From: Flavobacterium akiainvivens
Lineage (GTDB): Bacteria; Bacteroidota; Bacteroidia; Flavobacteriales; Flavobacteriaceae
Length of the DNA: 64,000 nucleotides
Reading direction: 5' to 3'
NCBI RefSeq assembly: GCF_001278115.1
Contig: NZ_LIYD01000005.1
Location: 4,436,258-4,500,257, forward strand
Part shown: positions 1-64,000 of the stretch, one piece after another
Position numbering within the stretch: position 1 is the first letter of the stretch
How the letters are laid out: each line of letters starts with the position of its first letter
Notes under the pieces: generated by a model
The model's database searches: none
The model's input: only the letters and a program-made list of their open reading frames with translations
Told to the model about the DNA's origin: nothing
Position numbers and translations under genes: made by a program

Positions 1-57
1 TTTTTTGTCAATAACTCTAAGGGGTCAATTTGCTCTGGCGAGAGGGGGTCAATTTAA
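1..57. mobile_element. Terminal repeats of an IS21-like insertion sequence (element lies outside window)
   Basis: The 11-mer GGGGTCAATTT occurs twice in direct orientation, at 21-31 and 45-55, 24 bases apart, immediately before the point where SDR coding homology begins. Repeated GGGGTCA(A/G)TTT motifs near the termini are a feature I associate with IS21-family (istA/istB) elements of Bacteroidota. No transposase is visible, so it would lie to the left of the window. The family assignment is an inference from these repeats only. Confidence 0.4.
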
Positions 58-693
58 TTGGTATATCCAGATTACTTTGGTAGGATTGATGTGCTGGTAA
101 ATAACGCAGGGATTGGGTACTTTGGTGCCATTGAGGAGAGCGATGAACAAGAAGTTCGTAAGATGTTTGAAATTAACTTTTTTGGGCTTGACAGGCTTAC
201 AAGAGAAGTATTACCGATACTACGCAAGCAAAAGAGCGGGTTTATTGTCAATTTCAGTTCCATAGGAGGCTTGATGTCATTCCCGAGCGTTGGATACTAC
301 AACGCTACAAAGTTTGCTGTGGAAGGTTACTCTGAAGCACTCTCAAAAGAACTTGCTGATTTGGGTGTCAAAGTATTATTAGTAGAACCGGGACCTTTCC
401 GTACTGATTGGGCAGGTCGTTCCGCTAATGAAAGTAATGAGCTGATTGCGGGATACGAGAATACCTCAGGTGCTACCAAGGGAAGCTTAAGGGGAATAAG
501 CGGCAATGAACCTGGCGACCCGGTAAGAGCTGCTAAAGCAATTATAGCCGTTGTGGAAGATAAAAACCCGCCGTTAAGGTTACTTTTAGGAGCCGTTGCC
601 TTTAACAACGCTTATGTGAAATTAAAGGAACTACAAACCGATTTCGATACATGGAAAGAGGTATCACTGGGAGCTGATTATCCTGAAAACTAA
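58..693 (+). pseudogene. SDR oxidoreductase, 5' end missing (truncated by IS end)
   Basis: The remaining 211 codons encode the C-terminal three quarters of a classical short-chain dehydrogenase. The NNAG motif is near residue 15 and the catalytic YYNATK near residue 81, with the usual EPG turn after it. The N-terminal TGxxxGxG cofactor loop, normally about 75 residues before NNAG, is absent. An in-frame TAA sits directly before the first TTG codon, so the frame cannot extend left. The C-terminal stretch DKNPPLRLLLG closely resembles ENPPLRLSLG of the intact SDR at 12476-13318, so the two were probably paralogues of one subfamily. Without the Rossmann nucleotide loop the product should be inactive. 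Confidence 0.8.
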
Positions 694-699
694 AAATGC

Positions 700-732
700 A
701 AAAGCCGCTAATCCCTGATAAGCGGCTTTTTT
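700..732 (+). terminator. Rho-independent terminator after truncated SDR
   Basis: A perfect 10-bp stem (AAAAGCCGCT at 700-709, AGCGGCTTTT at 721-730) with an 11-nt loop is followed by a short T run. It lies seven bases after the stop codon. Confidence 0.8.
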
Positions 733-817
733 AATACCACGATTGTAACATGGGATTGAGAGTTATTGAGAGTTCACTCATCGGACATCAAATCACAAAA
801 ACATCTTAAAATAGGGT

Positions 818-893
818 CTTGGACTGAAAACAAAAATTACTTGGACCTTTTAGATAATTAATGCCCTGTTTACCTCGGTAACTTTGAATAAAT
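818..893 (+). promoter_or_regulatory. Promoter with tandem activator-like repeats for the oxidoreductase operon
   Basis: The minus-7 box TAACTTTG (879-886) fits the Bacteroidota TAnnTTTG consensus and lies 22 bases before the ATG at 908. A perfect dyad TTACC-tc-GGTAA (870-881) overlaps it. Further upstream CTTGGAC is repeated at 818-824 and 840-846, exactly 22 bp (two helical turns) apart, which is the layout typical of AraC-type binding sites. The regulator is not identifiable from sequence alone. Confidence 0.5.
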
Positions 894-907
894 AAAAAAA
901 ATTAATC

Positions 908-2107
908 ATGTGCGACAAACATTCTAACAATCCTGGTGATGCTTCCATGAGAAAATTTATCCAGCAGACAGCACTTGCTGGAGCCGGTCTTATAATGGCC
1001 AATCCTCTAAGCCTTTTTGCGGGTGAAAATGCGGCAAATGGCGCATTTGTCGGGAACATAAAATCTAGGGGGTATGCGGCCAAAGACGCATCCGGTATAT
1101 TAAGCCTTTGGGAATTTGAACGCAGACCGGTGGGCGACAACGATATCCTTATCGAGATAAAATTTGCCAGTATCTGTCACTCCGATATTCATCAGTTAAA
1201 AGGAGATTGGGGAAAACAGCAATACCCACAGGTACCAGGGCATGAAATAGCCGGTATTGTCGCAGCAGTAGGTAGGAATGTTACCAAATTTAAGATTGGT
1301 GACCGCGCTGGTATCGGGTGTATGGTAAGCAGCTGTATGAAGTGTGAGAGCTGCAAACACGGTGAAGAGCAAAACTGCGAAAACAATGCCACAGTTTACA
1401 CCTATGGAAATCCTGAAAGCGGTTCACCAACCGGAATCACCCAAGGAGGTTATGCCAATAATATTGTGGTAAACGAGCACTTTGCTATTCGTATCCCGGA
1501 AAATATAAGCCTTGAAGAGGCGGCTCCCCTTATGTGCGCCGGTGTAACAACGTACTCGCCATTAATGAGGGCTAACTTCAACAGGGGGGATAAGGTTGGC
1601 ATTGCCGGTATTGGCGGCCTCGGGCATATGGCAGTGAAACTTGCTGTGTCAAAAGGTGCAGATGTATATGCCTTTACAACATCACCTGATAAGGTAAATG
1701 ACATAAAAGGTTTTGGTGCCAAGGAAGTCATTGTAGTGGATGATATTGCAAAACTTAAACCCTACAGACACAAACTGGACTACATGGTTTCAACAATTCC
1801 GGCACAGTATGATATAGAATCTTATGCAACTGTAGTGAAGCGAGGCGGGTTTTATACACAATTGGGAATGCCGGTCGGACAGCAGCTTTCACTGAACGTT
1901 TTCGCCTTCGCAAGAACGGGTGTAAATTATAATAATTCCCTTATCGGAGGCATACCCGAAACACAAGAAGTAGTCAACTATTGCGCAGACAAGAAAATAG
2001 CACCAAAAATAGAAGTGATAAAAGCCTCGCAAATAAATGATTCATGGGCGAAAGTAGCCAATAAACAGGCCCGCTATCGATATGTAATAGACACGGCAAC
2101 AATATAA
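908..2107 (+). CDS. Zinc-dependent NAD(P) alcohol dehydrogenase (CAD/YahK type) with N-terminal export-like segment
   Basis: This medium-chain dehydrogenase would interconvert aldehydes and alcohols using NAD(P)H. Catalytic zinc ligands are visible as C90 (ICHSD), H112-E113 (GHE) and C210. The structural zinc cysteines are C143, C146, C149 and C157. The Rossmann motif GIGGLGH is at residues 234-240. Residues 14-38 (RKFIQQTALAGAGLIM and following) resemble a Tat-like or hydrophobic leader, but the twin arginine is RK, so export is uncertain. Such leaders occur on Bacteroidota YahK homologues. It is the first gene of a same-strand cluster with two SDRs, an epimerase and an ABM protein, which suggests a carbonyl detoxification or catabolic operon. 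Confidence 0.85.
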   Translation: MCDKHSNNPGDASMRKFIQQTALAGAGLIMANPLSLFAGENAANGAFVGNIKSRGYAAKDASGILSLWEFERRPVGDNDILIEIKFASICHSDIHQLKGDWGKQQYPQVPGHEIAGIVAAVGRNVTKFKIGDRAGIGCMVSSCMKCESCKHGEEQNCENNATVYTYGNPESGSPTGITQGGYANNIVVNEHFAIRIPENISLEEAAPLMCAGVTTYSPLMRANFNRGDKVGIAGIGGLGHMAVKLAVSKGADVYAFTTSPDKVNDIKGFGAKEVIVVDDIAKLKPYRHKLDYMVSTIPAQYDIESYATVVKRGGFYTQLGMPVGQQLSLNVFAFARTGVNYNNSLIGGIPETQEVVNYCADKKIAPKIEVIKASQINDSWAKVANKQARYRYVIDTATI

Positions 2108-2118
2108 AACAAAAAAAC

Positions 2119-2919
2119 ATGAGTAATAAAAAACTTGCCCTTATTACAGGGGCATCAAACGGAATAGGCTTTGAGCTCGCAAAGCTATTTGCAAAAGACG
2201 ACTATGACCTCTTACTCGTTTCAAGAGGACAGGAAAAGCTGGAAGCGGCAAAAAAAGAACTTGCAATTTTTAATGTATCTATCACCACTTTTGCCGCAGA
2301 CCTCTCTAAGTACGATGATATTATACGTCTGAAAGCCTGGGTTGAACAACAGGGATATATAATTAACGCTTTAGTACTTAATGCAGGTCAGGGTTATGGT
2401 GGTGACTTTTTACAGAAAACGGAACTCGCCAGGGAGCTGGAACTCATTAGGCTCAATGTGGACTCTTATGTACACCTTTCTAAACTTTTTATCAAAGACC
2501 TGGTGCGGAGAAATGAAGGATCTGTGCTAATGACATCTTCTGTATCTGGTACTGCGCCCATTCCTTATGAGGCTGTTTATGGCGCAAGTAAAGCCTTTGT
2601 AAATTCTTTTTTCTATGCGCTACGCAATGAAATAAAGACTACCAATATAAAAATGACCTTGCTAATGCCGGGTGCTACCGAAACAAACTTCTTTAAAAAT
2701 GCAGACATGGCAGAGACAAAGGTTGGTTCCATGAAAAAAGATGATCCCGCAGAGGTCGCCTATCGCGGTTATTATGCACTCATGAGCGGACATGAATACG
2801 CATATGGTAGTGACGAGGTGGAATACGAAGGCGATGTGCTTAACAGGATACAAAGTGAATCGCAAAAAGCACAACGCCACAGGTTAATTTCACATCCTGA
2901 CTCTACGTTAAATAAATAA
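2119..2919 (+). CDS. SDR family NAD(P)-dependent oxidoreductase
   Basis: This 266-residue classical short-chain dehydrogenase has the cofactor loop TGASNGIG near residue 10, the LNAG motif near residue 89 and the catalytic YGASK near residue 154. Length and motif order are normal for the family (DltE/YqjQ-like). It starts 11 bases after the alcohol dehydrogenase stop and is probably co-transcribed with it. The substrate cannot be deduced. The residue after the first glycine pair and the basic residue in VSR suggest NADPH preference, which is inference. Confidence 0.85.
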   Translation: MSNKKLALITGASNGIGFELAKLFAKDDYDLLLVSRGQEKLEAAKKELAIFNVSITTFAADLSKYDDIIRLKAWVEQQGYIINALVLNAGQGYGGDFLQKTELARELELIRLNVDSYVHLSKLFIKDLVRRNEGSVLMTSSVSGTAPIPYEAVYGASKAFVNSFFYALRNEIKTTNIKMTLLMPGATETNFFKNADMAETKVGSMKKDDPAEVAYRGYYALMSGHEYAYGSDEVEYEGDVLNRIQSESQKAQRHRLISHPDSTLNK

Positions 2920-2938
2920 ACATCAAAAACCTATAAAT

Positions 2939-3682
2939 ATGAAACCATTAGAAAACAAGGTAACGGTAATCACTGGTGCCTCATCAGGAATTGGTGCTGA
3001 AAGCGCAAAACAAGTGGCCGCTCAAGGTGGCACCGTGGTCTTAGTGGCACGTTCCGAAGAAAAAGTAAAAGCAATAGTAGACGATATAACCAATGCAGGC
3101 GGGAAAGCGTACTATAAGATTGCTGATGTTAGCGACGCCAAACAAATGTTTGAACTCGCCACTTATTGTAAAGCCGAATTTGGCAAAGTCGATAACTTGG
3201 TCAATAACGCAGGGTTAATGCTTTTTTCATATTGGAAAGATGCGGCACTTGACGATTGGAATAAGATGATAGATACTAATATCAAAGGCTACCTGCATAC
3301 AATTGCAGCATTTCTACCCGATATGATTGCTTCGAAAAGCGGGCATATACTCAATATGAGTTCGGTAGCTGGGATCCATACTGGCGAGGCTGCGGGAGTT
3401 TACAGTGCTACAAAATTCTTTATAAGGGGCATTACGGAAAGTCTTAGGAAAGAAGTCGGCGTAAAAGACAACATTTCAGTTTCAATGGTAAGTCCGGGAG
3501 TAATCGATACAGGATGGGCTGACAAAGTAAACAACGAAAGCGGAGCCGCTTTAGCTAAAGAACTCAACAAAGGTGCTATCAAACCTATAACAATAGCTAA
3601 TGCCGTGGTTTACGTCCTAAGCCAGCCTGACGGGGTTGCGGTAAACGACATTATCGTATCCCCGACTCAGCAGGATTGGTAA
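2939..3682 (+). CDS. SDR family NAD(P)-dependent oxidoreductase
   Basis: This 247-residue classical SDR has TGASSGIG near residue 13, VNNAG near residue 88 and the catalytic YSATK near residue 155, with SPG after it. It has the size and layout of the YdfG/clavulanate-dehydrogenase-like group that reduces small carbonyl compounds. It lies 19 bases after the preceding SDR in the same direction, so the two may act on successive or related substrates in one operon. The exact substrate is unknown. Confidence 0.85.
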   Translation: MKPLENKVTVITGASSGIGAESAKQVAAQGGTVVLVARSEEKVKAIVDDITNAGGKAYYKIADVSDAKQMFELATYCKAEFGKVDNLVNNAGLMLFSYWKDAALDDWNKMIDTNIKGYLHTIAAFLPDMIASKSGHILNMSSVAGIHTGEAAGVYSATKFFIRGITESLRKEVGVKDNISVSMVSPGVIDTGWADKVNNESGAALAKELNKGAIKPITIANAVVYVLSQPDGVAVNDIIVSPTQQDW

Positions 3683-3741
3683 AAATTATTTAACTAAAAT
3701 ATGATAAAGTAAAACTAAAATAATCAAAAACAAGAAATGCT

Positions 3742-4632
3742 ATGAAAAAGAATATTGGAAAAAGAGTAGCCGTAACTGGCGGGCACGGAAAAGTGGGGCG
3801 TGTTGCAGTGCCTTACCTGAAATCACTGGGTTACGAGGTATTTGTCATCGATAAAGATTATGCCGATACTTTGGAAGAACCATTTATCAAAGCTGATATT
3901 ACCGACTTTGGCCAAGCGCTGGATGCCCTCTCTTCTAAAGATATGGACGCATACGGACACCCTGAACCCAAAGCTTTTGATGTGATTGTGCACCTTGCAA
4001 GTATGGCGCATCCGCGCATGACCACTGATAGCGAAGAGTTCAGGGTTAACATGCTTGCTACCTACAATGTGTTTGAATCAGCCCGTAGACTGGGCATTAA
4101 AAATATAGTATGGAGTGCCAGTGAGGTCGCCTTGGGCGTACCCTTCGATAAAACGGACCCGCCCTACTTTCCTGTGGATGAAAGCTACCGCCTTAGGGGA
4201 TATAATGCCTACTCCCTTACCAAGGTACTTGGTGAGGAAATGGCAAAGCAATTCTGCTTAAATGATCCACAATTGCGCATTACTTGCCTAAGGCTTTCAA
4301 ACGTCATCAATACCGAAGAATACCCCAAATTCGAAACATGGCAAGATGATCCTACCGTTCGCCTTTGGAATGTTTGGACCTACATTGATAACCGCGATGC
4401 GGCACAAGCTATTGAATGTGCTATACGGTACGATAAAAGGGGAAAAGATGAATTCTTCATAGGAAATAACGAAACGGTTATGCGTAGGCCTACAGAAGAC
4501 TTGGTTAACCAATACTTCCCAGATGTTGAGAAAAAAAGAAGCTTTGAAGGGAATGAAGCTGTTATATCCAATAAAAAAGCAAAGGATGTACTCGGGTACC
4601 AGCCACAATATCCATGGGAAGAACAAGTATAA
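3742..4632 (+). CDS. NAD-dependent epimerase/dehydratase (extended SDR)
   Basis: This 296-residue extended SDR has the N-terminal loop TGGHGKVG (residues 11-18), an acidic residue ending strand 2 (VIDKD) that favours NAD(H), and the catalytic YNAYSLTK around residue 155. The C-terminal half has the substrate-domain pattern of NAD-epimerase proteins (YIDNRDAAQA). Members of this family act on nucleotide sugars or on uronate-type sugars, but nothing here fixes the substrate. It is the fourth gene of the 908-4965 cluster, 59 bases after the SDR. Confidence 0.8.
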   Translation: MKKNIGKRVAVTGGHGKVGRVAVPYLKSLGYEVFVIDKDYADTLEEPFIKADITDFGQALDALSSKDMDAYGHPEPKAFDVIVHLASMAHPRMTTDSEEFRVNMLATYNVFESARRLGIKNIVWSASEVALGVPFDKTDPPYFPVDESYRLRGYNAYSLTKVLGEEMAKQFCLNDPQLRITCLRLSNVINTEEYPKFETWQDDPTVRLWNVWTYIDNRDAAQAIECAIRYDKRGKDEFFIGNNETVMRRPTEDLVNQYFPDVEKKRSFEGNEAVISNKKAKDVLGYQPQYPWEEQV

Positions 4633-4671
4633 AAAAAAAGTAGTTAATAGTAATATATTAAAATCAATATT

Positions 4672-4965
4672 ATGAGCAAAATAGTTGCAACAACAAAATT
4701 TAGCTTTACTCCTGAAAATATGCAGGCAGGTAAGGAACTCTTGCTGTCATTTGTTGGTCCTTCTTCGACTCAGGAAGGCTGCGAATTTTATAATGTCTAT
4801 CAAGACAATGAGAAACATAACGAATTTCTCATCGTAGACGGTTGGGACTCGCCTGAACATCTCCAGCAGCATATTGACAGCGACGAAATCGTCGCGATAG
4901 TCGCCCAAATTGATCCCTTACTTACCCAGCCAAAACAACTTTCTACGTTTACACAGATAAGCTAA
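4672..4965 (+). CDS. Putative quinol monooxygenase, ABM domain protein
   Basis: This 97-residue protein has the single-domain antibiotic-biosynthesis-monooxygenase (ABM/YgiN-like) layout: an N-terminal strand, a helix (ENMQAGKELLLSFV), then EGCEFYNVYQD and FLIVDGWDSPEHLQQHIDS. Family members are dimeric alpha-beta barrels acting on quinols or aromatic polyketides, or as heme-degrading enzymes. The Asn/Trp/His residues typical of IsdG are not evident, so a quinol monooxygenase role is more likely. It closes the oxidoreductase operon. Confidence 0.75.
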   Translation: MSKIVATTKFSFTPENMQAGKELLLSFVGPSSTQEGCEFYNVYQDNEKHNEFLIVDGWDSPEHLQQHIDSDEIVAIVAQIDPLLTQPKQLSTFTQIS

Positions 4966-5270
4966 TCAGCCGATAATCCTAATTAGTGAGAATTCCATGG
5001 CTACCCCAAAGCAGCGCTTAATACCGCTGTCTTTAATTCACAGTCATAGCTGTCCAAGAATATTGTGTTTTTCTTCACGAGGATAGCAGTTCCCAAATGG
5101 GTCATCTGTCGCCTTTTACTTTGCCAGCCAGTTTATGTTTTTGGAATACTCAAAAATGCAATCAAACCAACAACGCGACGGATACTTGTATCGGTATTCA
5201 GAATTTTCAGTTGATTAAGCGCTTTTTTAAGCAGTATGATGCTCCTTAATTAAAAAATCATTATTATTAC
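4966..5270. other. Gene-free spacer, possibly decayed sequence
   Basis: About 300 bases without a credible gene. Short open stretches exist on both strands, but none has a recognisable domain or a promoter in front. The composition resembles neighbouring coding DNA, so a decayed gene is possible. I found no repeat or RNA signature before the hairpin cluster at 5271. Confidence 0.4.
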
Positions 5271-5394
5271 AGTAAGGGGCATACGGAAGATTAATCTTCC
5301 GTATGCCCCTTACTTAGGTTCTAGCCATCGGGCATCCCCTAAAGGGATGCCCGATGGCATAGTATCGCAACCCTCAAGCGCCGCCTCGCTTGAG
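5271..5394. repeat. Three tandem perfect hairpins, the first a 44-bp palindrome
   Basis: Hairpin 1 is a perfect 44-bp palindrome (5271-5314) with no unpaired base. Hairpin 2 has a perfect 15-bp stem (5324-5338 with 5344-5358) and the loop CTAAA. Hairpin 3 has a perfect 8-bp stem (5373-5380 with 5387-5394). None is followed by a clear T tract. They sit between the oxidoreductase operon and the toxin-antitoxin promoter, at the edge of an accessory region. Possible roles are insulation of transcription, recombination substrate or remnants of mobile-element ends. Confidence 0.7.
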
Positions 5395-5458
5395 CCTAAA
5401 GGTACAGTTTTTTAACTAAAAAAGCAAGTAGTGATAAAGAAGAAGAAAATTATATTTT

Positions 5459-5490
5459 TTGTCGCAAATATTTACTAAATTTGCGACAAT
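5459..5490 (+). promoter_or_regulatory. abiE promoter overlapped by an inverted-repeat operator
   Basis: TTGTCGCAAAT (5459-5469) and ATTTGCGACAA (5479-5489) form a perfect 11-bp inverted repeat with a 9-base spacer. The minus-7 box TAAATTTG (5476-5483) is embedded in the right arm and start codon 5506 lies 22 bases further on. AbiEi antitoxins are known to repress their own operon by binding inverted repeats, so this is the likely autoregulatory operator. Confidence 0.7.
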
Positions 5491-5505
5491 AATAATGTTA
5501 ACAAC

Positions 5506-6117
5506 ATGACTGAAAGCATTGAAAATAAGATCTTAGCAAAGATAAAAAAAAACCGAAGAGGCAGGATTTTTTTTGTCGATGACTTCATTGCCGTCGCCGT
5601 GGCCAAGACCGTTAACAAGACACTGGAACGACTCGCAACCAAAGGAGAACTTACCCGAATCGCAAGGGGTATCTATACCCGACCGGAAATGAGCAAGCTA
5701 CTGGGCCAGCCATTGACCCCTTCAACAGAGGTTATTGCAAAGGCAATTGCCAAAAGAGACAGGGCACGTATCCTACCTACAGGTACTTATGCCCTTAATA
5801 TGCTCGGGCTATCAACCCAGGTTCCCATGAACGTGGTATACCTGACTGATGGTGCTGCCCGGAAGATACAGTTGGGCAAAAGGAGTATCCTCTTTAAAAA
5901 AACCACCCCAAAAAACCTTGCTGTGGAAGGGGAACTCACCGGGCTTGCCATACAGGCATTGCGTGTTCTGGAAAAAGACAAGGTGACCGAGGAACAAGAA
6001 CAAAAAATTATCGAATTCCTCAAAAAAGAAAAACCTGAAGTCCTGGCCCGTGACATCGCATTGGCACCGGAATGGATACGACAGATCATGAGAAAAGCAC
6101 TTCCCTTAAAACCCTAA
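5506..6117 (+). CDS. abiEi: AbiEi-type antitoxin (DUF6088 family), type IV toxin-antitoxin system
   Basis: This 203-residue protein starts with a winged-helix DNA-binding domain (residues about 1-65, including GRIFFVDDF and ELTRIARGIYTRP). A C-terminal domain with the AbiEi pattern STEVIAKAIAKRDRARILPTG follows. AbiEi neutralises the AbiEii nucleotidyltransferase without forming a stable complex and represses the operon. The toxin gene begins a few bases downstream and a perfect operator-like repeat overlaps the promoter, both as expected for this system. Confidence 0.85.
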   Translation: MTESIENKILAKIKKNRRGRIFFVDDFIAVAVAKTVNKTLERLATKGELTRIARGIYTRPEMSKLLGQPLTPSTEVIAKAIAKRDRARILPTGTYALNMLGLSTQVPMNVVYLTDGAARKIQLGKRSILFKKTTPKNLAVEGELTGLAIQALRVLEKDKVTEEQEQKIIEFLKKEKPEVLARDIALAPEWIRQIMRKALPLKP

Positions 6118-6122
6118 CCATT

Positions 6123-7127
6123 ATGCAGCACTGGCTAGAGCTCACCGACAAAGAGAAAATTGAAGTATATACTGAAATTGCTGCCCGCACCGGGATGACA
6201 CCGCAGGCCGTGGAGAAAGACTGGTGGGTTACCACAACCCTTAACCTTTTATTCTCCAGTACTCCCGCTGAACACCTTGTCTTCAAAGGTGGGACTTCAT
6301 TAAGCAAGGCATGGGATTTAATCGAACGCTTTTCGGAAGATATTGATTTGGCCCTGGATCGCAAATATCTGGGGTTTGAAGGGCCTATGACCGGTAGCCA
6401 GGTGAGAAAACTACGCAGGGCCTCCTATAAATATATATCAGAAGAGTTTTTTCCTGAACTGACGAAACTTTTTGAACAGAACGGCATCCCCGTCGAGCTA
6501 AGGCTAAGGGAAAGCAAAGACAGCGACCAGGACCCGCTGATCATAGAAATTTACTATCCCCATGTCTTTGAGTACAACGAGTATATTGAACCCCGGGTGC
6601 TCGTCGAAATAGGCAGCCGTTCCCTACGTGAGCCTTTCAGCCATCGCACGATCTCTAGCCTTGTGGCAAAACATTTCCCAGCACTCCCTTTTGCGGATAC
6701 CTCCTTTGAAATAGCGACGGTAAACCCCGAGAGGACACTTCTGGAGAAAATCTTCCTGCTACATGAAGAATTTCAAAAGCCATCAGAGAATATCCGGGTG
6801 GAACGCCTGAGCAGGCACCTTTATGATGTCGACAGGCTAATTACGGTTTACGGGCCGCATATACTCGAAAATAAGGCGCTATACCAGGAAATCGTAACCC
6901 ATAGGCGCACCATTACGCCGTTAAGGGGAATCGATTACAGCAGGCATAAGCCCGAATTCATAAATTGTATACCGCCTGAGGCGATCATAGCCGAATGGAG
7001 AAAAGACTATACTGTCATGCAGGAACAAATGATATTTGGGACAAGCCATTCCTTTGAGGACCTGGTAAAGAATATCATCAGTTTCCGGGCACAGCTAAAT
7101 GCCCTTGATTGGAATCTGGAGGAATAA
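6123..7127 (+). CDS. abiEii: AbiEii-type nucleotidyltransferase toxin
   Basis: This protein of the DUF1814/AbiEii nucleotidyltransferase family has the signature GGTSLSK around residue 51 and the acidic pair SEDIDLAL about 15 residues later, which form the NTase metal site. AbiEii toxins transfer nucleotides to target RNAs (tRNA in studied cases) and give phage abortive infection. I chose the ATG at 6123, six bases after the antitoxin stop (334 residues). An upstream in-frame ATG at 6072 would overlap abiEi by 46 bases and add a non-conserved tail. Confidence 0.87.
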   Translation: MQHWLELTDKEKIEVYTEIAARTGMTPQAVEKDWWVTTTLNLLFSSTPAEHLVFKGGTSLSKAWDLIERFSEDIDLALDRKYLGFEGPMTGSQVRKLRRASYKYISEEFFPELTKLFEQNGIPVELRLRESKDSDQDPLIIEIYYPHVFEYNEYIEPRVLVEIGSRSLREPFSHRTISSLVAKHFPALPFADTSFEIATVNPERTLLEKIFLLHEEFQKPSENIRVERLSRHLYDVDRLITVYGPHILENKALYQEIVTHRRTITPLRGIDYSRHKPEFINCIPPEAIIAEWRKDYTVMQEQMIFGTSHSFEDLVKNIISFRAQLNALDWNLEE

Positions 7128-7314
7128 TTTAGATAAATGGCAGTAGGGGCATAAACCTCAATAGGCAGCAAAACAACACAGCCTTATGCAATCCCAGCAA
7201 CATGTAGTTTCTTGCTGGCCGCATTGCCGAAGCCATGGGATGTCTAAATTAATTGCACCTCCCAATTTCGAATTGTGATGCGATAAATATTTTAATGAAA
7301 TCATCCGGCAACGA

Positions 7315-7518
7315 TCAAGGCCTCCCATTAGACGGTTTGCTGCTGCTTTTAAAAGCCCTGATTAACTTCCTTATTTCGTCCATAGCATACTTTGTGCGGT
7401 CTTTCGGGCCATACATTAATAGTAGCATTAGCAGCAGCATCGGTATAAAAAGCACCAAACCTACAGCAATGATTTTGGGCAGGTTTAAATATTCCAACAT
7501 AACTTTTAATTTATTCAT
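7315..7518 (-). CDS. Small single-pass membrane protein, function unknown
   Basis: From the ATG at 7518 this is a 67-residue protein. It has a strongly hydrophobic segment (IIAVGLVLFIPMLLLMLLLM, residues about 15-34) followed by a basic, helical tail with KDRTKYAMDEIRKLIRAF. An upstream in-frame ATG at 7554 would add 12 residues. The plus-strand frame over the same DNA looks less protein-like. I do not recognise a family. It stands alone, opposite to its neighbours, in the accessory island. Confidence 0.45.
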   Translation of the reverse strand: MNKLKVMLEYLNLPKIIAVGLVLFIPMLLLMLLLMYGPKDRTKYAMDEIRKLIRAFKSSSKPSNGRP

Positions 7519-7569
7519 TTCACTATTAGGCAATATCATTTGATTCCAACTCAACCGTTCTATAATTTC

Positions 7570-7855
7570 TAATTTTGCAGCAATTAAGAACAGTTACATT
7601 TATTTCGGTGTAACATGAAAAAGGGCTACAGCCAGCGAAAATATCTAAGGCCTGAAAAATAAAATAGGACAGGTTTTTTAAAAATACAACTGATTGAATT
7701 TCAGGTCGTTATATAGAAATCACTTTTCAATTCAACTTTAGCACAAATGAAATGCTATTAGAAATTTATTTTAAGGCATGAAAAAAACACGATAAAAAAG
7801 CACTGTTAACGACACCGAAAGTCATAGTATCTTTACACACCTAAATATTACATAA
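7570..7855 (+). promoter_or_regulatory. Spacer with two minus-7-like boxes before the DUF2971 gene
   Basis: TAATTTTG (7570-7577) matches the TAnnTTTG box but is followed by no convincing gene, only a 15-codon frame. TATCTTTA (7828-7835), one mismatch from consensus, lies 21 bases before the DUF2971 start and is the better candidate for that gene. Nothing else was recognised in this 300-base spacer. Confidence 0.35.
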
Positions 7856-8752
7856 TTGAAAAATTGGCAAAATAAATATTGGAAAATGATGCTTGCTGAA
7901 AACTTTGATGCTGCAATACCGTTGAAACTCAATAATTTCCCGGGATCTTTCTATAAGTACAGGGCACTCTCGGAAAGGACAATCGACATCCTTGAAAAGA
8001 ATTATATATGGCTGGCCGAAATTGCCAGCCTTAATGATCCTTTTGAATGCTCAATCCAGTTTGACAACAACGAATGTTTAAGGAAATACTACGGTTCCCA
8101 AGACTTTCATGACTTGTTCGTTCAAATGACGGATAAAGCGCTTTCCAGTGCTGAAATTAGGTTACTAACCAAGAGTCAAAAGCCGTATGAAGAGTATATA
8201 AAGATATGTGCCGCCAAGAATATACCCCTAAAGCTATCACCGGAGCAGCAGCTATCAAAAGTGCAGGACAGATGGTCCGAAATTATATCAGAAACCAACC
8301 GTAAGCTTCGTATTTGCAGCTTTAGCCTCAATAACGATTCCTTGCTGTTATGGAGTCATTATGCCGAAGAGCATAAAGGTATATGTATTGAATACGACTT
8401 ATTGGACAACGATATTGCCAGAGCATATATCCAGCCTGTCATTTACAGTTCTAAGGTTCCCAAAATTGGGATTTTTGAGGACTATAATACGATACAGATG
8501 GTTGCCTCAAGCCTGATCAAATCAAAAGAATGGGAGTATGAACAAGAATGGCGGATAACGATTTTTAAGCAATCAGAAAATTTTCCGCAAAAGTTGCAGG
8601 TACCCAAACCAGTTGCCATTTACCTGGGAACACGTTTTGAAGCAAACAACGAGGAATTAAAGGAAAAACTATATCAATTTGCAGCCATGAACAATATACC
8701 CTTGTACCCGATGAAAAAGCACCCGCAGGAATTTAGGCTTATACGAGGATAG
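7856..8752 (+). CDS. DUF2971 domain-containing protein
   Basis: A 298-residue protein with the DUF2971 pattern: FYKYRALSERTIDILEKN near residue 31, LNDPFEC about 30 residues later, then CSFSLNNDSLLLWSHYAEEHKGICIEYD and the late KEWEYEQEWRI. The family has no established biochemical role, but it is frequent in defence and mobile islands, as here next to AbiE. Translation may start at TTG 7856 (14 bases after the expected transcription start) or at ATG 7886. The choice is uncertain. Confidence 0.8.
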   Translation: MKNWQNKYWKMMLAENFDAAIPLKLNNFPGSFYKYRALSERTIDILEKNYIWLAEIASLNDPFECSIQFDNNECLRKYYGSQDFHDLFVQMTDKALSSAEIRLLTKSQKPYEEYIKICAAKNIPLKLSPEQQLSKVQDRWSEIISETNRKLRICSFSLNNDSLLLWSHYAEEHKGICIEYDLLDNDIARAYIQPVIYSSKVPKIGIFEDYNTIQMVASSLIKSKEWEYEQEWRITIFKQSENFPQKLQVPKPVAIYLGTRFEANNEELKEKLYQFAAMNNIPLYPMKKHPQEFRLIRG

Positions 8753-8864
8753 CATTAGACGATAGATAAGAGCGCTATAGTTACGATTATTGGCTTAGGC
8801 AAATAATATTACAATTACCTATAATTATACGATGTTAAAATTATCAGAGGAGTATTATATTGAT

Positions 8865-9163
8865 TACATTTGTAGGGAATTATAGTATCGGAATGAGGCC
8901 GTTAAAGCACTGTGACACACGTCTAAAATAACCGATTTCAGGTGTCAAATGCATGAAATGAAACATAATGTTTATTTCATTCGTAACATACTTATTTAAT
9001 GTGTTTTAAGGAGATATTCATAAGACTCTCGCCTTTCGTGGCACTTTTAAAATTGATGTTGGAATAGCCAGGTTTTACTGGGCTTTCAGAAATAAGTTCG
9101 AATCCCATTGTGGTCACGGATAAAAAATCGTAATTAGTGTCTAAACTCTAATTACGATTTTTT
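8865..9163 (+). ncRNA. Candidate structured RNA: promoter, hairpin, tRNA-like 3' end and terminator without an ORF
   Basis: TACATTTG (8865-8872) is a good minus-7 box. Downstream there is no credible coding frame. A 13-bp stem with one bulged base lies at 8953-8980. GTTCGAATCCC (9096-9106) looks like a tRNA T-loop and 3' side, and a strong terminator follows at 9122-9163. No matching tRNA 5' half with a cloverleaf can be folded by eye. The sequence is therefore either an unrecognised small RNA of about 285 nt or an attachment-site remnant of a tRNA 3' end left by an integrative element. Confidence 0.3.
9122..9163. terminator. Strong bidirectional terminator
   Basis: A perfect stem (AATCGTAATTAG at 9126-9137, CTAATTACGATT at 9148-9159) has a 10-nt loop. 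The arms are extended by A and T tracts, so it can terminate transcription from either side. Confidence 0.8.
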
Positions 9164-9216
9164 TTGCTTGTAAACATTCTTCAAATTACTATATTAGAAG
9201 TGTAATAATTCCAGTC

Positions 9217-9738
9217 TTGCAGATTAGACAGGATTATTTTAAAGATATGGATGTAAGAATAGTATCTAAAACTTTCTCATTATCTGGGAAGAAAAACATT
9301 TTTCTGGACAATCAAAAACTATATTATACGATAACTGACAGTGTTGGTGGTCAGGAGTGCGTAAAGCTGATTGATAAGCAATCTAATATAGTAATAAGTA
9401 TAATTATACGTGACATAACATTATTACAGGACAGTTATACGATACGTTTTTTGAATCGTGAAAATAAGCCCGTTGCATTTAAAAGAACTGAATACTGGAA
9501 GCATAATTATGAGGGCAGCTACCATGACGATACCTACACCATAAAAGAAAATGCCTTTAAAGTGTATGGCATCCTAAAAAACGGGCAGGAAATAGGTTAC
9601 TGGCTGAAATCCCGAAATTTTTTGCCTACTAACGAAGATAATTTTAAACTCAGTGATGAAATTACAGACTTTGAACTTGTCCTTTCTTTGTGTTTAATAA
9701 TTCATGAGAAAGAATCAGATAAAAGAAATCAGGGCTAA
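9217..9738 (+). CDS. Possible LURP-one/tubby-like beta-barrel protein
   Basis: A 173-residue protein of alternating beta strands (IVSKTFSLSGKKNIFLD, KLYYTITD, VKLIDKQSNIVISIIIRD, DSYTIRFLN) with a late hydrophobic helix (FELVLSLCLIIH). The succession of paired strands and short turns resembles the LURP-one-related/tubby C-terminal-like fold. This is a visual resemblance only and I would not assign a function. The start may be TTG 9217 or ATG 9247. It follows the strong terminator, so it should have its own promoter, which I could not pin down. Confidence 0.5.
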   Translation: MQIRQDYFKDMDVRIVSKTFSLSGKKNIFLDNQKLYYTITDSVGGQECVKLIDKQSNIVISIIIRDITLLQDSYTIRFLNRENKPVAFKRTEYWKHNYEGSYHDDTYTIKENAFKVYGILKNGQEIGYWLKSRNFLPTNEDNFKLSDEITDFELVLSLCLIIHEKESDKRNQG

Positions 9739-9744
9739 AGTTAT

Positions 9745-9902
9745 CTAATTAAAACTCCTTCTGAACTCTACAGGAGACAGGTTGGTCTTGTTTTTAAACA
9801 GCTTACTAAACGACTGTGGATGCTCAAAACCCAGCCTGTAGGCTATTTCACTAACCGATAGGCTTGTGCCTGAGAGTTGTTCCTTAGCTTTTTCTATAAC
9901 CT
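9745..9902 (-). pseudogene. 3' remnant of an AraC-family regulator gene
   Basis: Read on the minus strand, 9902-9745 encodes about 50 residues of the second helix-turn-helix of an AraC regulator (LSVSEIAYRLGF, then HPQSFSKLFK and LSPVEFRRSFN, stop). It is nearly identical in protein to the C-terminus of the intact AraC gene at 11481-12401. The homology stops abruptly near 9902, where a TAG appears in frame. It looks like the tail of a duplicated or rearranged copy. Confidence 0.8.
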
Positions 9903-9984
9903 ATGTACTCGTGGTGTTAGGTGCTGTGATTTACACTTACAAAGGCTTCACTTATATTTAGATGAGCATAAAAACAAAAAATAC

Positions 9985-9992
9985 TAAATTTG
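9985..9992 (+). promoter_or_regulatory. Minus-7 box of the FAD monooxygenase gene
   Basis: TAAATTTG fits the TAnnTTTG consensus and lies 25 bases before the ATG at 10018. Confidence 0.6.
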
Positions 9993-10017
9993 CCCCCTTA
10001 CCGCACAAGTAATAGAA

Positions 10018-11460
10018 ATGGAAAATGCAGCAGGAAACTGGACCATGTGTCCGGAATGCCGTGGACAGGGCAAAAAAAGCAAAGGGCTTAGCAAAAAAGC
10101 GCAGCTCCTTTACCGTAAGGCGCTCCTCGAATGTAAAACCGCAGATGGAACAGGCACGCCATCCGTTCTTCCTAAAGCACACCTGTACCCATGCCAAAAC
10201 TGTAGGGGAACAGGACTCATCCCTGCCGCCGCCCCTCCTGTACCAGATATGCAAACCTACCCGCACATAGCCATTATAGGCGGTGGTATAGGCGGAGTTG
10301 CCCTGGCTGTAGCCTGCCTGCACCGCGGAATCCCTTTTACCCTATACGAGCGTGACCCTGACTTCCATGCACGCTCACAAGGCTACGGGCTTACGCTGCA
10401 ACAGGCAGGTAAAGCAATTGAGGCATTAGGCATTTCCCAATTAGAAGACGCTGTAGTTTCTACACGGCACCTGGTTCATGACCCGAGAGGGAAAATAATT
10501 GGCGAATGGGGCGCAAGAAAGTGGCTGGACTCAAATGCGGAGCTGCCGGAAAAACGCACTAACATGCATATAGCACGTCAATCGTTGCGGCTGGCGCTGC
10601 TAAAACAACTGGGCGGCCACGATGCCGTACAATGGGGGCACCAGTTGCTTGATTTTACAGAAGCTGATGGTGGCGGCATTAACCTGCGATTTCTTGTAGA
10701 TGGAGAGATAAAAAATGTACACGCGGGCCTTTTAGTAGGTGCAGACGGTATACGCAGTACAGTACGAAAGCAGCTCATTGGCGAAAGCACTACTCCTTTA
10801 TGCTACCTGGACTGTATTGTTATATTAGGCATTTGCCCCCTGGCAGCATTAGACGGGATTGATACCCCTTTGCTGGATTCGGCTACCGTATTCCAGACCG
10901 CAAATGGTAAAGAGCGTATATATATGATGCCCTATACGGCAAATGAGGTAATGTGGCAACTTAGCTTTCCCATGGCCCAGGCAGCCGCAACAGCATTAAG
11001 CGCGGGCGGATCAGGGCCACTTAAGGAAGAAGCCTGCCGAAGAACCCAGTGGCACACTCCCATACCCCAGATTGTAGCGGCAACGCCCGAAACCCGGATT
11101 TCAGGATACCCCGTATACGACCGGCAATTACTATCGGCTAATTTATTAGAAAAAGCAGGCTCCATAACACTTATAGGAGATGCCGCCCACCCTATGAGCC
11201 CATTCAAGGGGCAGGGCGCAAACCAGGCACTGCTCGATGCCCTTGCCCTGGCAAGGAGCATCTCTAAAGGCTGCAAATCTGCAGGGTGGATAAAAACCGG
11301 TATACGAAAAAGTGTATTGGCTGCATTTGAATCTGAAATGCTTAAACGCAGTGCTGTTAAAGTAAAAGATTCGGCAACTGCGGCAGGGCTGTTGCATTCT
11401 GAAATAGTGCTTAAAGAAGGAAATGCCCCCCGGGGCCGCTGCCTGAAGGAAAACAAATAA
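10018..11460 (+). CDS. FAD-dependent monooxygenase with N-terminal DnaJ-like zinc motif
   Basis: A 480-residue protein in two parts. Residues 1-70 carry two CxxCxGxG motifs (C11/C14 in CPECRGQG, C59/C62 in CQNCRGTG), like one zinc centre of the DnaJ cysteine-rich domain. From residue 82 on it is a group A flavoprotein monooxygenase of the UbiH/PHBH/TetX class, with the dinucleotide motif GGGIGG (88-93), GADGIRS (241-247) and the FAD-ribityl motif GDAAHP (387-392). It would hydroxylate an aromatic or polyketide-like substrate with NAD(P)H and O2. It sits beside AraC and SDR genes. Confidence 0.82.
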   Translation: MENAAGNWTMCPECRGQGKKSKGLSKKAQLLYRKALLECKTADGTGTPSVLPKAHLYPCQNCRGTGLIPAAAPPVPDMQTYPHIAIIGGGIGGVALAVACLHRGIPFTLYERDPDFHARSQGYGLTLQQAGKAIEALGISQLEDAVVSTRHLVHDPRGKIIGEWGARKWLDSNAELPEKRTNMHIARQSLRLALLKQLGGHDAVQWGHQLLDFTEADGGGINLRFLVDGEIKNVHAGLLVGADGIRSTVRKQLIGESTTPLCYLDCIVILGICPLAALDGIDTPLLDSATVFQTANGKERIYMMPYTANEVMWQLSFPMAQAAATALSAGGSGPLKEEACRRTQWHTPIPQIVAATPETRISGYPVYDRQLLSANLLEKAGSITLIGDAAHPMSPFKGQGANQALLDALALARSISKGCKSAGWIKTGIRKSVLAAFESEMLKRSAVKVKDSATAAGLLHSEIVLKEGNAPRGRCLKENK

Positions 11461-11480
11461 TTACGGCAGGCGTGGCATAG

Positions 11481-12401
11481 TTAATTAAAACTCCTCCTGA
11501 ATTCAACCGGTGAAAGGCTGGTTTTGGTTTTAAACAGCTTGCTGAACGACTGCGGGTGCTCAAACCCCAGGCTGTAGGCTATCTGGCTTACTGATAAATC
11601 GGTTACAGAAAGCTGCTCCTTAGCTTTTTCAATCAGCTTGTTGTGTATGTGTTGTTGCGCGTTTTGCCCCGTAAGCGAACGCAGCATGTCGCTAAGGTAA
11701 CTCGGCGATATATGTAGCTTATCGGCAAGATATTGCACGGTAGGTATACCACTGTTTAGCGACTGTTCGTTACCGAAGTACTCATCCAGAATTTCCTCCA
11801 GGTTTTGCAGCAGGTTGTTGCTTACGGCTTTGCGGGTTATAAACTGGCGGCGATAAAAACGGTTAGCATAATTAAGTAGCAGCTCAATTTGCGAGATGAT
11901 AACATCCTGGCTAAAATCGTCGAGGCGGCTGCTGAGTTCTTCTTCAATAATCTCAAAAATTGAAATGATAACAGCTTTCTCCTTGTCAGAAAGGTGTAGT
12001 GCCTCATTAGCTGAATACGAGAAAAAGCCGTACTGCTTTATCTTTTTTGCCAGCGGGTAAGACAGTAAAAAGTCAGGGTGGATAAGCAGGGTATACTGTG
12101 AGCACACACCACCGTGGTTTTCATCTTTACCAATTATTTGCCCGGGAGCAGCAAAAAGTAATCCCCCTTCATCAAAATCATAATAGTGCTGGCCGTATTT
12201 TATGCGACCGCTAAGGCGTGGCTTGTATGATATTTTATAAAAATGAAGGATGTGCGACTGCGGAACGTCATGTTCTACCACGCGCGTACTTTCGGCACCC
12301 AGTATGGTTATAAGCGGGTGGTTAGGCTCGGGCAGGCCAAAGGCACGTGCGGCTTCGGTAAGTGATGTAAAGTTATGCGGGGTATGCTCTTCCTTTTTCA
12401 T
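11481..12401 (-). CDS. AraC family transcriptional regulator
   Basis: From the ATG at 12401 the protein has 306 residues. An N-terminal cupin-like sensor (GGLLFAAPGQIIGK) is followed by two helix-turn-helix motifs at the C-terminus (TVQYLADKLHISPSYLSDML and VSQIAYSLGFEHPQSFSKLF). Earlier in-frame starts would run into the SDR gene upstream and add an unconserved tail, so they are rejected. It is oriented with and 75 bases behind the SDR at 12476-13318, the usual arrangement of an AraC gene with its target oxidoreductase. Confidence 0.87.
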   Translation of the reverse strand: MKKEEHTPHNFTSLTEAARAFGLPEPNHPLITILGAESTRVVEHDVPQSHILHFYKISYKPRLSGRIKYGQHYYDFDEGGLLFAAPGQIIGKDENHGGVCSQYTLLIHPDFLLSYPLAKKIKQYGFFSYSANEALHLSDKEKAVIISIFEIIEEELSSRLDDFSQDVIISQIELLLNYANRFYRRQFITRKAVSNNLLQNLEEILDEYFGNEQSLNSGIPTVQYLADKLHISPSYLSDMLRSLTGQNAQQHIHNKLIEKAKEQLSVTDLSVSQIAYSLGFEHPQSFSKLFKTKTSLSPVEFRRSFN

Positions 12402-12475
12402 ATACTGGAAATTTATATAAAGGTAACCGATAATCTGTTGACTACCGGTTACCTTGCAGTAACTGACTCTGTTTT

Positions 12476-13318
12476 TTATCCCTGTGCGGCATTGGCAACG
12501 TCTTCCCAGGCTTCCCATTCGGCCATACGTTTGGCATATTCAGCTTTTACCCACGCCAGGTTGTTGCTGCCTAAAGACAGGCGCAGCGGCGGGTTTTCGG
12601 CATCTACAGCGGCAAACAATCCGTTAGGGGTAGCATCAGGGTTGCCACGCTCCATATTTTGCAGGCTTTGGAAAAAGTTGTTTTTATAATCGGTATAAAT
12701 ATCCATGCCCGGGGCAAATTTAAGCGATTCCTGCGTGCCAAACTCGGTAGCATAAGCGCCCGGTTCTATAATAGTGACCTTGATGTTGAAGTCTTTAAGC
12801 TCAAGCGCAAGGCTTTCATGTATGGCCTCAAATGCCCATTTAGATGAGGCATAGTAGCCAATAACCGGCAGGGTTACGTGCCCCAAATTGCTCGATGTGC
12901 CCAGTATATGGCCATAGCCCTGTTGCCTAAGCAAAGGTAAAGCTGCCTGTATAACGGCAAGTGCGCCAAAAATATTGGTATCATACATGGCCTTAACATC
13001 ATTGGCACTTGCTTCTTCAATAGTACCCACCAGCGAATAGCCTGCATTGTTAAGCACTATATCCAGCCTGCCGAAGTGGGCATGGGCTTTTTCAATAGTT
13101 TCTTTGGCCTGGGCGGCATTGGTAACATCAAGCTCAAGCGTAAGTACGTTTTCGCCAAATTGTTCGTTAAGCGCGGCTATGCTTTCCAGCTTACGGGCTG
13201 TGGCGGCTACTTTATCGCCACGTTTCAGTGCTGCTTCGGCCCATACACGGCCAAAACCGCGCGACGCCCCTGTTATAAACCAAACTTTTGTACCGTCTGT
13301 TGTTTTTTGATCTGACAT
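12476..13318 (-). CDS. SDR family oxidoreductase
   Basis: Starting at ATG 13318 this is a 280-residue SDR with TGASRGFG near residue 16, LNNAG near residue 90 and the catalytic YYASSK near residue 157. The C-terminal ENPPLRLSLG and following helices match the subfamily of the truncated SDR at 58-693. An upstream ATG at 13372 would add 18 residues without homology. Proteins of this type typically reduce carbonyl compounds with NADPH. AraC follows in the same direction and probably controls it. Confidence 0.87.
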   Translation of the reverse strand: MSDQKTTDGTKVWFITGASRGFGRVWAEAALKRGDKVAATARKLESIAALNEQFGENVLTLELDVTNAAQAKETIEKAHAHFGRLDIVLNNAGYSLVGTIEEASANDVKAMYDTNIFGALAVIQAALPLLRQQGYGHILGTSSNLGHVTLPVIGYYASSKWAFEAIHESLALELKDFNIKVTIIEPGAYATEFGTQESLKFAPGMDIYTDYKNNFFQSLQNMERGNPDATPNGLFAAVDAENPPLRLSLGSNNLAWVKAEYAKRMAEWEAWEDVANAAQG

Positions 13319-13344
13319 TGTAATATGTTTTAAATTGATAGTAC

Positions 13345-13402
13345 AAAGTTCGGCAGGTGGTGTGTGCTGCACGTAGCCTAATCGGGTGAGGACTTAGCCT
13401 AA
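13345..13402 (-). promoter_or_regulatory. SDR-araC promoter with tandem TAGCCTAA repeats
   Basis: On the minus strand GAACTTTG, one mismatch from TAnnTTTG, lies near 13350 ahead of the ATG at 13318. Upstream of it, TAGCCTAA (plus-strand reading) is repeated at 13374-13381 and 13395-13402, spaced 21 bp. That puts both copies on one face of the helix just beyond the minus-33 region, as expected for an AraC-type activator. Confidence 0.5.
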
Positions 13403-13541
13403 ATGAGAAAAAGTGCAGTTAGGGATTTATCAGTCTGATGCTGTTGGATAAAGTTTTCTTAAATACGGCCTTGTATAGGGCTATTATTAGTAACTTCAAT
13501 AGGAGTTTTGCTTATGCAATTCTTTAAAAAAAGAATATATT

Positions 13542-14513
13542 ATGGAAAATATAAAACGCAGTTTTCTGGATAAAACAGTAGTAATTACCGGGGCCAGTAG
13601 TGGTGTGGGCCGTGCCGCTGCCGAAGCTTTTGCACAACTGGGCGCTAATGTAGTAATTGTTGCCAGGGGACAAAAAGGAATAGACGAAGTGGTTGAAGTT
13701 TGCCGTAGCTTAAATGCTACTGCCATAGGTGTTTCGGCCGATATGTCTGTAGAGCAGGATGTCGAAAGAGTAGTGGGAGAGGCGTTGCAAATTAACGGCA
13801 GGATTGATGTATGGATAAATAATGCAGGTGTGATGGCCAGTGGCAAGTTTGAAGAAATACCCATGGAAATACACGAACAGGTAATTAAAACCAACCTGTT
13901 TGGCTACATGCATGGGGCTTACAACGCCCTCAAAATCTTTAAAGAACAGAATGAGGGCATCCTGATAAACAATGTATCTATTGGCGGGTTTATGCCTGCA
14001 CCGTACAGCGCGGTATATTCTGCTACAAAGTATGGTATAAGAGGTATGATGGAATGCCTTCAGGGCGAGATTTCTAACAGGAGGCACATACACATCTGTA
14101 ACCTGTACCCTCAACTTCAAAACTCAACAGGCAACCTACACTCCGCAAAATACTCAGGGTTTAGTTTGTCTATCCCCCCAATAGCGTCTGACCCGCGTGA
14201 AACGGCAGCAAAAATGGTGCGGCTGGCAAAACATCCTAAAAAAGATACATTCCCGGATTTTAAGTCGGCAACTATTACTACTATTTACAAAATGTTTCCC
14301 AAGTTGGTAATTAATACGGCTTCGGCGGCAGTGCGCCTAAAAATGAAGCTCAATAAAGATAAAGATGGCAACCCCGGTAATGTTTTAACCCATTCTAAAG
14401 AGCCGCTACGGGTTTATGGCAAGCAGCCCTCTGTTAACGCTAATATAGGCCTGGCCGTTGCAGCCGGATTGGGTGTAGGTTTAGTATTGTTTGCACTAAA
14501 GAAAAAGGCGTAA
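13542..14513 (+). CDS. SDR family oxidoreductase with C-terminal membrane anchor
   Basis: A 323-residue SDR with TGASSGVG near residue 17, INNAG near residue 92, and YSATKYG near residue 159. The region after the catalytic lysine (HICNLYPQLQNSTGN) is typical of a Bacteroidota/Proteobacteria SDR subgroup longer than the classical 250 residues. The final 25 residues contain a hydrophobic helix (IGLAVAAGLGVGLVLFAL) ending in KKKA, suggesting a tail anchor in the inner membrane. It converges with the TetR gene 13 bases downstream. Confidence 0.82.
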   Translation: MENIKRSFLDKTVVITGASSGVGRAAAEAFAQLGANVVIVARGQKGIDEVVEVCRSLNATAIGVSADMSVEQDVERVVGEALQINGRIDVWINNAGVMASGKFEEIPMEIHEQVIKTNLFGYMHGAYNALKIFKEQNEGILINNVSIGGFMPAPYSAVYSATKYGIRGMMECLQGEISNRRHIHICNLYPQLQNSTGNLHSAKYSGFSLSIPPIASDPRETAAKMVRLAKHPKKDTFPDFKSATITTIYKMFPKLVINTASAAVRLKMKLNKDKDGNPGNVLTHSKEPLRVYGKQPSVNANIGLAVAAGLGVGLVLFALKKKA

Positions 14514-14526
14514 CTAATTCCTCTGT

Positions 14527-15171
14527 TTACCCTTCCTGTTTTTTTGCCTCAATATCTTTATAAAATAAATCTACCAGGTTTACCAGGGCGTTTTTAATAT
14601 CCTGCTTTCCTTCAGGCTGGGTAATATCTATGCCACAAAACGTGTTGCAGTTTACCCCGGCATACATATTCATGTAGTAAATGCCGGCAATCAGTATGCC
14701 TACGGTAGACCTGTATTCTTTAGCAAACTTGCCAAAAAACGGGTCGGTAATATTGGTAAGCAGTACTTCTCCCACGGCTTCGCGCTCATCGGCCACCGCC
14801 TTTAATGATTTACGGCTTTCATACAAACCCCACATCATAAGTTTTTGAAGCTCATCATTACCGTCAAGAACATCATATTGCTGTAAGAGCATGTGTTTGG
14901 TAAAATCCTGCCCGCCATCGGTAATAACAGGCGGGGCTTGGTCCTGGCTTACATTACTCCAAAAATCCAGTGAGCTTATATATTCGTCAACCAGGTTATC
15001 GCGGCTGCCAAAATATTTATAGATGAGTTTTTTATCGAGTCCTGCGGTCGCAGCAATATCGTTAACCTTCAGGCCTGTAAAGCCTTCGGTTTTCAAAAGC
15101 TTGCCAACTGCATCTAAGAGTTGCTGCTTGCTCCGTTCTTTGTTTCTTCCCGGGGGTGTTTTATCGGTCAT
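14527..15171 (-). CDS. TetR/AcrR family transcriptional regulator
   Basis: A 214-residue protein with an N-terminal TetR helix-turn-helix (LLDAVGKLLKTEGFTGLKVN then AATAGLDKKLIYKYFGSRD, residues about 17-57) and an all-helical ligand domain. The promoter carries a perfect dyad compatible with autoregulation (15216-15231). It faces the anchored SDR at 13542 tail to tail. Target genes beyond itself cannot be deduced, but the divergent minus-7 box inside the same operator region is a candidate. Confidence 0.85.
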   Translation of the reverse strand: MTDKTPPGRNKERSKQQLLDAVGKLLKTEGFTGLKVNDIAATAGLDKKLIYKYFGSRDNLVDEYISSLDFWSNVSQDQAPPVITDGGQDFTKHMLLQQYDVLDGNDELQKLMMWGLYESRKSLKAVADEREAVGEVLLTNITDPFFGKFAKEYRSTVGILIAGIYYMNMYAGVNCNTFCGIDITQPEGKQDIKNALVNLVDLFYKDIEAKKQEG

Positions 15172-15195
15172 TAATTATTGTTAATAATTATGAAA

Positions 15196-15245
15196 CAAAA
15201 ATACAACGAAATTTTGTCACTATTTAGTGACTTTGTTTATATTTG
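15196..15245. promoter_or_regulatory. Divergent promoters around a TetR-type operator
   Basis: Minus strand: TATTTTTG (15203-15196) is the minus-7 box of the tetR gene, with its ATG at 15171. Plus strand: TTTTG (15212-15216) and TATATTTG (15238-15245) are spaced by 21 bases as in a full Bacteroidota promoter. The perfect dyad GTCACTA-tt-TAGTGAC (15216-15231) lies in the spacer of the plus promoter and near the minus-33 region of tetR, so one bound TetR dimer could block both. Confidence 0.6.
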
Positions 15246-15251
15246 TCCCCA

Positions 15252-15367
15252 GAATGTAAACAGTCCACATCCAACGTTGTTATATTTAGGGAGTAAAAAA
15301 GTCCGTGAAAAAGAAATCTAACCAGTCACTCCTCACAAAAAAGCCCCTTGAATAAAGGGGCTTTTTT
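15252..15367 (+). ncRNA. Candidate TetR-controlled small RNA
   Basis: A complete plus-strand promoter (15212-15245) is followed about 115 bases later by a perfect terminator, with no coding frame between them; the only ATG is followed at once by TAA. The arrangement would give a roughly 115-nt transcript. An alternative is that the terminator only serves the TonB receptor gene arriving from the other side and the promoter match is fortuitous. Confidence 0.35.
15337..15367. terminator. Bidirectional terminator
   Basis: AAAAAAGCCCC (15337-15347) and GGGGCTTTTTT (15357-15367) form an 11-bp stem with a 9-base loop. It lies 22 bases beyond the stop of the TonB receptor gene on the minus strand and has A and T tracts for both directions. 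Confidence 0.85.
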
Positions 15368-15388
15368 AATTTTTTATTATACTGAAAG

Positions 15389-17851
15389 CTATAGTTTTAC
15401 CTGTAAAGTCACGTAAAAAGTACGCGGGTCGCTTGGTAGTATACCGGGGCCGGGATAGCCTGTGGCGCGGCGTGTAAAGTAATAATTGTTGGTAAAGTTA
15501 TTAATACTGCCTTCCAGTTTAAAATTACGCCAGGTATAAGATGCAGAAAAATCAGCTACATAATAGGATGGTATTTGCCCGAAGATACCGTATGTGTTGT
15601 CATTAGCATCGGTAACTGTATTTCCGCTGTCTGTAAACTGTTCTGAAAGATAAGTTAGCTGTAGCGATGCCTTAAAATTGCCATAGCCTGCGGTTGTACC
15701 TGCCTTAAGGTTTACAAGCGGTACAAATTCTACCATATTCCCTTCAATATTAGGAGCATCTGATTGTAAATATTCGCTTCCGGTAAGGGCGTTGTTTATA
15801 AAGGCTGTCCATAAAAATTTTTCATTTTCTTTAAAAAAAGTATTGCTTATGTTCCAGTCGGCCAGCATTTCCCAGCCGTAGGTAAGCGCTGTACCTATGT
15901 TGCTGCGGTAGCGCACCACGGCAGCGCTGCCGTTAGGGTTAGGAGCCAGGTATTCGCCTATTTTGTCGTTGTAGTACAGTGCATAAATATTGGTGTCAAA
16001 GCTAAAACGGTCGTCTATTTTTCCGCGGAGGCCCAGGTCAAACGTAAAGCCCTTTTCATCGGTAATGGTTGGGTCTATGGCAAGGCCGGGGCTGGCAGTG
16101 CGTATATCATTAAACGTAACCGAACGGTAGTTTTGCGATACGTTTGCATACCATTCTGTTTTTGCCGACGGCTTGTAGCTAAAGCCAATGCCGGCCAGCA
16201 GGAAGTTTCGGTTTTTTTCTATGTTTTCCTGTTCCAGGATATCAAGAATTACGTTGCCCGCCTGGTCTGTATTAATACGGCGCCAGTAGCCATCAGCCTT
16301 TGTGCTGATGTTTTCAAAGCGTATACCCGGCGTAACGGTAAATACCGGCGAAAGGCGGAACATATTTTCGGCAAACAATGCTATATTTTGGTTAGGGTAG
16401 GTATAATCGCTCTGGCTGGTATAGTTGGGGAACTCAGTATTGGCAAAGCTAAAATCAGCCCCGCTGTCGCTGCTTCCGGGGCCCTGGGTGGCGGTATTGC
16501 GCGCCCGGTAGTATTTAGCCCCGACCATAAAGGCGCTTTTCTGACCCTTTAGGTTATATTGCTGAAGAAATTTAGCCTCTGCACCCCCGTTTACAAACTC
16601 GCCCTTAATCAGGTCGCGCACTGTGCCGGGTACATCGGCGGTAGCCACACGGTTGGTAAGGTAACCCAGTGCACTACGGCTGGCATTAAGGCCAAAGAGC
16701 TGCACTTCAAGACGGGCATCATCTGTAAAGGCGTGGTTAAAGCGGAGGCTGTACAGGTTCCAGTTTACATCAAACCAGTTACGTGTGCGGTTGCTCTGGA
16801 ACATGTCCTGATTGAACATATAATCAGTTAATCCACCCGGCTGCTTGGCCAGATAGTCAAACATTGTATAATCAAAATGCAGCGATGTTTTTGGTGTAAA
16901 CGCGTAGTTGAGGTTAATGAAAAAATTACGGCTGTTGTATTGCGCATTGGGCCTGAAACCATCGCCCTGCTTATAATTGAAAAAGGTGTAATAGCTAAAT
17001 TTTCCGGCGGTGCCGCTAAGGCTGGTAAAGTTAGAATACATGCCGTAAGACCCGGCAGTGTTGCGGAGTGTGATTTCAATAGGCTTGGCAGAAGGTTTGT
17101 GCATTACAAAGTTTACAAGGCCGCCAAACTGTGTGCCATATTGCAGTGATGCAGCCCCACGGATAACCTGTATCCGTTCAACACCCTCGGTAGGTGGGGT
17201 GTAATAACTTTCGGGGTAACCCAAAACATCGGCGCTTATGTCATAACCGTTTTGACGCGTGTTGAAGTTGCTGGTGCGGTTGGGGTTAAGCCCCCGGCCG
17301 CCAATATTGAGTTGCAAACCACCATCTGAATTTTCGTTAAAGGTTAGCCCCACCACCTGTGCATATACCTGGCGCATATTGTTTACCGCCTTGTTTGCCG
17401 TAAGCTTGTCTACTTCTATAACCTCAGTTTTTTTACCGGCATAGATGGATGCGCCTTCAATATCTTTAAGGTGGGTAAGGGCAAACAGTTTTTCGCGGTT
17501 ACGCTCTATAACCACTTCGTTAAGTTCGGTAATTTGCTGTAATATAATGGTAACCGGTTTGCTTGCTGTAATATCTTCTTCTATAATGGTATAGCCCTCT
17601 TTGCAAAATACCAGGTGTAGCTTTTCTTTTGTGCTTTCAATTACAAATGTGCCATCCGGGCCGGTCAATATGCTGGTGCCGTTTTCAGGGTTGATGACCT
17701 GTACGCCGGTAAGTGCTGCGTTGTTTTCATCTGCTACAACTCCGGTATGGCTTTGCGCCGAGAGGTGCTGGCTCAGGAAAAAAAGTATGCTAAAGCCCGC
17801 CAATAGTGTCTTTAAACGGCAGTATCCAGGTTTTATGGGCAAATGATTCAT
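15389..17851 (-). CDS. TonB-dependent receptor (FecA/siderophore-like)
   Basis: An 820-residue outer-membrane receptor from ATG 17851. It has a signal peptide (LLAGFSILFFLSQHLSAQ), a carboxypeptidase-regulatory-like domain (GVVADENNAALTGVQVINPE), a plug with VERIQVIRGAASLQYG and a beta-barrel ending in FYVTLQVKL with a terminal hydrophobic-rich strand. The plug sequence GGRGLNPNRTSN resembles ferric-dicitrate type receptors, so iron-complex uptake is likely. A start at 17893 would overlap the HTTM gene by over 100 bases. The chosen start overlaps it by 62 bases. It is the last gene of the imelysin-HTTM-receptor unit. Confidence 0.85.
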   Translation of the reverse strand: MNHLPIKPGYCRLKTLLAGFSILFFLSQHLSAQSHTGVVADENNAALTGVQVINPENGTSILTGPDGTFVIESTKEKLHLVFCKEGYTIIEEDITASKPVTIILQQITELNEVVIERNREKLFALTHLKDIEGASIYAGKKTEVIEVDKLTANKAVNNMRQVYAQVVGLTFNENSDGGLQLNIGGRGLNPNRTSNFNTRQNGYDISADVLGYPESYYTPPTEGVERIQVIRGAASLQYGTQFGGLVNFVMHKPSAKPIEITLRNTAGSYGMYSNFTSLSGTAGKFSYYTFFNYKQGDGFRPNAQYNSRNFFINLNYAFTPKTSLHFDYTMFDYLAKQPGGLTDYMFNQDMFQSNRTRNWFDVNWNLYSLRFNHAFTDDARLEVQLFGLNASRSALGYLTNRVATADVPGTVRDLIKGEFVNGGAEAKFLQQYNLKGQKSAFMVGAKYYRARNTATQGPGSSDSGADFSFANTEFPNYTSQSDYTYPNQNIALFAENMFRLSPVFTVTPGIRFENISTKADGYWRRINTDQAGNVILDILEQENIEKNRNFLLAGIGFSYKPSAKTEWYANVSQNYRSVTFNDIRTASPGLAIDPTITDEKGFTFDLGLRGKIDDRFSFDTNIYALYYNDKIGEYLAPNPNGSAAVVRYRSNIGTALTYGWEMLADWNISNTFFKENEKFLWTAFINNALTGSEYLQSDAPNIEGNMVEFVPLVNLKAGTTAGYGNFKASLQLTYLSEQFTDSGNTVTDANDNTYGIFGQIPSYYVADFSASYTWRNFKLEGSINNFTNNYYFTRRATGYPGPGILPSDPRTFYVTLQVKL

Positions 17852-19154
17852 GTTCTTTTGCAAGGTTAACGTTTGGGTTAATGTAAGGGGCATTGAGGCG
17901 GCCGTTTAGTGCAACATAACTCTCAGCATATACTTGCGGGTCGGCCATGCCTTTAGCTTTAAAAGTATCGTGCAGGTAGTGTGCATATTCCAGTATAAAA
18001 TCGGGCTGGAAAGACATTTGTTTTTCCTGGAACGCCGTAAGGTAATCGCGGTTGTTTATGTAAGCGGTAGCGCCGGTTTTACTATCTACAATGCGGAATT
18101 GTACGTACCCGACCTTTTCCATAAGCATTACCCGCCAAGAAAAGCGGAAGCCTTCTTCGGTCCAGAATAATTCGCCGGGGTAGAGCAGGTAGCGGAAAGG
18201 CAGTATAAGCTGTATTGCAATAAAAATAGCAAGAAAGTAGCCAATGCCCTCTGAGGCAAAATATTTATTGACCGTAACAATAGATGCTGGCAATGCCTTT
18301 TTCTTTCCGAATGTGATAATGCTATACACTACCCCAAGCGCCCTCCTGTGAAACTGCGGGCTGAAGAAAATAAGCGATGAAACAATCATTACTAACGGGA
18401 ATACCCCGATAGGGAATAATATCCGTGTAAGCGAATGGAACACCACCACCAGTACAAACCCAAAAAGGCGGGTGCGGCGGTTGAGCAGCAAAAAGACAAT
18501 AAAAAGGTCATACACCGCACCAATGTAACTAAAGGCGTAGGCTACCCATTGTTTACCCAGCCATGGGCCAATTAGTGGCAGGTGTGTGTTGCCGGTAAGC
18601 CATATTTTAAGCGGCATGGCGTTTATAAGCCAGTCGGTATTAAGCTTAGCAAGGCCTGCATAAAAATAGACGATTGCCAGCAGCACCTTTAGCACATCTA
18701 CCGTGTAACGGGGTACAATAGCACTTGCTATAAGGTGGTTCCGTTTGGCATCTAATGAGAAGAAGGCGTTGGCAGGCAAAAATATCATCACAAAACTTAC
18801 CAGCGATATAAAATAGTAATGGTTTAAGTATGTGGTTTTATCCATAAGCTCTATGTATGTAAAGCTCAGGAAAAACAGTATGCTGCCCAGCCTGTAGCGG
18901 TATCCTAAAGCAACCATAAGCGCTGATAGGGCGCAAATAATGAAGATGCCGTAGGTGTAAATGCCCAAAGGCTTAACCCAGCCAAAACCGAAGTATGTAA
19001 AATGAAATGCCGGGGCAATGTAAAACTTGTCTATCCATCCGTTACCGGCAAACCGTATGATGCTGAAAAACATCATAAGCCCGAATGCCACACGGAAAAA
19101 AGCCAGTGAGGCAGCATCGGTTTTCAGGTTTAGGTATGAACGGAATGTAAGCAT
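17790..19154 (-). CDS. HTTM domain membrane protein (vitamin K gamma-carboxylase-like)
   Basis: A 454-residue protein with an N-terminal multi-helix HTTM region (YIELMDKTTYLNHYYFISLV, then FLPANAFFSLD, AIVYFYAGLAKLNTDWL) and a C-terminal soluble part with FWTEEGFRFSWRVMLMEK and VGYVQFRIVD. These are hallmarks of bacterial relatives of the vitamin K-dependent gamma-glutamyl carboxylase, whose substrates in bacteria are unknown. It is paralogous to 23109-24425. It lies seven bases after the imelysin gene and overlaps the TonB receptor start. Confidence 0.85.
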   Translation of the reverse strand: MLTFRSYLNLKTDAASLAFFRVAFGLMMFFSIIRFAGNGWIDKFYIAPAFHFTYFGFGWVKPLGIYTYGIFIICALSALMVALGYRYRLGSILFFLSFTYIELMDKTTYLNHYYFISLVSFVMIFLPANAFFSLDAKRNHLIASAIVPRYTVDVLKVLLAIVYFYAGLAKLNTDWLINAMPLKIWLTGNTHLPLIGPWLGKQWVAYAFSYIGAVYDLFIVFLLLNRRTRLFGFVLVVVFHSLTRILFPIGVFPLVMIVSSLIFFSPQFHRRALGVVYSIITFGKKKALPASIVTVNKYFASEGIGYFLAIFIAIQLILPFRYLLYPGELFWTEEGFRFSWRVMLMEKVGYVQFRIVDSKTGATAYINNRDYLTAFQEKQMSFQPDFILEYAHYLHDTFKAKGMADPQVYAESYVALNGRLNAPYINPNVNLAKEHESFAHKTWILPFKDTIGGL

Positions 19155-19161
19155 GGCCTTA

Positions 19162-20268
19162 TTAATCGCCGTCGCCGTCTACATAGTCAATGCTTATGTT
19201 TAGCGCCTGTAGCATATCAAGCTTTTCGGCAATAACTATTTGTTGCACGGCGTTGTAAGCGTTTACCATCTTAGTGTTATCAGCCGTTACCTGGCTGCTA
19301 AAGCTATTGTTGAGCTGGTTTACGGCCGCAAGGGCGGCATCATATTTAGCATTTATAACAGCGCTGAGGTTTTGCCCTTCGCGCACGGCATTTACGGCAT
19401 CAAGATAGGCACCAAGGCCGGGGCCGTTTGCAGACATGCCAAAATGTTTGCCATTAAAAAAGTCTTTAGAAGCAGTAAGAGCCTCAATAAGTAGTTGCCT
19501 GCTCACGTTGTTGTTATAGTAGGCTTCCACCTTATCTGCATAAGTAACACCGTTACTAAAAAGGCCCGCAGGTATGCCCAGCTTAGGGGTACGGGTGTCT
19601 TTTTCAAGGTTTTTTACAAAGTTGTTTACCGTTTGGTTTATGGGTGCGCTTACGGCAGTACCCGTACCGGCAATAAACGTTTCGCGGTAGCTGCCGTTCC
19701 AGTCGGCCACAATGGCATCTGCAACTGATTTTATATGTGCGGCAAGGTCGGCCACATACTGGCGTGCATTAGGTGTGGTTTCATAATAAGAAATCAGCCC
19801 ATTATCGGTATCGCCAATGCCATATAGCAGGTAATCCAGCGCAGGGAAACCTTCACGCGTGTATTGCACAGGCTGGGCAAGGTTGTAGTTGCCACTTGCA
19901 ATGTTATTGTTTATACCGGTAACATCAGTAGGGTAGGTGTTACTGCCTTCTATAAGGTGCAGCTCAAACGCTTTTGGGTCATCAAAAATGCCTACATGCT
20001 GAAACGCCTTGTAAGCATCAAGCCAAGCTGTTCTTACCTCTTCAAGTGTTTGCTGGGTATGGTTTTGGGCAAAAGCAGCAGCCTTTGTGTTGAGTACATT
20101 GGCCTTAGCCTGGTAATCTTCAAAAGATGGAATAATTATATTATCGGCCCAGTTTGTCATTAGGGCGGTACGGTCATAAGTACCTTCCGATGTAGTGTTA
20201 TTGTCTGAAGAAGAGCATCCTGCAAGCAGGCCTGCCACAACTGAAAGTGTCAAAACGAAGCGTTTCAT
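19162..20268 (-). CDS. Imelysin family lipoprotein (GFPALDY type)
   Basis: A 368-residue lipoprotein (lipobox VAGLLAGC, Cys18). The helical imelysin/M75-like fold is indicated by ALMTNWADNIIIPSFEDYQ at the start of the mature part and the motif EGFPALDYLLYG near residue 142. That motif replaces the GxHxxE motif of other imelysins and defines the EfeO/Psp-like subgroup linked to iron. It is the first gene of a leftward unit with HTTM and TonB receptor genes and is divergent from a second imelysin, which supports a periplasmic metal-binding role. Confidence 0.88.
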   Translation of the reverse strand: MKRFVLTLSVVAGLLAGCSSSDNNTTSEGTYDRTALMTNWADNIIIPSFEDYQAKANVLNTKAAAFAQNHTQQTLEEVRTAWLDAYKAFQHVGIFDDPKAFELHLIEGSNTYPTDVTGINNNIASGNYNLAQPVQYTREGFPALDYLLYGIGDTDNGLISYYETTPNARQYVADLAAHIKSVADAIVADWNGSYRETFIAGTGTAVSAPINQTVNNFVKNLEKDTRTPKLGIPAGLFSNGVTYADKVEAYYNNNVSRQLLIEALTASKDFFNGKHFGMSANGPGLGAYLDAVNAVREGQNLSAVINAKYDAALAAVNQLNNSFSSQVTADNTKMVNAYNAVQQIVIAEKLDMLQALNISIDYVDGDGD

Positions 20269-20285
20269 ACTGATGAAATTTGCGG

Positions 20286-20416
20286 CAAATGTATAAAGAT
20301 AAAACCTTTATCTGTAATTATTCTAAATAATTTTTTCATAAAAAGTTTAACATACATTTTGCGGTTATTAAAATTCAAGTACATTTGCCTTGTTTTTAAT
20401 AAATCTAAATAAACAA
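20286..20416. promoter_or_regulatory. Divergent promoter region of the two imelysin units
   Basis: Minus strand: TACATTTG (20293-20286), 18 bases before ATG 20268. Plus strand: TTTG (20358-20361), an 18-base spacer and TACATTTG (20380-20387), then ATG 20428. An AT-rich motif ATTTAGAATAATTACAGATA (minus strand, within 20307-20330) and the related ATAAATCTAAATAAAC (20399-20414) flank the promoters. They resemble the leader motif at 24491 and 29211. Iron-responsive (Fur-type) control is plausible but not shown. Confidence 0.55.
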
Positions 20417-20427
20417 TAAGATTAAAG

Positions 20428-21621
20428 ATGAAGAAAGTAACCACCAGCTTATTTTTACTTGCAGCTTCAGGCCTTATGATTACAGCCTGTAGTGATGATG
20501 ACAATGCTACTAATAACAACAATGTAACAAGGGCACAGGTAGTAGAAAACTATGCCGATATAGTATACCAAAACTACCAGGATGCGCTTGATGATGCCGA
20601 AAGCCTTGAAGTGGCCGTTAATGCATTTACCGCTAACCCAACCCAAGCTACTTTTGATGCCGCCAAGGCTGCCTGGAAAACATCGCGCGAGAGCTATGGC
20701 ACTACCGAGGCTTTCCGTTTTGCAAACGGCCCTATTGATAACGACCAGGATTTTGAAGCCCCGGAAGGCCTTATAAATGCATGGCCGCTTGATGAGGCTT
20801 ATATTGATTATGTACAGGCCAGCGATGCCCAGTATAACGGCGGTATTATAAACAATACTGAGCTTTACCCAACCATTACAAAACAGCTTCTTGAAGAGCT
20901 TAATGAAGGCGAAGACGAGAAGAGCATTTCTACCGGTTACCATGCCATTGAGTTTTTGCTTTGGGGCCAGGATATAACTGCCCCTGCTGCAAACCTGCCG
21001 GGCCAGAGGCCTTATACTGATTTTGTTGACGGCGGCACTGCCGAAAACCAGGACAGGCGCAGGGCTTACCTTAACGCTGCTGCCGACCTGCTTATAGACC
21101 ACCTTACGTATCTTGTAGACCTTTGGGCTGAAGGCGGAAGCTACAGGAACACGTTCCTTGCGCTACCTGAAGAAGAGGCACTGCAAAACATTTACCTGGG
21201 CATAATTACCCTGTGCAGTTCTGAACTGCCAATTGAGCGTATGTCTGTAGCGCTTGAAAATGCCGACCAGGAAGATGAACACTCGTGCTTTAGCGACAAC
21301 ACGCACCGCGATGTTTACCTAAACTTTGCAGGTATAGTTAACGTTTATGAAGGCAAGTATGGCAATATAGACGGCCCGTCTCTAGCTGACCTTGTAAAAC
21401 AGGCAAACAACAGCAAGTACAACGATATTGAAAACGCTATAGATGCTGCTGAAGATGATATTGAGGCTATTTTAACCCCGTTTGACCTTGCAATTAGCGG
21501 AGGGCCTACAAGCGCTGAGGGTGCTAAAGTTAAAGTGGCTTACACACAGCTTATCATGCTGTCTCAGGAATTGCTTGCCGGTGCAACTGCCAGTGGCATT
21601 ACTGTAAACGGTATTGAATAA
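20428..21621 (+). CDS. Imelysin family lipoprotein (IrpA-like, GxHxxE type)
   Basis: A 397-residue lipoprotein (lipobox SGLMITAC, Cys21) followed by an acidic Asp/Asn linker. The IrpA/ICMP-type motif GYHAIEFLLWGQD near residue 171 contains the GxHxxE metal-binding core, and ITLCSSELPIERMSVALE fits the second half of the helical bundle. IrpA was first found as an iron-regulated protein of cyanobacteria. Although imelysins were once called insulin-cleaving peptidases, a metal-binding role is more likely. The di-heme protein and HTTM genes follow in the same direction. Confidence 0.9.
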   Translation: MKKVTTSLFLLAASGLMITACSDDDNATNNNNVTRAQVVENYADIVYQNYQDALDDAESLEVAVNAFTANPTQATFDAAKAAWKTSRESYGTTEAFRFANGPIDNDQDFEAPEGLINAWPLDEAYIDYVQASDAQYNGGIINNTELYPTITKQLLEELNEGEDEKSISTGYHAIEFLLWGQDITAPAANLPGQRPYTDFVDGGTAENQDRRRAYLNAAADLLIDHLTYLVDLWAEGGSYRNTFLALPEEEALQNIYLGIITLCSSELPIERMSVALENADQEDEHSCFSDNTHRDVYLNFAGIVNVYEGKYGNIDGPSLADLVKQANNSKYNDIENAIDAAEDDIEAILTPFDLAISGGPTSAEGAKVKVAYTQLIMLSQELLAGATASGITVNGIE

Positions 21622-21651
21622 TACGTGATTAATGTTATGTTATTTTTATTT

Positions 21652-21677
21652 AGAGTGCCGTACTTTTGCGGCACTCT
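21652..21677 (+). promoter_or_regulatory. Hairpin whose loop is a minus-7 box, before the di-heme gene
   Basis: AGAGTGCCG (21652-21660) and CGGCACTCT (21669-21677) form a perfect 9-bp stem. The 8-base loop TACTTTTG (21661-21668) is a perfect TAnnTTTG box 23 bases before the ATG at 21692. The element could attenuate read-through from the imelysin gene and start an internal transcript. Confidence 0.5.
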
Positions 21678-21691
21678 TTATTGTTTTATAA

Positions 21692-23092
21692 ATGAATAGT
21701 TTAAGGAATACAGGCATTACTTTATTATCGCTCATGGCGCTGTCCTGCGGTAATGATGACAGCGATTACCAAAGGCTGTCTGCCGAGGAAGGCGAACAGT
21801 ACAGCGGTGGCAGTTCTACCGCTATAAACGCTACTGTCGAAGCTTTTGGCTTTGCATCGTCTACATTAACGCCAGACCAGTCGGTTGATTTTGGGGTGGG
21901 TAATTCGCTATTCAGGCAAAGTTGGGTAACGGCGCCTTCATCTACCACGGCGCGAGACGGGCTTGGGCCGTTTTTTAACGCCATATCGTGCAGCGCCTGC
22001 CACTTTAAAGACGGGCGTGGCCGTCCACCGGCTTTTGACGGCGAAATGGGTAAAGGCCTGCTTTTACGTTTAAGCACTGCCGGTACCGATGTTTGGGGCG
22101 GCGCATTGCCGGATCCTGTGTATGGGCACCAGTTGCAAGACCTTGCATTATTGGGTGTAGATGTAAAAGGGACTTATACTATAACCTATCAAACCCTTAC
22201 CGAAACCCTGGCAGACGGCACTGTTGTAGAACTGCTTTTGCCTACATACCACATAAATAACCTTGGTTATGGGCCTATGGCATCCGGATTACTTGTATCG
22301 CCGCGTGTGGGTAACCAAATGATAGGCCTGGGCTTGCTTGAGGCCGTTCCGCAAAGTACTTATTTAGGTTTTGCAGATGAGTTTGATGCCGATGGTGACG
22401 GTATTTCCGGAAGGGCAAACTATGTGTATGATAAAGAAAGCAACAGCCTTAAAATGGGGCTTTTTGGATGGAAAGCCAACCAGCCCAGTATAAGGCAGCA
22501 AATAGCCGCGGCATTTCTTAACGATATAGGCATTACATCGCCCATATTCCCTGATGAATATGCACCAACAGGATTTGACATAAGCGGTATACCCAATGGC
22601 GGCTCCCCCGAAATTGGAGATGTAGCCTTTAACCGCGTGGTACTGTATTCGCAAACACTATCAGTACCCATAAGGCGAAACTATAATGCTGAAAACGTAC
22701 TAAGGGGTAAAAAGGTATTTACTGATTTAAACTGTGTGGCGTGCCATATACCTAAAATGCAAACGGGAAACAGTTATTACATAGAAGGGCTTCGTAACCA
22801 AACCATTCGCCCGTATACCGATATGCTTTTGCATGATATGGGCCCCGGCCTGGCCGACGGGGCACCTGACTATCTTGCCACCGGCAGCGAATGGCGCACA
22901 CAGCCACTATGGGGCATAGGCCTTATCAATACCGTTAACGGGCACACCAGGCTGTTGCACGATGGCCGTGCGCGCAATGTTACCGAGGCTATTTTATGGC
23001 ATGGGGGAGAGGCTGAGCAATCTAAAAATGCCTTTAAGCAGCTGACCCCGCAGGAGCGCCAGGATTTGTTAGACTTTATAGATTCGCTATAA
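21692..23092 (+). CDS. Di-heme oxidoreductase lipoprotein (DUF1111/DHOR, thiol-oxidoreductase-like)
   Basis: A 466-residue lipoprotein (lipobox LMALSC) of the DHOR family. Two c-type heme motifs are visible: CSACH at 100-104, followed by FKDGRGRPPAFDGEMG typical of the family, and CVACH at 348-352. DHOR proteins are related to MauG/cytochrome c peroxidases and are commonly encoded beside imelysins, as here. A role in oxidising or reducing a metal or protein on the periplasmic side is likely. It needs cytochrome c maturation encoded elsewhere. Confidence 0.9.
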   Translation: MNSLRNTGITLLSLMALSCGNDDSDYQRLSAEEGEQYSGGSSTAINATVEAFGFASSTLTPDQSVDFGVGNSLFRQSWVTAPSSTTARDGLGPFFNAISCSACHFKDGRGRPPAFDGEMGKGLLLRLSTAGTDVWGGALPDPVYGHQLQDLALLGVDVKGTYTITYQTLTETLADGTVVELLLPTYHINNLGYGPMASGLLVSPRVGNQMIGLGLLEAVPQSTYLGFADEFDADGDGISGRANYVYDKESNSLKMGLFGWKANQPSIRQQIAAAFLNDIGITSPIFPDEYAPTGFDISGIPNGGSPEIGDVAFNRVVLYSQTLSVPIRRNYNAENVLRGKKVFTDLNCVACHIPKMQTGNSYYIEGLRNQTIRPYTDMLLHDMGPGLADGAPDYLATGSEWRTQPLWGIGLINTVNGHTRLLHDGRARNVTEAILWHGGEAEQSKNAFKQLTPQERQDLLDFIDSL

Positions 23093-23108
23093 GCACTACA
23101 CTACATCA

Positions 23109-24425
23109 ATGTTATCACTACATAAACTGAAAACAACCCTTTTTGAGGCAGAAACCAATGCCCCGCTGGTTATTTTCAGGATGTTGTTTGGGGTGTTATT
23201 AGCATGGCAGGCCGGTTTATTAGTATGTGAAGGTTGGGTAAAGCGTAACCTTATCGACCCTAAGTTTACTTTCTCGCATATTGGTATGGAGTGGCTGCAG
23301 CCGCTGCCGGGTACCGGTATGTACTGGTATTTCGGGTTGCTTGCATTGTACGGTTTACTGGTTATGGCCGGGTTGTTTTACCGCTTTGCAATTATAGGCT
23401 ATACCGTGCTTTGGGCAGGTGTGTACTTTATGCAGAAAACCACCTACAACAACCATTATTATCTGCTGGTGTTGTTATGCCTCATTATGTGTTTTTTACC
23501 GGCTAATGCTAACTTTTCGGTAGACAGTAAGCGGAACCCTAAGATAAAAACAACAGTAATGCCCGCCTGGTGCCGGTATGTAATTATTGCACAAATAGCT
23601 GTTGTTTATTTTTATGCGGCTGTGGCAAAGTTATATCCTGAGTGGTTAAACGGCACATTTACAGCCGGTATTTTAAATAAGGCAGGCCGGCATTTTGAGA
23701 TAGGTTTTTTTAGGCAGCATTGGTTTCATGTTTTTATAGCGTGGGCCGGGTTGCTGTTTGATTTGCTTATAGTGCCCCTGCTGTTATACCGCAAAACACG
23801 GGTTTTAGCATTTATAGCTGCAGTGGTTTTCCACGTGTTTAACGGCCTTACCCTGCATATTGGTATTTTTCCTTACCTGTCGCTGGCTATGCTTGTGTTT
23901 TTTATCCCACAGGAAAAATTCAGGATTTATAAGCCTTCCGGCGAAAGCCCGGTTGTTGTAAAAAAGGGCAGGGGAGTGCTGCTGTATTTCTTTGTTCCCT
24001 ACTTTATTTTGCAGGTGTTGCTGCCCATCAGGCATCATTTTATACAGGGCGATGTACTGTGGACCGAAGAAGGCCACCGCCTTAGCTGGCGCATGATGCT
24101 GCGCAAGCGTAGTGGTTATGTGCAGTTTAAGGTACAGGACAAACAAACCGGAAAAAAATGGACTTATAACCTCAACAATACCCTTACACCCGTGCAACTT
24201 CACAACATGAAAACCAAGCCCGATATGCTTTGGCAAATGGCGCAGCGCATAAAAAATGAGTATGCAGCACAGGGTAAACAGGTAGGGGTTTACATTACTT
24301 CAAAAGTTTCGGTAAACAAAAAGCCGGAGCGATTGCTTATTGACCCACATGTAGATATGGCGCTTGCCGAATGGAATTATTTTTCTCACAATGATTGGAT
24401 TCTTACCTACGAGTGGGAAAAATAA
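23109..24425 (+). CDS. HTTM domain membrane protein (vitamin K gamma-carboxylase-like)
   Basis: A 438-residue paralogue of the HTTM protein at 17790-19154, with the same signposts: YFMQKTTYNNHYYLLVLLCL, CFLPANANFSVD, VVYFYAAVAKLYPEWLNG, ALMLVFFIPQEKF-like helices and the C-terminal LWTEEGHRLSWRMML. Seventeen bases separate it from the di-heme gene. Having one HTTM protein per imelysin unit suggests each acts on its own partner. The chemical reaction in bacteria is unknown. Confidence 0.87.
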   Translation: MLSLHKLKTTLFEAETNAPLVIFRMLFGVLLAWQAGLLVCEGWVKRNLIDPKFTFSHIGMEWLQPLPGTGMYWYFGLLALYGLLVMAGLFYRFAIIGYTVLWAGVYFMQKTTYNNHYYLLVLLCLIMCFLPANANFSVDSKRNPKIKTTVMPAWCRYVIIAQIAVVYFYAAVAKLYPEWLNGTFTAGILNKAGRHFEIGFFRQHWFHVFIAWAGLLFDLLIVPLLLYRKTRVLAFIAAVVFHVFNGLTLHIGIFPYLSLAMLVFFIPQEKFRIYKPSGESPVVVKKGRGVLLYFFVPYFILQVLLPIRHHFIQGDVLWTEEGHRLSWRMMLRKRSGYVQFKVQDKQTGKKWTYNLNNTLTPVQLHNMKTKPDMLWQMAQRIKNEYAAQGKQVGVYITSKVSVNKKPERLLIDPHVDMALAEWNYFSHNDWILTYEWEK

Positions 24426-24452
24426 AAATGTTAAAAAAATCTAAAATTTAAC

Positions 24453-24520
24453 TTGACTGGAATTGTGTTTTGTTTGTACTATTGCACTCAATTTAGAATT
24501 AGTTTAAATAAAAATAATTG
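24453..24520 (+). promoter_or_regulatory. Promoter and conserved leader motif of the ApbE unit
   Basis: TTG (24453-24455), a 21-base spacer and TACTATTG (24477-24484), one mismatch from TAnnTTTG, precede ATG 24536. The 30-base block 24491-24520, just at and after the expected transcription start, is identical at 26 of 30 positions to 29211-29240 in front of the large T9SS gene. Core: TTTAGAAT(T/A)AGTTTAAATA. Confidence 0.55.
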
Positions 24521-24535
24521 CTTCACAATTAACCA

Positions 24536-25399
24536 ATGAAAAGAAAATTACTACAGCTTGCCTTTGTAACAATGTGTAATGCGGCACTATATGGCCAGAC
24601 AAATATAACAGTAGGCGACGGTACCGGCTCCGGTACTTTTGGCCCAATAGCATCATGGTATGAATCATCGGCCACCGAAAGTATTTATACCGGAAATGAA
24701 ATAGGCGTTAGCGGCGAAGTAACAAAGCTTGCCTACCAAAAGGCATCGGGCAATAGCACAACAGAACCCCAGGTTAAAATATACATGAAACAAACCAGCC
24801 AGGCGGTTATAGGCCAGGCAGATTATAGCATAGGCGCTACTGCATTTGCAGGATACACGCTGGTATATGAAGGTACTATGCCTAATAACAGCACTACCGG
24901 CTGGATGGAAGTAACCCTGCAAACCCCATTTACGGTTTCGGCAGCACAAAACCTTGCCATACTGGTAGTAGGTTCAACCTGTATAGAAAGTGGCAGGCCA
25001 CAGTACCGCTACACTACATCGCAGGGTAATAAAATGAGTGCGGGGTATGATGATGGCTCAATAGGCTGTGGCGGTAACAACCCGTGGACTTCAGCATCTG
25101 TAATGGAGCCCGTGTGGGAGCGCCCTAACGTGAGGCTTGCTTTTGGAACGCTTTCGGCAGAAGGGTTTACAACAGCCAATAGCCTGCTGTATACCGAAGG
25201 GGGGAAGCTACACTTTAAATCGGCTGTTGAGGTAAGCAGCATTGCGGTGTATGATGTGCTGGGTAGAGAAGTATATAGCCTTAAGGGCATTAACAGTACA
25301 GATGTTGTACTGAGTGCCCTTACTGCACAAAACCAGGTACTTTTTGTAAAGGTAACCGATGCTTACAACCGCACCCTTACCCTGAAAACCGTTTATTAA
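24536..25399 (+). CDS. T9SS type A sorting domain protein, secreted
   Basis: A 287-residue protein with a signal peptide (LLQLAFVTMCNAALYGQ), a beta-rich body (GTFGPIASWYESSATESIYT, then GWMEVTLQTPFTVSAAQNLAILV) and a C-terminal type IX sorting domain (VSSIAVYDVLGREVYSLKG, LSALTAQNQVLFVKVTD, ending KTVY). It would be exported across the outer membrane and attached or released. Being first in the unit with thioredoxin, ApbE, DUF4266 and DUF3570 genes, it may be the surface component of that redox system. No catalytic motif is seen. Confidence 0.82.
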   Translation: MKRKLLQLAFVTMCNAALYGQTNITVGDGTGSGTFGPIASWYESSATESIYTGNEIGVSGEVTKLAYQKASGNSTTEPQVKIYMKQTSQAVIGQADYSIGATAFAGYTLVYEGTMPNNSTTGWMEVTLQTPFTVSAAQNLAILVVGSTCIESGRPQYRYTTSQGNKMSAGYDDGSIGCGGNNPWTSASVMEPVWERPNVRLAFGTLSAEGFTTANSLLYTEGGKLHFKSAVEVSSIAVYDVLGREVYSLKGINSTDVVLSALTAQNQVLFVKVTDAYNRTLTLKTVY

Positions 25400-25840
25400 A
25401 TGCTTTCACCTATAAAAATATTAGTGGCTGCCTGCCTTGTTACCCTATTGGTGTCAGTAGAATGGCTAACCGATTTTGACAAGGCCAGGCATACTGCCGC
25501 AGAACAGGATAAAAATATTATACTGGTTTTTGCGGGTTCAGACTGGTGCGCCCCCTGCATTAAGCTGGAACAAAAAATATGGGAGTCGGATGAATTTAAG
25601 GCAGAAGCCGCACAAAAATGGGTGCTGGTAAAGGCAGATTTTCCTAAAAAGAAAGCCAACGCGCTGCCCGAAGCCCAAACGCAGCATAATGCCGCCCTGT
25701 ATGAAAAATACAATAAAGAAGGGGTGTTTCCGCTTGTGGTAGTAATAGATAAAACCGGCAAGGTGCTGGGTAAAACTACGTATAAAGACATAACACCTGC
25801 CGAATACATTAAACATTTGCATACCCTGGAAGGAAAATGA
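25400..25840 (+). CDS. Thioredoxin family protein, membrane-tethered
   Basis: A 146-residue protein with an N-terminal hydrophobic segment (ILVAACLVTLLVSV) and a thioredoxin fold with active site WCAPC (C50 and C53) and the cis-proline region VFPLVVVIDKTGKVLG. It resembles the DUF255/thioredoxin_7 type that reduces disulfides or cytochrome c precursors in the periplasm. The ATG directly follows the T9SS gene stop and the end overlaps apbE by four bases, so translation is coupled. Confidence 0.85.
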   Translation: MLSPIKILVAACLVTLLVSVEWLTDFDKARHTAAEQDKNIILVFAGSDWCAPCIKLEQKIWESDEFKAEAAQKWVLVKADFPKKKANALPEAQTQHNAALYEKYNKEGVFPLVVVIDKTGKVLGKTTYKDITPAEYIKHLHTLEGK

Positions 25841-26838
25841 AAAGACTGATTGCCTGTTTACTAATGCTCTCTGCTACCTGCCATGCACAGGTACAGGCTA
25901 ACCGCACAGTAAAGCTTATGGGCAGCCGCTGCGATATTAGCATTGTAGCCCAGGATTATGAAAAAGCAAACAAATACATAGACACGGTTATAGCCGAGAT
26001 TACACGTATTGAAAACCTGATATCTGACTGGAAGCCCGAGACCCAGGTAAGTGCCGTAAACCGTAACGCAGGTATAGCCCCGGTAAAGGTAGACCGCGAG
26101 GTACTTGAGCTGACAGAAAGGGCGCTGCACTTTTCTAAAATTACCGATGGCGCTTTTGATATAAGCTTTGCAGCCATGGAGCGTATCTGGAAGTTTGACG
26201 GCAGCATGACCGAAATGCCAACACCGGAAGCCGTGAAAAAGTCGGTTGAGAAAGTAGGCTATGAAAACATAATTATTGATAAGGAAAACAGTACCATTTT
26301 CCTGAAGCTGCCGGGCATGAAAATAGGCTTTGGCGCTCTTGGCGAGGGCTATGCGGCCGACCGCTGCAAGAAAATGATGCTGGAAAAAGGTGTTAAGGCC
26401 GGTATTGTAAACGGTTCGGGCGATATGAATACCTGGGGCACACAGCCCGATGGCTCCCCCTGGACCGTGGGTATAACCAACCCTATGAACAAAAACCGTG
26501 TGTTTGCTGTTTTTCCGCTACACCAAAGTGCAGTAGTAACCAGTGGCAGCTACGAAAAATTTGCCCTGATAAACGGCAAGCGCTATGCCCATATTATAAA
26601 CCCGGTAACGGGCTATCCGGCAACGGGGTTGTGTAGCGTAACGGTTATGGGGCCAAGCGCCGAGCTTGCAAACGGCTTTAGTACTTCTATTATGGTGCTG
26701 GGCAAAGATGCCGGGCTTAACCTGATTAACCAGTTTCCGCAGCTAAGCTGCATTATGGTGACCGATACCGGTGAGGTATTTTCATCTAAAAACATTGATA
26801 TTAAAAAATACCAGACAGAAGAGATAAAACATGATTAA
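25837..26838 (+). CDS. apbE: FAD:protein FMN transferase ApbE
   Basis: A 333-residue ApbE with an N-terminal signal peptide (LLMLSATCHAQ). Family signposts are present: LMGSRCDISI, GAFDISFAAMERIWKFDG, GFGALGEGYAADRCK, NGSGDMNTWG and the late YAHIINPVTGYPATG. ApbE uses FAD to attach FMN covalently to Thr/Ser in exported proteins, with Mg2+. The start overlaps the thioredoxin gene by four bases and the end overlaps the DUF4266 gene by eight, indicating a tight operon. Its flavinylation target is probably encoded in the same unit. Confidence 0.92.
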   Translation: MKRLIACLLMLSATCHAQVQANRTVKLMGSRCDISIVAQDYEKANKYIDTVIAEITRIENLISDWKPETQVSAVNRNAGIAPVKVDREVLELTERALHFSKITDGAFDISFAAMERIWKFDGSMTEMPTPEAVKKSVEKVGYENIIIDKENSTIFLKLPGMKIGFGALGEGYAADRCKKMMLEKGVKAGIVNGSGDMNTWGTQPDGSPWTVGITNPMNKNRVFAVFPLHQSAVVTSGSYEKFALINGKRYAHIINPVTGYPATGLCSVTVMGPSAELANGFSTSIMVLGKDAGLNLINQFPQLSCIMVTDTGEVFSSKNIDIKKYQTEEIKHD

Positions 26839-27043
26839 AAAACTACCCCTACTGCTGCTTATGGCTGTGTTATTTGCCTCTTGCACAGCAGTAAAAGAGT
26901 ATGAAAAACAACAGGTAAACGACCCTGAAATGTCGCTTAGCGCCAAGACAACCGAGCGTTATGAAACCAATTTCCAGGTGTACCGCGAGGGTGCAAGCGG
27001 TGCTAACGGCGGTAAGACAGGCGGGGGCTGCGGATGCAATTAA
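26831..27043 (+). CDS. DUF4266 small lipoprotein
   Basis: A 70-residue lipoprotein (lipobox VLFASC, Cys18) with the DUF4266 body KEYEKQQVNDPEM and a C-terminal tail GGKTGGGCGCN. The family is known from operons with ApbE and DUF3570. A near-match to a flavinylation core (SGAN) occurs just before the Gly/Cys tail but lacks the usual final Ser/Thr. The tail with two cysteines separated by glycine could bind metal or be modified. Confidence 0.85.
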   Translation: MIKKLPLLLLMAVLFASCTAVKEYEKQQVNDPEMSLSAKTTERYETNFQVYREGASGANGGKTGGGCGCN

Positions 27044-27049
27044 AGCTAT

Positions 27050-28537
27050 ATGAAACAACTGTACATTTTAATCGGTTTACTTATATCATTTACAGCGCTA
27101 AGCCAGGAAGCTATAGACAGCACGTTTGTGTTTAAAAAACGCGTGCTGGAAAGTACCGAAATAGACCTGCTGGGCAGCTATTATGCACAAAGCGGCATAC
27201 ACTCTGCCGTAGGGGGGGGGACCGGTACGGAGGAGCTTACTGATGTGGCATCGGATATTATTATAGCTATGCCGCTAAGCGATGATGCCGTGCTTACTAT
27301 AGATGCCGGTTTTTCGGCCTACACATCAGCCTCTTCGGGTAATATAAACCCGTTTTTTACCGATGGCAGTTATACCAGCAACACCGGCGCATCGGCACGT
27401 TTTGCGGCACCCGGTACATCAGGCTACAAAACCATGGATGATGACGATGATGAATATGAGTCGGCACCGGCACCATACGGCAGCCCGTGGATAGCCAGCA
27501 GCGGGGCATCGCAGCACGATGTGCTTACCATGCTTTCGGCAACCTACAGCCATAGTTCTAATGACCGCAATACCATTTGGTCGGTACAGGGCTCGGGCTC
27601 GGTAGAATATGACTATCATTCGCTTGGCGTAGGCCTTGGCCTGGCTAAGTTATTTAATGAAAAAAACAGTGAGGTAAGCGTTAAGGCTACGGCTTATTTT
27701 GACAAGTGGAAACCCATTTACCCAACCGAACTGCACGAATACGGGCTGTATGGCCTTAACTTTTTAAACAGCGGCTATTTTAACGGTGTAACGGTTTATG
27801 ACCAGGCCGGAGAGGAAACCCGCAACTACCTGCCATCGGCATTTAATGAGTTTACTAACAGCAACCGCAACTCTTATGCTGTGTCGCTTTCGGGTTCGCA
27901 AATCGTGAACAAAAAGCTGCAGGTATCAGTTTTTCTTGATGTGCTGTACCAGCAGGGGTTGCTCTCAACACCCTACCACCGTGTTTATTTTGCCGATAAG
28001 GCCAACTATTACATAGGCCAGTCGCGCTACATACCTGTATATAATATGCAGGACAATCAGGGTATTTTCCGCCTGGCAGATGATGTGGAGCGCCTGCCGT
28101 CTACACGCTTTAAGCTGCCGGTAGGGGCAAGGGTTAATTACTATATAAACGACTGGATGGTGGCGCGCATGTACTACCGTTATTACAATGATAACTGGGG
28201 CTTAACGGCACACACGGCCAGTATTGAGCTGCCGGTAAAGCTGGGCGGCGGGTTTACGGTTTACCCTATGTACCGTTTTTACACACAGCAGGCCATGAAG
28301 TATTTTGCGCCGCAGGACAGCCATTATTCGTTTGAGCAGTTTTACACATCTGATTATGACCTGTCGTCTTTTGACAGCCATCAGTATGGCGTAGGCGCAA
28401 GCTATGCCGATATTTTCCAGGATTTTAAAATATGGGCTTTCGGGCTTAAGAATATCGATTTGAGGTATAACCACTACAGCCGAAGCGATTCGCTTGAGGC
28501 CGATATTATAACCTTCGGGCTAAAATTTGTACACTAA
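27050..28537 (+). CDS. DUF3570 outer-membrane beta-barrel-like protein
   Basis: A 495-residue protein with a signal peptide (LYILIGLLISFTALSQ), many amphipathic strands, and a final strand ending ADIITFGLKFVH typical of outer-membrane barrels. Loops near residues 112-115 (TGAS) and 151-154 (SGAS) resemble the core of the ApbE recognition motif, though without the usual preceding Asp. Residues 130-136 form an Asp/Glu-rich cluster. Gene order apbE-DUF4266-DUF3570 is a recurrent arrangement, so this protein is a candidate flavin carrier or channel. Confidence 0.85.
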   Translation: MKQLYILIGLLISFTALSQEAIDSTFVFKKRVLESTEIDLLGSYYAQSGIHSAVGGGTGTEELTDVASDIIIAMPLSDDAVLTIDAGFSAYTSASSGNINPFFTDGSYTSNTGASARFAAPGTSGYKTMDDDDDEYESAPAPYGSPWIASSGASQHDVLTMLSATYSHSSNDRNTIWSVQGSGSVEYDYHSLGVGLGLAKLFNEKNSEVSVKATAYFDKWKPIYPTELHEYGLYGLNFLNSGYFNGVTVYDQAGEETRNYLPSAFNEFTNSNRNSYAVSLSGSQIVNKKLQVSVFLDVLYQQGLLSTPYHRVYFADKANYYIGQSRYIPVYNMQDNQGIFRLADDVERLPSTRFKLPVGARVNYYINDWMVARMYYRYYNDNWGLTAHTASIELPVKLGGGFTVYPMYRFYTQQAMKYFAPQDSHYSFEQFYTSDYDLSSFDSHQYGVGASYADIFQDFKIWAFGLKNIDLRYNHYSRSDSLEADIITFGLKFVH

Positions 28538-28550
28538 TACCCTTAACTAT

Positions 28551-29150
28551 ATGAAAAAGCAATTATTATTAATCCTGATGTTTGTTGCAGCGCTGTCGGT
28601 TTTCTGGGCCTGTAACAATGATGATAACAACGGTGGTGCCAACCCTGTAATAGGCACCTGGAAGCTTGTGGAAGAATACTACAACGGCAGCCAGGTAGCA
28701 CTAAGCAACTGCGACAGGGAAGAAACCTACATTTTTGGCCCGGAACAGTTTACACACGAGCTGTATGAAAACACCGGCCGTTTTGCCAGCCCCTACAAAT
28801 CAGTTAACGACAGTGATGATGAGGAAGGCGATGACGAAGAAAGTGATGACCACAGTAGTGATGACGGGAGTGATGACCACAACAGTGATGACAACCAGAC
28901 CGACGAAAGCACCGATGATGGTTCTGACGATAACGGCGGCGGCGGTGGAAACGGCGGCAGCTGTATTAATAACGAAAGGGTTATAGGCACCTGGACATCG
29001 AGCAGCAGTGTATACAGCCTTACATCTACCGGAGCTACAGAGGTGGTTACCATTACTTTTATAGATGCTAACAGCCGTTTTTATATAGAAAAAACAACAA
29101 CCGTTAACGGCAGTACCGTAGTGCGCCGCTATGTTTATCAGAAACAGTAA
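28551..29150 (+). CDS. Lipocalin-like lipoprotein with Asp/Ser-rich insert
   Basis: From ATG 28551 a 199-residue lipoprotein (lipobox SVFWAC). The flanks read like a split lipocalin-type beta domain (VIGTWKLVEEYYNGSQ early; VIGTWTSSSSVYSLTS and VVTITFIDAN late). Residues about 86-136 are a low-complexity acidic insert of Asp, Ser and Glu (DDHSSDDGSDDHNSDD) followed by GGGGG. Such acidic stretches can bind Ca2+ or iron. It ends the ApbE unit and is followed by a terminator. Confidence 0.75.
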   Translation: MKKQLLLILMFVAALSVFWACNNDDNNGGANPVIGTWKLVEEYYNGSQVALSNCDREETYIFGPEQFTHELYENTGRFASPYKSVNDSDDEEGDDEESDDHSSDDGSDDHNSDDNQTDESTDDGSDDNGGGGGNGGSCINNERVIGTWTSSSSVYSLTSTGATEVVTITFIDANSRFYIEKTTTVNGSTVVRRYVYQKQ

Positions 29151-29166
29151 TTTGAGTTAGAAAGAA

Positions 29167-29195
29167 AAAAAGGTACTAACCATGTACCTTTTTTT
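29167..29195 (+). terminator. Terminator of the ApbE unit
   Basis: AAAAAGGTAC (29167-29176) and GTACCTTTTT (29184-29193) pair perfectly around a 7-base loop and are followed by further Ts. Confidence 0.85.
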
Positions 29196-29210
29196 ACGCC
29201 TCAATTTATT

Positions 29211-29240
29211 GTTTAGAATAAGTTTAAATAAATATAATTT
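29211..29240 (+). promoter_or_regulatory. Conserved leader motif before the large T9SS gene
   Basis: This block matches 24491-24520 at 26 of 30 positions and lies 22 bases before the ATG at 29263. No clear TAnnTTTG box is seen immediately upstream, so the start of transcription is uncertain. Both genes carrying the motif encode T9SS cargo proteins. Confidence 0.5.
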
Positions 29241-29262
29241 AAATACTAACCCTAAAATACAT

Positions 29263-32200
29263 ATGAAAATTAATAATTTAATAGTGCTGCTGCTTATGTT
29301 TTGCCCGCTGGTTGTGATGGGGCAGACTCCGCCCACATGTACGGTGGGATTTTCTTACAGCGAAGGATTTAATACTTCTACTATTTCAAACTGTTGGTCT
29401 CAGGCGCAGGTAAGCGGTGCCACTTCGTCTAACTCAACAATTACTTCTATAACAAGTTCACCATCTGGTCCGACTTTACAAACTTATGATGTTTATGAAG
29501 GTGGCCGCTGTTTACGGTTTCGTTCCAGCCTTGCTCTTGCAGGTGTTCAGTCAAGGATTATGTCATCTGCCTTTAATACTGTAGGCAAAATGAACATTAC
29601 ACTAAAATTTATGTTGTGGCATACAAACGAAAGTGCATTTGCATCCTTTAATGATCGTGTTCAGGTGCAGTACTCTACTAATGGTACAACCTGGCAAAAT
29701 GCAGGAAATGAAATGGTTGTTTATAATTCTGCAACAAACGGATGGTCAGAAAAAACAATTGTATTACCCTCTGGAGCTCAGGGTGCAACCACGCTTTACG
29801 TAGCCCTTTTATTTACTTCTGCAAATGGCGCAAATGCCTATGTTGATTATGTAAGGCTAACTGCCGAAGAGGCATCTGTTTGTACCGGCACTCCTGCTCC
29901 CGGCAATACGTTATCTTCAGTAAGCAGCGTATGTGCAGGCTCTAATTTTACGCTTTCACTTCAAAATGCCACAACCGGTTCTGGCGTTAGCTACCAATGG
30001 CAGTCGTCATCAAACCAAACAACATGGGCTAATATTTCCGGAGCTACGGCTTCAACCCTGACTACTACTCAAAATGCGTCTACTTATTACCGTTGTAATG
30101 TTACCTGTTCGGGTAATACAGGCGCTTCAAACCCGGTACAGGTAATAACAGAGCAATTATATGCTGCATTACCTTACACCGAAAGTTTTGAATCATGGCA
30201 AAGCAAATGCGACGGTACTTCTAATGTGCCATCGCAATACTGGATGAGCACGCCTTCAGCCGGCAATAACTCATGGAGGAGGAATGACCAGGGTTCAAGC
30301 TCTGCTTCATGGTCTTCTAATTCAGGAGCCTATAGCCCGGTAAGCCAGACAGGGTCATATTCTGCAAGGTTCCATACCTATAACACATCAAGCGGCACGC
30401 AGGGGGCTTTAGACCTGTATGCAGATTGCAGCAGTGGCAGCAGCAGCAAACGTCTTACGTTTTACTATATCAATACAAGCGGTTCGGATAAAGTTGAGGT
30501 ATATGTATCTACAAACGGTGGGCAAACCTTTACAAAAATAGGTGCAGATATAGTAACATCATCGTCATGGGCATTGCAAACGCGCGACTTTACATCATCT
30601 TCGGCGCAAACGGTTGTCCGTTTAATTGCCACGTCAGATTTTGGTAGTACTGACATTGGTATTGACAATTTAATGCTTGACTATGCACCATCGTGTATGC
30701 CACCTACAGGGCTTACAACAGTTAGTGTAGCGGTAAATACGGCAAACATAAGCTGGACTGCACCAGCTACGGCACCGGCCTCGGGTTATGATTACTATTA
30801 CAGTACATCATCTGCCACCCCGGCTGAAACAGTCACTGCATCGGGTAGTACCAATGCAGGTGTTGCATCGGTAAGTCTTTCGGCCTTAAATGAGGCAACA
30901 ACTTATTATGTTTGGGTGCGCTCTAAATGCAGTGCCAGCGAAAAAAGTGCATGGTCGTCTGTTTTGAGTTTTACAACCAGTTGTGCAACAGCTGCGGTTC
31001 CGTACTATCTTACTTTTGATGATGTAACCGCGCCGGCATTACCAGGCTGTATTACCCAGGAAAACACAACTGCCGATTCTTATTACTGGAGAACCAGCAG
31101 TTCATACAAACATTCCGGTACTAACTCGGCCTATATGCCTTCTAACTATACCCAAAACGATTACCTGTATACCAAAGGTATAAACCTTACAGCCGGTACT
31201 GCTTACAGGTTGTCATTCAGGTACCTTGTGGGATATTCATCTAACTATAAGGCTAATATAGCTGTTGCTTACAGCTCACAGGCGGCATCTACGGCAACAC
31301 AGGTTAACCTTTTAACCCTTACTAATTTGCAGGGAGTATCTATGAATACGGCCTTTACATTACAGTATGTAGATTTTACGCCGCAAACATCGGGCGTATA
31401 TTATATAAGCTTTAGGGCGTATAACCAGGCTGATGTATATATAGATGCAGTAAGTGTTGAAATAGCGCCAACCTGCATAGAGCCTGCTAACCTTGCAGTG
31501 GGTACTATAACAGCTAATTCTGCTACGGTAAGCTGGCAGGCAGCAAGCCCGGTTCCGGGTAACGGTTATGAATATTACCTTTCAACAAGCAGCACGGCCC
31601 CGGTTGCAGCAACAGCGGCTACAGGTACTGCTACGGGCACTTCGGTTACGCTTTCTAACCTTACGGCAGATACTACTTATTATGTATGGGTGCGTTCGGT
31701 TTGTTCAGGTTCAGATAAAAGTGCGTGGACTTTAAGTCCTGTAACACTATTTACAGGATATTGCAGCGTTTCAACTACAAGTTCTACTGATTACATAAGT
31801 GCTTTTAGCACAACAGGTGCAGTACAAAATATTAATTACACTGCAACAACACAGCCTGCGGGCTCTTATAGTAATCAGTCGCAAGGGCAGGCCATACAGC
31901 AATATACAGGTTTAGGCTTTAACTTTTCAAGTACGTATTCCGGTGGGAATAACGGTATAAATATTTGGGTAGACTGGAATAATGACCTGGTGTTTAGTGA
32001 TAGCGAAAAGGTACTTAATCTTGCTAATAGCAATGTTACAAAAACCGGAACGGTTAACATACCTGCCGGTACTCTGCCTGGTAATTACCGCTTGCGTGTA
32101 AGGGCACAATGGGGCAGCAGTGCAAACCCTGCAGCTTGCGGCAGTGTAAGCTATGGTTCTACTTTAGATTTTACCCTAACCGTATTGCCGGCTTGCAACA

Positions 32201-33909
32201 CCTGGACAGGGGCTGTAAGTAACAACTGGTCTACAGCAGGCAACTGGTGTGGCGGTGTGGTGCCGGGCGCTACAGCTGATGTTGTAATTAATGGAAGTAA
32301 TACCCCGGAAATTAGCACAGCTACTGCCACAGTTAAAAGCCTTACAATAGAACAGGGGGCAACCGTAACCATTAAAACGGGAGGTACGCTTACGGTAAAT
32401 AATGCACTTGTAAACAACGGTAGTATAGTGGTAGAAAACAACGCTGCCCTTGTACAGGCTACAGGCTCTATATATACTCAGAGTGCCGGTGCTACAGCGG
32501 TAGTGTATCGCGACAGCAACCCGTTATACAGGCTTGATTACACCCTTTGGGGTTCACCTGTTGCAGGCCAGAACCTGTTTGCCTTTAGCGATGATACAGC
32601 CGTTAACCGTTTCTATACGTATGGGCTAAACACCAATGGCGAAGAAAACTACCTTGCCGTGCCAGACCCGGCTGCCATTAACTTTGCACCGGCAACAGGC
32701 TACCTTATCCGTATGCCTAATAACCTGCCGGATGTTACAGGTTACAACACCGGAGATGCTACTCATGTAGACCATGGCGTGTTTACAGGCACACTAAACA
32801 ACGGCACCGTGGGTGCAGAAGCAGGCAACCTTGTAAACCATTACATTGCAGTAGCTAACCCATATGCATCGCCCATAAGTGTGGTAGACTTCTTTACCCA
32901 AAACAGTGGCGTGCTTGAAGCCGGTGAAGGTATTTACTTCTGGAGGAAGAAAAACAACGCCCTTGCTACCAGCTACGCCCACCTTTCTATGGCAGGCTTT
33001 ACCGCTAACAGCGCCGCAGGTGGTAATATTGAAAACGGTGGTGCTTATTACTATGGAGGCAATACAACCGGAAGCACCAACTTTAATGAAAACTGGATTA
33101 TTTCTCCGGCACAGGGCTTCCTTGTAAAACTTAAGAGTGGTATAAGTGCAACTTCTAAAGTAAACTTTACCAACAGCATGAGGCGTGGCGTGCCTGCAAT
33201 AGGCCAGCCGTTCTTCAGGACACAAAACAATAACGATGCCCCTGCGGTATCAAGGTGGTGGATAAACCTTACCGGTGCCGATGTATTCAGCCAGTCGCTG
33301 GTAAGCTACATGCCACAGGCTACCACAGGCCTTGACTATGGTTATGATGCCCGCGCAATTTCAGACGGCCCTATAGCCTTATACTCTAAAGAAGCTGAGG
33401 ACAACCTTGCCATACAGGCCAGGCCGGCATTTGAAGTGACCGATGTGGTGCCAATGGGCTTTAACATTACCACAGCGGGTGAATACACCCTGGCACTTGA
33501 CCACGTAGACGGCCAGTTTGCACAGGGCCAGGACATCTTTGTAAAAGACAACCTGCTGGGCACGGTACACAACCTTCAGGATGGCGCTTACACCTTTACA
33601 AGTGGTGCAGGCAGCTTTGACACAAGGTTTGAGGTACTGTACCAAACCGATGGCGAACTGGGCACTAACCAGCCTGAACTAGCCAACATGGTACTGGTAT
33701 ACCAGCAAAACGGTGCCATAAACATTACTTCAGGTTCGGTTGAAATGACAGGCGTAACCCTGTATGACATCCGTGGCAGGAAGCTGTATGAGCAAAACGG
33801 CATCAATGCTACCCAAACATCGGTAAGCAACCTTGCTGTGGCACAACAGGTAATAATAGTAGAAATACAAACCGTAAACGGTACTGTTTCTAAAAAGATA
33901 GTATACTAA
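29263..33909 (+). CDS. Large T9SS-sorted protein with fibronectin III and GEVED domains
   Basis: From ATG 29263 the protein has 1548 residues. A signal peptide (IVLLLMFCPLVVMGQ) is followed by MAM-like beta domains, an Ig-like segment, fibronectin type III repeats (about 476-576 and 736-829), a GEVED domain (about 832-976, with GINIWVDWNNDLVFSD) and a T9SS type A sorting domain from about 1476 ending KKIVY. Earlier in-frame ATG 29182 would precede the leader motif and add a non-signal tail. It is probably a surface adhesin or matrix protein, with no catalytic motif recognised. Confidence 0.85.
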   Translation: MKINNLIVLLLMFCPLVVMGQTPPTCTVGFSYSEGFNTSTISNCWSQAQVSGATSSNSTITSITSSPSGPTLQTYDVYEGGRCLRFRSSLALAGVQSRIMSSAFNTVGKMNITLKFMLWHTNESAFASFNDRVQVQYSTNGTTWQNAGNEMVVYNSATNGWSEKTIVLPSGAQGATTLYVALLFTSANGANAYVDYVRLTAEEASVCTGTPAPGNTLSSVSSVCAGSNFTLSLQNATTGSGVSYQWQSSSNQTTWANISGATASTLTTTQNASTYYRCNVTCSGNTGASNPVQVITEQLYAALPYTESFESWQSKCDGTSNVPSQYWMSTPSAGNNSWRRNDQGSSSASWSSNSGAYSPVSQTGSYSARFHTYNTSSGTQGALDLYADCSSGSSSKRLTFYYINTSGSDKVEVYVSTNGGQTFTKIGADIVTSSSWALQTRDFTSSSAQTVVRLIATSDFGSTDIGIDNLMLDYAPSCMPPTGLTTVSVAVNTANISWTAPATAPASGYDYYYSTSSATPAETVTASGSTNAGVASVSLSALNEATTYYVWVRSKCSASEKSAWSSVLSFTTSCATAAVPYYLTFDDVTAPALPGCITQENTTADSYYWRTSSSYKHSGTNSAYMPSNYTQNDYLYTKGINLTAGTAYRLSFRYLVGYSSNYKANIAVAYSSQAASTATQVNLLTLTNLQGVSMNTAFTLQYVDFTPQTSGVYYISFRAYNQADVYIDAVSVEIAPTCIEPANLAVGTITANSATVSWQAASPVPGNGYEYYLSTSSTAPVAATAATGTATGTSVTLSNLTADTTYYVWVRSVCSGSDKSAWTLSPVTLFTGYCSVSTTSSTDYISAFSTTGAVQNINYTATTQPAGSYSNQSQGQAIQQYTGLGFNFSSTYSGGNNGINIWVDWNNDLVFSDSEKVLNLANSNVTKTGTVNIPAGTLPGNYRLRVRAQWGSSANPAACGSVSYGSTLDFTLTVLPACNTWTGAVSNNWSTAGNWCGGVVPGATADVVINGSNTPEISTATATVKSLTIEQGATVTIKTGGTLTVNNALVNNGSIVVENNAALVQATGSIYTQSAGATAVVYRDSNPLYRLDYTLWGSPVAGQNLFAFSDDTAVNRFYTYGLNTNGEENYLAVPDPAAINFAPATGYLIRMPNNLPDVTGYNTGDATHVDHGVFTGTLNNGTVGAEAGNLVNHYIAVANPYASPISVVDFFTQNSGVLEAGEGIYFWRKKNNALATSYAHLSMAGFTANSAAGGNIENGGAYYYGGNTTGSTNFNENWIISPAQGFLVKLKSGISATSKVNFTNSMRRGVPAIGQPFFRTQNNNDAPAVSRWWINLTGADVFSQSLVSYMPQATTGLDYGYDARAISDGPIALYSKEAEDNLAIQARPAFEVTDVVPMGFNITTAGEYTLALDHVDGQFAQGQDIFVKDNLLGTVHNLQDGAYTFTSGAGSFDTRFEVLYQTDGELGTNQPELANMVLVYQQNGAINITSGSVEMTGVTLYDIRGRKLYEQNGINATQTSVSNLAVAQQVIIVEIQTVNGTVSKKIVY

Positions 33910-33934
33910 TTTTTGCCCCTTTATAAAATGAGCT

Positions 33935-33963
33935 AACCTTCGGCATTGCCGGAGGTTTTTTTA
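33935..33963 (+). terminator. Terminator after the large T9SS gene
   Basis: AACCTTCGGC and GCCGGAGGTT pair with one wobble around a 3-base loop and are followed by a T run. Confidence 0.8.
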
Positions 33964-34025
33964 TATGCGGTTATACTAATTTTCTTTCAAAGTCAGTTAT
34001 AATAGTAACCAAAGCCAGCCTTATA

Positions 34026-35526
34026 ATGAAGAAACTCCTGTTATTGTTTGCCTCAGTGGGCATACTATTCGGTTTTCAAGATGTAACTACAAACAAAACG
34101 GTTATTGATGTTACCGTAAAAAATACCGGCCAGGAGTTTGTTACCTTAAACTACGAGCCGCGCTACAGGGGCAGCCTCAGCCATGACGGCTACCAGACTA
34201 TAGGCGCACCAATAAGCAAAAAAGGACAGTTCACGCTAAAAAGCGACAAAATTACCGACGGTGCCGAGTATTATCTTGACTTCAACAAGCATATAATAAA
34301 GCTGGTACTGTTTAAAGATGACAATTTTAAACTCGAGGCCGATATTGAAAACCTTCCGGCATCTGTTTTTGCAATGGGAAGGGGAGCGGGTAAAATTAAT
34401 GTAATGAACCTGAACCAATTTCAGGAAAAGTTCTTTCCCGCCGAGGGTACGTTAGCTGATTTTGCTGCTAAAAATGACAGCATAATGAAACGGCGCCTTG
34501 ATATACTGGAAAGTATTTACACTAAGAATACATTGGCTAACATTGTTGTCCAATCGCCTGAAAAGACCAAGATACTGCGGATTATTAAAGAAACACCGCT
34601 TACCCAAAAGGAGTACCGTTTGCTGAAAACCCTTGTTGAACTGCAGCAGTATTATGTGGCAGATTATATTGCCCAAACGTACAGCCGTAAACAGCTGGAG
34701 CATGAGGCCATAGACTTTACCAATCCTGTTTTTAAGGCGTTTAATAAAGAAGCCTATAAAAATATTGATAACCTTAACCACCACAGGCTGGGTAATGCGC
34801 TCGACCTTATTTTAAAGGTGGAGTATGTAAGGTTCAGGGTACAGCAAAACCCGCAGTTACAGTATAAAGACTGGAATGAAATCCTGTCTGACCCGGGGTA
34901 TTATGACTGGACATCGGGATACTTGAAAAAGGAATTTCCTACAGAGGTGCACGATAAATATTTTGCCGACATATACAGCTGGTTTATAAGTATGGGTACA
35001 AATAATGATGCACTATACAGCTACCTGGTAGATAATTGCGCTAACAAATACTATCTTGTGCGGACAGATGATTTTAAGGCTAAAATGGATAAACAGCCCG
35101 CTAATATCCAGGTGCTTGATGCCAATAGCTTTACTGCATTGCTTAATGCTAATAAGGGTAAAAATGTACTGCTGGTGTTTTGGTCGGCGCAATTTGCAGG
35201 GGCAAGCGTGGTGCATAAAATCCCGGCGCTGTACTTCCTTGAAGACAAGTATAATCTTGAAATACTAAATATCTGCGTAGACAGTAACCAGTATAAAAGT
35301 TTGTGGACTGCACGTGTAAGTGATACGGACTGGAAAGGCAAACACTATTTTTTATCAACGGAAGATAACCCCACTGCCCTGAAGCGCTTTGGCGATACTA
35401 AAAATAGATGCTTTTTGTAACGGTGGCGCGGTGTATGCCATAATAAACAAAAACGGTAAGCTGCATGCTAACGTAGAAAGCCCTACGAATCTAACTAAAG
35501 ACAAGTTAGCAACGCTGATTAAGTAG
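34026..35526 (+). pseudogene. Thioredoxin-like exported protein gene with a frameshift near the 3' end
   Basis: The frame from ATG 34026 reads 464 residues and stops at 35420 in the middle of a C-terminal thioredoxin/AhpC-like domain (NVLLVFWSAQFAGASVVHKI, LEILNICVDS). If one A of the A5 run at 35400-35404 is dropped, the reading continues with IDAFCNGGAVYAIINKNGK and ends at a TAG at 35526, completing the domain. The first part has a hydrophobic leader and a DUF4369-like beta region. It is either a recent pseudogene or a sequencing error in the homopolymer. The usual CxxC is not present (SAQFAGAS). Confidence 0.75.
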
Positions 35527-35543
35527 GAATTCAGTCCAGAATT

Positions 35544-35753
35544 TTATGCAAACTGCTTTACAGCGATTCCCAAGATCACAGCACAAATCAACAAAAAACT
35601 CAGGAGGTAGCTGTATGGGTTGTCAGTATCTGATATAAAATGGCTTAAGCCCTTTTTCCTGCCCAGGAAACACCAGCGTATAAAAGCACCGGGATAAAAC
35701 ATAAGCATTTCACAAAAAAATGCTACAAGCAATTCTAAAAAGAATTCAGCCAT
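35544..35753 (-). CDS. Small two-helix membrane protein
   Basis: A 69-residue protein with two hydrophobic segments (FFLELLVAFFCEMLMFYPG and LLSFLLICAVILGIAV) separated by a basic loop (LGRKKGL). The start lies four bases after the stop of the preceding gene on the same strand, which supports co-expression. Family unknown. Confidence 0.6.
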   Translation of the reverse strand: MAEFFLELLVAFFCEMLMFYPGAFIRWCFLGRKKGLSHFISDTDNPYSYLLSFLLICAVILGIAVKQFA

Positions 35754-35757
35754 GACC

Positions 35758-37020
35758 TTAGGTTTTAAGTTTCTTTTTCTTGGCCGCCGGGAAAAGTACG
35801 TTGTTCAATATAAGCCTGTAGCCTGGTGAGTTAGGGTGCAGGTCGAGCACGGTAGGGGCATCGCCCACACGGTGCTGGTAGTCTTCGGGGTCGTGGCCGC
35901 CATAGTAGGTAAACATACCCTTGCCCTTAGTGCCGTGTATGTAGCGCGCCTCGCCGTTTTGCTTGTTTTCGCCCATAACCAGTACACTGCTCTTTACCTT
36001 ATCGCCCCTAAAGGCCGTTGTTTGCCCCATAAAGCCTTTTACAAGCTGGGTGTGGTTTTGGCACAGCATACTGGGTATAGGGTCCCACTTGGCGCTGTAT
36101 TCCATCAGGGTAAAATAATCGGCATCGGGCAAAATCTTGCGGTCGTTGGTGGTATCTATATCACTAAATTCGTATGCCTGTGGATTACGTTCTAAAATAT
36201 AATCTTTAAAGGCAAAAGCGCTGTTATAATCAATTTTGCTCTGGTAGGCCGCGTCGCTGGCATCGCCGTCAAACATGGGTTCGCAAATATCTACCCCTTC
36301 GGCGCTAAGCGCAATATCAAAGCTGTCGGTGGCAGAGCACATGGCAAACATAAAGCCGCCGCCTATAACAAAATCACGAATTTTAAGCGATACTGCCAGT
36401 TTTTCATCGCTAACCTTACTGTAGCCCAGCTTTGTGGCCAGGGCTTCGGCTTCTTTCTTTTGCTCAATATACCACGGTGCGTTGCGGTACTGGCCAAAAA
36501 ATTTGCCATACTGGCCGGTAAAATCTTCGTGGTGCAGGTGCAGCCAGTCGTATAGCAGCAGCTGGTCAGTAAGTACTTCTTCGTCATATACTTCGGTAAA
36601 CGGAATCTCGGCATAGGTAAGCACCATGGTAACGGCGTCGTCCCACGGGTGTTTGCCGCGGGGTGTATAAACGGCAACCTTGGGTGCTTTTTCAAGCAGC
36701 ACATTTTCCATATTTTGCGATGGGCTTGCTATTTCATCCAATATGCTATTTGCCTCGCCGTCACTCAGTACCTCAAAGCTTACGCCGCGAATCTGGCACT
36801 CGCGCCTGATTTCATCTGCATCAGGCAAAAGGAAAGAGCCGCCACGGTAGTTAAGCAGCCAGTTGGCCTTGTAGCTGCGCTCTAATGCCCAGTAAGTAAT
36901 GCCGTAAGCCTTAAGATGGTTTTGCTGGGTGGTTTCGTCCATGGGCAGCAAAATCATGCTGGCACGGGCCGGAACTATAAAGGCAAGCAGTAGCAGTATA
37001 TAGATTTTTTTGAAAGACAT
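35758..37020 (-). CDS. Exported protein of the family usually named asparagine synthetase B
   Basis: A 420-residue protein with a signal peptide (IYILLLLAFIVPARA). It lacks the N-terminal Cys and the ATP-pyrophosphatase motif of true AsnB, so the common database name is misleading. Sequences such as VAVYTPRGKHPWDDAVTMVL and IGGGFMFAMCSATDSFDIAL suggest a class I glutamine-amidotransferase-like or ThuA-like fold, with MCSATD in the position of a nucleophile elbow. The minus-7 box TATCTTTG (37045-37038) precedes it. Biochemical function unknown. Confidence 0.75.
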   Translation of the reverse strand: MSFKKIYILLLLAFIVPARASMILLPMDETTQQNHLKAYGITYWALERSYKANWLLNYRGGSFLLPDADEIRRECQIRGVSFEVLSDGEANSILDEIASPSQNMENVLLEKAPKVAVYTPRGKHPWDDAVTMVLTYAEIPFTEVYDEEVLTDQLLLYDWLHLHHEDFTGQYGKFFGQYRNAPWYIEQKKEAEALATKLGYSKVSDEKLAVSLKIRDFVIGGGFMFAMCSATDSFDIALSAEGVDICEPMFDGDASDAAYQSKIDYNSAFAFKDYILERNPQAYEFSDIDTTNDRKILPDADYFTLMEYSAKWDPIPSMLCQNHTQLVKGFMGQTTAFRGDKVKSSVLVMGENKQNGEARYIHGTKGKGMFTYYGGHDPEDYQHRVGDAPTVLDLHPNSPGYRLILNNVLFPAAKKKKLKT

Positions 37021-37171
37021 TGCAATTTTGATTTATCCAAAGATAGTAAACTAACGGCAGATGCCATGCCTGTAGTATTTTTTAAGAATAGATGATGTGT
37101 AAATTAGAAAGAAAACACGCCATTTTGAAAAAATAGTAACAATATGGTAAAAGGATTACCTTTAAAACCAC

Positions 37172-37179
37172 TATTTTTG
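37172..37179 (+). promoter_or_regulatory. ndk minus-7 box
   Basis: TATTTTTG fits TAnnTTTG and lies 19 bases before the ATG of ndk at 37199. Confidence 0.6.
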
Positions 37180-37198
37180 CGCAAAAATTAAAACTAAT

Positions 37199-37618
37199 AT
37201 GGCAACTAACAGGACATTTACCATGATTAAGCCGGATGCTGTTGAAAAAGGGCACATAGGCGGTATTTTATCAATGATAACCGAAGCAGGTTTCAGGATC
37301 GTTTCGCTAAAACTTACACAACTTACTGTGGCCGATGCACAGGAGTTTTATGCAGTACACGCTGAAAGGCCTTTTTATGGCGAGCTTGTAAGCTTTATGA
37401 GCCGTGGCCCAATTGTGGCTGCCATTCTTGAAAAAGACAATGCAGTTGAAGATTTCCGTAAACTGATAGGCGCTACTAACCCAGCAAACGCTGAGGAAGG
37501 TACCATCCGTAAAAAATATGCAACATCAATGGGCGAAAACGCCGTTCACGGTTCAGACAGCGATGAGAATGCCGCTATAGAAGGCGCGTTCCATTTTGCA
37601 GGCCGCGAGCAGTTTTAA
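37199..37618 (+). CDS. ndk: Nucleoside-diphosphate kinase
   Basis: A 139-residue NDK that transfers the terminal phosphate of ATP to nucleoside diphosphates. [12 protein letters not shown] is at the N-terminus and the phospho-accepting histidine lies in [12 protein letters not shown] (around residue 116). Length is normal. It is monocistronic, with its own minus-7 box and a terminator at 37681, and is convergent with the DUF721/lipocalin genes. Confidence 0.96.
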
Positions 37619-37621
37619 TTT

Positions 37622-37661
37622 CTAAGGTACTGAGGTGCTTAGGCGCTGAGGTTCTTAGGTA
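37622..37661. repeat. Octamer array CTNAGGNN, five units
   Basis: Five consecutive units in exact 8-base phase: CTAAGGTA, CTGAGGTG, CTTAGGCG, CTGAGGTT, CTTAGGTA, starting three bases after the ndk stop codon. CTNAG is its own reverse complement. Confidence 0.85.
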
Positions 37662-37680
37662 AAGCTACACATAAAATAAG

Positions 37681-37706
37681 AAAGGGTTGCCGGTGGCAAC
37701 CCTTTT
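37681..37706 (+). terminator. ndk terminator
   Basis: AAAGGGTTGCC and GGCAACCCTTT form a perfect 11-bp stem with loop GGT and a T-rich tail. Confidence 0.85.
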
Positions 37707-37712
37707 GTTTTG

Positions 37713-37786
37713 TTATTCTGAGCGGAGTCGAAGAATCTTTAAATTAGAGATTTCTCCATTCCGCTGCGCTTCAGTCGGAATGACAA
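37713..37786. repeat. REP-like inverted pair
   Basis: Left arm at 37713-37740 (TCTGAGCGGAGTCGAAGAAT) and right arm at 37747-37786 (TTCCGCTGCGCTTCAGTCGG) are related in inverse orientation. Similar GATTTCTCNNNTCCGC sequence recurs at 54677. This resembles the BIME-type intergenic repeats common in flavobacteria. Confidence 0.55.
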
Positions 37787-37791
37787 AACGG

Positions 37792-37823
37792 CTAAGTCCC
37801 TTAGAACCTAAGCACCTCAGTAC
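37792..37823. repeat. Octamer array CTNAGNNC, four units
   Basis: CTAAGTCC, CTTAGAAC, CTAAGCAC, CTCAGTAC in exact 8-base phase, abutting the 3' end of the DUF721 gene on the minus strand. In reverse orientation it is the same family as 37622-37661. Confidence 0.8.
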
Positions 37824-37824
37824 C

Positions 37825-38121
37825 TTATCGCAAAACCACTTCCTTAACCACCTCCCGACCCAGTTCCTGGTTTATCATTTTTACTATTTTTTCTTTGCCG
37901 TAGCTTAGCTCTTCGCGCAGTACTGCACTGGTTAGCTGCACGTAGAGTACGCCGTTTTTAAGCATAATCTCGCGGGTGTAGTTGTTTACCCCGGGGCCCA
38001 TAAGGCTGGCCCAGGCATCGCGCACGTTAATGCTATCCATACCTTTTTGCAGGTTGTTTTGCTGTACAAAGGCTTTAAGTATATCGCCTATGCTGCTATC
38101 GTCATTCAGCCGTTTTGCCAT
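37825..38121 (-). CDS. DUF721 protein (DciA-like)
   Basis: A 98-residue DUF721 protein: DDSSIGDILKAFVQQNNLQKG, then VRDAWASLMGPGVNNYT and a KH-like strand pattern (NGVLYVQLTSAVLREELSYGKEKIV). DUF721 includes DciA, the ancestral loader or operator of the replicative helicase DnaB, which is plausible here because flavobacteria lack DnaC. The start overlaps the preceding lipoprotein gene by 20 bases. Confidence 0.82.
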   Translation of the reverse strand: MAKRLNDDSSIGDILKAFVQQNNLQKGMDSINVRDAWASLMGPGVNNYTREIMLKNGVLYVQLTSAVLREELSYGKEKIVKMINQELGREVVKEVVLR

Positions 38122-38530
38122 CTTCCTTAAGTGTAAAATTTTGCGGCCTTGTGTAGTGGTATTCCATGCCGTGGGTATTTTTTATAACCAGCTCATCGTC
38201 GTCCACGCTTATCAGTTCCTCCTGCCATTTAGAGTACTGGGTGGTATAGTTAAGCCATTTATGGCCGTCTTTTTCGGTATACTCAACTGCTTCAGATGCA
38301 TTGCTGGCCATATAGGTGCCGTCAAACTGCGGCATTACCTTTTTGCGGAAGCCTTTGTTGCCCTTAAACTCAAAGTAGTCTACCGTAGCGCTGGCGGGGA
38401 ATTCTTTTTCCTGCCCGTCTGGCAATATTACCGTTTTAATTTCCCAATAGCCGTTTAGCCGGGTAGTAGCGGTTTTCTCGGAGCACGAAATAACCGTAAA
38501 CAATACAAGCAGCAAGCTTAGTTTTTTCAT
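38102..38530 (-). CDS. Lipocalin-like lipoprotein
   Basis: A 142-residue lipoprotein (lipobox LFTVISC, Cys16) with the lipocalin-type opening LNGYWEIKTVILPDGQEKEF and a succession of strands (VDYFEFKGNKGFRKKV, ELVIKNTHGMEYHYTR). Small lipocalin-like lipoproteins of this kind are common in flavobacteria and have unknown ligands. It overlaps the DUF721 gene by 20 bases, so the two are probably translated together. Confidence 0.75.
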   Translation of the reverse strand: MKKLSLLLVLFTVISCSEKTATTRLNGYWEIKTVILPDGQEKEFPASATVDYFEFKGNKGFRKKVMPQFDGTYMASNASEAVEYTEKDGHKWLNYTTQYSKWQEELISVDDDELVIKNTHGMEYHYTRPQNFTLKEDGKTAE

Positions 38531-38726
38531 TTTTCAGGTACAATTATAAACGCAAAGGTAGGTTTAAATGTTTGATAAAAAAGTACGGTATCTACAGACT
38601 TTTCAATGTTTAAATTAAATTACCGATGCGTGCGAAAAATCGCAGGCCGTATGTTAAATGAATGTAAATTTTTACGAGATTTGTTAGGGTTTTGTACCAA
38701 TAAAACCCGTATTAAAATCATCAATC

Positions 38727-39593
38727 ATGTCATTTACATACAAAGAAATTGAACGCGTAGAAAAACTTACCAAAAAAGAGTTTATAGAAAATTACTACAA
38801 GCCGCAAAAGCCTGTGGTTATTACCAACCAGATAGAAGACTGGCCTGCCTTTAGCAAATGGAACTTCGACTTTTTGCGCGAAGTGGCCGGCGATAAAACC
38901 GTGCCGCTGTATGACAGCCGCAAGACTGATTATACCAAGAAAGTAAACGAGCCGGACTTTACCATGACCATGGCTGAATATATTGATATTCTTGAGAAAG
39001 GCCCAACCGACCTGCGCATCTTTTTATACAACCTGCTTAAAGATGTACCCAGCATGAAGGATGATATGCGCTGGCCCGACCTTGGCCTGCGCCTGATTAA
39101 AAGCCTGCCGCTGGTGTTTTTTGGCGGTGAAAATGCCAAGGTGTTTATGCATTATGACATTGATTTCCCTAACATACTGCACTTTCATTTTTCGGGTAAG
39201 AAGCAGTGCGTGCTGGTAGACCCTAAAGAAACGCCATACATGTACCGCCTGCCGTACAGCTGGATTTGCAACGAGGATATTGATTTTGACAATCCTGATT
39301 TTGAGCGTTTCCCGGCACTTAAAAAGGTAACGCCCTACATAACCAACCTGGAGCACGGTGAAATGCTGTACATGCCCGAAGGCTGGTGGCATTACATGAA
39401 GTACCTTACACCCGGTTTTTCGCTTAGCCTGCGTTCGCTTGCCGGAAGGCCCACAAACCTTGCCAAAGGCCTTGCCAATGTAACCTTTAACCGCATGTAT
39501 GATAACTTTATGCGTAAGCGCAAAGGGCAGGAGTGGCTGGATTATAAAGATGAAGAATCGATAAGGCGTACCAATGCGTTGATTGGGTTGTAG
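38727..39593 (+). CDS. Cupin-like JmjC-type dioxygenase
   Basis: A 288-residue protein of the cupin_8/JmjC family (Fe(II)/2-oxoglutarate oxygenases such as FIH and protein hydroxylases). The facial triad is visible as HYDID (H and D around residues 141-143) and the distal His in PEGWWHYM around residue 224. FHFSGKKQCVLVDP is the conserved core strand. Likely a hydroxylase of protein or small-molecule substrate. It is monocistronic. Confidence 0.82.
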   Translation: MSFTYKEIERVEKLTKKEFIENYYKPQKPVVITNQIEDWPAFSKWNFDFLREVAGDKTVPLYDSRKTDYTKKVNEPDFTMTMAEYIDILEKGPTDLRIFLYNLLKDVPSMKDDMRWPDLGLRLIKSLPLVFFGGENAKVFMHYDIDFPNILHFHFSGKKQCVLVDPKETPYMYRLPYSWICNEDIDFDNPDFERFPALKKVTPYITNLEHGEMLYMPEGWWHYMKYLTPGFSLSLRSLAGRPTNLAKGLANVTFNRMYDNFMRKRKGQEWLDYKDEESIRRTNALIGL

Positions 39594-39632
39594 TAAGCTG
39601 CTGAGCTGCTGAGCCGCTTAGCTACTTAGCAG
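39593..39632. repeat. Octamer array CTNAGCNN, four to five units
   Basis: GTAAGCTG, CTGAGCTG, CTGAGCCG, CTTAGCTA, CTTAGCAG in exact 8-base phase, starting in the stop codon of the cupin gene. Confidence 0.8.
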
Positions 39633-39721
39633 GATTGCTTCGTAGTTCCTCCTCGCAAAGAAGGGATGTGAAAAAACTGCGTAAATCCGCTGTTATCAGC
39701 CTGTCCCGATAGCTATCGGGA
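39633..39721. repeat. Dispersed intergenic repeat and an 18-bp palindrome
   Basis: 39633-39657 matches 44606-44630 at 23 of 25 positions (core GATTGCTTCGT, CCTCCTCGCA). It is followed at 39704-39721 by the perfect palindrome TCCCGATAGCTATCGGGA. Confidence 0.65.
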
Positions 39722-39765
39722 GTCGAAGGCCGCCTCATCCGCGTTCCATTACCGAAATATAAAAG

Positions 39766-39792
39766 AAAAGAGCCCCGTAATGAGGCTCTTTT
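39766..39792. terminator. Terminator between cupin and cphA genes
   Basis: AAAAGAGCC and GGCTCTTTT pair perfectly. A and T tracts on both sides let it serve both convergent genes. Confidence 0.8.
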
Positions 39793-39793
39793 T

Positions 39794-42421
39794 TTATGAT
39801 TGCATGCTTTCCTCGTTTTCAATGTCAAGGTAGCCCTGTACCACCTCAATGGCATTGGTAACCACATCGCTTAGCGCTACTATAAAGCTGCCGTCCTGTG
39901 CGTTGTCTATAGCATGGCGGATCGCCTCGGTTTCTTTAGGGATAACCTCATAGGTAACCTCTTTGCCCGATGCCTTAAAGCCTTCCAGCAACAGCCCGTT
40001 GATGTTTTCTTCGGTACGGCCGCGCAGGTGCTTTTCGTTACGAATGATAATGTGGTCAAACATACGTGCGGCAATGGTGGCGCAGTCGCGAATGTCTTCA
40101 TCGCGCCTGTCTCCCACACCGGCTATGATGCCTATTTTCTGGGAGGCCTCAGTGTTCGATAAAAACTCCTCTACAGCAAGGTAACCGGCGGGATTGTGGG
40201 CAAAGTCTATCATTACCTTAAACTGCTTGAACTCAAAAATGTTCATGCGGCCCGGGGTTTGTGCCGCACCGGGAATAAAGGTTTGCAGCGACAGGCTAAT
40301 ATCATCAGTCTTAAAGCCCCACAGGTAAGAGGCCAGGGTGGCGGCAAGTACGTTTTCTATCATAAAGCGGGCACGCCCACCCAGTGTTAGCGGTACATGA
40401 GATGCCTTGTCTATGCGTATTTTCCATTCGCCTTTTTTAATGGTAATAAACCCGTTTTCATATACGGCGGTAACGCGGCCTGCTTTGGCCTCAGCCTTAA
40501 TAAACGGGCTGTCTTCGTCCATACTAAAGTAAGCCACGTTGCACTCCAGGTCGGCTCCAATCTTGCGGCATTCTGCATCATCGCCATTTAGTACTGCCCA
40601 GCCGTCTTTCTTTACGCTTTTGGGTATAACACGCTTTACACGGCTCAGGTCGTCAAGGTTGTGGATGTCGAGCATGCCCAGGTGGTCTTCCTGAATGTTG
40701 GTTATGATACCGATATCGCAACGGCTAAAGCCAAGGCCCGAGCGTAAAATGCCACCACGGGCAGTTTCGAGCACGGCAAACTCCACGGTTGGGTCTTTTA
40801 ATATATATTCTGCGCTGAAAGGCCCTGTGGTATCGCCTTTTTCGAGCATGTGGTTTTGTATGTAAATACCGTCGCTGGTGGTAAAGCCCACGCGGTATCC
40901 GTTGTTTTTTACAATGTGCGCCAGCAGTCGGGTAGTGGTGGTTTTGCCGTTAGTGCCTGTAATGGCAAAAATAGGGATGCGGCTTGGCTTGCCCGGCGGG
41001 TACAGCATATCTATAACCGGTGCGGCCACGTTGCGCGGCAGGCCTTCGCTGGGTGCAAGGTGCATACGGAAGCCCGGCGCGGCGTTAACCTCAAGTATTA
41101 CACCGCCGTTTTCTTTAAGCGGCTGGGTAAGGTTTTCGGCCATAATGTCTATACCACACACATCAAGCCCTATAACGCGGCTTATACGTTCGGAAAGGAA
41201 AATGTTCTCAGGGTGCATCAGGTCGGTCACATCAACGCTGGTGCCGCCGGTACTCAGGTTGGCGGTTGATTTAAGGTACACAATTTCATCCTGCGCGGGT
41301 ACGGTTTCAAGGGTATAGCCTTTCTTTTCGAGCAGGTCGGTAGTATCGCGGTCTACGGTAATTTCGGTCAGCACGTTTTCGTGGCCATAACCACGGCGTG
41401 GGTCGAGGTTTTCGGTTTCGATGAGTTTCTCAATAGTATCTGTACCGTTGCCTTTAACGTGGGCGGGTACGCGCTGTGCGGCGGCCACCACCTTATTATC
41501 AATAACTAAAACACGGAAGTCAAAGCCGGTAATGAACTTTTCTACAATAACGCGGCTGCCGTATTTCTGGGCAAATTCAAGCCCTGCAACGGCGTGTTCC
41601 CACGTTTTTACGTTTATGGATGCGCCTTTGCCGTGGTTGCCATCCAGCGGCTTTAGTACAATGGGGTAGTTTATTTTGTTGATGATTTCCTTAAGGCCTT
41701 CCTCAGTGCTGCAAATACCGCCATTTGCAACGGGTATTGATGCTGCATCGAGCATGCGCTTGGTTTGCTCTTTATTACAGGCAATATCTACAGCTATATG
41801 GCTGGTTTTGTTGGTGATGGTAGCCTGGAAACGCATCTGGTTAATGCCATAGCCCAGCTGTACAAGCGAGTTGGTGCCCAGGCGAATCCACGGGATGTCT
41901 CGCGCTACGGCTTCTTCTACAATACTGCCGGTTGAAGGCCCAAGGCGGTCGCGCTCACGTATTTTGCGCATGTTTTGTATGTCGGCCTCAAGGTCGTATT
42001 CGGTACCGGCAATAAGGGCTTCGGCTATGCGTACTGAGGCTTCGGCGGCATAAATGCCCACATTTTCCTCCAGGTAGCTGAAAACCACGTTGTATACGCC
42101 GGGGGTCTTGGTTTCGCGGGTGCGGCCAAAGCCGGTGTCCATCCCCGCAAGGGTTTGTATTTCGAGTGCAATGTGCTCAATCACGTGGCCCATCCAGGTG
42201 CCGCGCTCAATCCGGCTGAAAAACCCGCCCGGAACGCCCTCGCTGCAACGGTGTGTGTAAAGCGATGGCATAAGCGTCTCTATACGCTCACGGAAACCGG
42301 GAATGGTATTGGTGGGAGATTGTTCCATTTCTTCCAGGTCAAGGCGCATCTGGATGAGTTTTTTGCGCTTAACGCTCCAAATATTGGGGCCGCGCAGTGC
42401 CTGTATCTTTTCAATCTTCAT
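39794..42421 (-). CDS. cphA: Cyanophycin synthetase
   Basis: An 875-residue CphA that polymerises Asp and Arg into cyanophycin using ATP. The N-terminal domain (with HVIEHIALEIQ near residue 79) is followed by an ATP-grasp domain (KPLDGNHGKG 257-266, EVNAAPGFRMH 444-454). The C-terminal Mur-ligase domain has GTNGKTTTT (489-497) and HNPAGY in its last third. Length is typical. It is divergent from cphB and the isoaspartyl peptidase gene, so synthesis and degradation are encoded together. Confidence 0.95.
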   Translation of the reverse strand: MKIEKIQALRGPNIWSVKRKKLIQMRLDLEEMEQSPTNTIPGFRERIETLMPSLYTHRCSEGVPGGFFSRIERGTWMGHVIEHIALEIQTLAGMDTGFGRTRETKTPGVYNVVFSYLEENVGIYAAEASVRIAEALIAGTEYDLEADIQNMRKIRERDRLGPSTGSIVEEAVARDIPWIRLGTNSLVQLGYGINQMRFQATITNKTSHIAVDIACNKEQTKRMLDAASIPVANGGICSTEEGLKEIINKINYPIVLKPLDGNHGKGASINVKTWEHAVAGLEFAQKYGSRVIVEKFITGFDFRVLVIDNKVVAAAQRVPAHVKGNGTDTIEKLIETENLDPRRGYGHENVLTEITVDRDTTDLLEKKGYTLETVPAQDEIVYLKSTANLSTGGTSVDVTDLMHPENIFLSERISRVIGLDVCGIDIMAENLTQPLKENGGVILEVNAAPGFRMHLAPSEGLPRNVAAPVIDMLYPPGKPSRIPIFAITGTNGKTTTTRLLAHIVKNNGYRVGFTTSDGIYIQNHMLEKGDTTGPFSAEYILKDPTVEFAVLETARGGILRSGLGFSRCDIGIITNIQEDHLGMLDIHNLDDLSRVKRVIPKSVKKDGWAVLNGDDAECRKIGADLECNVAYFSMDEDSPFIKAEAKAGRVTAVYENGFITIKKGEWKIRIDKASHVPLTLGGRARFMIENVLAATLASYLWGFKTDDISLSLQTFIPGAAQTPGRMNIFEFKQFKVMIDFAHNPAGYLAVEEFLSNTEASQKIGIIAGVGDRRDEDIRDCATIAARMFDHIIIRNEKHLRGRTEENINGLLLEGFKASGKEVTYEVIPKETEAIRHAIDNAQDGSFIVALSDVVTNAIEVVQGYLDIENEESMQS

Positions 42422-42561
42422 AAAAGGTGGTGTAATTGGCTAATGGTTAGTGGTATGGTGTAATTTGCGGTGTTTTTTCTAAACAATATGTTAAAACCCT
42501 AAAGGTATTTTTTAAATGTTATTAGTTCGTTAGAAAATTACTCAAAAAATCATTCAGAAAG

Positions 42562-42663
42562 TAACTTTGCCCTTATTTTTTTGTAAACCTCACACCTTGA
42601 TAACATTATAGACAGAAATAATTAACCTGTAATTGCGTTTATTAGCATTTGTAGTTACTTTTG
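42562..42663 (+). promoter_or_regulatory. Two minus-7 boxes before cphB
   Basis: TAACTTTG (42562-42569) and TACTTTTG (42656-42663) both match the consensus. The second ends only four bases before the ATG at 42668, so a transcript from it would be leaderless. On the minus strand TACCTTTA near 42500 may serve cphA. Confidence 0.5.
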
Positions 42664-42667
42664 CACT

Positions 42668-43618
42668 ATGAATAATGTACTTGGAAAACTTATAATTATT
42701 GGCGGTGCGGTAGATAAAGGCAGCTTTACAGAGGTGTCATACGACGAGAACATAGCCAATAACCTGAACTTTTTTGAAACCGGAATTTTAAGGCGTATCA
42801 TACGCGAATCTAAGCATGGCGAGGAGAGCCGTATTGAGGTTATTACCACGGCATCAGTCATTCCGCGTGAGGTGGGGCCACAGTATGTAAAGGCGTTTGA
42901 ATACCTGAAGGCCAAAAACGTGGGGCTTATGTATATTGAGCGCCGCGAACAGGCACACGACCCCGAAATACTGGCGCGCATACAGGCAGCCGATGTGGTT
43001 ATGTTTACCGGTGGCGACCAGCTGAGGCTTACGTCGATTTTAGGTGGAACGAAATTCCATGATATTATACTGGAGAAGTTTAAGAACGAAGAGTTTGTTT
43101 ATGCGGGCACATCTGCCGGTGCAGCTGCGGCATCTAACAACATGATATACCAGGGCAGCAGCAGCGAAGCCCTTTTAAAAGGTGAGGTTAAAATTACCAG
43201 TGGCCTGAGCCTGATACAAAACGTAATTATAGATACCCACTTTGTGCAGCGCGGGCGCATAGGCCGCCTGTTTCAGGCTGTGGTGGGCAACCCCCGCGTG
43301 CTGGGCATTGGCCTGGGCGAAGATACCGGCCTTTTAATTACCGGTGACGGCAGGATGGAAGCCATAGGCAGCGGCCTTGTTATTCTGGTGGATGGCCGAC
43401 AGATTAAAGATACCAACCTTACTCAGGTAGAGCTGGGCAAGCCTATTTCTATTAACAACCTTGTGGTGCACGTTATGAGCATGTATGATACCTTTGACCT
43501 GAACACGCAGCAAATGGAGATACACAACTCGCAATACCACATTCCGCTGATGACGGCGGTTGAGGATGAGGGGGAGAAAAAAGCCTCTCCCCAGCCCTCT
43601 CCAAAGGAGAGGGAGTAG
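42668..43618 (+). CDS. cphB: Cyanophycinase
   Basis: A serine peptidase-like (S51) enzyme that cleaves cyanophycin to beta-Asp-Arg dipeptides. FTGGDQ is at 113-118, the nucleophile elbow GTSAG is at 147-151 (S149) and DTHFVQRGR at 189-197. The natural end appears to be TAVEDE near residue 300. The last 15 or so codons (ASPQPSPKERE) come from an intergenic repeat that has overrun the stop codon. Isoaspartyl peptidase is the next gene. Confidence 0.93.
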   Translation: MNNVLGKLIIIGGAVDKGSFTEVSYDENIANNLNFFETGILRRIIRESKHGEESRIEVITTASVIPREVGPQYVKAFEYLKAKNVGLMYIERREQAHDPEILARIQAADVVMFTGGDQLRLTSILGGTKFHDIILEKFKNEEFVYAGTSAGAAAASNNMIYQGSSSEALLKGEVKITSGLSLIQNVIIDTHFVQRGRIGRLFQAVVGNPRVLGIGLGEDTGLLITGDGRMEAIGSGLVILVDGRQIKDTNLTQVELGKPISINNLVVHVMSMYDTFDLNTQQMEIHNSQYHIPLMTAVEDEGEKKASPQPSPKERE

Positions 43619-43703
43619 CTACACTCAAACCTGAATATACTAACGATTTAATATTACGCCCGAGTTCCCCTCTCCCTTGGAGAGGGGGTAGGGGGAGAGG
43701 CCT
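43575..43703. repeat. REP/BIME-like inverted repeat overlapping the cphB 3' end
   Basis: Copy 1 near 43579-43615 (GCCTCTCCCC, CCCTCTCCAAAGGAGAGGG) and an inverse copy near 43667-43703 (CCCTCTCCCTTGGAGAGGG, GGGGGAGAGGCC) flank about 50 bases. Each copy contains its own small hairpin. The first copy encodes the unusual C-terminus of CphB and the second abuts the ATG of the next gene. Confidence 0.75.
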
Positions 43704-44546
43704 ATGAAAATCATAATCCACGGTGGGTTTTTTAGCGAATACAGTACCGATGCGGCTACAAAGAAAGCCAAGCAGGACGCGCTTACCGCTATTGTTACCC
43801 AATCATACGAATACCTAAAAACGCATTCGGCTTTAGAAACCGTTGCTTATGCCGTTACGCTGCTGGAAGACGATGTGCTGTTTAACGCTGGCATTGGCAG
43901 CCAGATACAAAGCGACGGGCAAATACGCATGAGCGCCGCCCTTATGGACGGCACTACTCAAAAAATGAGTGGCGTGATTAACATACAGGATGTAAAGAAC
44001 CCTATTCTGGTAGCCGAAAAGCTAATGCCTTATGACGACCGTGTTTTAGGTGGCGAAGGGGCAACCCATTTTGCCCGTAAGGCCGGGTTTGAGGCTTTTA
44101 GCACCGAAACCCCCGAACGCCGTGCCGAGTTTGTTAAAAAGCTTGCCGCTACGGGCACGGGTACTGTGGGCTGCGTGGCACTTGATGCCAATGGCAAAAT
44201 TGCCGTGGCTACATCTACAGGCGGCAAAGGTTTTGAAATGGTGGGCCGTATTAGTGACTCAGCCACTGTGGCAGGCAATTATGCCAATGCCTTTTGCGGG
44301 GTAAGCTGCACGGGTGTGGGCGAAGATATTGTAAGCAACGCCACCGCCGCCAAAATTGTGACCCGCGTTACCGATGGCCTGCCCATTGCAAGTGCTTTTG
44401 CCAAAACCTTTGAAGAGCTAAAGCCGTATGACGGTTTTGCGGGTGCTATAGCTATAGATGCACAGGGCAACATCTACCACCAGGATTCGCACCCCAGCAT
44501 GGTGTTTGCCAGTTTTGACGGGGAAGTGGTTGAGGTGTTTGGGTAG
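43704..44546 (+). CDS. iaaA: Isoaspartyl peptidase / plant-type L-asparaginase
   Basis: A 280-residue N-terminal-nucleophile hydrolase. The autocleavage site and catalytic threonine are in GTGTVGCVALD (T154), with GGEGATHFAR before it and TGVGEDIV after it. These enzymes hydrolyse beta-Asp-Arg released by cyanophycinase, completing the cycle. At 280 residues it is slightly shorter than the E. coli enzyme. Confidence 0.92.
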   Translation: MKIIIHGGFFSEYSTDAATKKAKQDALTAIVTQSYEYLKTHSALETVAYAVTLLEDDVLFNAGIGSQIQSDGQIRMSAALMDGTTQKMSGVINIQDVKNPILVAEKLMPYDDRVLGGEGATHFARKAGFEAFSTETPERRAEFVKKLAATGTGTVGCVALDANGKIAVATSTGGKGFEMVGRISDSATVAGNYANAFCGVSCTGVGEDIVSNATAAKIVTRVTDGLPIASAFAKTFEELKPYDGFAGAIAIDAQGNIYHQDSHPSMVFASFDGEVVEVFG

Positions 44547-44588
44547 TCGAAAGTCAAAAGTGTGAAAGTCAAAAGTCAAAAGTCGGAT
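44546..44588. repeat. Heptamer array GTCAAAA
   Basis: Units GTCGAAA, GTCAAAA, GTGTGAAA, GTCAAAA, GTCAAAA, GTCGGAT begin in the last base of the iaaA stop codon. A copy of the dispersed GATTGCTTCGT repeat follows at 44606-44636. Confidence 0.8.
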
Positions 44589-44719
44589 GATTGTTATACC
44601 AAAAAGATTGCTTCGTCGTGCCTCCTCGCAATGACAGAACCTGAAGAAAGGAATGAAGAAATATGCTGTCGCATTGAATCTTTCAATCATTAAATTTTTA
44701 AATCTTTCAATAAAAAAAA

Positions 44720-44992
44720 GTGTTACTCCAAATCATTACATACATACTAATAGGGCTTGCTGCCATAACCAACCTTTGGGTGGGCTATGAAAGGCAGTTT
44801 TTATATGTTAGCTATGTGTTTCCTGATGCTAAATGGCCGGGCTTTACACGCATAAATAAGGCATTGGCTAACGCTGAACACTCGCAATGGCATCCACGTC
44901 TCAAACGGCTGAAAAAACTGCTCCTGGCGGCTTATATTTTGCCGGTGGGCATTGTGGCGCTTATTGTATGGCAAATTGTGGCAGCACAGTAA
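44720..44992 (+). CDS. Small two-helix membrane protein
   Basis: A 90-residue protein from GTG 44720 with an N-terminal hydrophobic helix (LLQIITYILIGLAAITNLWV), a basic middle (RLKRLKKLLLAAY) and a C-terminal helix (ILPVGIVALIVWQIVAA). It precedes the Crp/Fnr gene in the same direction with ten bases between them. Family unknown; the start codon is inferred. Confidence 0.55.
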   Translation: MLLQIITYILIGLAAITNLWVGYERQFLYVSYVFPDAKWPGFTRINKALANAEHSQWHPRLKRLKKLLLAAYILPVGIVALIVWQIVAAQ

Positions 44993-45002
44993 AATTGAGG
45001 TT

Positions 45003-45581
45003 ATGATAGATGCTTTAAAAACATATCTTACCAACAGGGCACCGTTGCCTGATGAAGCGGTGCAACGCATTTACAGCCTGGCCCTTGAGCGCAGGCTAAC
45101 CCGCAACGAAGCCCTGTTTAATGTGGGCGATGTGTGCCGCTACAAGGTATTTGTGGTAAAAGGGCTGCTGCATACTTTTAACAATACCGAAGATGGCCAT
45201 GAGCACATCCTGCAGCTATCGCCCGAAAATACCTGGACGCTTGATGTGGAAAGCTATGAGCTGCAAACACCATCGCGCTTTAGCATAGCCGCCGTAGAAC
45301 ACAGCGAGGTATTGCTTTGGCAGAAAGACGATTTTGATATGTTGCTGAGGGAAATCCCTGAATTTAAACTATTCGCCGAAGGGCTTATTGCTGAATATGT
45401 ACACAGCAGCAGGCGGCGCATTTTTGAAATGCTGAGCAATTCGCCCGAAGAACAATATGATGCTTTTATTCAGGCTAACCCTGAGCTTGCCGCGCGCCTG
45501 CCCCTGCGCATGATTGCCGCTTACCTTGGTATGTCTTTAAAAACCCTTACCCGCATTCGCCATGCGCAATTGCAGCGCTAA
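45003..45581 (+). CDS. Crp/Fnr family transcriptional regulator
   Basis: From ATG 45003 a 192-residue protein with a cyclic-nucleotide-binding-like sensor (EALFNVGDVCRYKVFVVKG, then WTLDVESYELQTPSR) and a C-terminal helix-turn-helix (LRMIAAYLGMSLKTLTRIR). The ligand-binding residues of CRP are not evident, as is usual for the short Bacteroidota Crp/Fnr proteins. An upstream ATG at 44952 would overlap the preceding gene by 41 bases. Likely regulator of the following epimerase gene. Confidence 0.85.
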   Translation: MIDALKTYLTNRAPLPDEAVQRIYSLALERRLTRNEALFNVGDVCRYKVFVVKGLLHTFNNTEDGHEHILQLSPENTWTLDVESYELQTPSRFSIAAVEHSEVLLWQKDDFDMLLREIPEFKLFAEGLIAEYVHSSRRRIFEMLSNSPEEQYDAFIQANPELAARLPLRMIAAYLGMSLKTLTRIRHAQLQR

Positions 45582-45592
45582 ACCCTAATTAT

Positions 45593-45636
45593 GGTCAAAT
45601 GACCTTTTTTACAGGCTACTGCCCGCACTAATTTTG
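45593..45636 (+). promoter_or_regulatory. Promoter with dyad GGTCA-aa-TGACC
   Basis: TAATTTTG (45629-45636) is a perfect minus-7 box 24 bases before ATG 45660. The dyad GGTCA (45593-45597) and TGACC (45600-45604) is centred about 45 bases before the expected transcription start, a typical Crp-family activator position. Confidence 0.55.
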
Positions 45637-45659
45637 GTGAAAATCAAAATTATAAAACC

Positions 45660-46550
45660 ATGCGAGTATTTGTAACAGGTGCCACCGGATGGGTGGGTAC
45701 CGCCCTTGTAAAAGAACTTTTAAGTAACGGCTATAGTGTATTGGGCCTGTCGCGCTCTGAAGCCGGCGTGCAAAAATTAGAAGCCCTGGGTGCAACGCCC
45801 CACCTGGGCGATGTAAACAGCGAGGCCGACCTGGCTTATGGTATTGCCAACAGCGATGCCGTTATCCACACTGCATTTAACCATGATATGACGCAGTATA
45901 AGGCCAACTGTGAGGCAGACCGCCGCGTTATTGAAATAATGGGCCGTGAGCTGGCCGGTAGCGGTAAGCCACTGGTTATAACATCGGGTATTGGTATTTT
46001 GCATTACGACCGTATTTTTAACGAAGACGATGCCCTTACATCAGGTTCGGGCGCCGTGCCGCGTGCCGCTACCGAAGAGGCTGCCAATGCCGTGGCCGCT
46101 ACAGGTGTGGAGGTGTATATTGTGCGCCTGCCGCCAAGTGTGCACGGTGCGGGAGACCACGGTTTTGTTCCGTATGCGGTTAGTGTTGCTAAAGAAAAAG
46201 GACAGGCGGCTTATGTGGGCAACGGAGCCAACCTATGGCCCACCGTACACCGTTTTGATGCGGCGGCCATCTACAGGCTGATACTGGATAAGCGCCCTGA
46301 ACAAAAGATTTTTCATGCAATAGCCGAAGACGGTGTGCCGTTTGGCAAAATAGCTGAAGCCATAGGCAACGGGCTGGGGCTTGAGGTGGTGAGCAAAACA
46401 GGCGAAGATGCTGCGGCTTACTTTGGCTGGTTTACGCACTTTGCCGGCTTAAACTGTATGGCATCGGCAGAAAAAACAAAAGAAATATTGGGCTGGCAAC
46501 CTAAAGAAACCGACCTGATTAGCGATATTACCGCCAATTACCTGGATTAA
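45660..46550 (+). CDS. NAD-dependent epimerase/dehydratase (extended SDR)
   Basis: A 296-residue extended SDR: TGATGWVG (residues 6-13), GLSR at the end of strand 2 (NADPH-type), and DAVIHTAFNHD. The usual YxxxK is not evident: the region ASGSGAVPRAATEEAANAVAA lacks tyrosine, so this is an atypical SDR of the YwnB/NmrA-like kind. It may therefore bind the cofactor without classical catalysis. It follows the Crp/Fnr gene. Confidence 0.8.
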   Translation: MRVFVTGATGWVGTALVKELLSNGYSVLGLSRSEAGVQKLEALGATPHLGDVNSEADLAYGIANSDAVIHTAFNHDMTQYKANCEADRRVIEIMGRELAGSGKPLVITSGIGILHYDRIFNEDDALTSGSGAVPRAATEEAANAVAATGVEVYIVRLPPSVHGAGDHGFVPYAVSVAKEKGQAAYVGNGANLWPTVHRFDAAAIYRLILDKRPEQKIFHAIAEDGVPFGKIAEAIGNGLGLEVVSKTGEDAAAYFGWFTHFAGLNCMASAEKTKEILGWQPKETDLISDITANYLD

Positions 46551-46568
46551 GAATAGCATATTGCTACT

Positions 46569-46598
46569 AAACCACACCCTGAACGGTGTGGTTTTTTT
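46569..46598. terminator. Terminator
   Basis: AAACCACACC and GGTGTGGTTT pair perfectly around a 6-base loop, followed by Ts. Shared by the converging epimerase and DUF2254 genes. Confidence 0.85.
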
Positions 46599-46603
46599 AT
46601 GAA

Positions 46604-48109
46604 TTACCCCGAAATAAAATCAACAAGGTAGCCTATTGCCTTTGCTTCTTTCTTTTCTATAGCGGGGGCTTCGCCGGCGGGTGCATAGTGCAGCAGCCCG
46701 GCCTGTTCCATTTTGCGCACTTTTAATTTGGCCTGGTGCTCAAAGGTTTCGAGTTCACGCCTAACGCCTTCCAGCTTTTCGCGGTTTATTTTAATGTGGC
46801 GTTCGGCAATGGTAGCATCGTTATACAGCAATGGTACTTCCATATCGCGCACCTGGCGTATAAGTACCATAACATTATAAGGGTTAGTGGCATTTTGCAC
46901 CAGCAACGTTTTGGTTTGCAGCAGGCGGCGCACCACAGTAGGGTCTTCTTTACCCCACTGGTATATCTGGTCAAAACAAAAATCAATAAACTGGTCAAAA
47001 TTAAACTCCTTGGCAATAATGTTTTTAGATTTGAGCTTACAGGCTTCGGCACCGGGGTAGCGGCGCAGTTGCAGGTTGTGGGCAATATCGCCCAGGTGGT
47101 CTATGCAGTTAAGGCAGGTGGTAGGGTCGTTAACGGCAGGCGATATGGCTTTTATGGCAATGTCTACCAGCTTGCGCACGCCAAAGTTTATATCCTGTGT
47201 GTAGCTGCGAAAGGTGTTAACGGTAAATACGTTTTCTGCAATAGCGGCAAACGCTTCGGCAAGTTCCTTTTCCTGTGCCGGTGTTGGTTCTTTTTGTGTT
47301 TGAACAGCCAGGAGCAGGCCGGCATCTTTCATAATAAATTCTCCCACTACCGGCATTTGGTATACCAGTAAACCATTGGTCCAGGGGCGGGCATCTACAA
47401 AACGGGTAACTTCACGCTCAAAGCGGGGGTAGTCTATACTCTCAAGGTAGCCGGTTCTAAAGCGGCTGGTAATGCTAACGGTATAGGTGTGCTCATCAGG
47501 GCGGGAAACGGCATACAGCATGCTTTGGCCCGGCTGCCATTTTTCTGGGTAAATAATATCTATTTCCTTAACCACTTCTTGTTTAATGCGGTCTATAATA
47601 GCCGCTACATTCATGTTGATGCTCAGGTAGGTAATAAGGCGGGGGTAGCTCCACACCAGGCAGTATATGCCCATAAAAATGCCCGTAAGCAGGGTAATGG
47701 TATAGGGCTCGCCATAAAAGAGGGCGCTGGCAGCCTGTGGCAGTATGCACAATGCCACCGTACCTATAAACAGGCCAATGTATTGCTGTATGCGTACATC
47801 ATTAGCCAGGAAATGCCTTAATATACGCGGCGAAAACTGCGACGATGCCAGCTGCATAACCACAAATACCACCGAAAATGTAGTAAGCGAAATGCCCAGT
47901 ACTATAGAAATGAGGATGTTGCCCACACCGGTAAGGCGTTCATAAATAAGTTTTTCGTTGGCAACATAGTGTGTAAGGCCCACAAAGTGGTCGGCAGTAA
48001 GGAGCATAAAGCCCACGGGAATAGCAAAGGTGCTGCTAAGCAGTGTGCCAAGGTGTTTTATGCGGTGCTCCAGCCAGTAGCCGGCCTTTATTTTTAAACT
48101 TCTGAGCAT
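46604..48109 (-). CDS. DUF2254 membrane protein
   Basis: A 501-residue protein with four N-terminal hydrophobic segments (LSSTFAIPVGFMLLTADHF, ILISIVLGISLTTFSVVFVV, YIGLFIGTVALCILP, LLTGIFMGIYCLVWS) and a large soluble C-terminal part with KLVDIAIKAISPAVNDPTT. The family motif MQLASSQFSPRIL is present. DUF2254 proteins resemble channels or transport-like integral proteins but have no assigned function. Confidence 0.85.
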   Translation of the reverse strand: MLRSLKIKAGYWLEHRIKHLGTLLSSTFAIPVGFMLLTADHFVGLTHYVANEKLIYERLTGVGNILISIVLGISLTTFSVVFVVMQLASSQFSPRILRHFLANDVRIQQYIGLFIGTVALCILPQAASALFYGEPYTITLLTGIFMGIYCLVWSYPRLITYLSINMNVAAIIDRIKQEVVKEIDIIYPEKWQPGQSMLYAVSRPDEHTYTVSITSRFRTGYLESIDYPRFEREVTRFVDARPWTNGLLVYQMPVVGEFIMKDAGLLLAVQTQKEPTPAQEKELAEAFAAIAENVFTVNTFRSYTQDINFGVRKLVDIAIKAISPAVNDPTTCLNCIDHLGDIAHNLQLRRYPGAEACKLKSKNIIAKEFNFDQFIDFCFDQIYQWGKEDPTVVRRLLQTKTLLVQNATNPYNVMVLIRQVRDMEVPLLYNDATIAERHIKINREKLEGVRRELETFEHQAKLKVRKMEQAGLLHYAPAGEAPAIEKKEAKAIGYLVDFISG

Positions 48110-48234
48110 AGGGGTAAATTATACCCAAATATAACATTTAGCCATCAGCTTTCCGCTATTAGTTTTTGCCGGATTAAAAAACAAATAGATGTTTATGGAT
48201 GTATTAAGCAGTTTTATGTTGTATTTTTATAAAT

Positions 48235-48744
48235 ATGAAGTATTTGTGTGGACTTATTGTATTGATTTTTGCTGTGGCCAATGGGTTTCAGCAGGGGTAT
48301 CCTGTACCGGCCGATGCCCCGGGCAGGCTGTTTTATATTCAGCACAGTAACAATCATAACACTTATGTGTATGACGCCAACCAAAAGGCCGATAAAAAAT
48401 TTAATACAGCCGAACCGGTTAAGGTATACCGTATAGATTATACAAAGGGTGGGGTAAAGGGTGAGCTAACGGCCATTCAGCGTAAAATGGCGTATGGCGT
48501 TACCATTAAGAAAGCAGCTGCCCAAAGCTGCGAGTTTACCCTGGCGGCTTATGAAAAGACACTGCACCTTAAGCTGGATAAAAACAACAAGCCTTATGTT
48601 GTGGCTGAGGTTAACGGCAAGAAACTTATAGTTACCAAGCTGTTCCTGAAACTAAAGGGCGCTGCCAGCGTAGAGTATATTGAGTTTACGGGTAAAGACG
48701 AGGCTACCGGCAAGCAGGCGGTTGAAAAGTTGTATATTAAGTAG
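48235..48744 (+). CDS. DUF4833 exported protein
   Basis: A 169-residue protein with a signal peptide (LCGLIVLIFAVANGF) and the DUF4833 pattern: LFYIQHSNNHNTYVYDANQK, EPVKVYRIDYTKGG, QRKMAYGVTI. The family probably forms a beta sandwich and has no assigned role. It is monocistronic and converges with rplT across a shared terminator. Confidence 0.82.
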   Translation: MKYLCGLIVLIFAVANGFQQGYPVPADAPGRLFYIQHSNNHNTYVYDANQKADKKFNTAEPVKVYRIDYTKGGVKGELTAIQRKMAYGVTIKKAAAQSCEFTLAAYEKTLHLKLDKNNKPYVVAEVNGKKLIVTKLFLKLKGAASVEYIEFTGKDEATGKQAVEKLYIK

Positions 48745-48756
48745 GGCTGAAAAAAA

Positions 48757-48783
48757 CAAAACCCTGCAATTTGCAGGGTTTTG
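48757..48783. terminator. Bidirectional terminator of DUF4833 and rplT
   Basis: AAAACCCTGCA and TGCAGGGTTTT pair perfectly around a short loop, flanked by A and T tracts. Confidence 0.85.
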
Positions 48784-48820
48784 GGAGTAAGATAAATATG
48801 TTGTTAGACGAAATCGTTTA

Positions 48821-49165
48821 TTATTTAACCTGGTTTACTATTGCAGCAAACGCTTCAGGGTGGTTAGCAGCAAGATCGGCAAGAACCTTACGGTTTAGCT
48901 CGATGTTTGCAGCTTTAACTTTACCCATAAACTGAGAGTAGCTAAGGCCGTGCTGACGGGCACCAGCGTTAATACGCATAATCCATAGTGCACGGAAGTT
49001 CCTCTTTTTTTGTTTGCGGTCGCGGTAAGCATAAACCATTGCTTTTTCTACCGCGTTTTTGGCTACTGTCCAAACGTTTTTACGTCTTCCAAAGAAACCT
49101 TTGGCCTGCTTAAGAACCCTTTTCCTGCGGGCCCTTGAAGCAACTGAATTTACTGATCTTGGCAT
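48821..49165 (-). CDS. rplT: 50S ribosomal protein L20
   Basis: A 114-residue L20, basic at the N-terminus ([20 protein letters not shown]) with the signature [17 protein letters not shown]. Length is normal. L20 binds 23S rRNA early in assembly and, in other bacteria, represses the rpmI-rplT message. It is the last gene of the thrS-infC-rpmI-rplT cluster. Confidence 0.96.
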
Positions 49166-49268
49166 AATTTTAATGTTTTTTGTAGCAGGCGCCCCTTAAT
49201 TATTGTTGCGGGAACTTAAAAGCCATACTCCAGGGTTATTACTTGTTTTAACCGAAACAGCAGGATAA

Positions 49269-49466
49269 TTAGATAATCCTTAATTGCTGTTTAACGCTCT
49301 TCTCATCGCTCTGGTGAACCAGGGTAGAGTGAGTAAGGGCAAGCTTGCGCTTAGTAGATTTTTTTGTCAGGATGTGGCTTTTGAAAGCGTGCTTCCTTTT
49401 GATCTTTCCTGAACCAGTTACCTTGAAACGTTTCTTGGCACTGGATTTGGTCTTCATTTTAGGCAT
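49269..49466 (-). CDS. rpmI: 50S ribosomal protein L35
   Basis: A 65-residue L35 starting [20 protein letters not shown], with [14 protein letters not shown] following. It is separated from rplT by 103 bases and from infC by 141 bases holding a repeat array. The second spacer is much longer than in most relatives. Confidence 0.95.
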
Positions 49467-49504
49467 TTTCTTGCTTTATATTTAATTTATCTTACTTTAA
49501 ATTT

Positions 49505-49606
49505 AGTCAAAAGTCAAAGGCCGAAAGTCTAAAGTTTTAAAAGTCATAAAGTCAGTTGCGCACAAGGCGTTACCGACTTTATGACTTTAGACTTTCGTCT
49601 TTATGA
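49505..49606. repeat. Degenerate GTCAAA/GACTTT array with hairpin between infC and rpmI
   Basis: Repeats of AGTCAAA/AAGTCAT on the left and of GACTTTA on the right. AAAGTCATAAAGTC (49540-49553) and GACTTTATGACTTT (49575-49588) form a perfect 14-bp stem with a 21-base loop. It lies within the conserved translation operon, at the infC stop codon. Confidence 0.75.
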
Positions 49607-49607
49607 C

Positions 49608-50165
49608 TTATTTCGCCTTCTTTTTAGGTGCGATGAACATAATCATCCTTTTACCTTCAAGAACCGGCAGCGATTCTACCTTGCCCCATTCTTCAAGGTC
49701 TGTGGCAAGTTTTAGTAATAGTATCTGGCCTTGTTCTTTATAAATAATAGAACGGCCTTTAAAGAATACAAATGCTTTTAGCTTAGAGCCTTCCTTAAGG
49801 AATTTTTCGGCATTTTTTTTCTTGAAATCGTAGTCGTGCTCATCGGTTTGCGGCCCGAAGCGTATTTCCTTAACGGTTATCTGCGCTGATTTAGCCTTCA
49901 GTACCTTGTCGCGCTTTTTTTGCTCATACAGGAACTTTTTATAGTCCATGATTTTGCATACCGGCGGTTCGGCATTTGGCGATATCTCCACAAGGTCAAG
50001 GTTTTGCTCTTCAGCCCATTGCATTGCTTGGGATGTTTTGTAAATACCTGGCTCAATGTTTTCGCCGCCCGTAAGCCTTACCTCGGGTACTCGGATGAAG
50101 TTATTAATCCTGTGCGGATCTTTTTTTTCTACGCGGGCTGGGCCCCTGTTGTTTCTAATAGCTAT
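49608..50165 (-). CDS. infC: Translation initiation factor IF-3 (non-AUG start)
   Basis: The complete IF-3 requires reading upstream of ATG 50024: the codons before it encode the N-domain ([34 protein letters not shown]). Between the in-frame TAA at 50180-50178 and that ATG there is no ATG, GTG or TTG, only ATA (50165) and ATT (50159) as plausible starts. I chose ATA, giving 185 residues. IF-3 genes with AUU-type starts are known in other bacteria, where IF-3 represses its own translation. The C-domain ([20 protein letters not shown]) is complete. Confidence 0.88.
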
Positions 50166-50188
50166 GGCTCTTAATATTTAAGTTAAAC

Positions 50189-52135
50189 TTAGAAAGGTTT
50201 TAATGTCTTGTCAATCTCTTCCTGAACGAGGGCGGCAAACTGCTCTACCGTCATGCTCTGGTTGCTCTTACCGGCATCGCCGTGCCTGCGTACAGAAACC
50301 GTGCCGTTTTTCTCTTCTTCTTCACCTACAATCAGCATAAACGGAAGCTTTTGTGTCTCGGCTTCGCGTATTTTTTTGCCAATCGTCTCGTTTCGGTTGT
50401 CGATTTGGGCGCGAATTTCGTGATTTTCCAGCAATTGTAAAACTTTTTTGGCATAATTTTCATATTTCTCGCTCAAAGACAATATGATAGCCTGCTCCGG
50501 CATTAGCCAAAGCGGGAAGTTTCCGGCTGTGTTTTCCAGCAAAATAGCCACAAAGCGCTCCATTGAACCAAACGGCGCACGGTGAATCATAACCGGGCGG
50601 TGCAGCTCATTATCAGCACCTTTGTAGGTAAGGTCAAAGCGTTCCGGTAGGTTGTAGTCTACCTGGATTGTACCCAACTGCCACTGGCGGCCCAGGGCAT
50701 CCTTAACCATAAAGTCGAGCTTAGGGCCATAGAAAGCCGCCTCGCCATATTCTACCACGGTGTTAAGGCCTTTATCCCTTGCAGCGTTGATAATTGCGTT
50801 CTCTGCTTTCTCCCAGTTTTCGTCGGTACCGATGTATTTCTCACGGTTTTCCTGGTCGCGCAGTGATATTTGTGCGCTAAAGTTTTCAAAACCAAGCGAA
50901 CTGAACACATACAGCACCAGGTCGATAACGTTCTTAAACTCCTGGTCTAACTGGTCCGGAGTACAGAAAATGTGGGCGTCGTCCTGAGTAAAGCCACGCA
51001 CGCGGGTTAAGCCGTGAAGCTCACCACTTTGTTCGTAACGGTATACAGTACCAAATTCGGCATATCGTTTTGGCAGGTCTTTGTATGACCATGGCCTTGT
51101 ATTGTAAATTTCGCAGTGGTGCGGACAGTTCATCGGCTTCAGCAAAAACTCCTCGCCCTCGTTAGGGGTGTGGATGGGCTGGAAGCTGTCGGCGCCATAC
51201 TTGGCATAGTGGCCCGATGTAACATACAGCTCTTTCTGGCCAATGTGCGGGGTAACTACCTGCTCATAGCCGGCTTTCTTCTGCGCCTTTTTAAGGAACT
51301 GCTCTAAGCGGTCGCGCAATGCAGCACCCTTTGGCAGCCAAAGCGGTAAGCCCTGCCCAACCTTTTGTGAAAACGCAAACAGTTCAAGCTCCTTGCCCAG
51401 CTTGCGGTGGTCACGGCGCTTGGCCTCTTCCAACAGCTCAAGGTATTCGGTAAGGTCTTTCTGCTTGGGGAACGAGATACCGTACACGCGCGTTAGCTGC
51501 TTGTTTTTCTCGTCTCCGCGCCAGTAGGCACCGGCCACGCTCATAATTTTAAACGCCTTGATTATGCCGGTGTTAGGGATGTGGCCCCCACGGCAAAGGT
51601 CAGTAAACGTGGCGTGGTCGCAAAAGGTAATGGTACCGTCTTCAAGGTTTTCTATCAGCTCGGTTTTGTATGGGTTTTCTTCTGCTTTATAAAACGCAAG
51701 CGCCTCAGCCTTAGTAGCCGAACGCATGGTGAACTCAAATTTTTCTTTGGCTATTGCCAGTACGCGGTCTTCCACGGCTTTGAAATCCTTCTCGGTAATG
51801 TTTTGTCCGTTAAAGTCAACGTCATAGTAAAAACCGTTGTCAATCGCGGGGCCTATGGTAAGCTTAATGCCCGGGTACAGCTCTTGTAGGGCCTGCGCCA
51901 TAACGTGGCTGGTTGAGTGCCAGAAGGCTTTTTTGCCCTCTTTGTCGTTCCATGTATATAATATCAGTGAACCGTCGGTGGTTAGCGGGGTCTTGGTTTC
52001 AACGGTTGTACCATTAAATGATGCAGAAATAACGTTGCGAGCAAGGCCTTCGCTTATGCTCAGGGCAACATCGTGGGGAGTAGCCCCGGCGTTGAACTGT
52101 TTTACCGAACCGTCCGGCAGTGTAATATTTATCAT
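50189..52135 (-). CDS. thrS: Threonyl-tRNA synthetase
   Basis: A 648-residue class II synthetase with TGS domain ([20 protein letters not shown]), editing domain ([16 protein letters not shown], and [19 protein letters not shown] with the metal-binding Cys), catalytic core ([45 protein letters not shown]-like motif) and anticodon-binding domain. It charges tRNA-Thr. infC lies 23 bases beyond its stop and is probably co-transcribed. Confidence 0.96.
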
Positions 52136-52268
52136 TTTTTAAAATTTATAAGGTGCAAATATAGGGAATTTTTTGCGCGGTTGTGAGTGGGGTGCTGCGG
52201 GTTTTTTGAGGAATTTTTTGGGTTGGAGTTAGGGAGGGATAGGAATGGTTGGGCGCGAATTTTTTTGT

Positions 52269-52332
52269 CGCTGGCGCGAGCATCTTGCTCGTGTGGTTAG
52301 TTGTGGGCACGAGCGAGACGCTCGCGCCAGCG
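52269..52332. repeat. 25-bp-stem inverted repeat
   Basis: Arms at 52269-52293 and 52308-52332 pair over 25 positions with one mismatch and one G-T wobble. The arms start CGCTGGCGCGAGC. It lies in a G-rich spacer between thrS and the AT-rich island. Confidence 0.7.
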
Positions 52333-52361
52333 GGGATATGTTGTTAAGAACTTATTGTATT

Positions 52362-53759
52362 TTAATCTTTTAAATTATCTAATAACTCAATTTTATGTAG
52401 TAAATATTCGAGCCCTGGTCCAGAGCGTCTATGATCTAATGCATCTACAAACGTTCTAAAGTTATGTTGTGTATTATCAAATACAGAATTAATTATCCAT
52501 TCCTTTTTATCGCCATTCCCTTCATATATTTTTGGTTTAAAATAATATGTTGTTATGTAGTTTTTGTAAAATATTAATAAATATGCTTCAATAATAGTTT
52601 GCTGATATAAATCCTCTTCAATATTATTTGTAATTAGCCATTTTTGTAATTCAGATTGCAATTCTGTTAACTTCAATTTTTTATCAGCTATTTTGCTGTA
52701 AAATTCCTTATGATTGACTTTTATAAAAATTAAGATGAAGAAAATTTGAGGGAATACATAGCCGTTTTCAGTGAAACTCTTAAGCGCAACTCTCGCATGG
52801 CTATATATTTTCTCTTGCTGACGCAAAGAAGTTTTAGATATTTTAAAGAGAAAGATGGACATTTCTATGAATAGATTTTCGTCTTCTCGGGTTTCGTATA
52901 TATTTAATCTATTTTGAGTGCTAAAAAAAGAACCAAAATCAAAGTAGTTATATAAATATCTACAAAATAGTTCCGTTGAAGGTTCTGGAATGCTATATTC
53001 AATATCTATAAATCTTTTTAGATATTCTTCTGAATCAATCCTGTCATTGCCATACACACCTTTAATTGCATTTCCTAATTGTTCTTTGTCAATGGATAGA
53101 ATAAATATTATGTTCTTAACTGAGAAGAAATGTTTGATTTGTTCAAGTATCTGAACGGCATAATTGGGTCTACACCTATCAAGTTCATCTATTATAAATA
53201 TTAACGGTTTACCATCATTATTCTTTTTTATAAATTTTTCGAGCTCTGCTTTAAATTCGCCTATACTTTTCTTTTTTTTGATGTAGAGCGAAATATCTTC
53301 TTCTAACATTGTTGTTAAACCTTCCGTAGCTTTTTCAGAAAAATCTTGAAGTTCTTTTAGATCAAAATGTTTAGCAACTATGGCTTTTACAAGAGTAGGT
53401 AATATATGTTTACTCAGAATAGCACCTTTATTTAGTAGGATTTTAAAATCCTCTTTTAAGTCGTGAGATATCAGTAATTTTAATTCGCCCATTAAGGCTG
53501 TTAGAGCATTATCCTCAAAATCATTTTCCCAGGCATTAAAATATATGGCTTTATATTTTTGTAATTCTAATGTGGCTTGCCACATCTTTACAAAAGTCGT
53601 TTTACCTGTGCCCCATTTATTATTGATGGCTAAAACAAATCCGGTATCATAGGCTTTAACAATTTGGGTAAGTACATCAGCATATTTTTTCCTTTCTAAT
53701 TTACAATTAGCAAATGGATTATTTTCGTCAATTACAATATCAGAATGTCGTAAACTCAT
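52362..53759 (-). CDS. KAP family P-loop NTPase
   Basis: A 465-residue KAP NTPase: Walker A NNKWGTGKTTF (GTGKTT 50-55), FNAWENDFED after it, Walker B FIIDELDR (188-195) and the following helix YAVQILEQIKHFF. The membrane-spanning insert found in many KAP proteins is not evident here. KAP proteins occur in phage-defence and membrane-associated contexts. The gene is visibly more AT-rich than thrS and trehalase, and is followed by nothing but repeats, which suggests acquisition. Confidence 0.83.
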   Translation of the reverse strand: MSLRHSDIVIDENNPFANCKLERKKYADVLTQIVKAYDTGFVLAINNKWGTGKTTFVKMWQATLELQKYKAIYFNAWENDFEDNALTALMGELKLLISHDLKEDFKILLNKGAILSKHILPTLVKAIVAKHFDLKELQDFSEKATEGLTTMLEEDISLYIKKKKSIGEFKAELEKFIKKNNDGKPLIFIIDELDRCRPNYAVQILEQIKHFFSVKNIIFILSIDKEQLGNAIKGVYGNDRIDSEEYLKRFIDIEYSIPEPSTELFCRYLYNYFDFGSFFSTQNRLNIYETREDENLFIEMSIFLFKISKTSLRQQEKIYSHARVALKSFTENGYVFPQIFFILIFIKVNHKEFYSKIADKKLKLTELQSELQKWLITNNIEEDLYQQTIIEAYLLIFYKNYITTYYFKPKIYEGNGDKKEWIINSVFDNTQHNFRTFVDALDHRRSGPGLEYLLHKIELLDNLKD

Positions 53760-53774
53760 AGATAAAGACTTAAA

Positions 53775-54479
53775 TTATTTCATTACTTTAGCATTAATAA
53801 CCTTCCATCCAATGCTCTCAATATTGCTATAGTTATTTACTTTTAGCTTAAATTCTTTGTTAGTTCCGTGCGGGAAGTATTCATAGATAACATATTCTTC
53901 GGTATTTACCGGGCTGTGTGTTTTGCTGTAAAAGGTAACCTGTATAACGGCGTCTTTATAGTTTGTAACGGTTGCTTTGTTTTCTATATAGCCTTCAATC
54001 TTTAATTTGTCGCCCAGGAAGTTCTCATGATATCCGCCTCCTGCATTAAGGTAATTTTGCGGGTTTTGGGCTTCTAATTGTGCGGGGGTAAGTTCAGGCT
54101 CAGCAAAAGTATCAGGCTCGTACCCTGAGCCTTTGCTCATATTACCAAAAAGTATTATTGCAAAAACGCAGAGGGTCACAGTGAAAGTAACTTTAAACCA
54201 TAGCCTTTTACGGATAGGGGTGTATTCTTTTTCAGGTTCGAATGTTTGATGTGTTTCCTGAACTGGTTGTTGTGCGGCTTGATAAGGTGGTGGGGTAGCA
54301 TTAAATGGAGGGGGAGTTGCAAACAGCTCTTTAAGTTCGTCTAAGGTGCCTGCACTAACCCAGTCGGCCATCCCTTCTGTCCATACGGGAGTTGCCCTTT
54401 TAATCCCTTTGTCCTTAAGTTCTTGAATTGTAAATGGACCTTTACTTACGGCTCCATCATGGGCATAATATTTTTTCAT
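53775..54479 (-). CDS. GYF_2 (DUF4339) membrane protein
   Basis: A 234-residue protein. The N-terminal GYF_2 domain (YYAHDGAVSKGPFTIQELKD, PVWTEGMADWVSA) is followed by a proline/glutamine-rich linker, one membrane helix (VTFTVTLCVFAIILFG, about 110-126) and an extracytoplasmic beta domain (LKIEGYIENKATVTNYKDA). GYF-type domains bind proline-rich peptides. It precedes the KAP gene by 15 bases on the same strand, so the two are likely expressed together. Confidence 0.8.
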   Translation of the reverse strand: MKKYYAHDGAVSKGPFTIQELKDKGIKRATPVWTEGMADWVSAGTLDELKELFATPPPFNATPPPYQAAQQPVQETHQTFEPEKEYTPIRKRLWFKVTFTVTLCVFAIILFGNMSKGSGYEPDTFAEPELTPAQLEAQNPQNYLNAGGGYHENFLGDKLKIEGYIENKATVTNYKDAVIQVTFYSKTHSPVNTEEYVIYEYFPHGTNKEFKLKVNNYSNIESIGWKVINAKVMK

Positions 54480-54864
54480 AGAGAGGAATTAGAAATGTTA
54501 AAAATAACAAAAAAATATTATTGTCGACTTATGTCAAAAAATATTACTGAAAAATATGAGCTTGATAAAATTGGTTGGTTTGGTAAAAGCTGTAAAATTT
54601 CAATATTACAAAATTAAGAAAAAAATCAACACTAAAAAGAAAATAAACTAAATATTTTTTGTGGTGGTAAAATTTGAGATTTCTCAACTCCGCAAGCTTC
54701 GTTCGAAATGGAAAATGGGTTGAGTTCGAAATGGAAAAATTAGCCCAAAAAACAAAGTTTGCCTTCACACCGTGAAAACAAACTCCGAAAGTGAAGAATT
54801 AGCGTTAAAATTATCTTAAAACGTAAGATTTTACTGCACTGAAAACTGCGACTGCGACTGTAGA
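54480..54864. other. AT-rich spacer with REP-like and hexamer repeats
   Basis: No credible gene. It contains a GAGATTTCTC...CTCCGC...TTCGAAATGG repeat at 54673-54738, partly duplicated in TTCGAAATGG, and a hexamer array ACTGCG/ACTGCG/ACTGTAG at 54845-54863 ending at the trehalase stop codon. Confidence 0.5.
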
Positions 54865-56826
54865 CTATTTGAACAGTTCATCGGGGTCGATAAGGGCATC
54901 TAATTTTACAATGTAATCGTGGGGCAAAATGCTCATGCCATACTGGTAGGAGGCGTTCATCCAGCCAAAGCCGGAGCGCGTAATGTACGCAAAATCAGTA
55001 CCTACGTTGCCGTATTCGGCATATACCTTGTGGCTGGCGGCTACTACATCATACTTTTCGGGTATAGTGCCGTTGTAGTCTACGGCGTTGCGGGTAATCA
55101 TCCATAACCACCTGTAGGCCAGTTCGTAAGCTTCGTTTTCATAGCCGTAATTCAGCAGGCCCTGCCACAGCATCATCTGGTGGGGCGCCCAGCCGTTGGG
55201 CCAGTCCCACTGGCGCTGCACTTCGCTGCCTCCCGAATATTGTTCTAAACTCGCTCTGCTTGAGCCTGTTATGCCACCTTTGGCTTTAAGTTCGCGCATC
55301 AGGGAGGTTACCATAACGGCGGCTTCATCTTTTGTTGCCAGCCCCGCCCATAGCGGAAAGTAGTTGGTAGCCGACTGAAAATCAGTTATTTGCTGGGTCT
55401 TCACATTGTAATCGAAGTAGCCTTTAGCCTGTTCGTTCCATAAATACTTGTGCATTAGCATTTTGCGTTTGGCAGCCTGCTCATGCCAATAGGCACCGGT
55501 GTATATTTTGCCGTTTGGGCCCTTAAAACCATCCTTAAAATAGCTACTTATAAGGTACTCAAAATCGCGTTCATACTTGTATAACAGTGAGTTAACGTCG
55601 ACAGAATTGAGGTCGGCCGCTGTATCGTCAAGCCTCCAGGAGGTGTCGTGCCCGCTTTCGCGCAGGGTGCGGTCGTGTACAAAGTAGCGGTCGAGCGAAG
55701 CACTCTTTAACTGGCCTGTTTTGTATTGATCCTCAAACTGTTGAATGGTCAATCCGCGCTCTTTGGCATAGGTTTCGAGTATCTCATTGAAGTGCCCGGG
55801 CTCGGTTTCGGGGGGTATGCCAATGCCGCCGGCGTAGTAGCGGTTGAGGCCGGTTTGGGGGGTGTAGCGGTTGCCCTGCATCCATACGGTTTCATACTCT
55901 AAAATGCAGGTATACAGGCTTTCAGCCAGCCATTCTTTGTCTTTTCGGGGCATTTTGTGGTACACTTCCCTTATAAAAGACGACAAAAACGGCGGCTGGG
56001 TACGGGTAAGGTAGTAGGAACGGTTGGCATTCAGTATCTTACCGTAATGGGTAACCTGGTAACAGAAGTTGTCTACCATGGCCTTGGCGAGGTCTAACCT
56101 GTTGTCTATCAGTAGTCCGATACCTTCAAAGTAGCTGTCCCAACCGTACATTTCGTTAAAGCGGCCGCCGGGTACCACAAAGGGTACGCCCCGGTTGTGC
56201 TCTATCTTCAGGGCCAGGATGCCGGGCTTCTCATTAATGGACTGCACGTACTCTGCTGTGATGTCTTTTGGTAGTATAACTACTTCAAGGTTAGGTTTTT
56301 GCTGCTCTAAATCTTTGAAATAGGCAATGGCAACCGGGTCGGTAGAGGGTACATAAATGCGTTGTTTGCTGTCGTGCATTTTGTCGTCATGGGCAATGCG
56401 GTCGAGGCCCTCGGCATCTATGGTGCGGGTAAGGTCGTCCCAAAACTGGGTGCGTATGCGGCGGCTAATGCGCTCAGCCGGAGGCTCCTGTATCTGGCGG
56501 AGGCTGATGAGCAGGGTGGGGTGGGCGCTGTCATTGGCTATGGCCAGCTCCTGGAGCAGGTTAGAAATGTAGTAGGTATTGCGCAAAATAACGGTATCTC
56601 CCTTAGTGCTAAGCATGTAGTAATCTTTGTTAGAGGGCGCGTCGTCTTTAGTAATGCGCTTATCGCCATCGGTATCGTAGCCCGCAAGCAGGTCATGTAT
56701 GGTTTGCTCTACGGGGAGTTCAAAAACGGTCTGGCTTTCTATAAATTTATCGCTGCAACTCATAAATAGTACAAGCGCCGGCAGGTAAAGTACCGGCATT
56801 TTTAATATGTTTGAGGGTGTAATCAT
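54865..56826 (-). CDS. treA: Trehalase lipoprotein with EF-hand loop
   Basis: A 653-residue GH37 alpha,alpha-trehalase that splits trehalose to two glucose. Both family signatures are present: PGGRFNEMYGWDSY near residue 218 and QWDWPNGWAP near residue 530. The lipobox LFMSC (Cys24) predicts a lipid-anchored extracytoplasmic enzyme. Residues 51-62 (DTDGDKRITKDD) form a canonical EF-hand loop with D at positions 1, 3, 5 and 12, suggesting Ca2+ binding ahead of the catalytic domain. Confidence 0.92.
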   Translation of the reverse strand: MITPSNILKMPVLYLPALVLFMSCSDKFIESQTVFELPVEQTIHDLLAGYDTDGDKRITKDDAPSNKDYYMLSTKGDTVILRNTYYISNLLQELAIANDSAHPTLLISLRQIQEPPAERISRRIRTQFWDDLTRTIDAEGLDRIAHDDKMHDSKQRIYVPSTDPVAIAYFKDLEQQKPNLEVVILPKDITAEYVQSINEKPGILALKIEHNRGVPFVVPGGRFNEMYGWDSYFEGIGLLIDNRLDLAKAMVDNFCYQVTHYGKILNANRSYYLTRTQPPFLSSFIREVYHKMPRKDKEWLAESLYTCILEYETVWMQGNRYTPQTGLNRYYAGGIGIPPETEPGHFNEILETYAKERGLTIQQFEDQYKTGQLKSASLDRYFVHDRTLRESGHDTSWRLDDTAADLNSVDVNSLLYKYERDFEYLISSYFKDGFKGPNGKIYTGAYWHEQAAKRKMLMHKYLWNEQAKGYFDYNVKTQQITDFQSATNYFPLWAGLATKDEAAVMVTSLMRELKAKGGITGSSRASLEQYSGGSEVQRQWDWPNGWAPHQMMLWQGLLNYGYENEAYELAYRWLWMITRNAVDYNGTIPEKYDVVAASHKVYAEYGNVGTDFAYITRSGFGWMNASYQYGMSILPHDYIVKLDALIDPDELFK

Positions 56827-56964
56827 TTGTTAATCAGTACAAAATCCTAATTTACGAAATAATGACGGTTCTCAAAAATGTAAGAGGAAGCTTAACAAAT
56901 CATTAGCATGGTTTTGCGGCTTTGGTAAAATAGGGCGGGTTGTTTTGAGGAGTTTTCAGTGGAA

Positions 56965-57261
56965 CTAAAAGTGCAGCTTATCAGGGTGCTGGCGTACATC
57001 ATAAATGCGGAGTACCTGGATTTCAGATGTTTCTTCCCTGAAATATAAGGTGTTGTGTTTGGTAACAACGCATTTGCGAATGTTGTGGTTTTTGTCGAAG
57101 TATGGAAAGAGTTCAGGTTGTCCTGCTATTTTGATGACTTTTTGATCAAGTATGTCAAGAAATGTAATTGTAACTTCTTTATACCAATGTAAATCAAGGT
57201 ATTCAAGAATTGTTATAAGGTCTTTTTCTGCCTGCGAAGACCATATGATATTTTTACTCAT
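56965..57261 (-). CDS. ParE/RelE-type toxin
   Basis: A 98-residue RelE/ParE-fold protein: KNIIWSSQAEKDLITILEYL at the start, then ITFLDILDQKVIKIAGQPEL and a C-terminal VLRIYDVRQHPDKL. ParE toxins inhibit gyrase and RelE toxins cleave mRNA; the catalytic residues are not conserved enough here to choose. It overlaps the antitoxin gene by eight bases downstream of it. Confidence 0.85.
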   Translation of the reverse strand: MSKNIIWSSQAEKDLITILEYLDLHWYKEVTITFLDILDQKVIKIAGQPELFPYFDKNHNIRKCVVTKHNTLYFREETSEIQVLRIYDVRQHPDKLHF

Positions 57262-57514
57262 ACCTGCTGCGCATCTGTTTCATAACATCATTATGAGATT
57301 TGCCCCCATTTGCCTTTATATCCTCCAAAGCATCATATATACCTTGCCTTTGCGCTGTAGAAAGGTTATCCCATTCGGTTACCATTTCTGGCTCCTGTAC
57401 GGTATAAGTAATCTCGTCTTCAAGGTATTGCACGGTAAGGCCAAGCCTGGTGGCGAAGTTGGCAATAAGTTTTATATCTTCTTTAGAATTTCCTTTTAAT
57501 AGCAGTCTTTTCAT
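57254..57514 (-). CDS. Antitoxin of the ParE/RelE pair
   Basis: From ATG 57514 an 86-residue protein with an N-terminal helix-strand segment (KRLLLKGNSKEDIKLIANFA) and an acidic, helical C-terminus (TEWDNLSTAQRQGIYDALED) that should wrap the toxin. It resembles the DUF2683/antitoxin partner of flavobacterial ParE systems. The start two codons earlier (TTG) is less likely. It precedes and overlaps the toxin gene. Confidence 0.8.
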   Translation of the reverse strand: MKRLLLKGNSKEDIKLIANFATRLGLTVQYLEDEITYTVQEPEMVTEWDNLSTAQRQGIYDALEDIKANGGKSHNDVMKQMRSRYE

Positions 57515-57662
57515 ATCCAAATGCTTAATTTATACACAAATATACCTAATTTTACAGTTCGTCCGCTAAAATCTACAACTGGGTAACAAGGTTTTTAAAA
57601 GGTGGGTTTTTGTGTGCAACTTTGCTTCATCAAATAACAACAACCATTTAAAACCTAAAGTT

Positions 57663-58292
57663 ATGATACGAGTTTTTACCACCTTCTTCCTTTTTATCTT
57701 TGGCCTTGCTAATGCACAAACACAGTATGAAACCGGTATGAAAAAAGCATTTACCCTGTGGGGTGAAGGCAAAAGTACAGAGGCTTCGGCACTTTTTGAG
57801 CGCATTGCCGCTGCCGAGAAAACCAACTGGCTGCCCAGCTACTATGTGGCGCTGGTAAACACTACCGATGCATTCCAAACACAGGATAAAGAAAAGATAA
57901 GCGCACTGCTTGCCAAGGCTGAGGCAGCGGCTGATAACGCCGAGATGATTTCGCCGGACAACAGCGAGATACTGGTAATACAGGCCCTGATACAAACCGC
58001 ATGGATAGTATATGACCCTATGACAAACGGTATGAAGCTGAGCGGAAAGGTAAATGAACTCTACACTAAAGCCATGAAACTGAACCCTAACAACCCCCGT
58101 GCTGTATTTGGCAAGGCTGAATTTGAAATGGGTGGCGCCAAGTACTTTGGCGGCGATATAAAGCCCATGTGTGCAGAGGTAGAGCGTTCAATTAAACTTT
58201 TTGATACCTTTAAGCCGGAGAGCGAATTTCATCCAAACTGGGGTAAAGACCGCGCAGCAGAGACTCTTAAGGAGTGCCAGACTAAAAAATAA
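57663..58292 (+). CDS. Exported tetratricopeptide-like protein
   Basis: From ATG 57663 a 209-residue protein with a signal peptide (FTTFFLFIFGLANAQ) and helical repeats of TPR type (KAFTLWGEGKSTEASALFER, LLAKAEAAADNAEMISPDN, YTKAMKLNPNNPRAVFGKA). It is directly upstream of the LytS-2TM kinase, seven bases away, and may be a periplasmic partner of that system. Binding partner unknown. Confidence 0.78.
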   Translation: MIRVFTTFFLFIFGLANAQTQYETGMKKAFTLWGEGKSTEASALFERIAAAEKTNWLPSYYVALVNTTDAFQTQDKEKISALLAKAEAAADNAEMISPDNSEILVIQALIQTAWIVYDPMTNGMKLSGKVNELYTKAMKLNPNNPRAVFGKAEFEMGGAKYFGGDIKPMCAEVERSIKLFDTFKPESEFHPNWGKDRAAETLKECQTKK

Positions 58293-58298
58293 TACAAT

Positions 58299-59639
58299 AT
58301 GAAGTTTATAATCAGGGAGTTATTTAAGGCAGTGGGCATGGGGCTGGTTATCTTTGTGGTACTGGTGCTTATACAGCTGGCGCAGGGAGACGATTTACAA
58401 AGCAACCTGCAACTGCGCAACCTGCTCTATGTATTGTTGTACACTGTGCTGTTGCACATGGCTAATACCGGTGTTTTTGCCCTGATGGACCATATTTTTA
58501 AAGGAGTAAAACTATCGCCTAAAAGGTTATTGCTGGGGTTTGTGTCTTCTTTTGTAGTGTCAGCCCTAATCATTTTTTTGCTCCACGCATTCCAAAGGGT
58601 TTTAGTAGAAGGGAAGCCCCTTATGCAGCACCTGCGGGATGAACGCCTAAGCAACTACTATGTTGCTATGACCATTACGCTAATTATTACGTTCTTTTGG
58701 CACCTGTTTTACTTCTATAAAAAGTACCAGGAAAACAGGGTAAAACAGCAAAAGATTATTGCGGGTACGGCATCAGCCAAGTTTGAAACCCTTAAGAACC
58801 AGATAGACCCGCACTTTTTGTTTAACAGCCTTAATGTACTGAGTTCGCTTATCGAAGAAAACCCCGATAACGCCCAGCGCTTTACCACATCACTCAGCAA
58901 GGTGTACCGCTATGTGCTGGAACAGAAGGATAAAGAGCTGGTAAGTATTGAAGAAGAGCTGGCCTTTGCCAAAACCTATATGAACCTGCTCAAGATGCGC
59001 TTTGAAAACAGTGTGTTTTATGAGCTGCCTGAAAAGGTTAATAACCCTGATGCCCTGGTGGTACCGCTCTCGCTACAGCTGCTTTTAGAAAACACTATTA
59101 AGCACAATATAGTAAGCCAGCAAAAGCCACTGCACATTCGCATATTTGAAGAAAACGGCTATCTGGTAGTGCAAAACGACCTCCAGAAAAAAGAGGTACT
59201 TCAGGACCGCCGCGGTGTTGGGCTACAGAATATACTGAGCCGTTATGCCATTATAACCTCCCGAAAGGTGCAGGTAGAAGAATCTGACAAGTATTTTACG
59301 GTAAAGCTACCGGTTTTAACCAAACAAGTAACCATTATGGAAACTACATATAACGAAAAGAATTCTGCTTACTATAAAGCACAAAAAAAGGTAGAAGAAA
59401 TAAAAGGCTTTTATGGCAACCTGTTCTCTTACATTGTGGTAATTACAGGCCTGGCCATACTAAATATGCTAACAAGCCCAAGCCACTGGTGGTTTTTATA
59501 CCCGGCACTGGGCTGGGGTATAGGGGTGGCGCTACACGGTATGGCGGTGTTTAACTATATGCCGTTCCTTGGGTCTGACTGGGAAGAGCGTAAGCTTAAG
59601 CAACTGATGGATAAAGACAGGAATAATAAGTGGCAGTAG
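58299..59639 (+). CDS. LytS-type sensor histidine kinase fused to a 2TM domain
   Basis: A 446-residue protein. Four N-terminal membrane helices (residues 11-30, 42-62, 79-96, 121-141) precede a LytS/YehU-type kinase: phospho-accepting H172 in QIDPHFLFNSLN, N-box ENTIKHN (264-270) and RRGVGLQN. At residue 347 an in-frame Met opens a 2TM domain (AQKKVEEIKGFYGNLFSYIV, then GWGIGVALHGMAVFNYMPF, SDWEERK). The kinase would signal to the LytTR regulator at 60805. The fusion places a 2TM domain after the ATPase domain. Confidence 0.87.
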   Translation: MKFIIRELFKAVGMGLVIFVVLVLIQLAQGDDLQSNLQLRNLLYVLLYTVLLHMANTGVFALMDHIFKGVKLSPKRLLLGFVSSFVVSALIIFLLHAFQRVLVEGKPLMQHLRDERLSNYYVAMTITLIITFFWHLFYFYKKYQENRVKQQKIIAGTASAKFETLKNQIDPHFLFNSLNVLSSLIEENPDNAQRFTTSLSKVYRYVLEQKDKELVSIEEELAFAKTYMNLLKMRFENSVFYELPEKVNNPDALVVPLSLQLLLENTIKHNIVSQQKPLHIRIFEENGYLVVQNDLQKKEVLQDRRGVGLQNILSRYAIITSRKVQVEESDKYFTVKLPVLTKQVTIMETTYNEKNSAYYKAQKKVEEIKGFYGNLFSYIVVITGLAILNMLTSPSHWWFLYPALGWGIGVALHGMAVFNYMPFLGSDWEERKLKQLMDKDRNNKWQ

Positions 59640-59654
59640 GCCTTAATATTCGGG

Positions 59655-59682
59655 GTTCAAAGTTCATTGTTCAGAGTTCAAT
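59655..59682. repeat. Heptamer array GTTCANN, four units
   Basis: GTTCAAA, GTTCATT, GTTCAGA, GTTCAAT in exact 7-base phase, starting 15 bases after the kinase stop codon and 18 bases before the next ATG. Confidence 0.8.
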
Positions 59683-59700
59683 CATCAAAAGAAATCAATC

Positions 59701-60027
59701 ATGGAAGCGTATAATGAGTTTGACACAGAAAGCGTAGCCTATAAAAAAGCTAAGGATAAGATTAAGGAAATCAAGGGGTTTTATTACAACCTGGCGTGTT
59801 TTTGTATTGTTATTCCGGTGCTGATATACATCAATCTGAGATACCTGCCGGAGTTTCACTGGTTTTGGTTTAGCATAGCGGGCTGGGGTACGGGCGTAAT
59901 TATACAGGGTATGTTTGCCTTTGGCTGGGTGCCGTTTTTAGGCAAAGACTGGGAAACCCGCAAAATCAACCAGATTATGGAGCAGGGCAGAAAGCGAGAA
60001 GAACAGGAGCAACACTTTAAAAACTAA
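59701..60027 (+). CDS. 2TM domain-containing protein
   Basis: A 108-residue 2TM protein: KKAKDKIKEIKGFYYNLACF, IPVLIYINL, then FSIAGWGTGVIIQGMFAFG and the basic tail DWETRKINQIMEQ. The first of three stand-alone copies after the kinase. 2TM proteins are characteristic of flavobacteria and are commonly found with LytS/LytTR systems. They probably sit in the inner membrane with both ends in the cytoplasm. Confidence 0.85.
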   Translation: MEAYNEFDTESVAYKKAKDKIKEIKGFYYNLACFCIVIPVLIYINLRYLPEFHWFWFSIAGWGTGVIIQGMFAFGWVPFLGKDWETRKINQIMEQGRKREEQEQHFKN

Positions 60028-60030
60028 ACC

Positions 60031-60324
60031 ATGAACCCAACAGACAACCACAGGCAAATTGCCTACAGGCGGGTAGCACAACTCAGGAGTTTTTATACGC
60101 ACCTGGCTATTTATATACTGATAAACATAGCATTACTGCTGCCTTATTTTATGCTTAACATTGCCGCAATTTTCTGGCAGCGCTGTTTTATTATTATGAT
60201 AGGCGTTGCAGGGCTGGGGGTTTTGGGGCACGCCATGTGGGTTTTCGGGCCCAAGTTTTTCCTACCGTCTAAATGGGAAAGCCGCAAAATGAAGCAGTTT
60301 AAGGATGAATCGGAGCGTAGGTAG
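60031..60324 (+). CDS. 2TM domain-containing protein
   Basis: A 97-residue divergent 2TM protein: RRVAQLRSFYTHLAIYILIN, IMIGVAGLGVLGHAMWVFG, then SKWESRKMKQFKDE. It follows the previous copy by three bases, so the two are translationally coupled. The GFYxNL motif is replaced by SFYTHL, and a longer first helix pair suggests functional divergence. Confidence 0.82.
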   Translation: MNPTDNHRQIAYRRVAQLRSFYTHLAIYILINIALLLPYFMLNIAAIFWQRCFIIMIGVAGLGVLGHAMWVFGPKFFLPSKWESRKMKQFKDESERR

Positions 60325-60341
60325 TAGTTTGCAGTCGCAGT

Positions 60342-60373
60342 CTCAGCACCTAAGCACCTCAGTACCTAAGAAC
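60342..60373. repeat. Octamer array CTNAGNAC, four units
   Basis: CTCAGCAC, CTAAGCAC, CTCAGTAC, CTAAGAAC in exact 8-base phase. It is the reverse-orientation counterpart of 37622-37661 and is located between two 2TM genes. Confidence 0.8.
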
Positions 60374-60405
60374 CTTTAAAAACATTACAACATATATAAA
60401 ATATC

Positions 60406-60726
60406 ATGGAACCAACATTTGAAGAACAGGCAAGGCTTGATAAAGCCAAAAAGAAAGTAAAGGCTATAAAAGGGTTTTATTCGCACCTGGCGGCCTATTT
60501 AATTGTAAATATTGTACTTATCATAATGCATACGGCCGATCTTAAAGAGGGCGAAAATTTTTGGCACTGGAGCACCTTTAGTACTGCATTCTTTTGGGGT
60601 ATAGGCCTTTTGTGCCACGCCTTTGGGGTATTTGGCACCGATGTTTTCCTGGGGTCTGACTGGGAAGAGCGCAAAATAAAAGAGTATATGGACAAAAAGC
60701 CTGAATCGCACAGCAGGTGGGAATAG
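60406..60726 (+). CDS. 2TM domain-containing protein
   Basis: A 106-residue 2TM protein with KKKVKAIKGFYSHLAAYLIV, STAFFWGIGLLCHAFGVFG and GSDWEERKIKEYMDKK. The tail matches the 2TM domain fused to the kinase (SDWEERKLKQLMDK), so these two copies are the closest pair. It is separated from the LytTR gene by 78 bases carrying a heptamer array. Confidence 0.85.
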   Translation: MEPTFEEQARLDKAKKKVKAIKGFYSHLAAYLIVNIVLIIMHTADLKEGENFWHWSTFSTAFFWGIGLLCHAFGVFGTDVFLGSDWEERKIKEYMDKKPESHSRWE

Positions 60727-60730
60727 AGGA

Positions 60731-60758
60731 CAGTTTGCAGATAGCAGTTTGCAGTCCC
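60731..60758. repeat. Heptamer array CAGNNNN, four units
   Basis: CAGTTTG, CAGATAG, CAGTTTG, CAGTCCC in exact 7-base phase, starting four bases after the 2TM stop codon. Confidence 0.75.
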
Positions 60759-60804
60759 GGTGTACAGTTGAGTGAGAACTTTAAACTTTAAACAAACCAA
60801 CTAA

Positions 60805-61560
60805 ATGAACGTAATAATTATTGAAGACGAAAAGCCTGCGGCGCGCCTGCTGCAGCGAAAATTGGCGAGGCTGGATATTGAGGCCCAAACCATGCTGCAC
60901 TCGGTAGAGGAAGCGCTGGAATGGTTTGGCAGTAACCCGCAGCCTGACCTTATTTTCCTGGACATACAGCTTAGCGACGGGCTTTCGTTTGAAATTTTTG
61001 AGGCCATGCCCATTAGCAGCGCCATTATTTTTACCACGGCTTATGATGAATATGCCCTTCGTGCCTTTAAGCTTAACAGCATAGACTACCTGCTGAAGCC
61101 TATTGATGAAGATGACCTGGAAGCTGCCGTTAAGAAATTCCGCGCACGCCAGCCCAAGGAACAGCCGCTGTCGCTGGATTTTGACCAGATTAAGCGTATG
61201 CTGTCAAACCCTTCTGAAAAGGCCTACAAGAAGCGTTTTACCATTAAAATGGGCCAGCACCTTAAGATGGTTAATGTTGAGGATGCCGAGTGCTTTTACA
61301 GCGAAAACAAGGGCACCTACATACACACTACCGAAAACCGCAGCTACCTGCTGGAAAATACCCTTGAGCAGCTTGAAAATGAGCTCGACCCCAAGCAGTT
61401 TTTCCGCGTGAGCCGCAAGTTTATTGTGCACATAAGCGCCATAAAAGATATTGTTGTGTATACCAACTCCCGCCTTAAGATTATCCTGCCTACCTACAAA
61501 GAAGACGAGGTTATTGTAAGCCGGGAACGTGTAAACGACTTTAGGGAGTGGCTGGGGTAG
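60805..61560 (+). CDS. LytTR family response regulator
   Basis: A 251-residue regulator with receiver domain (EDEKPAARLL at the N-terminus, phospho-acceptor D53 in LIFLDIQLSDG, K near 105 in YLLKPID) and a C-terminal LytTR DNA-binding domain from about residue 143 (FTIKMGQHLKMVNVEDAECF, FFRVSRKFIVHISAI). It is the cognate regulator of the LytS-2TM kinase, encoded four genes upstream. Confidence 0.93.
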   Translation: MNVIIIEDEKPAARLLQRKLARLDIEAQTMLHSVEEALEWFGSNPQPDLIFLDIQLSDGLSFEIFEAMPISSAIIFTTAYDEYALRAFKLNSIDYLLKPIDEDDLEAAVKKFRARQPKEQPLSLDFDQIKRMLSNPSEKAYKKRFTIKMGQHLKMVNVEDAECFYSENKGTYIHTTENRSYLLENTLEQLENELDPKQFFRVSRKFIVHISAIKDIVVYTNSRLKIILPTYKEDEVIVSRERVNDFREWLG

Positions 61561-61572
61561 CGCCACAGGCGC

Positions 61573-61600
61573 GTTTGTAGTTCATGGTTTATGGTTGTTT
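61573..61600. repeat. Heptamer array GTTYNTN, four units
   Basis: GTTTGTA, GTTCATG, GTTTATG, GTTGTTT in exact 7-base phase, 13 bases after the LytTR stop. Confidence 0.65.
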
Positions 61601-61670
61601 TTAAAGTTTTGTTTGTTGATTGAATCTGTACAGGTCAGATTCTTTAAAGCGATGATTACGCAGCCCAGCT

Positions 61671-61698
61671 TGTAATTTGTGATTTGTAATTTGTTTTT
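61671..61698. repeat. Heptamer array TGTAATT, four units
   Basis: TGTAATT, TGTGATT, TGTAATT, TGTTTTT in exact 7-base phase within the gene-free spacer before the DoxX gene. Confidence 0.75.
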
Positions 61699-61780
61699 GG
61701 AGTTTACTTCTCTGGATTTTAGTTTGTTATGGTAAATTCTTTACCTTTAATGAGAATTTCCAACCAAAATATTTCCAATC

Positions 61781-62212
61781 ATGAAGATAAACACACCTAC
61801 TACAACTGCCCAAAATATCTTTAGGATAGTATTGGGCTGCCTGTTGCTGTTTACCGGCACCGGCCACCTAACTTTTGTACGCCATGATTTTGCGGCTCAG
61901 GTTCCCACCTGGGTTCCTCTTGAAGCCGATTTAGTTGTGCTTATTTCCGGTGTTGTAGAAATCCTGCTGGGACTGTCGCTTGTAGCACTTGGCAGGTATA
62001 AAGTAGTGGTAGGCTGGGTAGTGGCGCTGTTTTTTGTGGTCATCTTTCCCGGTAATTATGCGCAATATGCCAACCATGTAGATGCTTTTGGCCTTAATAG
62101 TGATAGTTTGCGTCTTACCCGCCTGTTTTTACACCCGCTTTTGGTTATCTGGCCATTATGGAGTTGTGGCTCATGGAAAGCGGCTTTTGGCAAAAAGGAA
62201 ACAACAGCCTAA
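61781..62212 (+). CDS. DoxX family membrane protein
   Basis: A 143-residue protein with four hydrophobic helices (IFRIVLGCLLLFTGTGHLTF, LVVLISGVVEILLGLSLVAL, VVVGWVVALFFVVIFPGNYA, LFLHPLLVIWPLW). The pattern RIVLGxxLxFTGxxH is typical of DoxX/DoxD-like proteins associated with quinone oxidoreductases. Its end overlaps the convergent endonuclease V gene by four bases. Confidence 0.82.
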   Translation: MKINTPTTTAQNIFRIVLGCLLLFTGTGHLTFVRHDFAAQVPTWVPLEADLVVLISGVVEILLGLSLVALGRYKVVVGWVVALFFVVIFPGNYAQYANHVDAFGLNSDSLRLTRLFLHPLLVIWPLWSCGSWKAAFGKKETTA

Positions 62213-62712
62213 ACACCGTCTTTGGTAAGCCTGTCCAGTTCCCTTAGTAATGTAGGTATGCGGTAACTGCCATGCATCATTGCAACATTGTTTACAGCAG
62301 CCTTAAGGCCGGTGCCAATAGCAGTTACATACAGCGGATTTTTGCTGTCACCCCTAAGTACAGGCACTTTTAGTTTTTCAATCGTAGCAAAATTGGTTTT
62401 GGCTACGCCTATTATGGGTGTTTTTTGGTTTAAAGCTTCATACAAGTGCGCGCCAAGGCCGTGTGTGGCGTTATCGTCAAGGTATACAAAGCCGTCTACT
62501 ATAATGCAGTCAATATCGGTAAGGTCTATCTGCTTCAGCAGGCTTAAAATACAGGGCAACTCGCGCCTGTAAAATGCACCGGGTACATACTCTTCAATAC
62601 CGGTAAGGGTTTCGGTGTAAACGGCGTGGGGTTTATCATCGGGCCAGTTAAAGGCAAGGGCTACCGTTTTGGCTGTGTCGTTAAAATAGTAGGTGTCAAA
62701 TGCGAGGATCAT
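62209..62712 (-). CDS. nfi: Endonuclease V (deoxyinosine 3' endonuclease) family protein
   Basis: From ATG 62712 a 167-residue protein with the endonuclease V layout: catalytic Asp in LAFDTYYF at the N-terminus, EEYVPGAFYRRELPCIL in the middle, and VDGFVYLDDNATHGLGAHLY with the second acidic site. It is shorter than the E. coli enzyme and the DGxGxxHPR motif is altered to DGFVYLDD, so it belongs to a divergent branch. It would nick DNA or RNA near inosine. An earlier start at 62760 is not supported. Confidence 0.82.
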   Translation of the reverse strand: MILAFDTYYFNDTAKTVALAFNWPDDKPHAVYTETLTGIEEYVPGAFYRRELPCILSLLKQIDLTDIDCIIVDGFVYLDDNATHGLGAHLYEALNQKTPIIGVAKTNFATIEKLKVPVLRGDSKNPLYVTAIGTGLKAAVNNVAMMHGSYRIPTLLRELDRLTKDGV

Positions 62713-62741
62713 GCCGCCAAAGTACGATACTTTTAAGAGAT

Positions 62742-62786
62742 AAAAAAAACTGTTCGGCAAACAGATTTCTGTTTACAGAACAGTTT
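62742..62786 (-). terminator. Nested hairpin terminator of the csbD-like gene
   Basis: AAACTGTTC (62747-62755) and GAACAGTTT (62778-62786) pair, with an inner stem AAACAG/CTGTTT. On the minus strand it is followed by eight Ts. Confidence 0.8.
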
Positions 62787-62819
62787 CAAGACGTGGTTAT
62801 GGCCTTTGAAGGAAAGAGG

Positions 62820-63002
62820 CTATTGAAAAAGCGAAAGAATTTCCTTTTTCGCTTTGCCTACTTTCTGTTCAATGCGTCCCCACATTTCATCGTCTTTGCC
62901 TTCCTCATACTTCAGGTCATCGTCTGTAAGTTCGGCATATTTTTGTTTCAGTTTTCCTTTAAGTTCGTCCCAGTGTCCTTTTAGTTCAGTTGAATTTGGC
63001 AT
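62820..63002 (-). CDS. CsbD family protein
   Basis: A 60-residue protein with the CsbD pattern: [25 protein letters not shown], then [14 protein letters not shown]. CsbD proteins are small, highly charged and often stress-induced, without a known biochemical role. Monocistronic with its own terminator. Confidence 0.88.
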
Positions 63003-63088
63003 GGTGTTTTGTTTTTATTACAATGTAAAATTACAACCCGTTTTGCCAAGTTTTTGATAAGGATATGGTAAAGGTTTGCTAAAGTTGG

Positions 63089-63640
63089 TTACTGCTTAAC
63101 CTGCACAAAGCGGTTATCCTGAATTTTGTATAGCATTATAAGCGAGTCGTTTTTTAAAACAATATCATTGCAGGGACGGTCGATATAATTAAAGTTGTGG
63201 TAGTATGACTTTATGGTATACACACCGTTTTTTTCTTCAAAATGATTATGTACCGGGTCAGACGACTGTACCTTAAGCTTAGAAACTACCGTATTTGTGC
63301 CGGCATTGTAAATGCAGTAATACACATCGGCCCAGCCAATAAGGAAATGGGTAAACCGGTACGCCGGCGTGTAGGTATCTTTGTATGAAATTAGGTAATG
63401 GTTGTTGCCCAGCGGTTTATAAAATCCATAATAATACTCATGATTTTTATTAAATACGGGTTGGTTAACCTCGTTGGTAGCCAATAATATATCTAAATCA
63501 GCAGGTGTGATTTTTTCGGTATACAGCTTGCGCTTAACATCTCGCGGGGTAAACTTTTTAAGGAAAGCCGGTTCGCCCGAACAGCATACCAATAAGGCCG
63601 ATACTGCAAGCAATACAGCAAAATGTACAGTTGTCTTCAT
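63089..63640 (-). CDS. Lipoprotein of unknown function
   Basis: A 183-residue lipoprotein (lipobox SALLVCC, Cys19 or 20) rich in aromatic residues: YYYGFYKPLGNNHYLISYKD, FTHFLIGWADVYYCIYNAGT, IKSYYHNFNYIDRPCNDIVL. No catalytic motif or known family was recognised. It lies between csbD and the heme A synthase gene on the same strand with no close coupling. Confidence 0.7.
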   Translation of the reverse strand: MKTTVHFAVLLAVSALLVCCSGEPAFLKKFTPRDVKRKLYTEKITPADLDILLATNEVNQPVFNKNHEYYYGFYKPLGNNHYLISYKDTYTPAYRFTHFLIGWADVYYCIYNAGTNTVVSKLKVQSSDPVHNHFEEKNGVYTIKSYYHNFNYIDRPCNDIVLKNDSLIMLYKIQDNRFVQVKQ

Positions 63641-63676
63641 AAGGTTGATTTATAAAGATAACTGTTTTATGCTGAA

Positions 63677-64000
63677 TTATATTGCACTGCGTTTGCTGCG
63701 GCTGCTCTCCATAATCATATAAAACTGAAGCCCGAACACAATAGATGCCACTACAAGGTGCACACTTTGCGATGCAAACGGGAAATCAAAATTATACATG
63801 GCAATACCGCTGGCCGTTATAAGCAACAGCAGGCTAAGCACCCATGATGTTTTTTTGAAGCCCAGGCCTTTTTGCTTGTTCATGATAAACACCCAGATGT
63901 TTAACGCAAGCAATACGATAGAGAATGAACGGTGTATGTAGAATGTAAGGTCGGGTTCTGCCATAACGGTGCTCATGTCTACGCAATTACAATCAGATGC
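63677..64000 (-). CDS. ctaA: Heme A synthase, CtaA/COX15 type (C-terminal part; 5' end outside window)
   Basis: The minus-strand frame stays open to the window edge. The visible 107 codons contain LTFYIHRSFSIVLLALNIWV with the conserved heme-ligand His, then two further hydrophobic helices (WVLSLLLLITASGIAMYNFD, HLVVASIVFGLQFYMIME). This matches the last part of Bacteroidota CtaA, which oxidises heme O to heme A for cytochrome oxidase. The Met at 63976 is internal, not the start. Confidence 0.8.
   Translation of the reverse strand, partial: ASDCNCVDMSTVMAEPDLTFYIHRSFSIVLLALNIWVFIMNKQKGLGFKKTSWVLSLLLLITASGIAMYNFDFPFASQSVHLVVASIVFGLQFYMIMESSRSKRSAI

Follow-up and report, generated by a model that had tools for sequence, protein, structure and literature searches.

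A LytS/LytTR-type operon of Flavobacterium akiainvivens and its relatives encodes 2TM domains both fused to the kinase and free, with a probable internal start in the kinase gene

The stretch of 64,000 nucleotides analysed from Flavobacterium akiainvivens (hereafter, the window) carries what is probably an autoregulated LytS/LytTR two-component operon, a system found in two families of one order, in which a 2TM membrane domain is joined to the C-terminus of the histidine kinase and also occurs as separate small proteins encoded between the genes for the kinase and the regulator. The reading favoured here, to which a probability of about 0.55 is attached, is that the 2TM proteins would act as subunits gating the kinase of this autoregulated operon and that one of them would arise from an internal translation start within the kinase gene. 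The features concerned, in order along the window, are:

57554 to 57584, + strand: putative LytTR-type operator, a direct repeat ACAGTTCGTC-N11-ACAACTGGGT with a 21-nt period
57617 to 57624, + strand: possible -7 promoter element CAACTTTG, 32 nt after the repeat; its first base differs from TAnnTTTG
57663 to 58292, + strand: TPR-like protein of 209 aa, probable first gene of the operon, with an N-terminal signal-like stretch; its TPR matches lie below the Pfam cut-off
58299 to 59639, + strand: LytS-type histidine kinase with a C-terminal 2TM domain (Pfam, AlphaFold, fold match and conservation)
59337 to 59339, + strand: internal ATG (Met347), proposed second start on the basis of Met conservation, synonymous AT-bias and low RNA structure; predicted to yield a free 2TM protein of 100 aa (59337 to 59639)
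59376 to 59612, + strand: 2TM domain of the kinase (PF13239), type I-like, with N24 and I32, and with T33 in place of P33
59701 to 60027, + strand: free 2TM protein 1, type I, 108 aa (PF13239, 83.8 bits; N24/I32/P33)
60031 to 60324, + strand: free 2TM protein 2, type II, 97 aa (PF13239, 54.8 bits; H24/N32/H63)
60406 to 60726, + strand: free 2TM protein 3, type II, 106 aa (PF13239, 96.8 bits; H24/N32/H63)
60805 to 61560, + strand: LytTR response regulator, 251 aa (Response_reg PF00072, 51.7 bits; LytTR PF04397, 81.2 bits)

ORF calling bore out the gene set of the initial annotation, from the kinase-2TM frame through the three free 2TM genes to the regulator, including the single kinase ORF of 446 aa, the in-frame Met347 and the lengths of the free proteins. 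The operon proved to be larger than first noted: it starts further upstream, at the repeat (57554), which is followed by the TPR-like gene (57663). A homologue of the latter was found upstream on the same strand at 64 of 79 loci (62 of the 74 with more than 1500 nt of upstream sequence), and its distance to the kinase gene, a median of 22 nt across loci, is 6 nt in the F. akiainvivens window. The order in relatives is operator, TPR-like gene, fused kinase, usually one to seven free 2TM genes, and LytTR regulator; over all operons read, the number of free 2TM genes ranged from 0 to 7. Several of the genes inserted in the operon elsewhere resemble membrane proteins. Pfam assigned both a receiver and a LytTR DNA-binding domain to the regulator, and a search of positions 57000 to 62000 against Rfam returned no match at the gathering score.

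The fused form of the kinase was found to be the standard one. A kinase match at E<=1e-50 was present in 117 of 149 sampled Flavobacteriaceae genomes (116 of 148 genera) and absent at that threshold from the other 32, so that the system occurs in most sampled members of the family; in 116 of the 117 the kinase runs into a 2TM part. Among 80 named loci all 79 that could be called were fused, L202 being too short, and no split kinase/2TM orthologue was seen inside the order. These counts exclude the concern, raised in the initial annotation, that the fused frame might be an assembly error with a missing stop, and the kinase-2TM neighbourhood is conserved not only in the Flavobacteriaceae but also in another family of that order. 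Two further natural fusions were encountered: in L127 the kinase carries two 2TM domains, and in L205 a single ORF joins two domains of the free type. One genome without 2TM (G187) holds a kinase-regulator pair; in four of the 117 genomes with a match (G131, G160, G179 and G188) the aligned part was counted as containing one stop, and the callable ORF of G131 (L126) has only 312 aa. A literature search limited to open-licence papers found no functional paper on the system.

The kinase comprises four N-terminal membrane helices, a DHp domain with His172, an ATPase domain, a linker and the 2TM domain. PF06580 was matched at residues 160-238 (91.1 bits, cut-off 25.2) and PF13239 at residues 360-438 (100.6 bits, cut-off 24.8), all four 2TM copies of the window scoring above the latter cut-off, from 54.8 to 100.6 bits. 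In an alignment of the window kinase with 69 of the 79 fused named sequences, PF06580 was found in all 70 members at E<=0.001, and H172, N265, K268, H269 and N270 are invariant within the motifs PHFLFN and LLLENxxKHN, which we take to be the phospho-acceptor histidine motif and the N-box, respectively. No Pfam match to 5TM-LYT was obtained in the window kinase at E<=0.1, nor in the 70 members at E<=0.001; as 5TM-LYT is a subfamily feature, its absence leaves membership of the broader LytS family standing. The AlphaFold model contains four long N-terminal helices, and its nearest kinase fold is that of GanS (6swk, Z 13.4). The ATP-binding domain is modelled between two membrane anchors, the four N-terminal helices and, on its C-terminal side, the 2TM hairpin; the pTM of the model is 0.47, and the packing of the domains is not fixed by it.

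Two types of 2TM domain recur in these operons. Typing by motif, which rests on two positions chosen by us (32 and 33), placed 133 of 146 fused domains in type I and 5 in type II, with 8 unclassified, the window copy among them; these 146 operons stem from two overlapping fetches and are not independent, and in 145 the fused domain falls within the chosen length range. A free type II copy was present in 140 of the 146 operons by motif and in 137 of 142 distinct operons by profile score, while 96 free copies were left unclassified by motif. The initial annotation had singled out SDWEERK as shared by the fused and the last copy. The motif is indeed present in both (columns 76-82), but it lies near the consensus of the 2TM family and marks no special link between them; the fused domain is 44% identical to the last free copy and 46% to the first. 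In the AlphaFold model of free 2TM protein 3, helices span residues 5-44 and 55-97. A fold search with a free 2TM model returned nothing above Z 7.0, only mixed unrelated helical proteins, and the 2TM profile matched no solved structure below E 0.14; neither result establishes a new fold. A bis-histidine heme site was also considered, H24 and H63 occurring together in many type II copies, but as a general feature it is unsupported because the fused copy mostly has N24 (79%).

Outside the order, only one of 38 2TM stretches adjoins a LytS/LytTR pair (L284: 2TM, kinase and regulator, unfused); the 38 cover 40 of 41 places, with G460, below the cut-off, left out. One of these further loci (L260) gave no match to the 2TM profile built here, and another (L255) gave one weak match to the regulator profile (27 bits), without a kinase. 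Within the same family, another 2TM paralogue lies beside or is fused to dihydrofolate reductase at 25 of 25 loci read, these having been picked from solitary 2TM copies, five of them with visibly long frames, and being the only solitary copies read. Given these two observations, 2TM is not a kinase-specific module, and the proposal of the initial annotation that the 2TM proteins form a multi-subunit sensor with the kinase is weakened; that earlier proposal is plausible, and unproven.

Bacteroidota start translation without Shine-Dalgarno sequences. The case that a free 2TM subunit is probably translated from the kinase gene as well was built on 142 distinct sequences, 114 of which have Met347 and 28 of which lack it, in a linker whose neighbouring columns (344-346 and 348-357) are variable, the most frequent residue reaching only 15-63%. 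A start-context score for Met347 was confounded by the conserved TKQ residues and was dropped as evidence; a synonymous-codon test was used instead. Codons 338-351, a span set after the profile had been seen, although Met347 had been proposed earlier, showed a synonymous GC deviation of -0.185 per codon, rank 1 of 404 overlapping windows (others: mean 0.002, sd 0.040), compared with -0.075 at the true kinase start. With 37 representatives below 65% identity the value was -0.182 (rank 2/404). A weaker dip was kept in the 28 loci without Met347 (-0.061, rank 9/404), in 17 representatives of this kind (-0.085, rank 6/404), and in the 18 loci without any linker Met (-0.038); overall its depth without Met347 is roughly one third of that with it (p 1e-6, kinship ignored). 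Of 11 independent pairs, 4.6 to 5.6 across three thresholds showed the AT-bias being lost together with Met347, as an internal start predicts, and 0.2 the opposite, which is not significant (median p 0.06 to 0.125). Other frequent Met columns gave +0.006 to +0.080, with the exception of column 339 (-0.043), which overlaps the same region, and the linker of the regulator has a flat synonymous profile. RNA around the internal ATG folds less stably than its synonymous shuffles do (-2.23 vs -3.86 kcal/mol, p 1e-16), whereas control internal ATGs deviated in the opposite direction (-7.28 vs -6.29 kcal/mol for shuffles). In F. johnsoniae, translation starts are marked by low structure and upstream adenines (PMC6847099). 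The conservation of Met347, the strongest AT-bias, the weak RNA structure and the weaker bias without Met347 together make a free 2TM product of the kinase gene probable; the proposed start itself is strongly indicated at the level of nucleotide sequence. Two related ideas were set aside. Substitution by a free type I gene where Met347 is lost appeared in 22 of 28 against 37 of 114 loci (Fisher 1e-5), but the phylogeny-aware count left it unsupported, with 2.2 pairs in favour and 1.6 against, out of 11; and TAnnTTTG, as would mark an internal promoter, was not enriched at Met347 (6/114 vs 9% of control windows).

LytTR sites are expected to be direct repeats with a period of about 21 nt, and a putative operator of this form, near a putative promoter, precedes the operon, the window copy being a weak one (14/20 on the consensus score). 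It aligns with the repeats before the TPR genes of relatives, at the same distance in L170, L171 and L246. At a consensus score of at least 16/20 the repeat was found in 36 of 66 TPR and 29 of 41 receptor upstream regions (shuffles, 0.000 and 0.005), and 30 of the 66 TPR regions scored below 16. The element TAnnTTTG, presumably the -7 promoter consensus, stood at exactly the offset seen in the window in 22 of 66 TPR and 18 of 41 receptor upstream regions. For searches of the window, the genome and relatives, the pattern was widened to take in the window copy; so searched, this copy was the sole match in the 64-kb window at <=3 mismatches (expected 0.18) and the only exact match in the genome, with 2 matches at <=2 mismatches vs 2 for the control. 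In 15 relatives chosen by us among genomes with the fused kinase, the repeat occurred one to three times per genome, and a reversed-pattern control matched once over all 15. Of its 29 sites, 26 lie in the gene region of the operon and 3 elsewhere; two of the 26 (L320 and L328) were assigned to the region by position relative to the kinase, and the receptor and TPR genes were recognized by eye. A further site (L340) stands ahead of a gene for a membrane protein whose homologues (38%, 3e-40) are among the genes inserted in the operon elsewhere. Binding of the regulator to the 21-nt-period repeat is strongly indicated as a prediction, and because 26 of 29 sites fall in the operon region at one to three per genome, the regulator probably acts chiefly on its own operon and on a neighbouring TonB receptor gene.

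LytS/LytTR-type two-component systems include LytSR, BtsSR and YpdAB. The present system resembles them in its PF06580 kinase, membrane N-terminus, LytTR response regulator and GanS-like fold (6swk), and differs in the missing 5TM-LYT match, the 2TM domain placed after the ATPase domain, the tandem free 2TM genes and the probable internal start. Other parallels can be drawn. The PspC or LiaI-LiaF-TM partners of kinases are likewise small membrane domains both fused to and free beside a kinase, but they belong to other families and are fused N-terminally (PMC11237479), and the 2TM of that paper and of PMC9425974 concerns other proteins. Initiation at an internal Met lets a single gene encode a C-terminal product besides the full-length protein in SctQ/YscQ, where the short YscQ product is needed for assembly (PMC4295842), and in cas8b, which yields Cas11b (PMC11899642); these proteins are unrelated to the kinase, whose gene has a conserved candidate internal start codon with putative initiation signals, and their products are experimental whereas that of the kinase gene is predicted. 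The literature search yielded no paper on internal initiation in histidine kinases. The LytTR/kinase pair mutated during coevolution of F. johnsoniae probably belongs to a different system, since its neighbouring locus numbers (PMC10197871) would hardly accommodate 2TM genes between the two; the available text of PMC10057207 mentions LytTR without 2TM.

Other explanations of these observations have to be weighed. As the repeat is almost confined to this operon region, the 2TM proteins could be output and not part of a sensor: the TPR-like protein, TonB receptor, 2TM proteins and inserted membrane protein would be envelope effectors made on demand, with the fused domain reporting their level. 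The few sites outside the operon region in the 15 relatives, the one exact site in the window genome, a free 2TM gene number that varies as that of effectors would and the membrane-protein-like inserted genes all accord with this, but fusion to the kinase in nearly every matching species and a near-constant free type II copy suit a stoichiometric partner, and the explanation is judged rather unlikely. It is more unlikely still that 2TM is a mere membrane anchor or clustering tag with passively duplicated free copies. The association with dihydrofolate reductase and the rarity of kinase neighbours outside the order would be explained, but the kinase already has four N-terminal helices, and neither two conserved types nor conserved polar residues within membrane helices would be needed for a bare anchor.

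The membrane proteins might instead inhibit the LytTR regulator, with the kinase as a second input. LytTR Regulatory Systems (LRS; HdrRM and BrsRM) minimally consist of a LytTR regulator and a membrane inhibitor, their operon promoter being closely preceded by a direct repeat (PMC6193735), and this operon likewise has a LytTR regulator beside small membrane proteins and a repeat ahead of its putative promoter. Its kinase with conserved motifs and its receiver domain conflict with the absence of phosphosignalling that characterizes LRS, 2TM is fused to the kinase, and no regulator-2TM fusion was met in the operons read, all of which make such inhibition very improbable. As for Met347, the AT-rich codons may reflect a domain boundary at which translation slows for membrane insertion, or may belong to an internal promoter, the Met being a relic of the fusion. 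The linker is a natural fusion point and a weaker dip does persist without Met347; that the dip with Met347 exceeds the one at the real start, that it loses about two-thirds of its depth without Met347, that neither the promoter motif nor the regulator linker shows a corresponding signal, and that a neutral relic would be expected to decay at about 50% identity argue against this, and it is considered improbable.

In the favoured model of 2TM subunits gating the kinase, free type II proteins and the internally initiated type I-like protein would assemble with the hairpin of the kinase itself. The assembly would shift where the hairpin holds the ATP-binding domain and so set autokinase or phosphatase activity. 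Phosphorylated regulator would then bind the 21-nt-period repeat and activate its own operon as well as, in many Flavobacterium, the gene of the nearby TonB-dependent receptor, and through this autoregulation the ratio of 2TM subunits would feed back on the kinase. Gene order, the fusion, its conservation, the two 2TM types and the conserved repeat can be read directly from sequence; hetero-assembly, control of the kinase, the direction of regulation and the signal are the parts that we infer. More tentative, and on balance doubtful, is the combined proposal that one gene supplies both a tethered kinase and its regulating free subunit, that an assembly of variable composition positions the ATP-binding domain from the C-terminal side, and that an autoregulated operon dedicated to itself sets this composition; this would represent a new way of controlling a two-component kinase.

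With a precise candidate operator and a small candidate regulon, the function of the system is directly testable. If the model is true, it would show that a membrane hairpin lying C-terminal to the ATPase domain, together with free homologues of that hairpin, can gate a histidine kinase, and one of these subunits would be the product of internal initiation in a phylum whose ribosomes start without Shine-Dalgarno sequences.

For the stretch under study, the initial annotation had described a LytS-type kinase frame running into a 2TM domain, followed by three free 2TM genes and a LytTR regulator. All of these were recovered at the positions first noted, each above its Pfam cut-off (PF13239 for 2TM). 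The features are:

56965-57520, minus strand, two overlapping ORFs (98 and 88 aa), directly before the repeat
57554-57584, copy of a direct repeat (candidate operator); weak, 14 of 20, at a distance matching the copies of L170, L171 and L246
57663-58292, plus strand, TPR-like gene on the kinase strand, 6 nt before the kinase
58299-59639, plus strand, kinase-2TM fusion
59701-60027, 60031-60324 and 60406-60726, plus strand, free 2TM genes
60805-61560, plus strand, LytTR regulator

The fused form, whose frequency relative to a split form had been left to be checked, is the ordinary state in the Flavobacteriaceae lineage. From 80 named loci a kinase could be called in 79, and all 79 were fused, with zero to six free 2TM genes (mode two) and with the regulator downstream in 74; the closest named relative found by the kinase was F. 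rivuli (73% identity). Kinase matches at E<=1e-50 occurred in 117 of 149 family genomes, and 116 of these extended into the 2TM part; in the sole exception (G187) the match stops at residue 341 beside an adjoining regulator, and PF13239 had no match in that genome. Within the genus sample, some kinase match was present in 57 of 61 genomes and one reaching the 2TM part in 44 (listing counted by hand). The identical arrangement was observed in a second family of the Flavobacteriales (L130-L134). Outside the order, a LytS/LytTR pair lay beside a 2TM gene in one of 38 stretches read (L284), in the order 2TM, kinase without 2TM, regulator; since this kinase ends in LPIL-KSEK exactly where fused kinases go on with TKQ..MET, the fusion probably occurred at a former gene boundary. 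Additional proteins are encoded between kinase and regulator at some loci, being alike among L169, L174 and L188 (496-520 aa) and between L118 and L241 (378 aa).

Alignment of 70 kinases revealed no variation in the catalytic motifs. Most of the membrane part (residues 1-145, window 58299-58733) was variable, and N56 in the second membrane helix was invariant; this asparagine is a possible sensing residue. The AlphaFold model (pLDDT 84.1) comprises four N-terminal helices, DHp and ATPase parts, a linker with pLDDT <50 at residues 343-351, and helices 357-392, 400-418 and 427-443; its low pTM (0.47) makes it a poor guide to 2TM packing. The fold of the kinase part matched GanS (6swk; Z 13.4, rmsd 5.0 over 172 residues), and GanS 6swj (5e-17) was the sole solved sequence relative at E<=0.001.

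Typing of 538 aligned 2TM domains by two motif positions distinguished type I (P33 without N32, mostly with I32 and N24) from type II (N32, mostly with H24 and H63). Among 146 fused domains, 133 were type I, five type II and eight unclassified, the last including that of the window, which has N24 and I32 but T33 and is treated here as type I-like; 96 free copies were likewise left unclassified by motif. Free type II copies were found in 140/146 operons by motif (137/142 by profile scoring), and the last free gene was type II in 127/144. The window's free copies are, in order, types I, II and II, and the smallest of the common operon forms (22 cases) has a type I domain on the kinase, a single free type II gene and the regulator. 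The polar residues H24, N32 and H63 of type II are conserved inside predicted membrane helices, as in 60406-60726. One kinase carries two 2TM domains (L127), and a 191-aa ORF of L205 also holds two.

A second translation start appears to lie within the fused gene. The position of Met347 (59337-59339) is Met, always ATG, in 114 of 142 distinct orthologues, while the commonest residue in the flanking linker columns (344-346, 348-357) reaches only 15-63%. The GC of each codon was compared with that of same-amino-acid codons of the same gene, a test meant to separate coding from initiation. Over the 114 Met347 loci, codons 338-351 deviated by -0.185, the lowest of 404 windows (remainder: mean 0.002, sd 0.040) and stronger than the true gene start (-0.075); the deviation was negative in 96% of these loci and -0.326 in the window gene. 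It fell to -0.061 (rank 9) in 28 loci without Met347 and to -0.038 (rank 49) in 18 without any linker Met. On thinning to <65% identity, 37 Met347 loci gave -0.182 (rank 2) and 17 lacking it -0.085 (rank 6); the dip is thus weaker, but not absent, where Met347 is missing. Other frequent Met columns gave +0.006 to +0.080, the one exception being column 339 (-0.043), where there is overlap with codons 338-351. In the regulator linker no dip was seen (lowest internal window -0.061). RNA from -25 to +25 was less structured than synonymous shuffles (-2.23 vs -3.86), whereas control ATGs went in the opposite direction (-7.28 vs -6.29). A ribosome-profiling study of F. johnsoniae reports that starts have little structure between -20 and +20 and a preference for adenines upstream (PMC6847099). 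Of 11 independent pairs on the kinase tree, 4.6 to 5.6, depending on which of three thresholds was applied, had weaker bias where Met347 was lost, and 0.2 went the other way; with median p values between 0.06 and 0.125, this is suggestive only. There is good evidence, from sequence comparison, for initiation at 59337, with a predicted 100-aa free 2TM protein as its product.

Upstream on the same strand, 64/79 loci (62/74 of those having >1500 nt of upstream sequence) encode a TPR-like protein that begins with a signal-like stretch, at a median of 22 nt from the kinase; its TPR matches fall under the Pfam cut-off. TonB receptor genes were upstream in 45/79 loci and DUF2141 genes in 16/79, one member of each being checked by Pfam; in the window, the ORF list back to ~54.9 kb held no receptor-sized ORF on the kinase strand. 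By eye, the minus-strand pair at 56965-57520 looks like a toxin-antitoxin pair.

A direct repeat, ACARYTCATC-N11-ACARTTCRGT, precedes TPR and receptor genes, scoring >=16 of 20 in 36/66 and 29/41 upstream regions, respectively (shuffled regions, 0.000 and 0.005), with TAnnTTTG exactly 32 nt past the best repeat in 22/66 and 18/41. The window copy was the sole exact match in its genome to a scan pattern that had been widened so as to take it in; up to two mismatches gave one extra match (reversed control, two). In 15 chosen relatives, with at most one mismatch allowed, every genome had between one and three sites, 29 in total (control, one); of 27 resolved, 15 precede a receptor, nine a TPR gene and three lie elsewhere. 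Two of the latter (L317, L324) stand 65-74 nt before an apparently shared 351-aa protein that has no Pfam match and is a candidate further regulon member. At the third (L340), the gene that follows encodes a membrane protein matching DUF2306 weakly, under cut-off, and homologous to operon-inserted genes of L187, L198, L200 and L205 (best 38%, 3e-40). We infer that the operon's LytTR regulator binds the repeat, whose distribution fits a regulator dedicated to its own operon and a few partners.

That hardly anything else bears the repeat makes the 2TM proteins as output of the system the main rival to the multi-subunit sensor of the initial annotation. A passive anchor is also possible: the solitary 2TM paralogue of Flavobacteriaceae adjoins (20) or is fused to (5) dihydrofolate reductase in 25/25 loci read. 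Of the five PF13239 copies in the window's genome, four lie in the operon; the fifth (L004:926-1770, C1 near 4044712) stops 2 nt short of a gene for dihydrofolate reductase. A membrane-tethered reductase looks possible.

The individual domains are already known, the fusion is visible to Pfam, and no functional description was found in the open-licence literature searched. In the preferred reading, the kinase assembly would tune itself, with the kinase contributing one 2TM hairpin, the internal start supplying a free copy of that hairpin, and the downstream genes supplying free type II copies. The odds that 2TM proteins assemble and control the kinase are put at about even.
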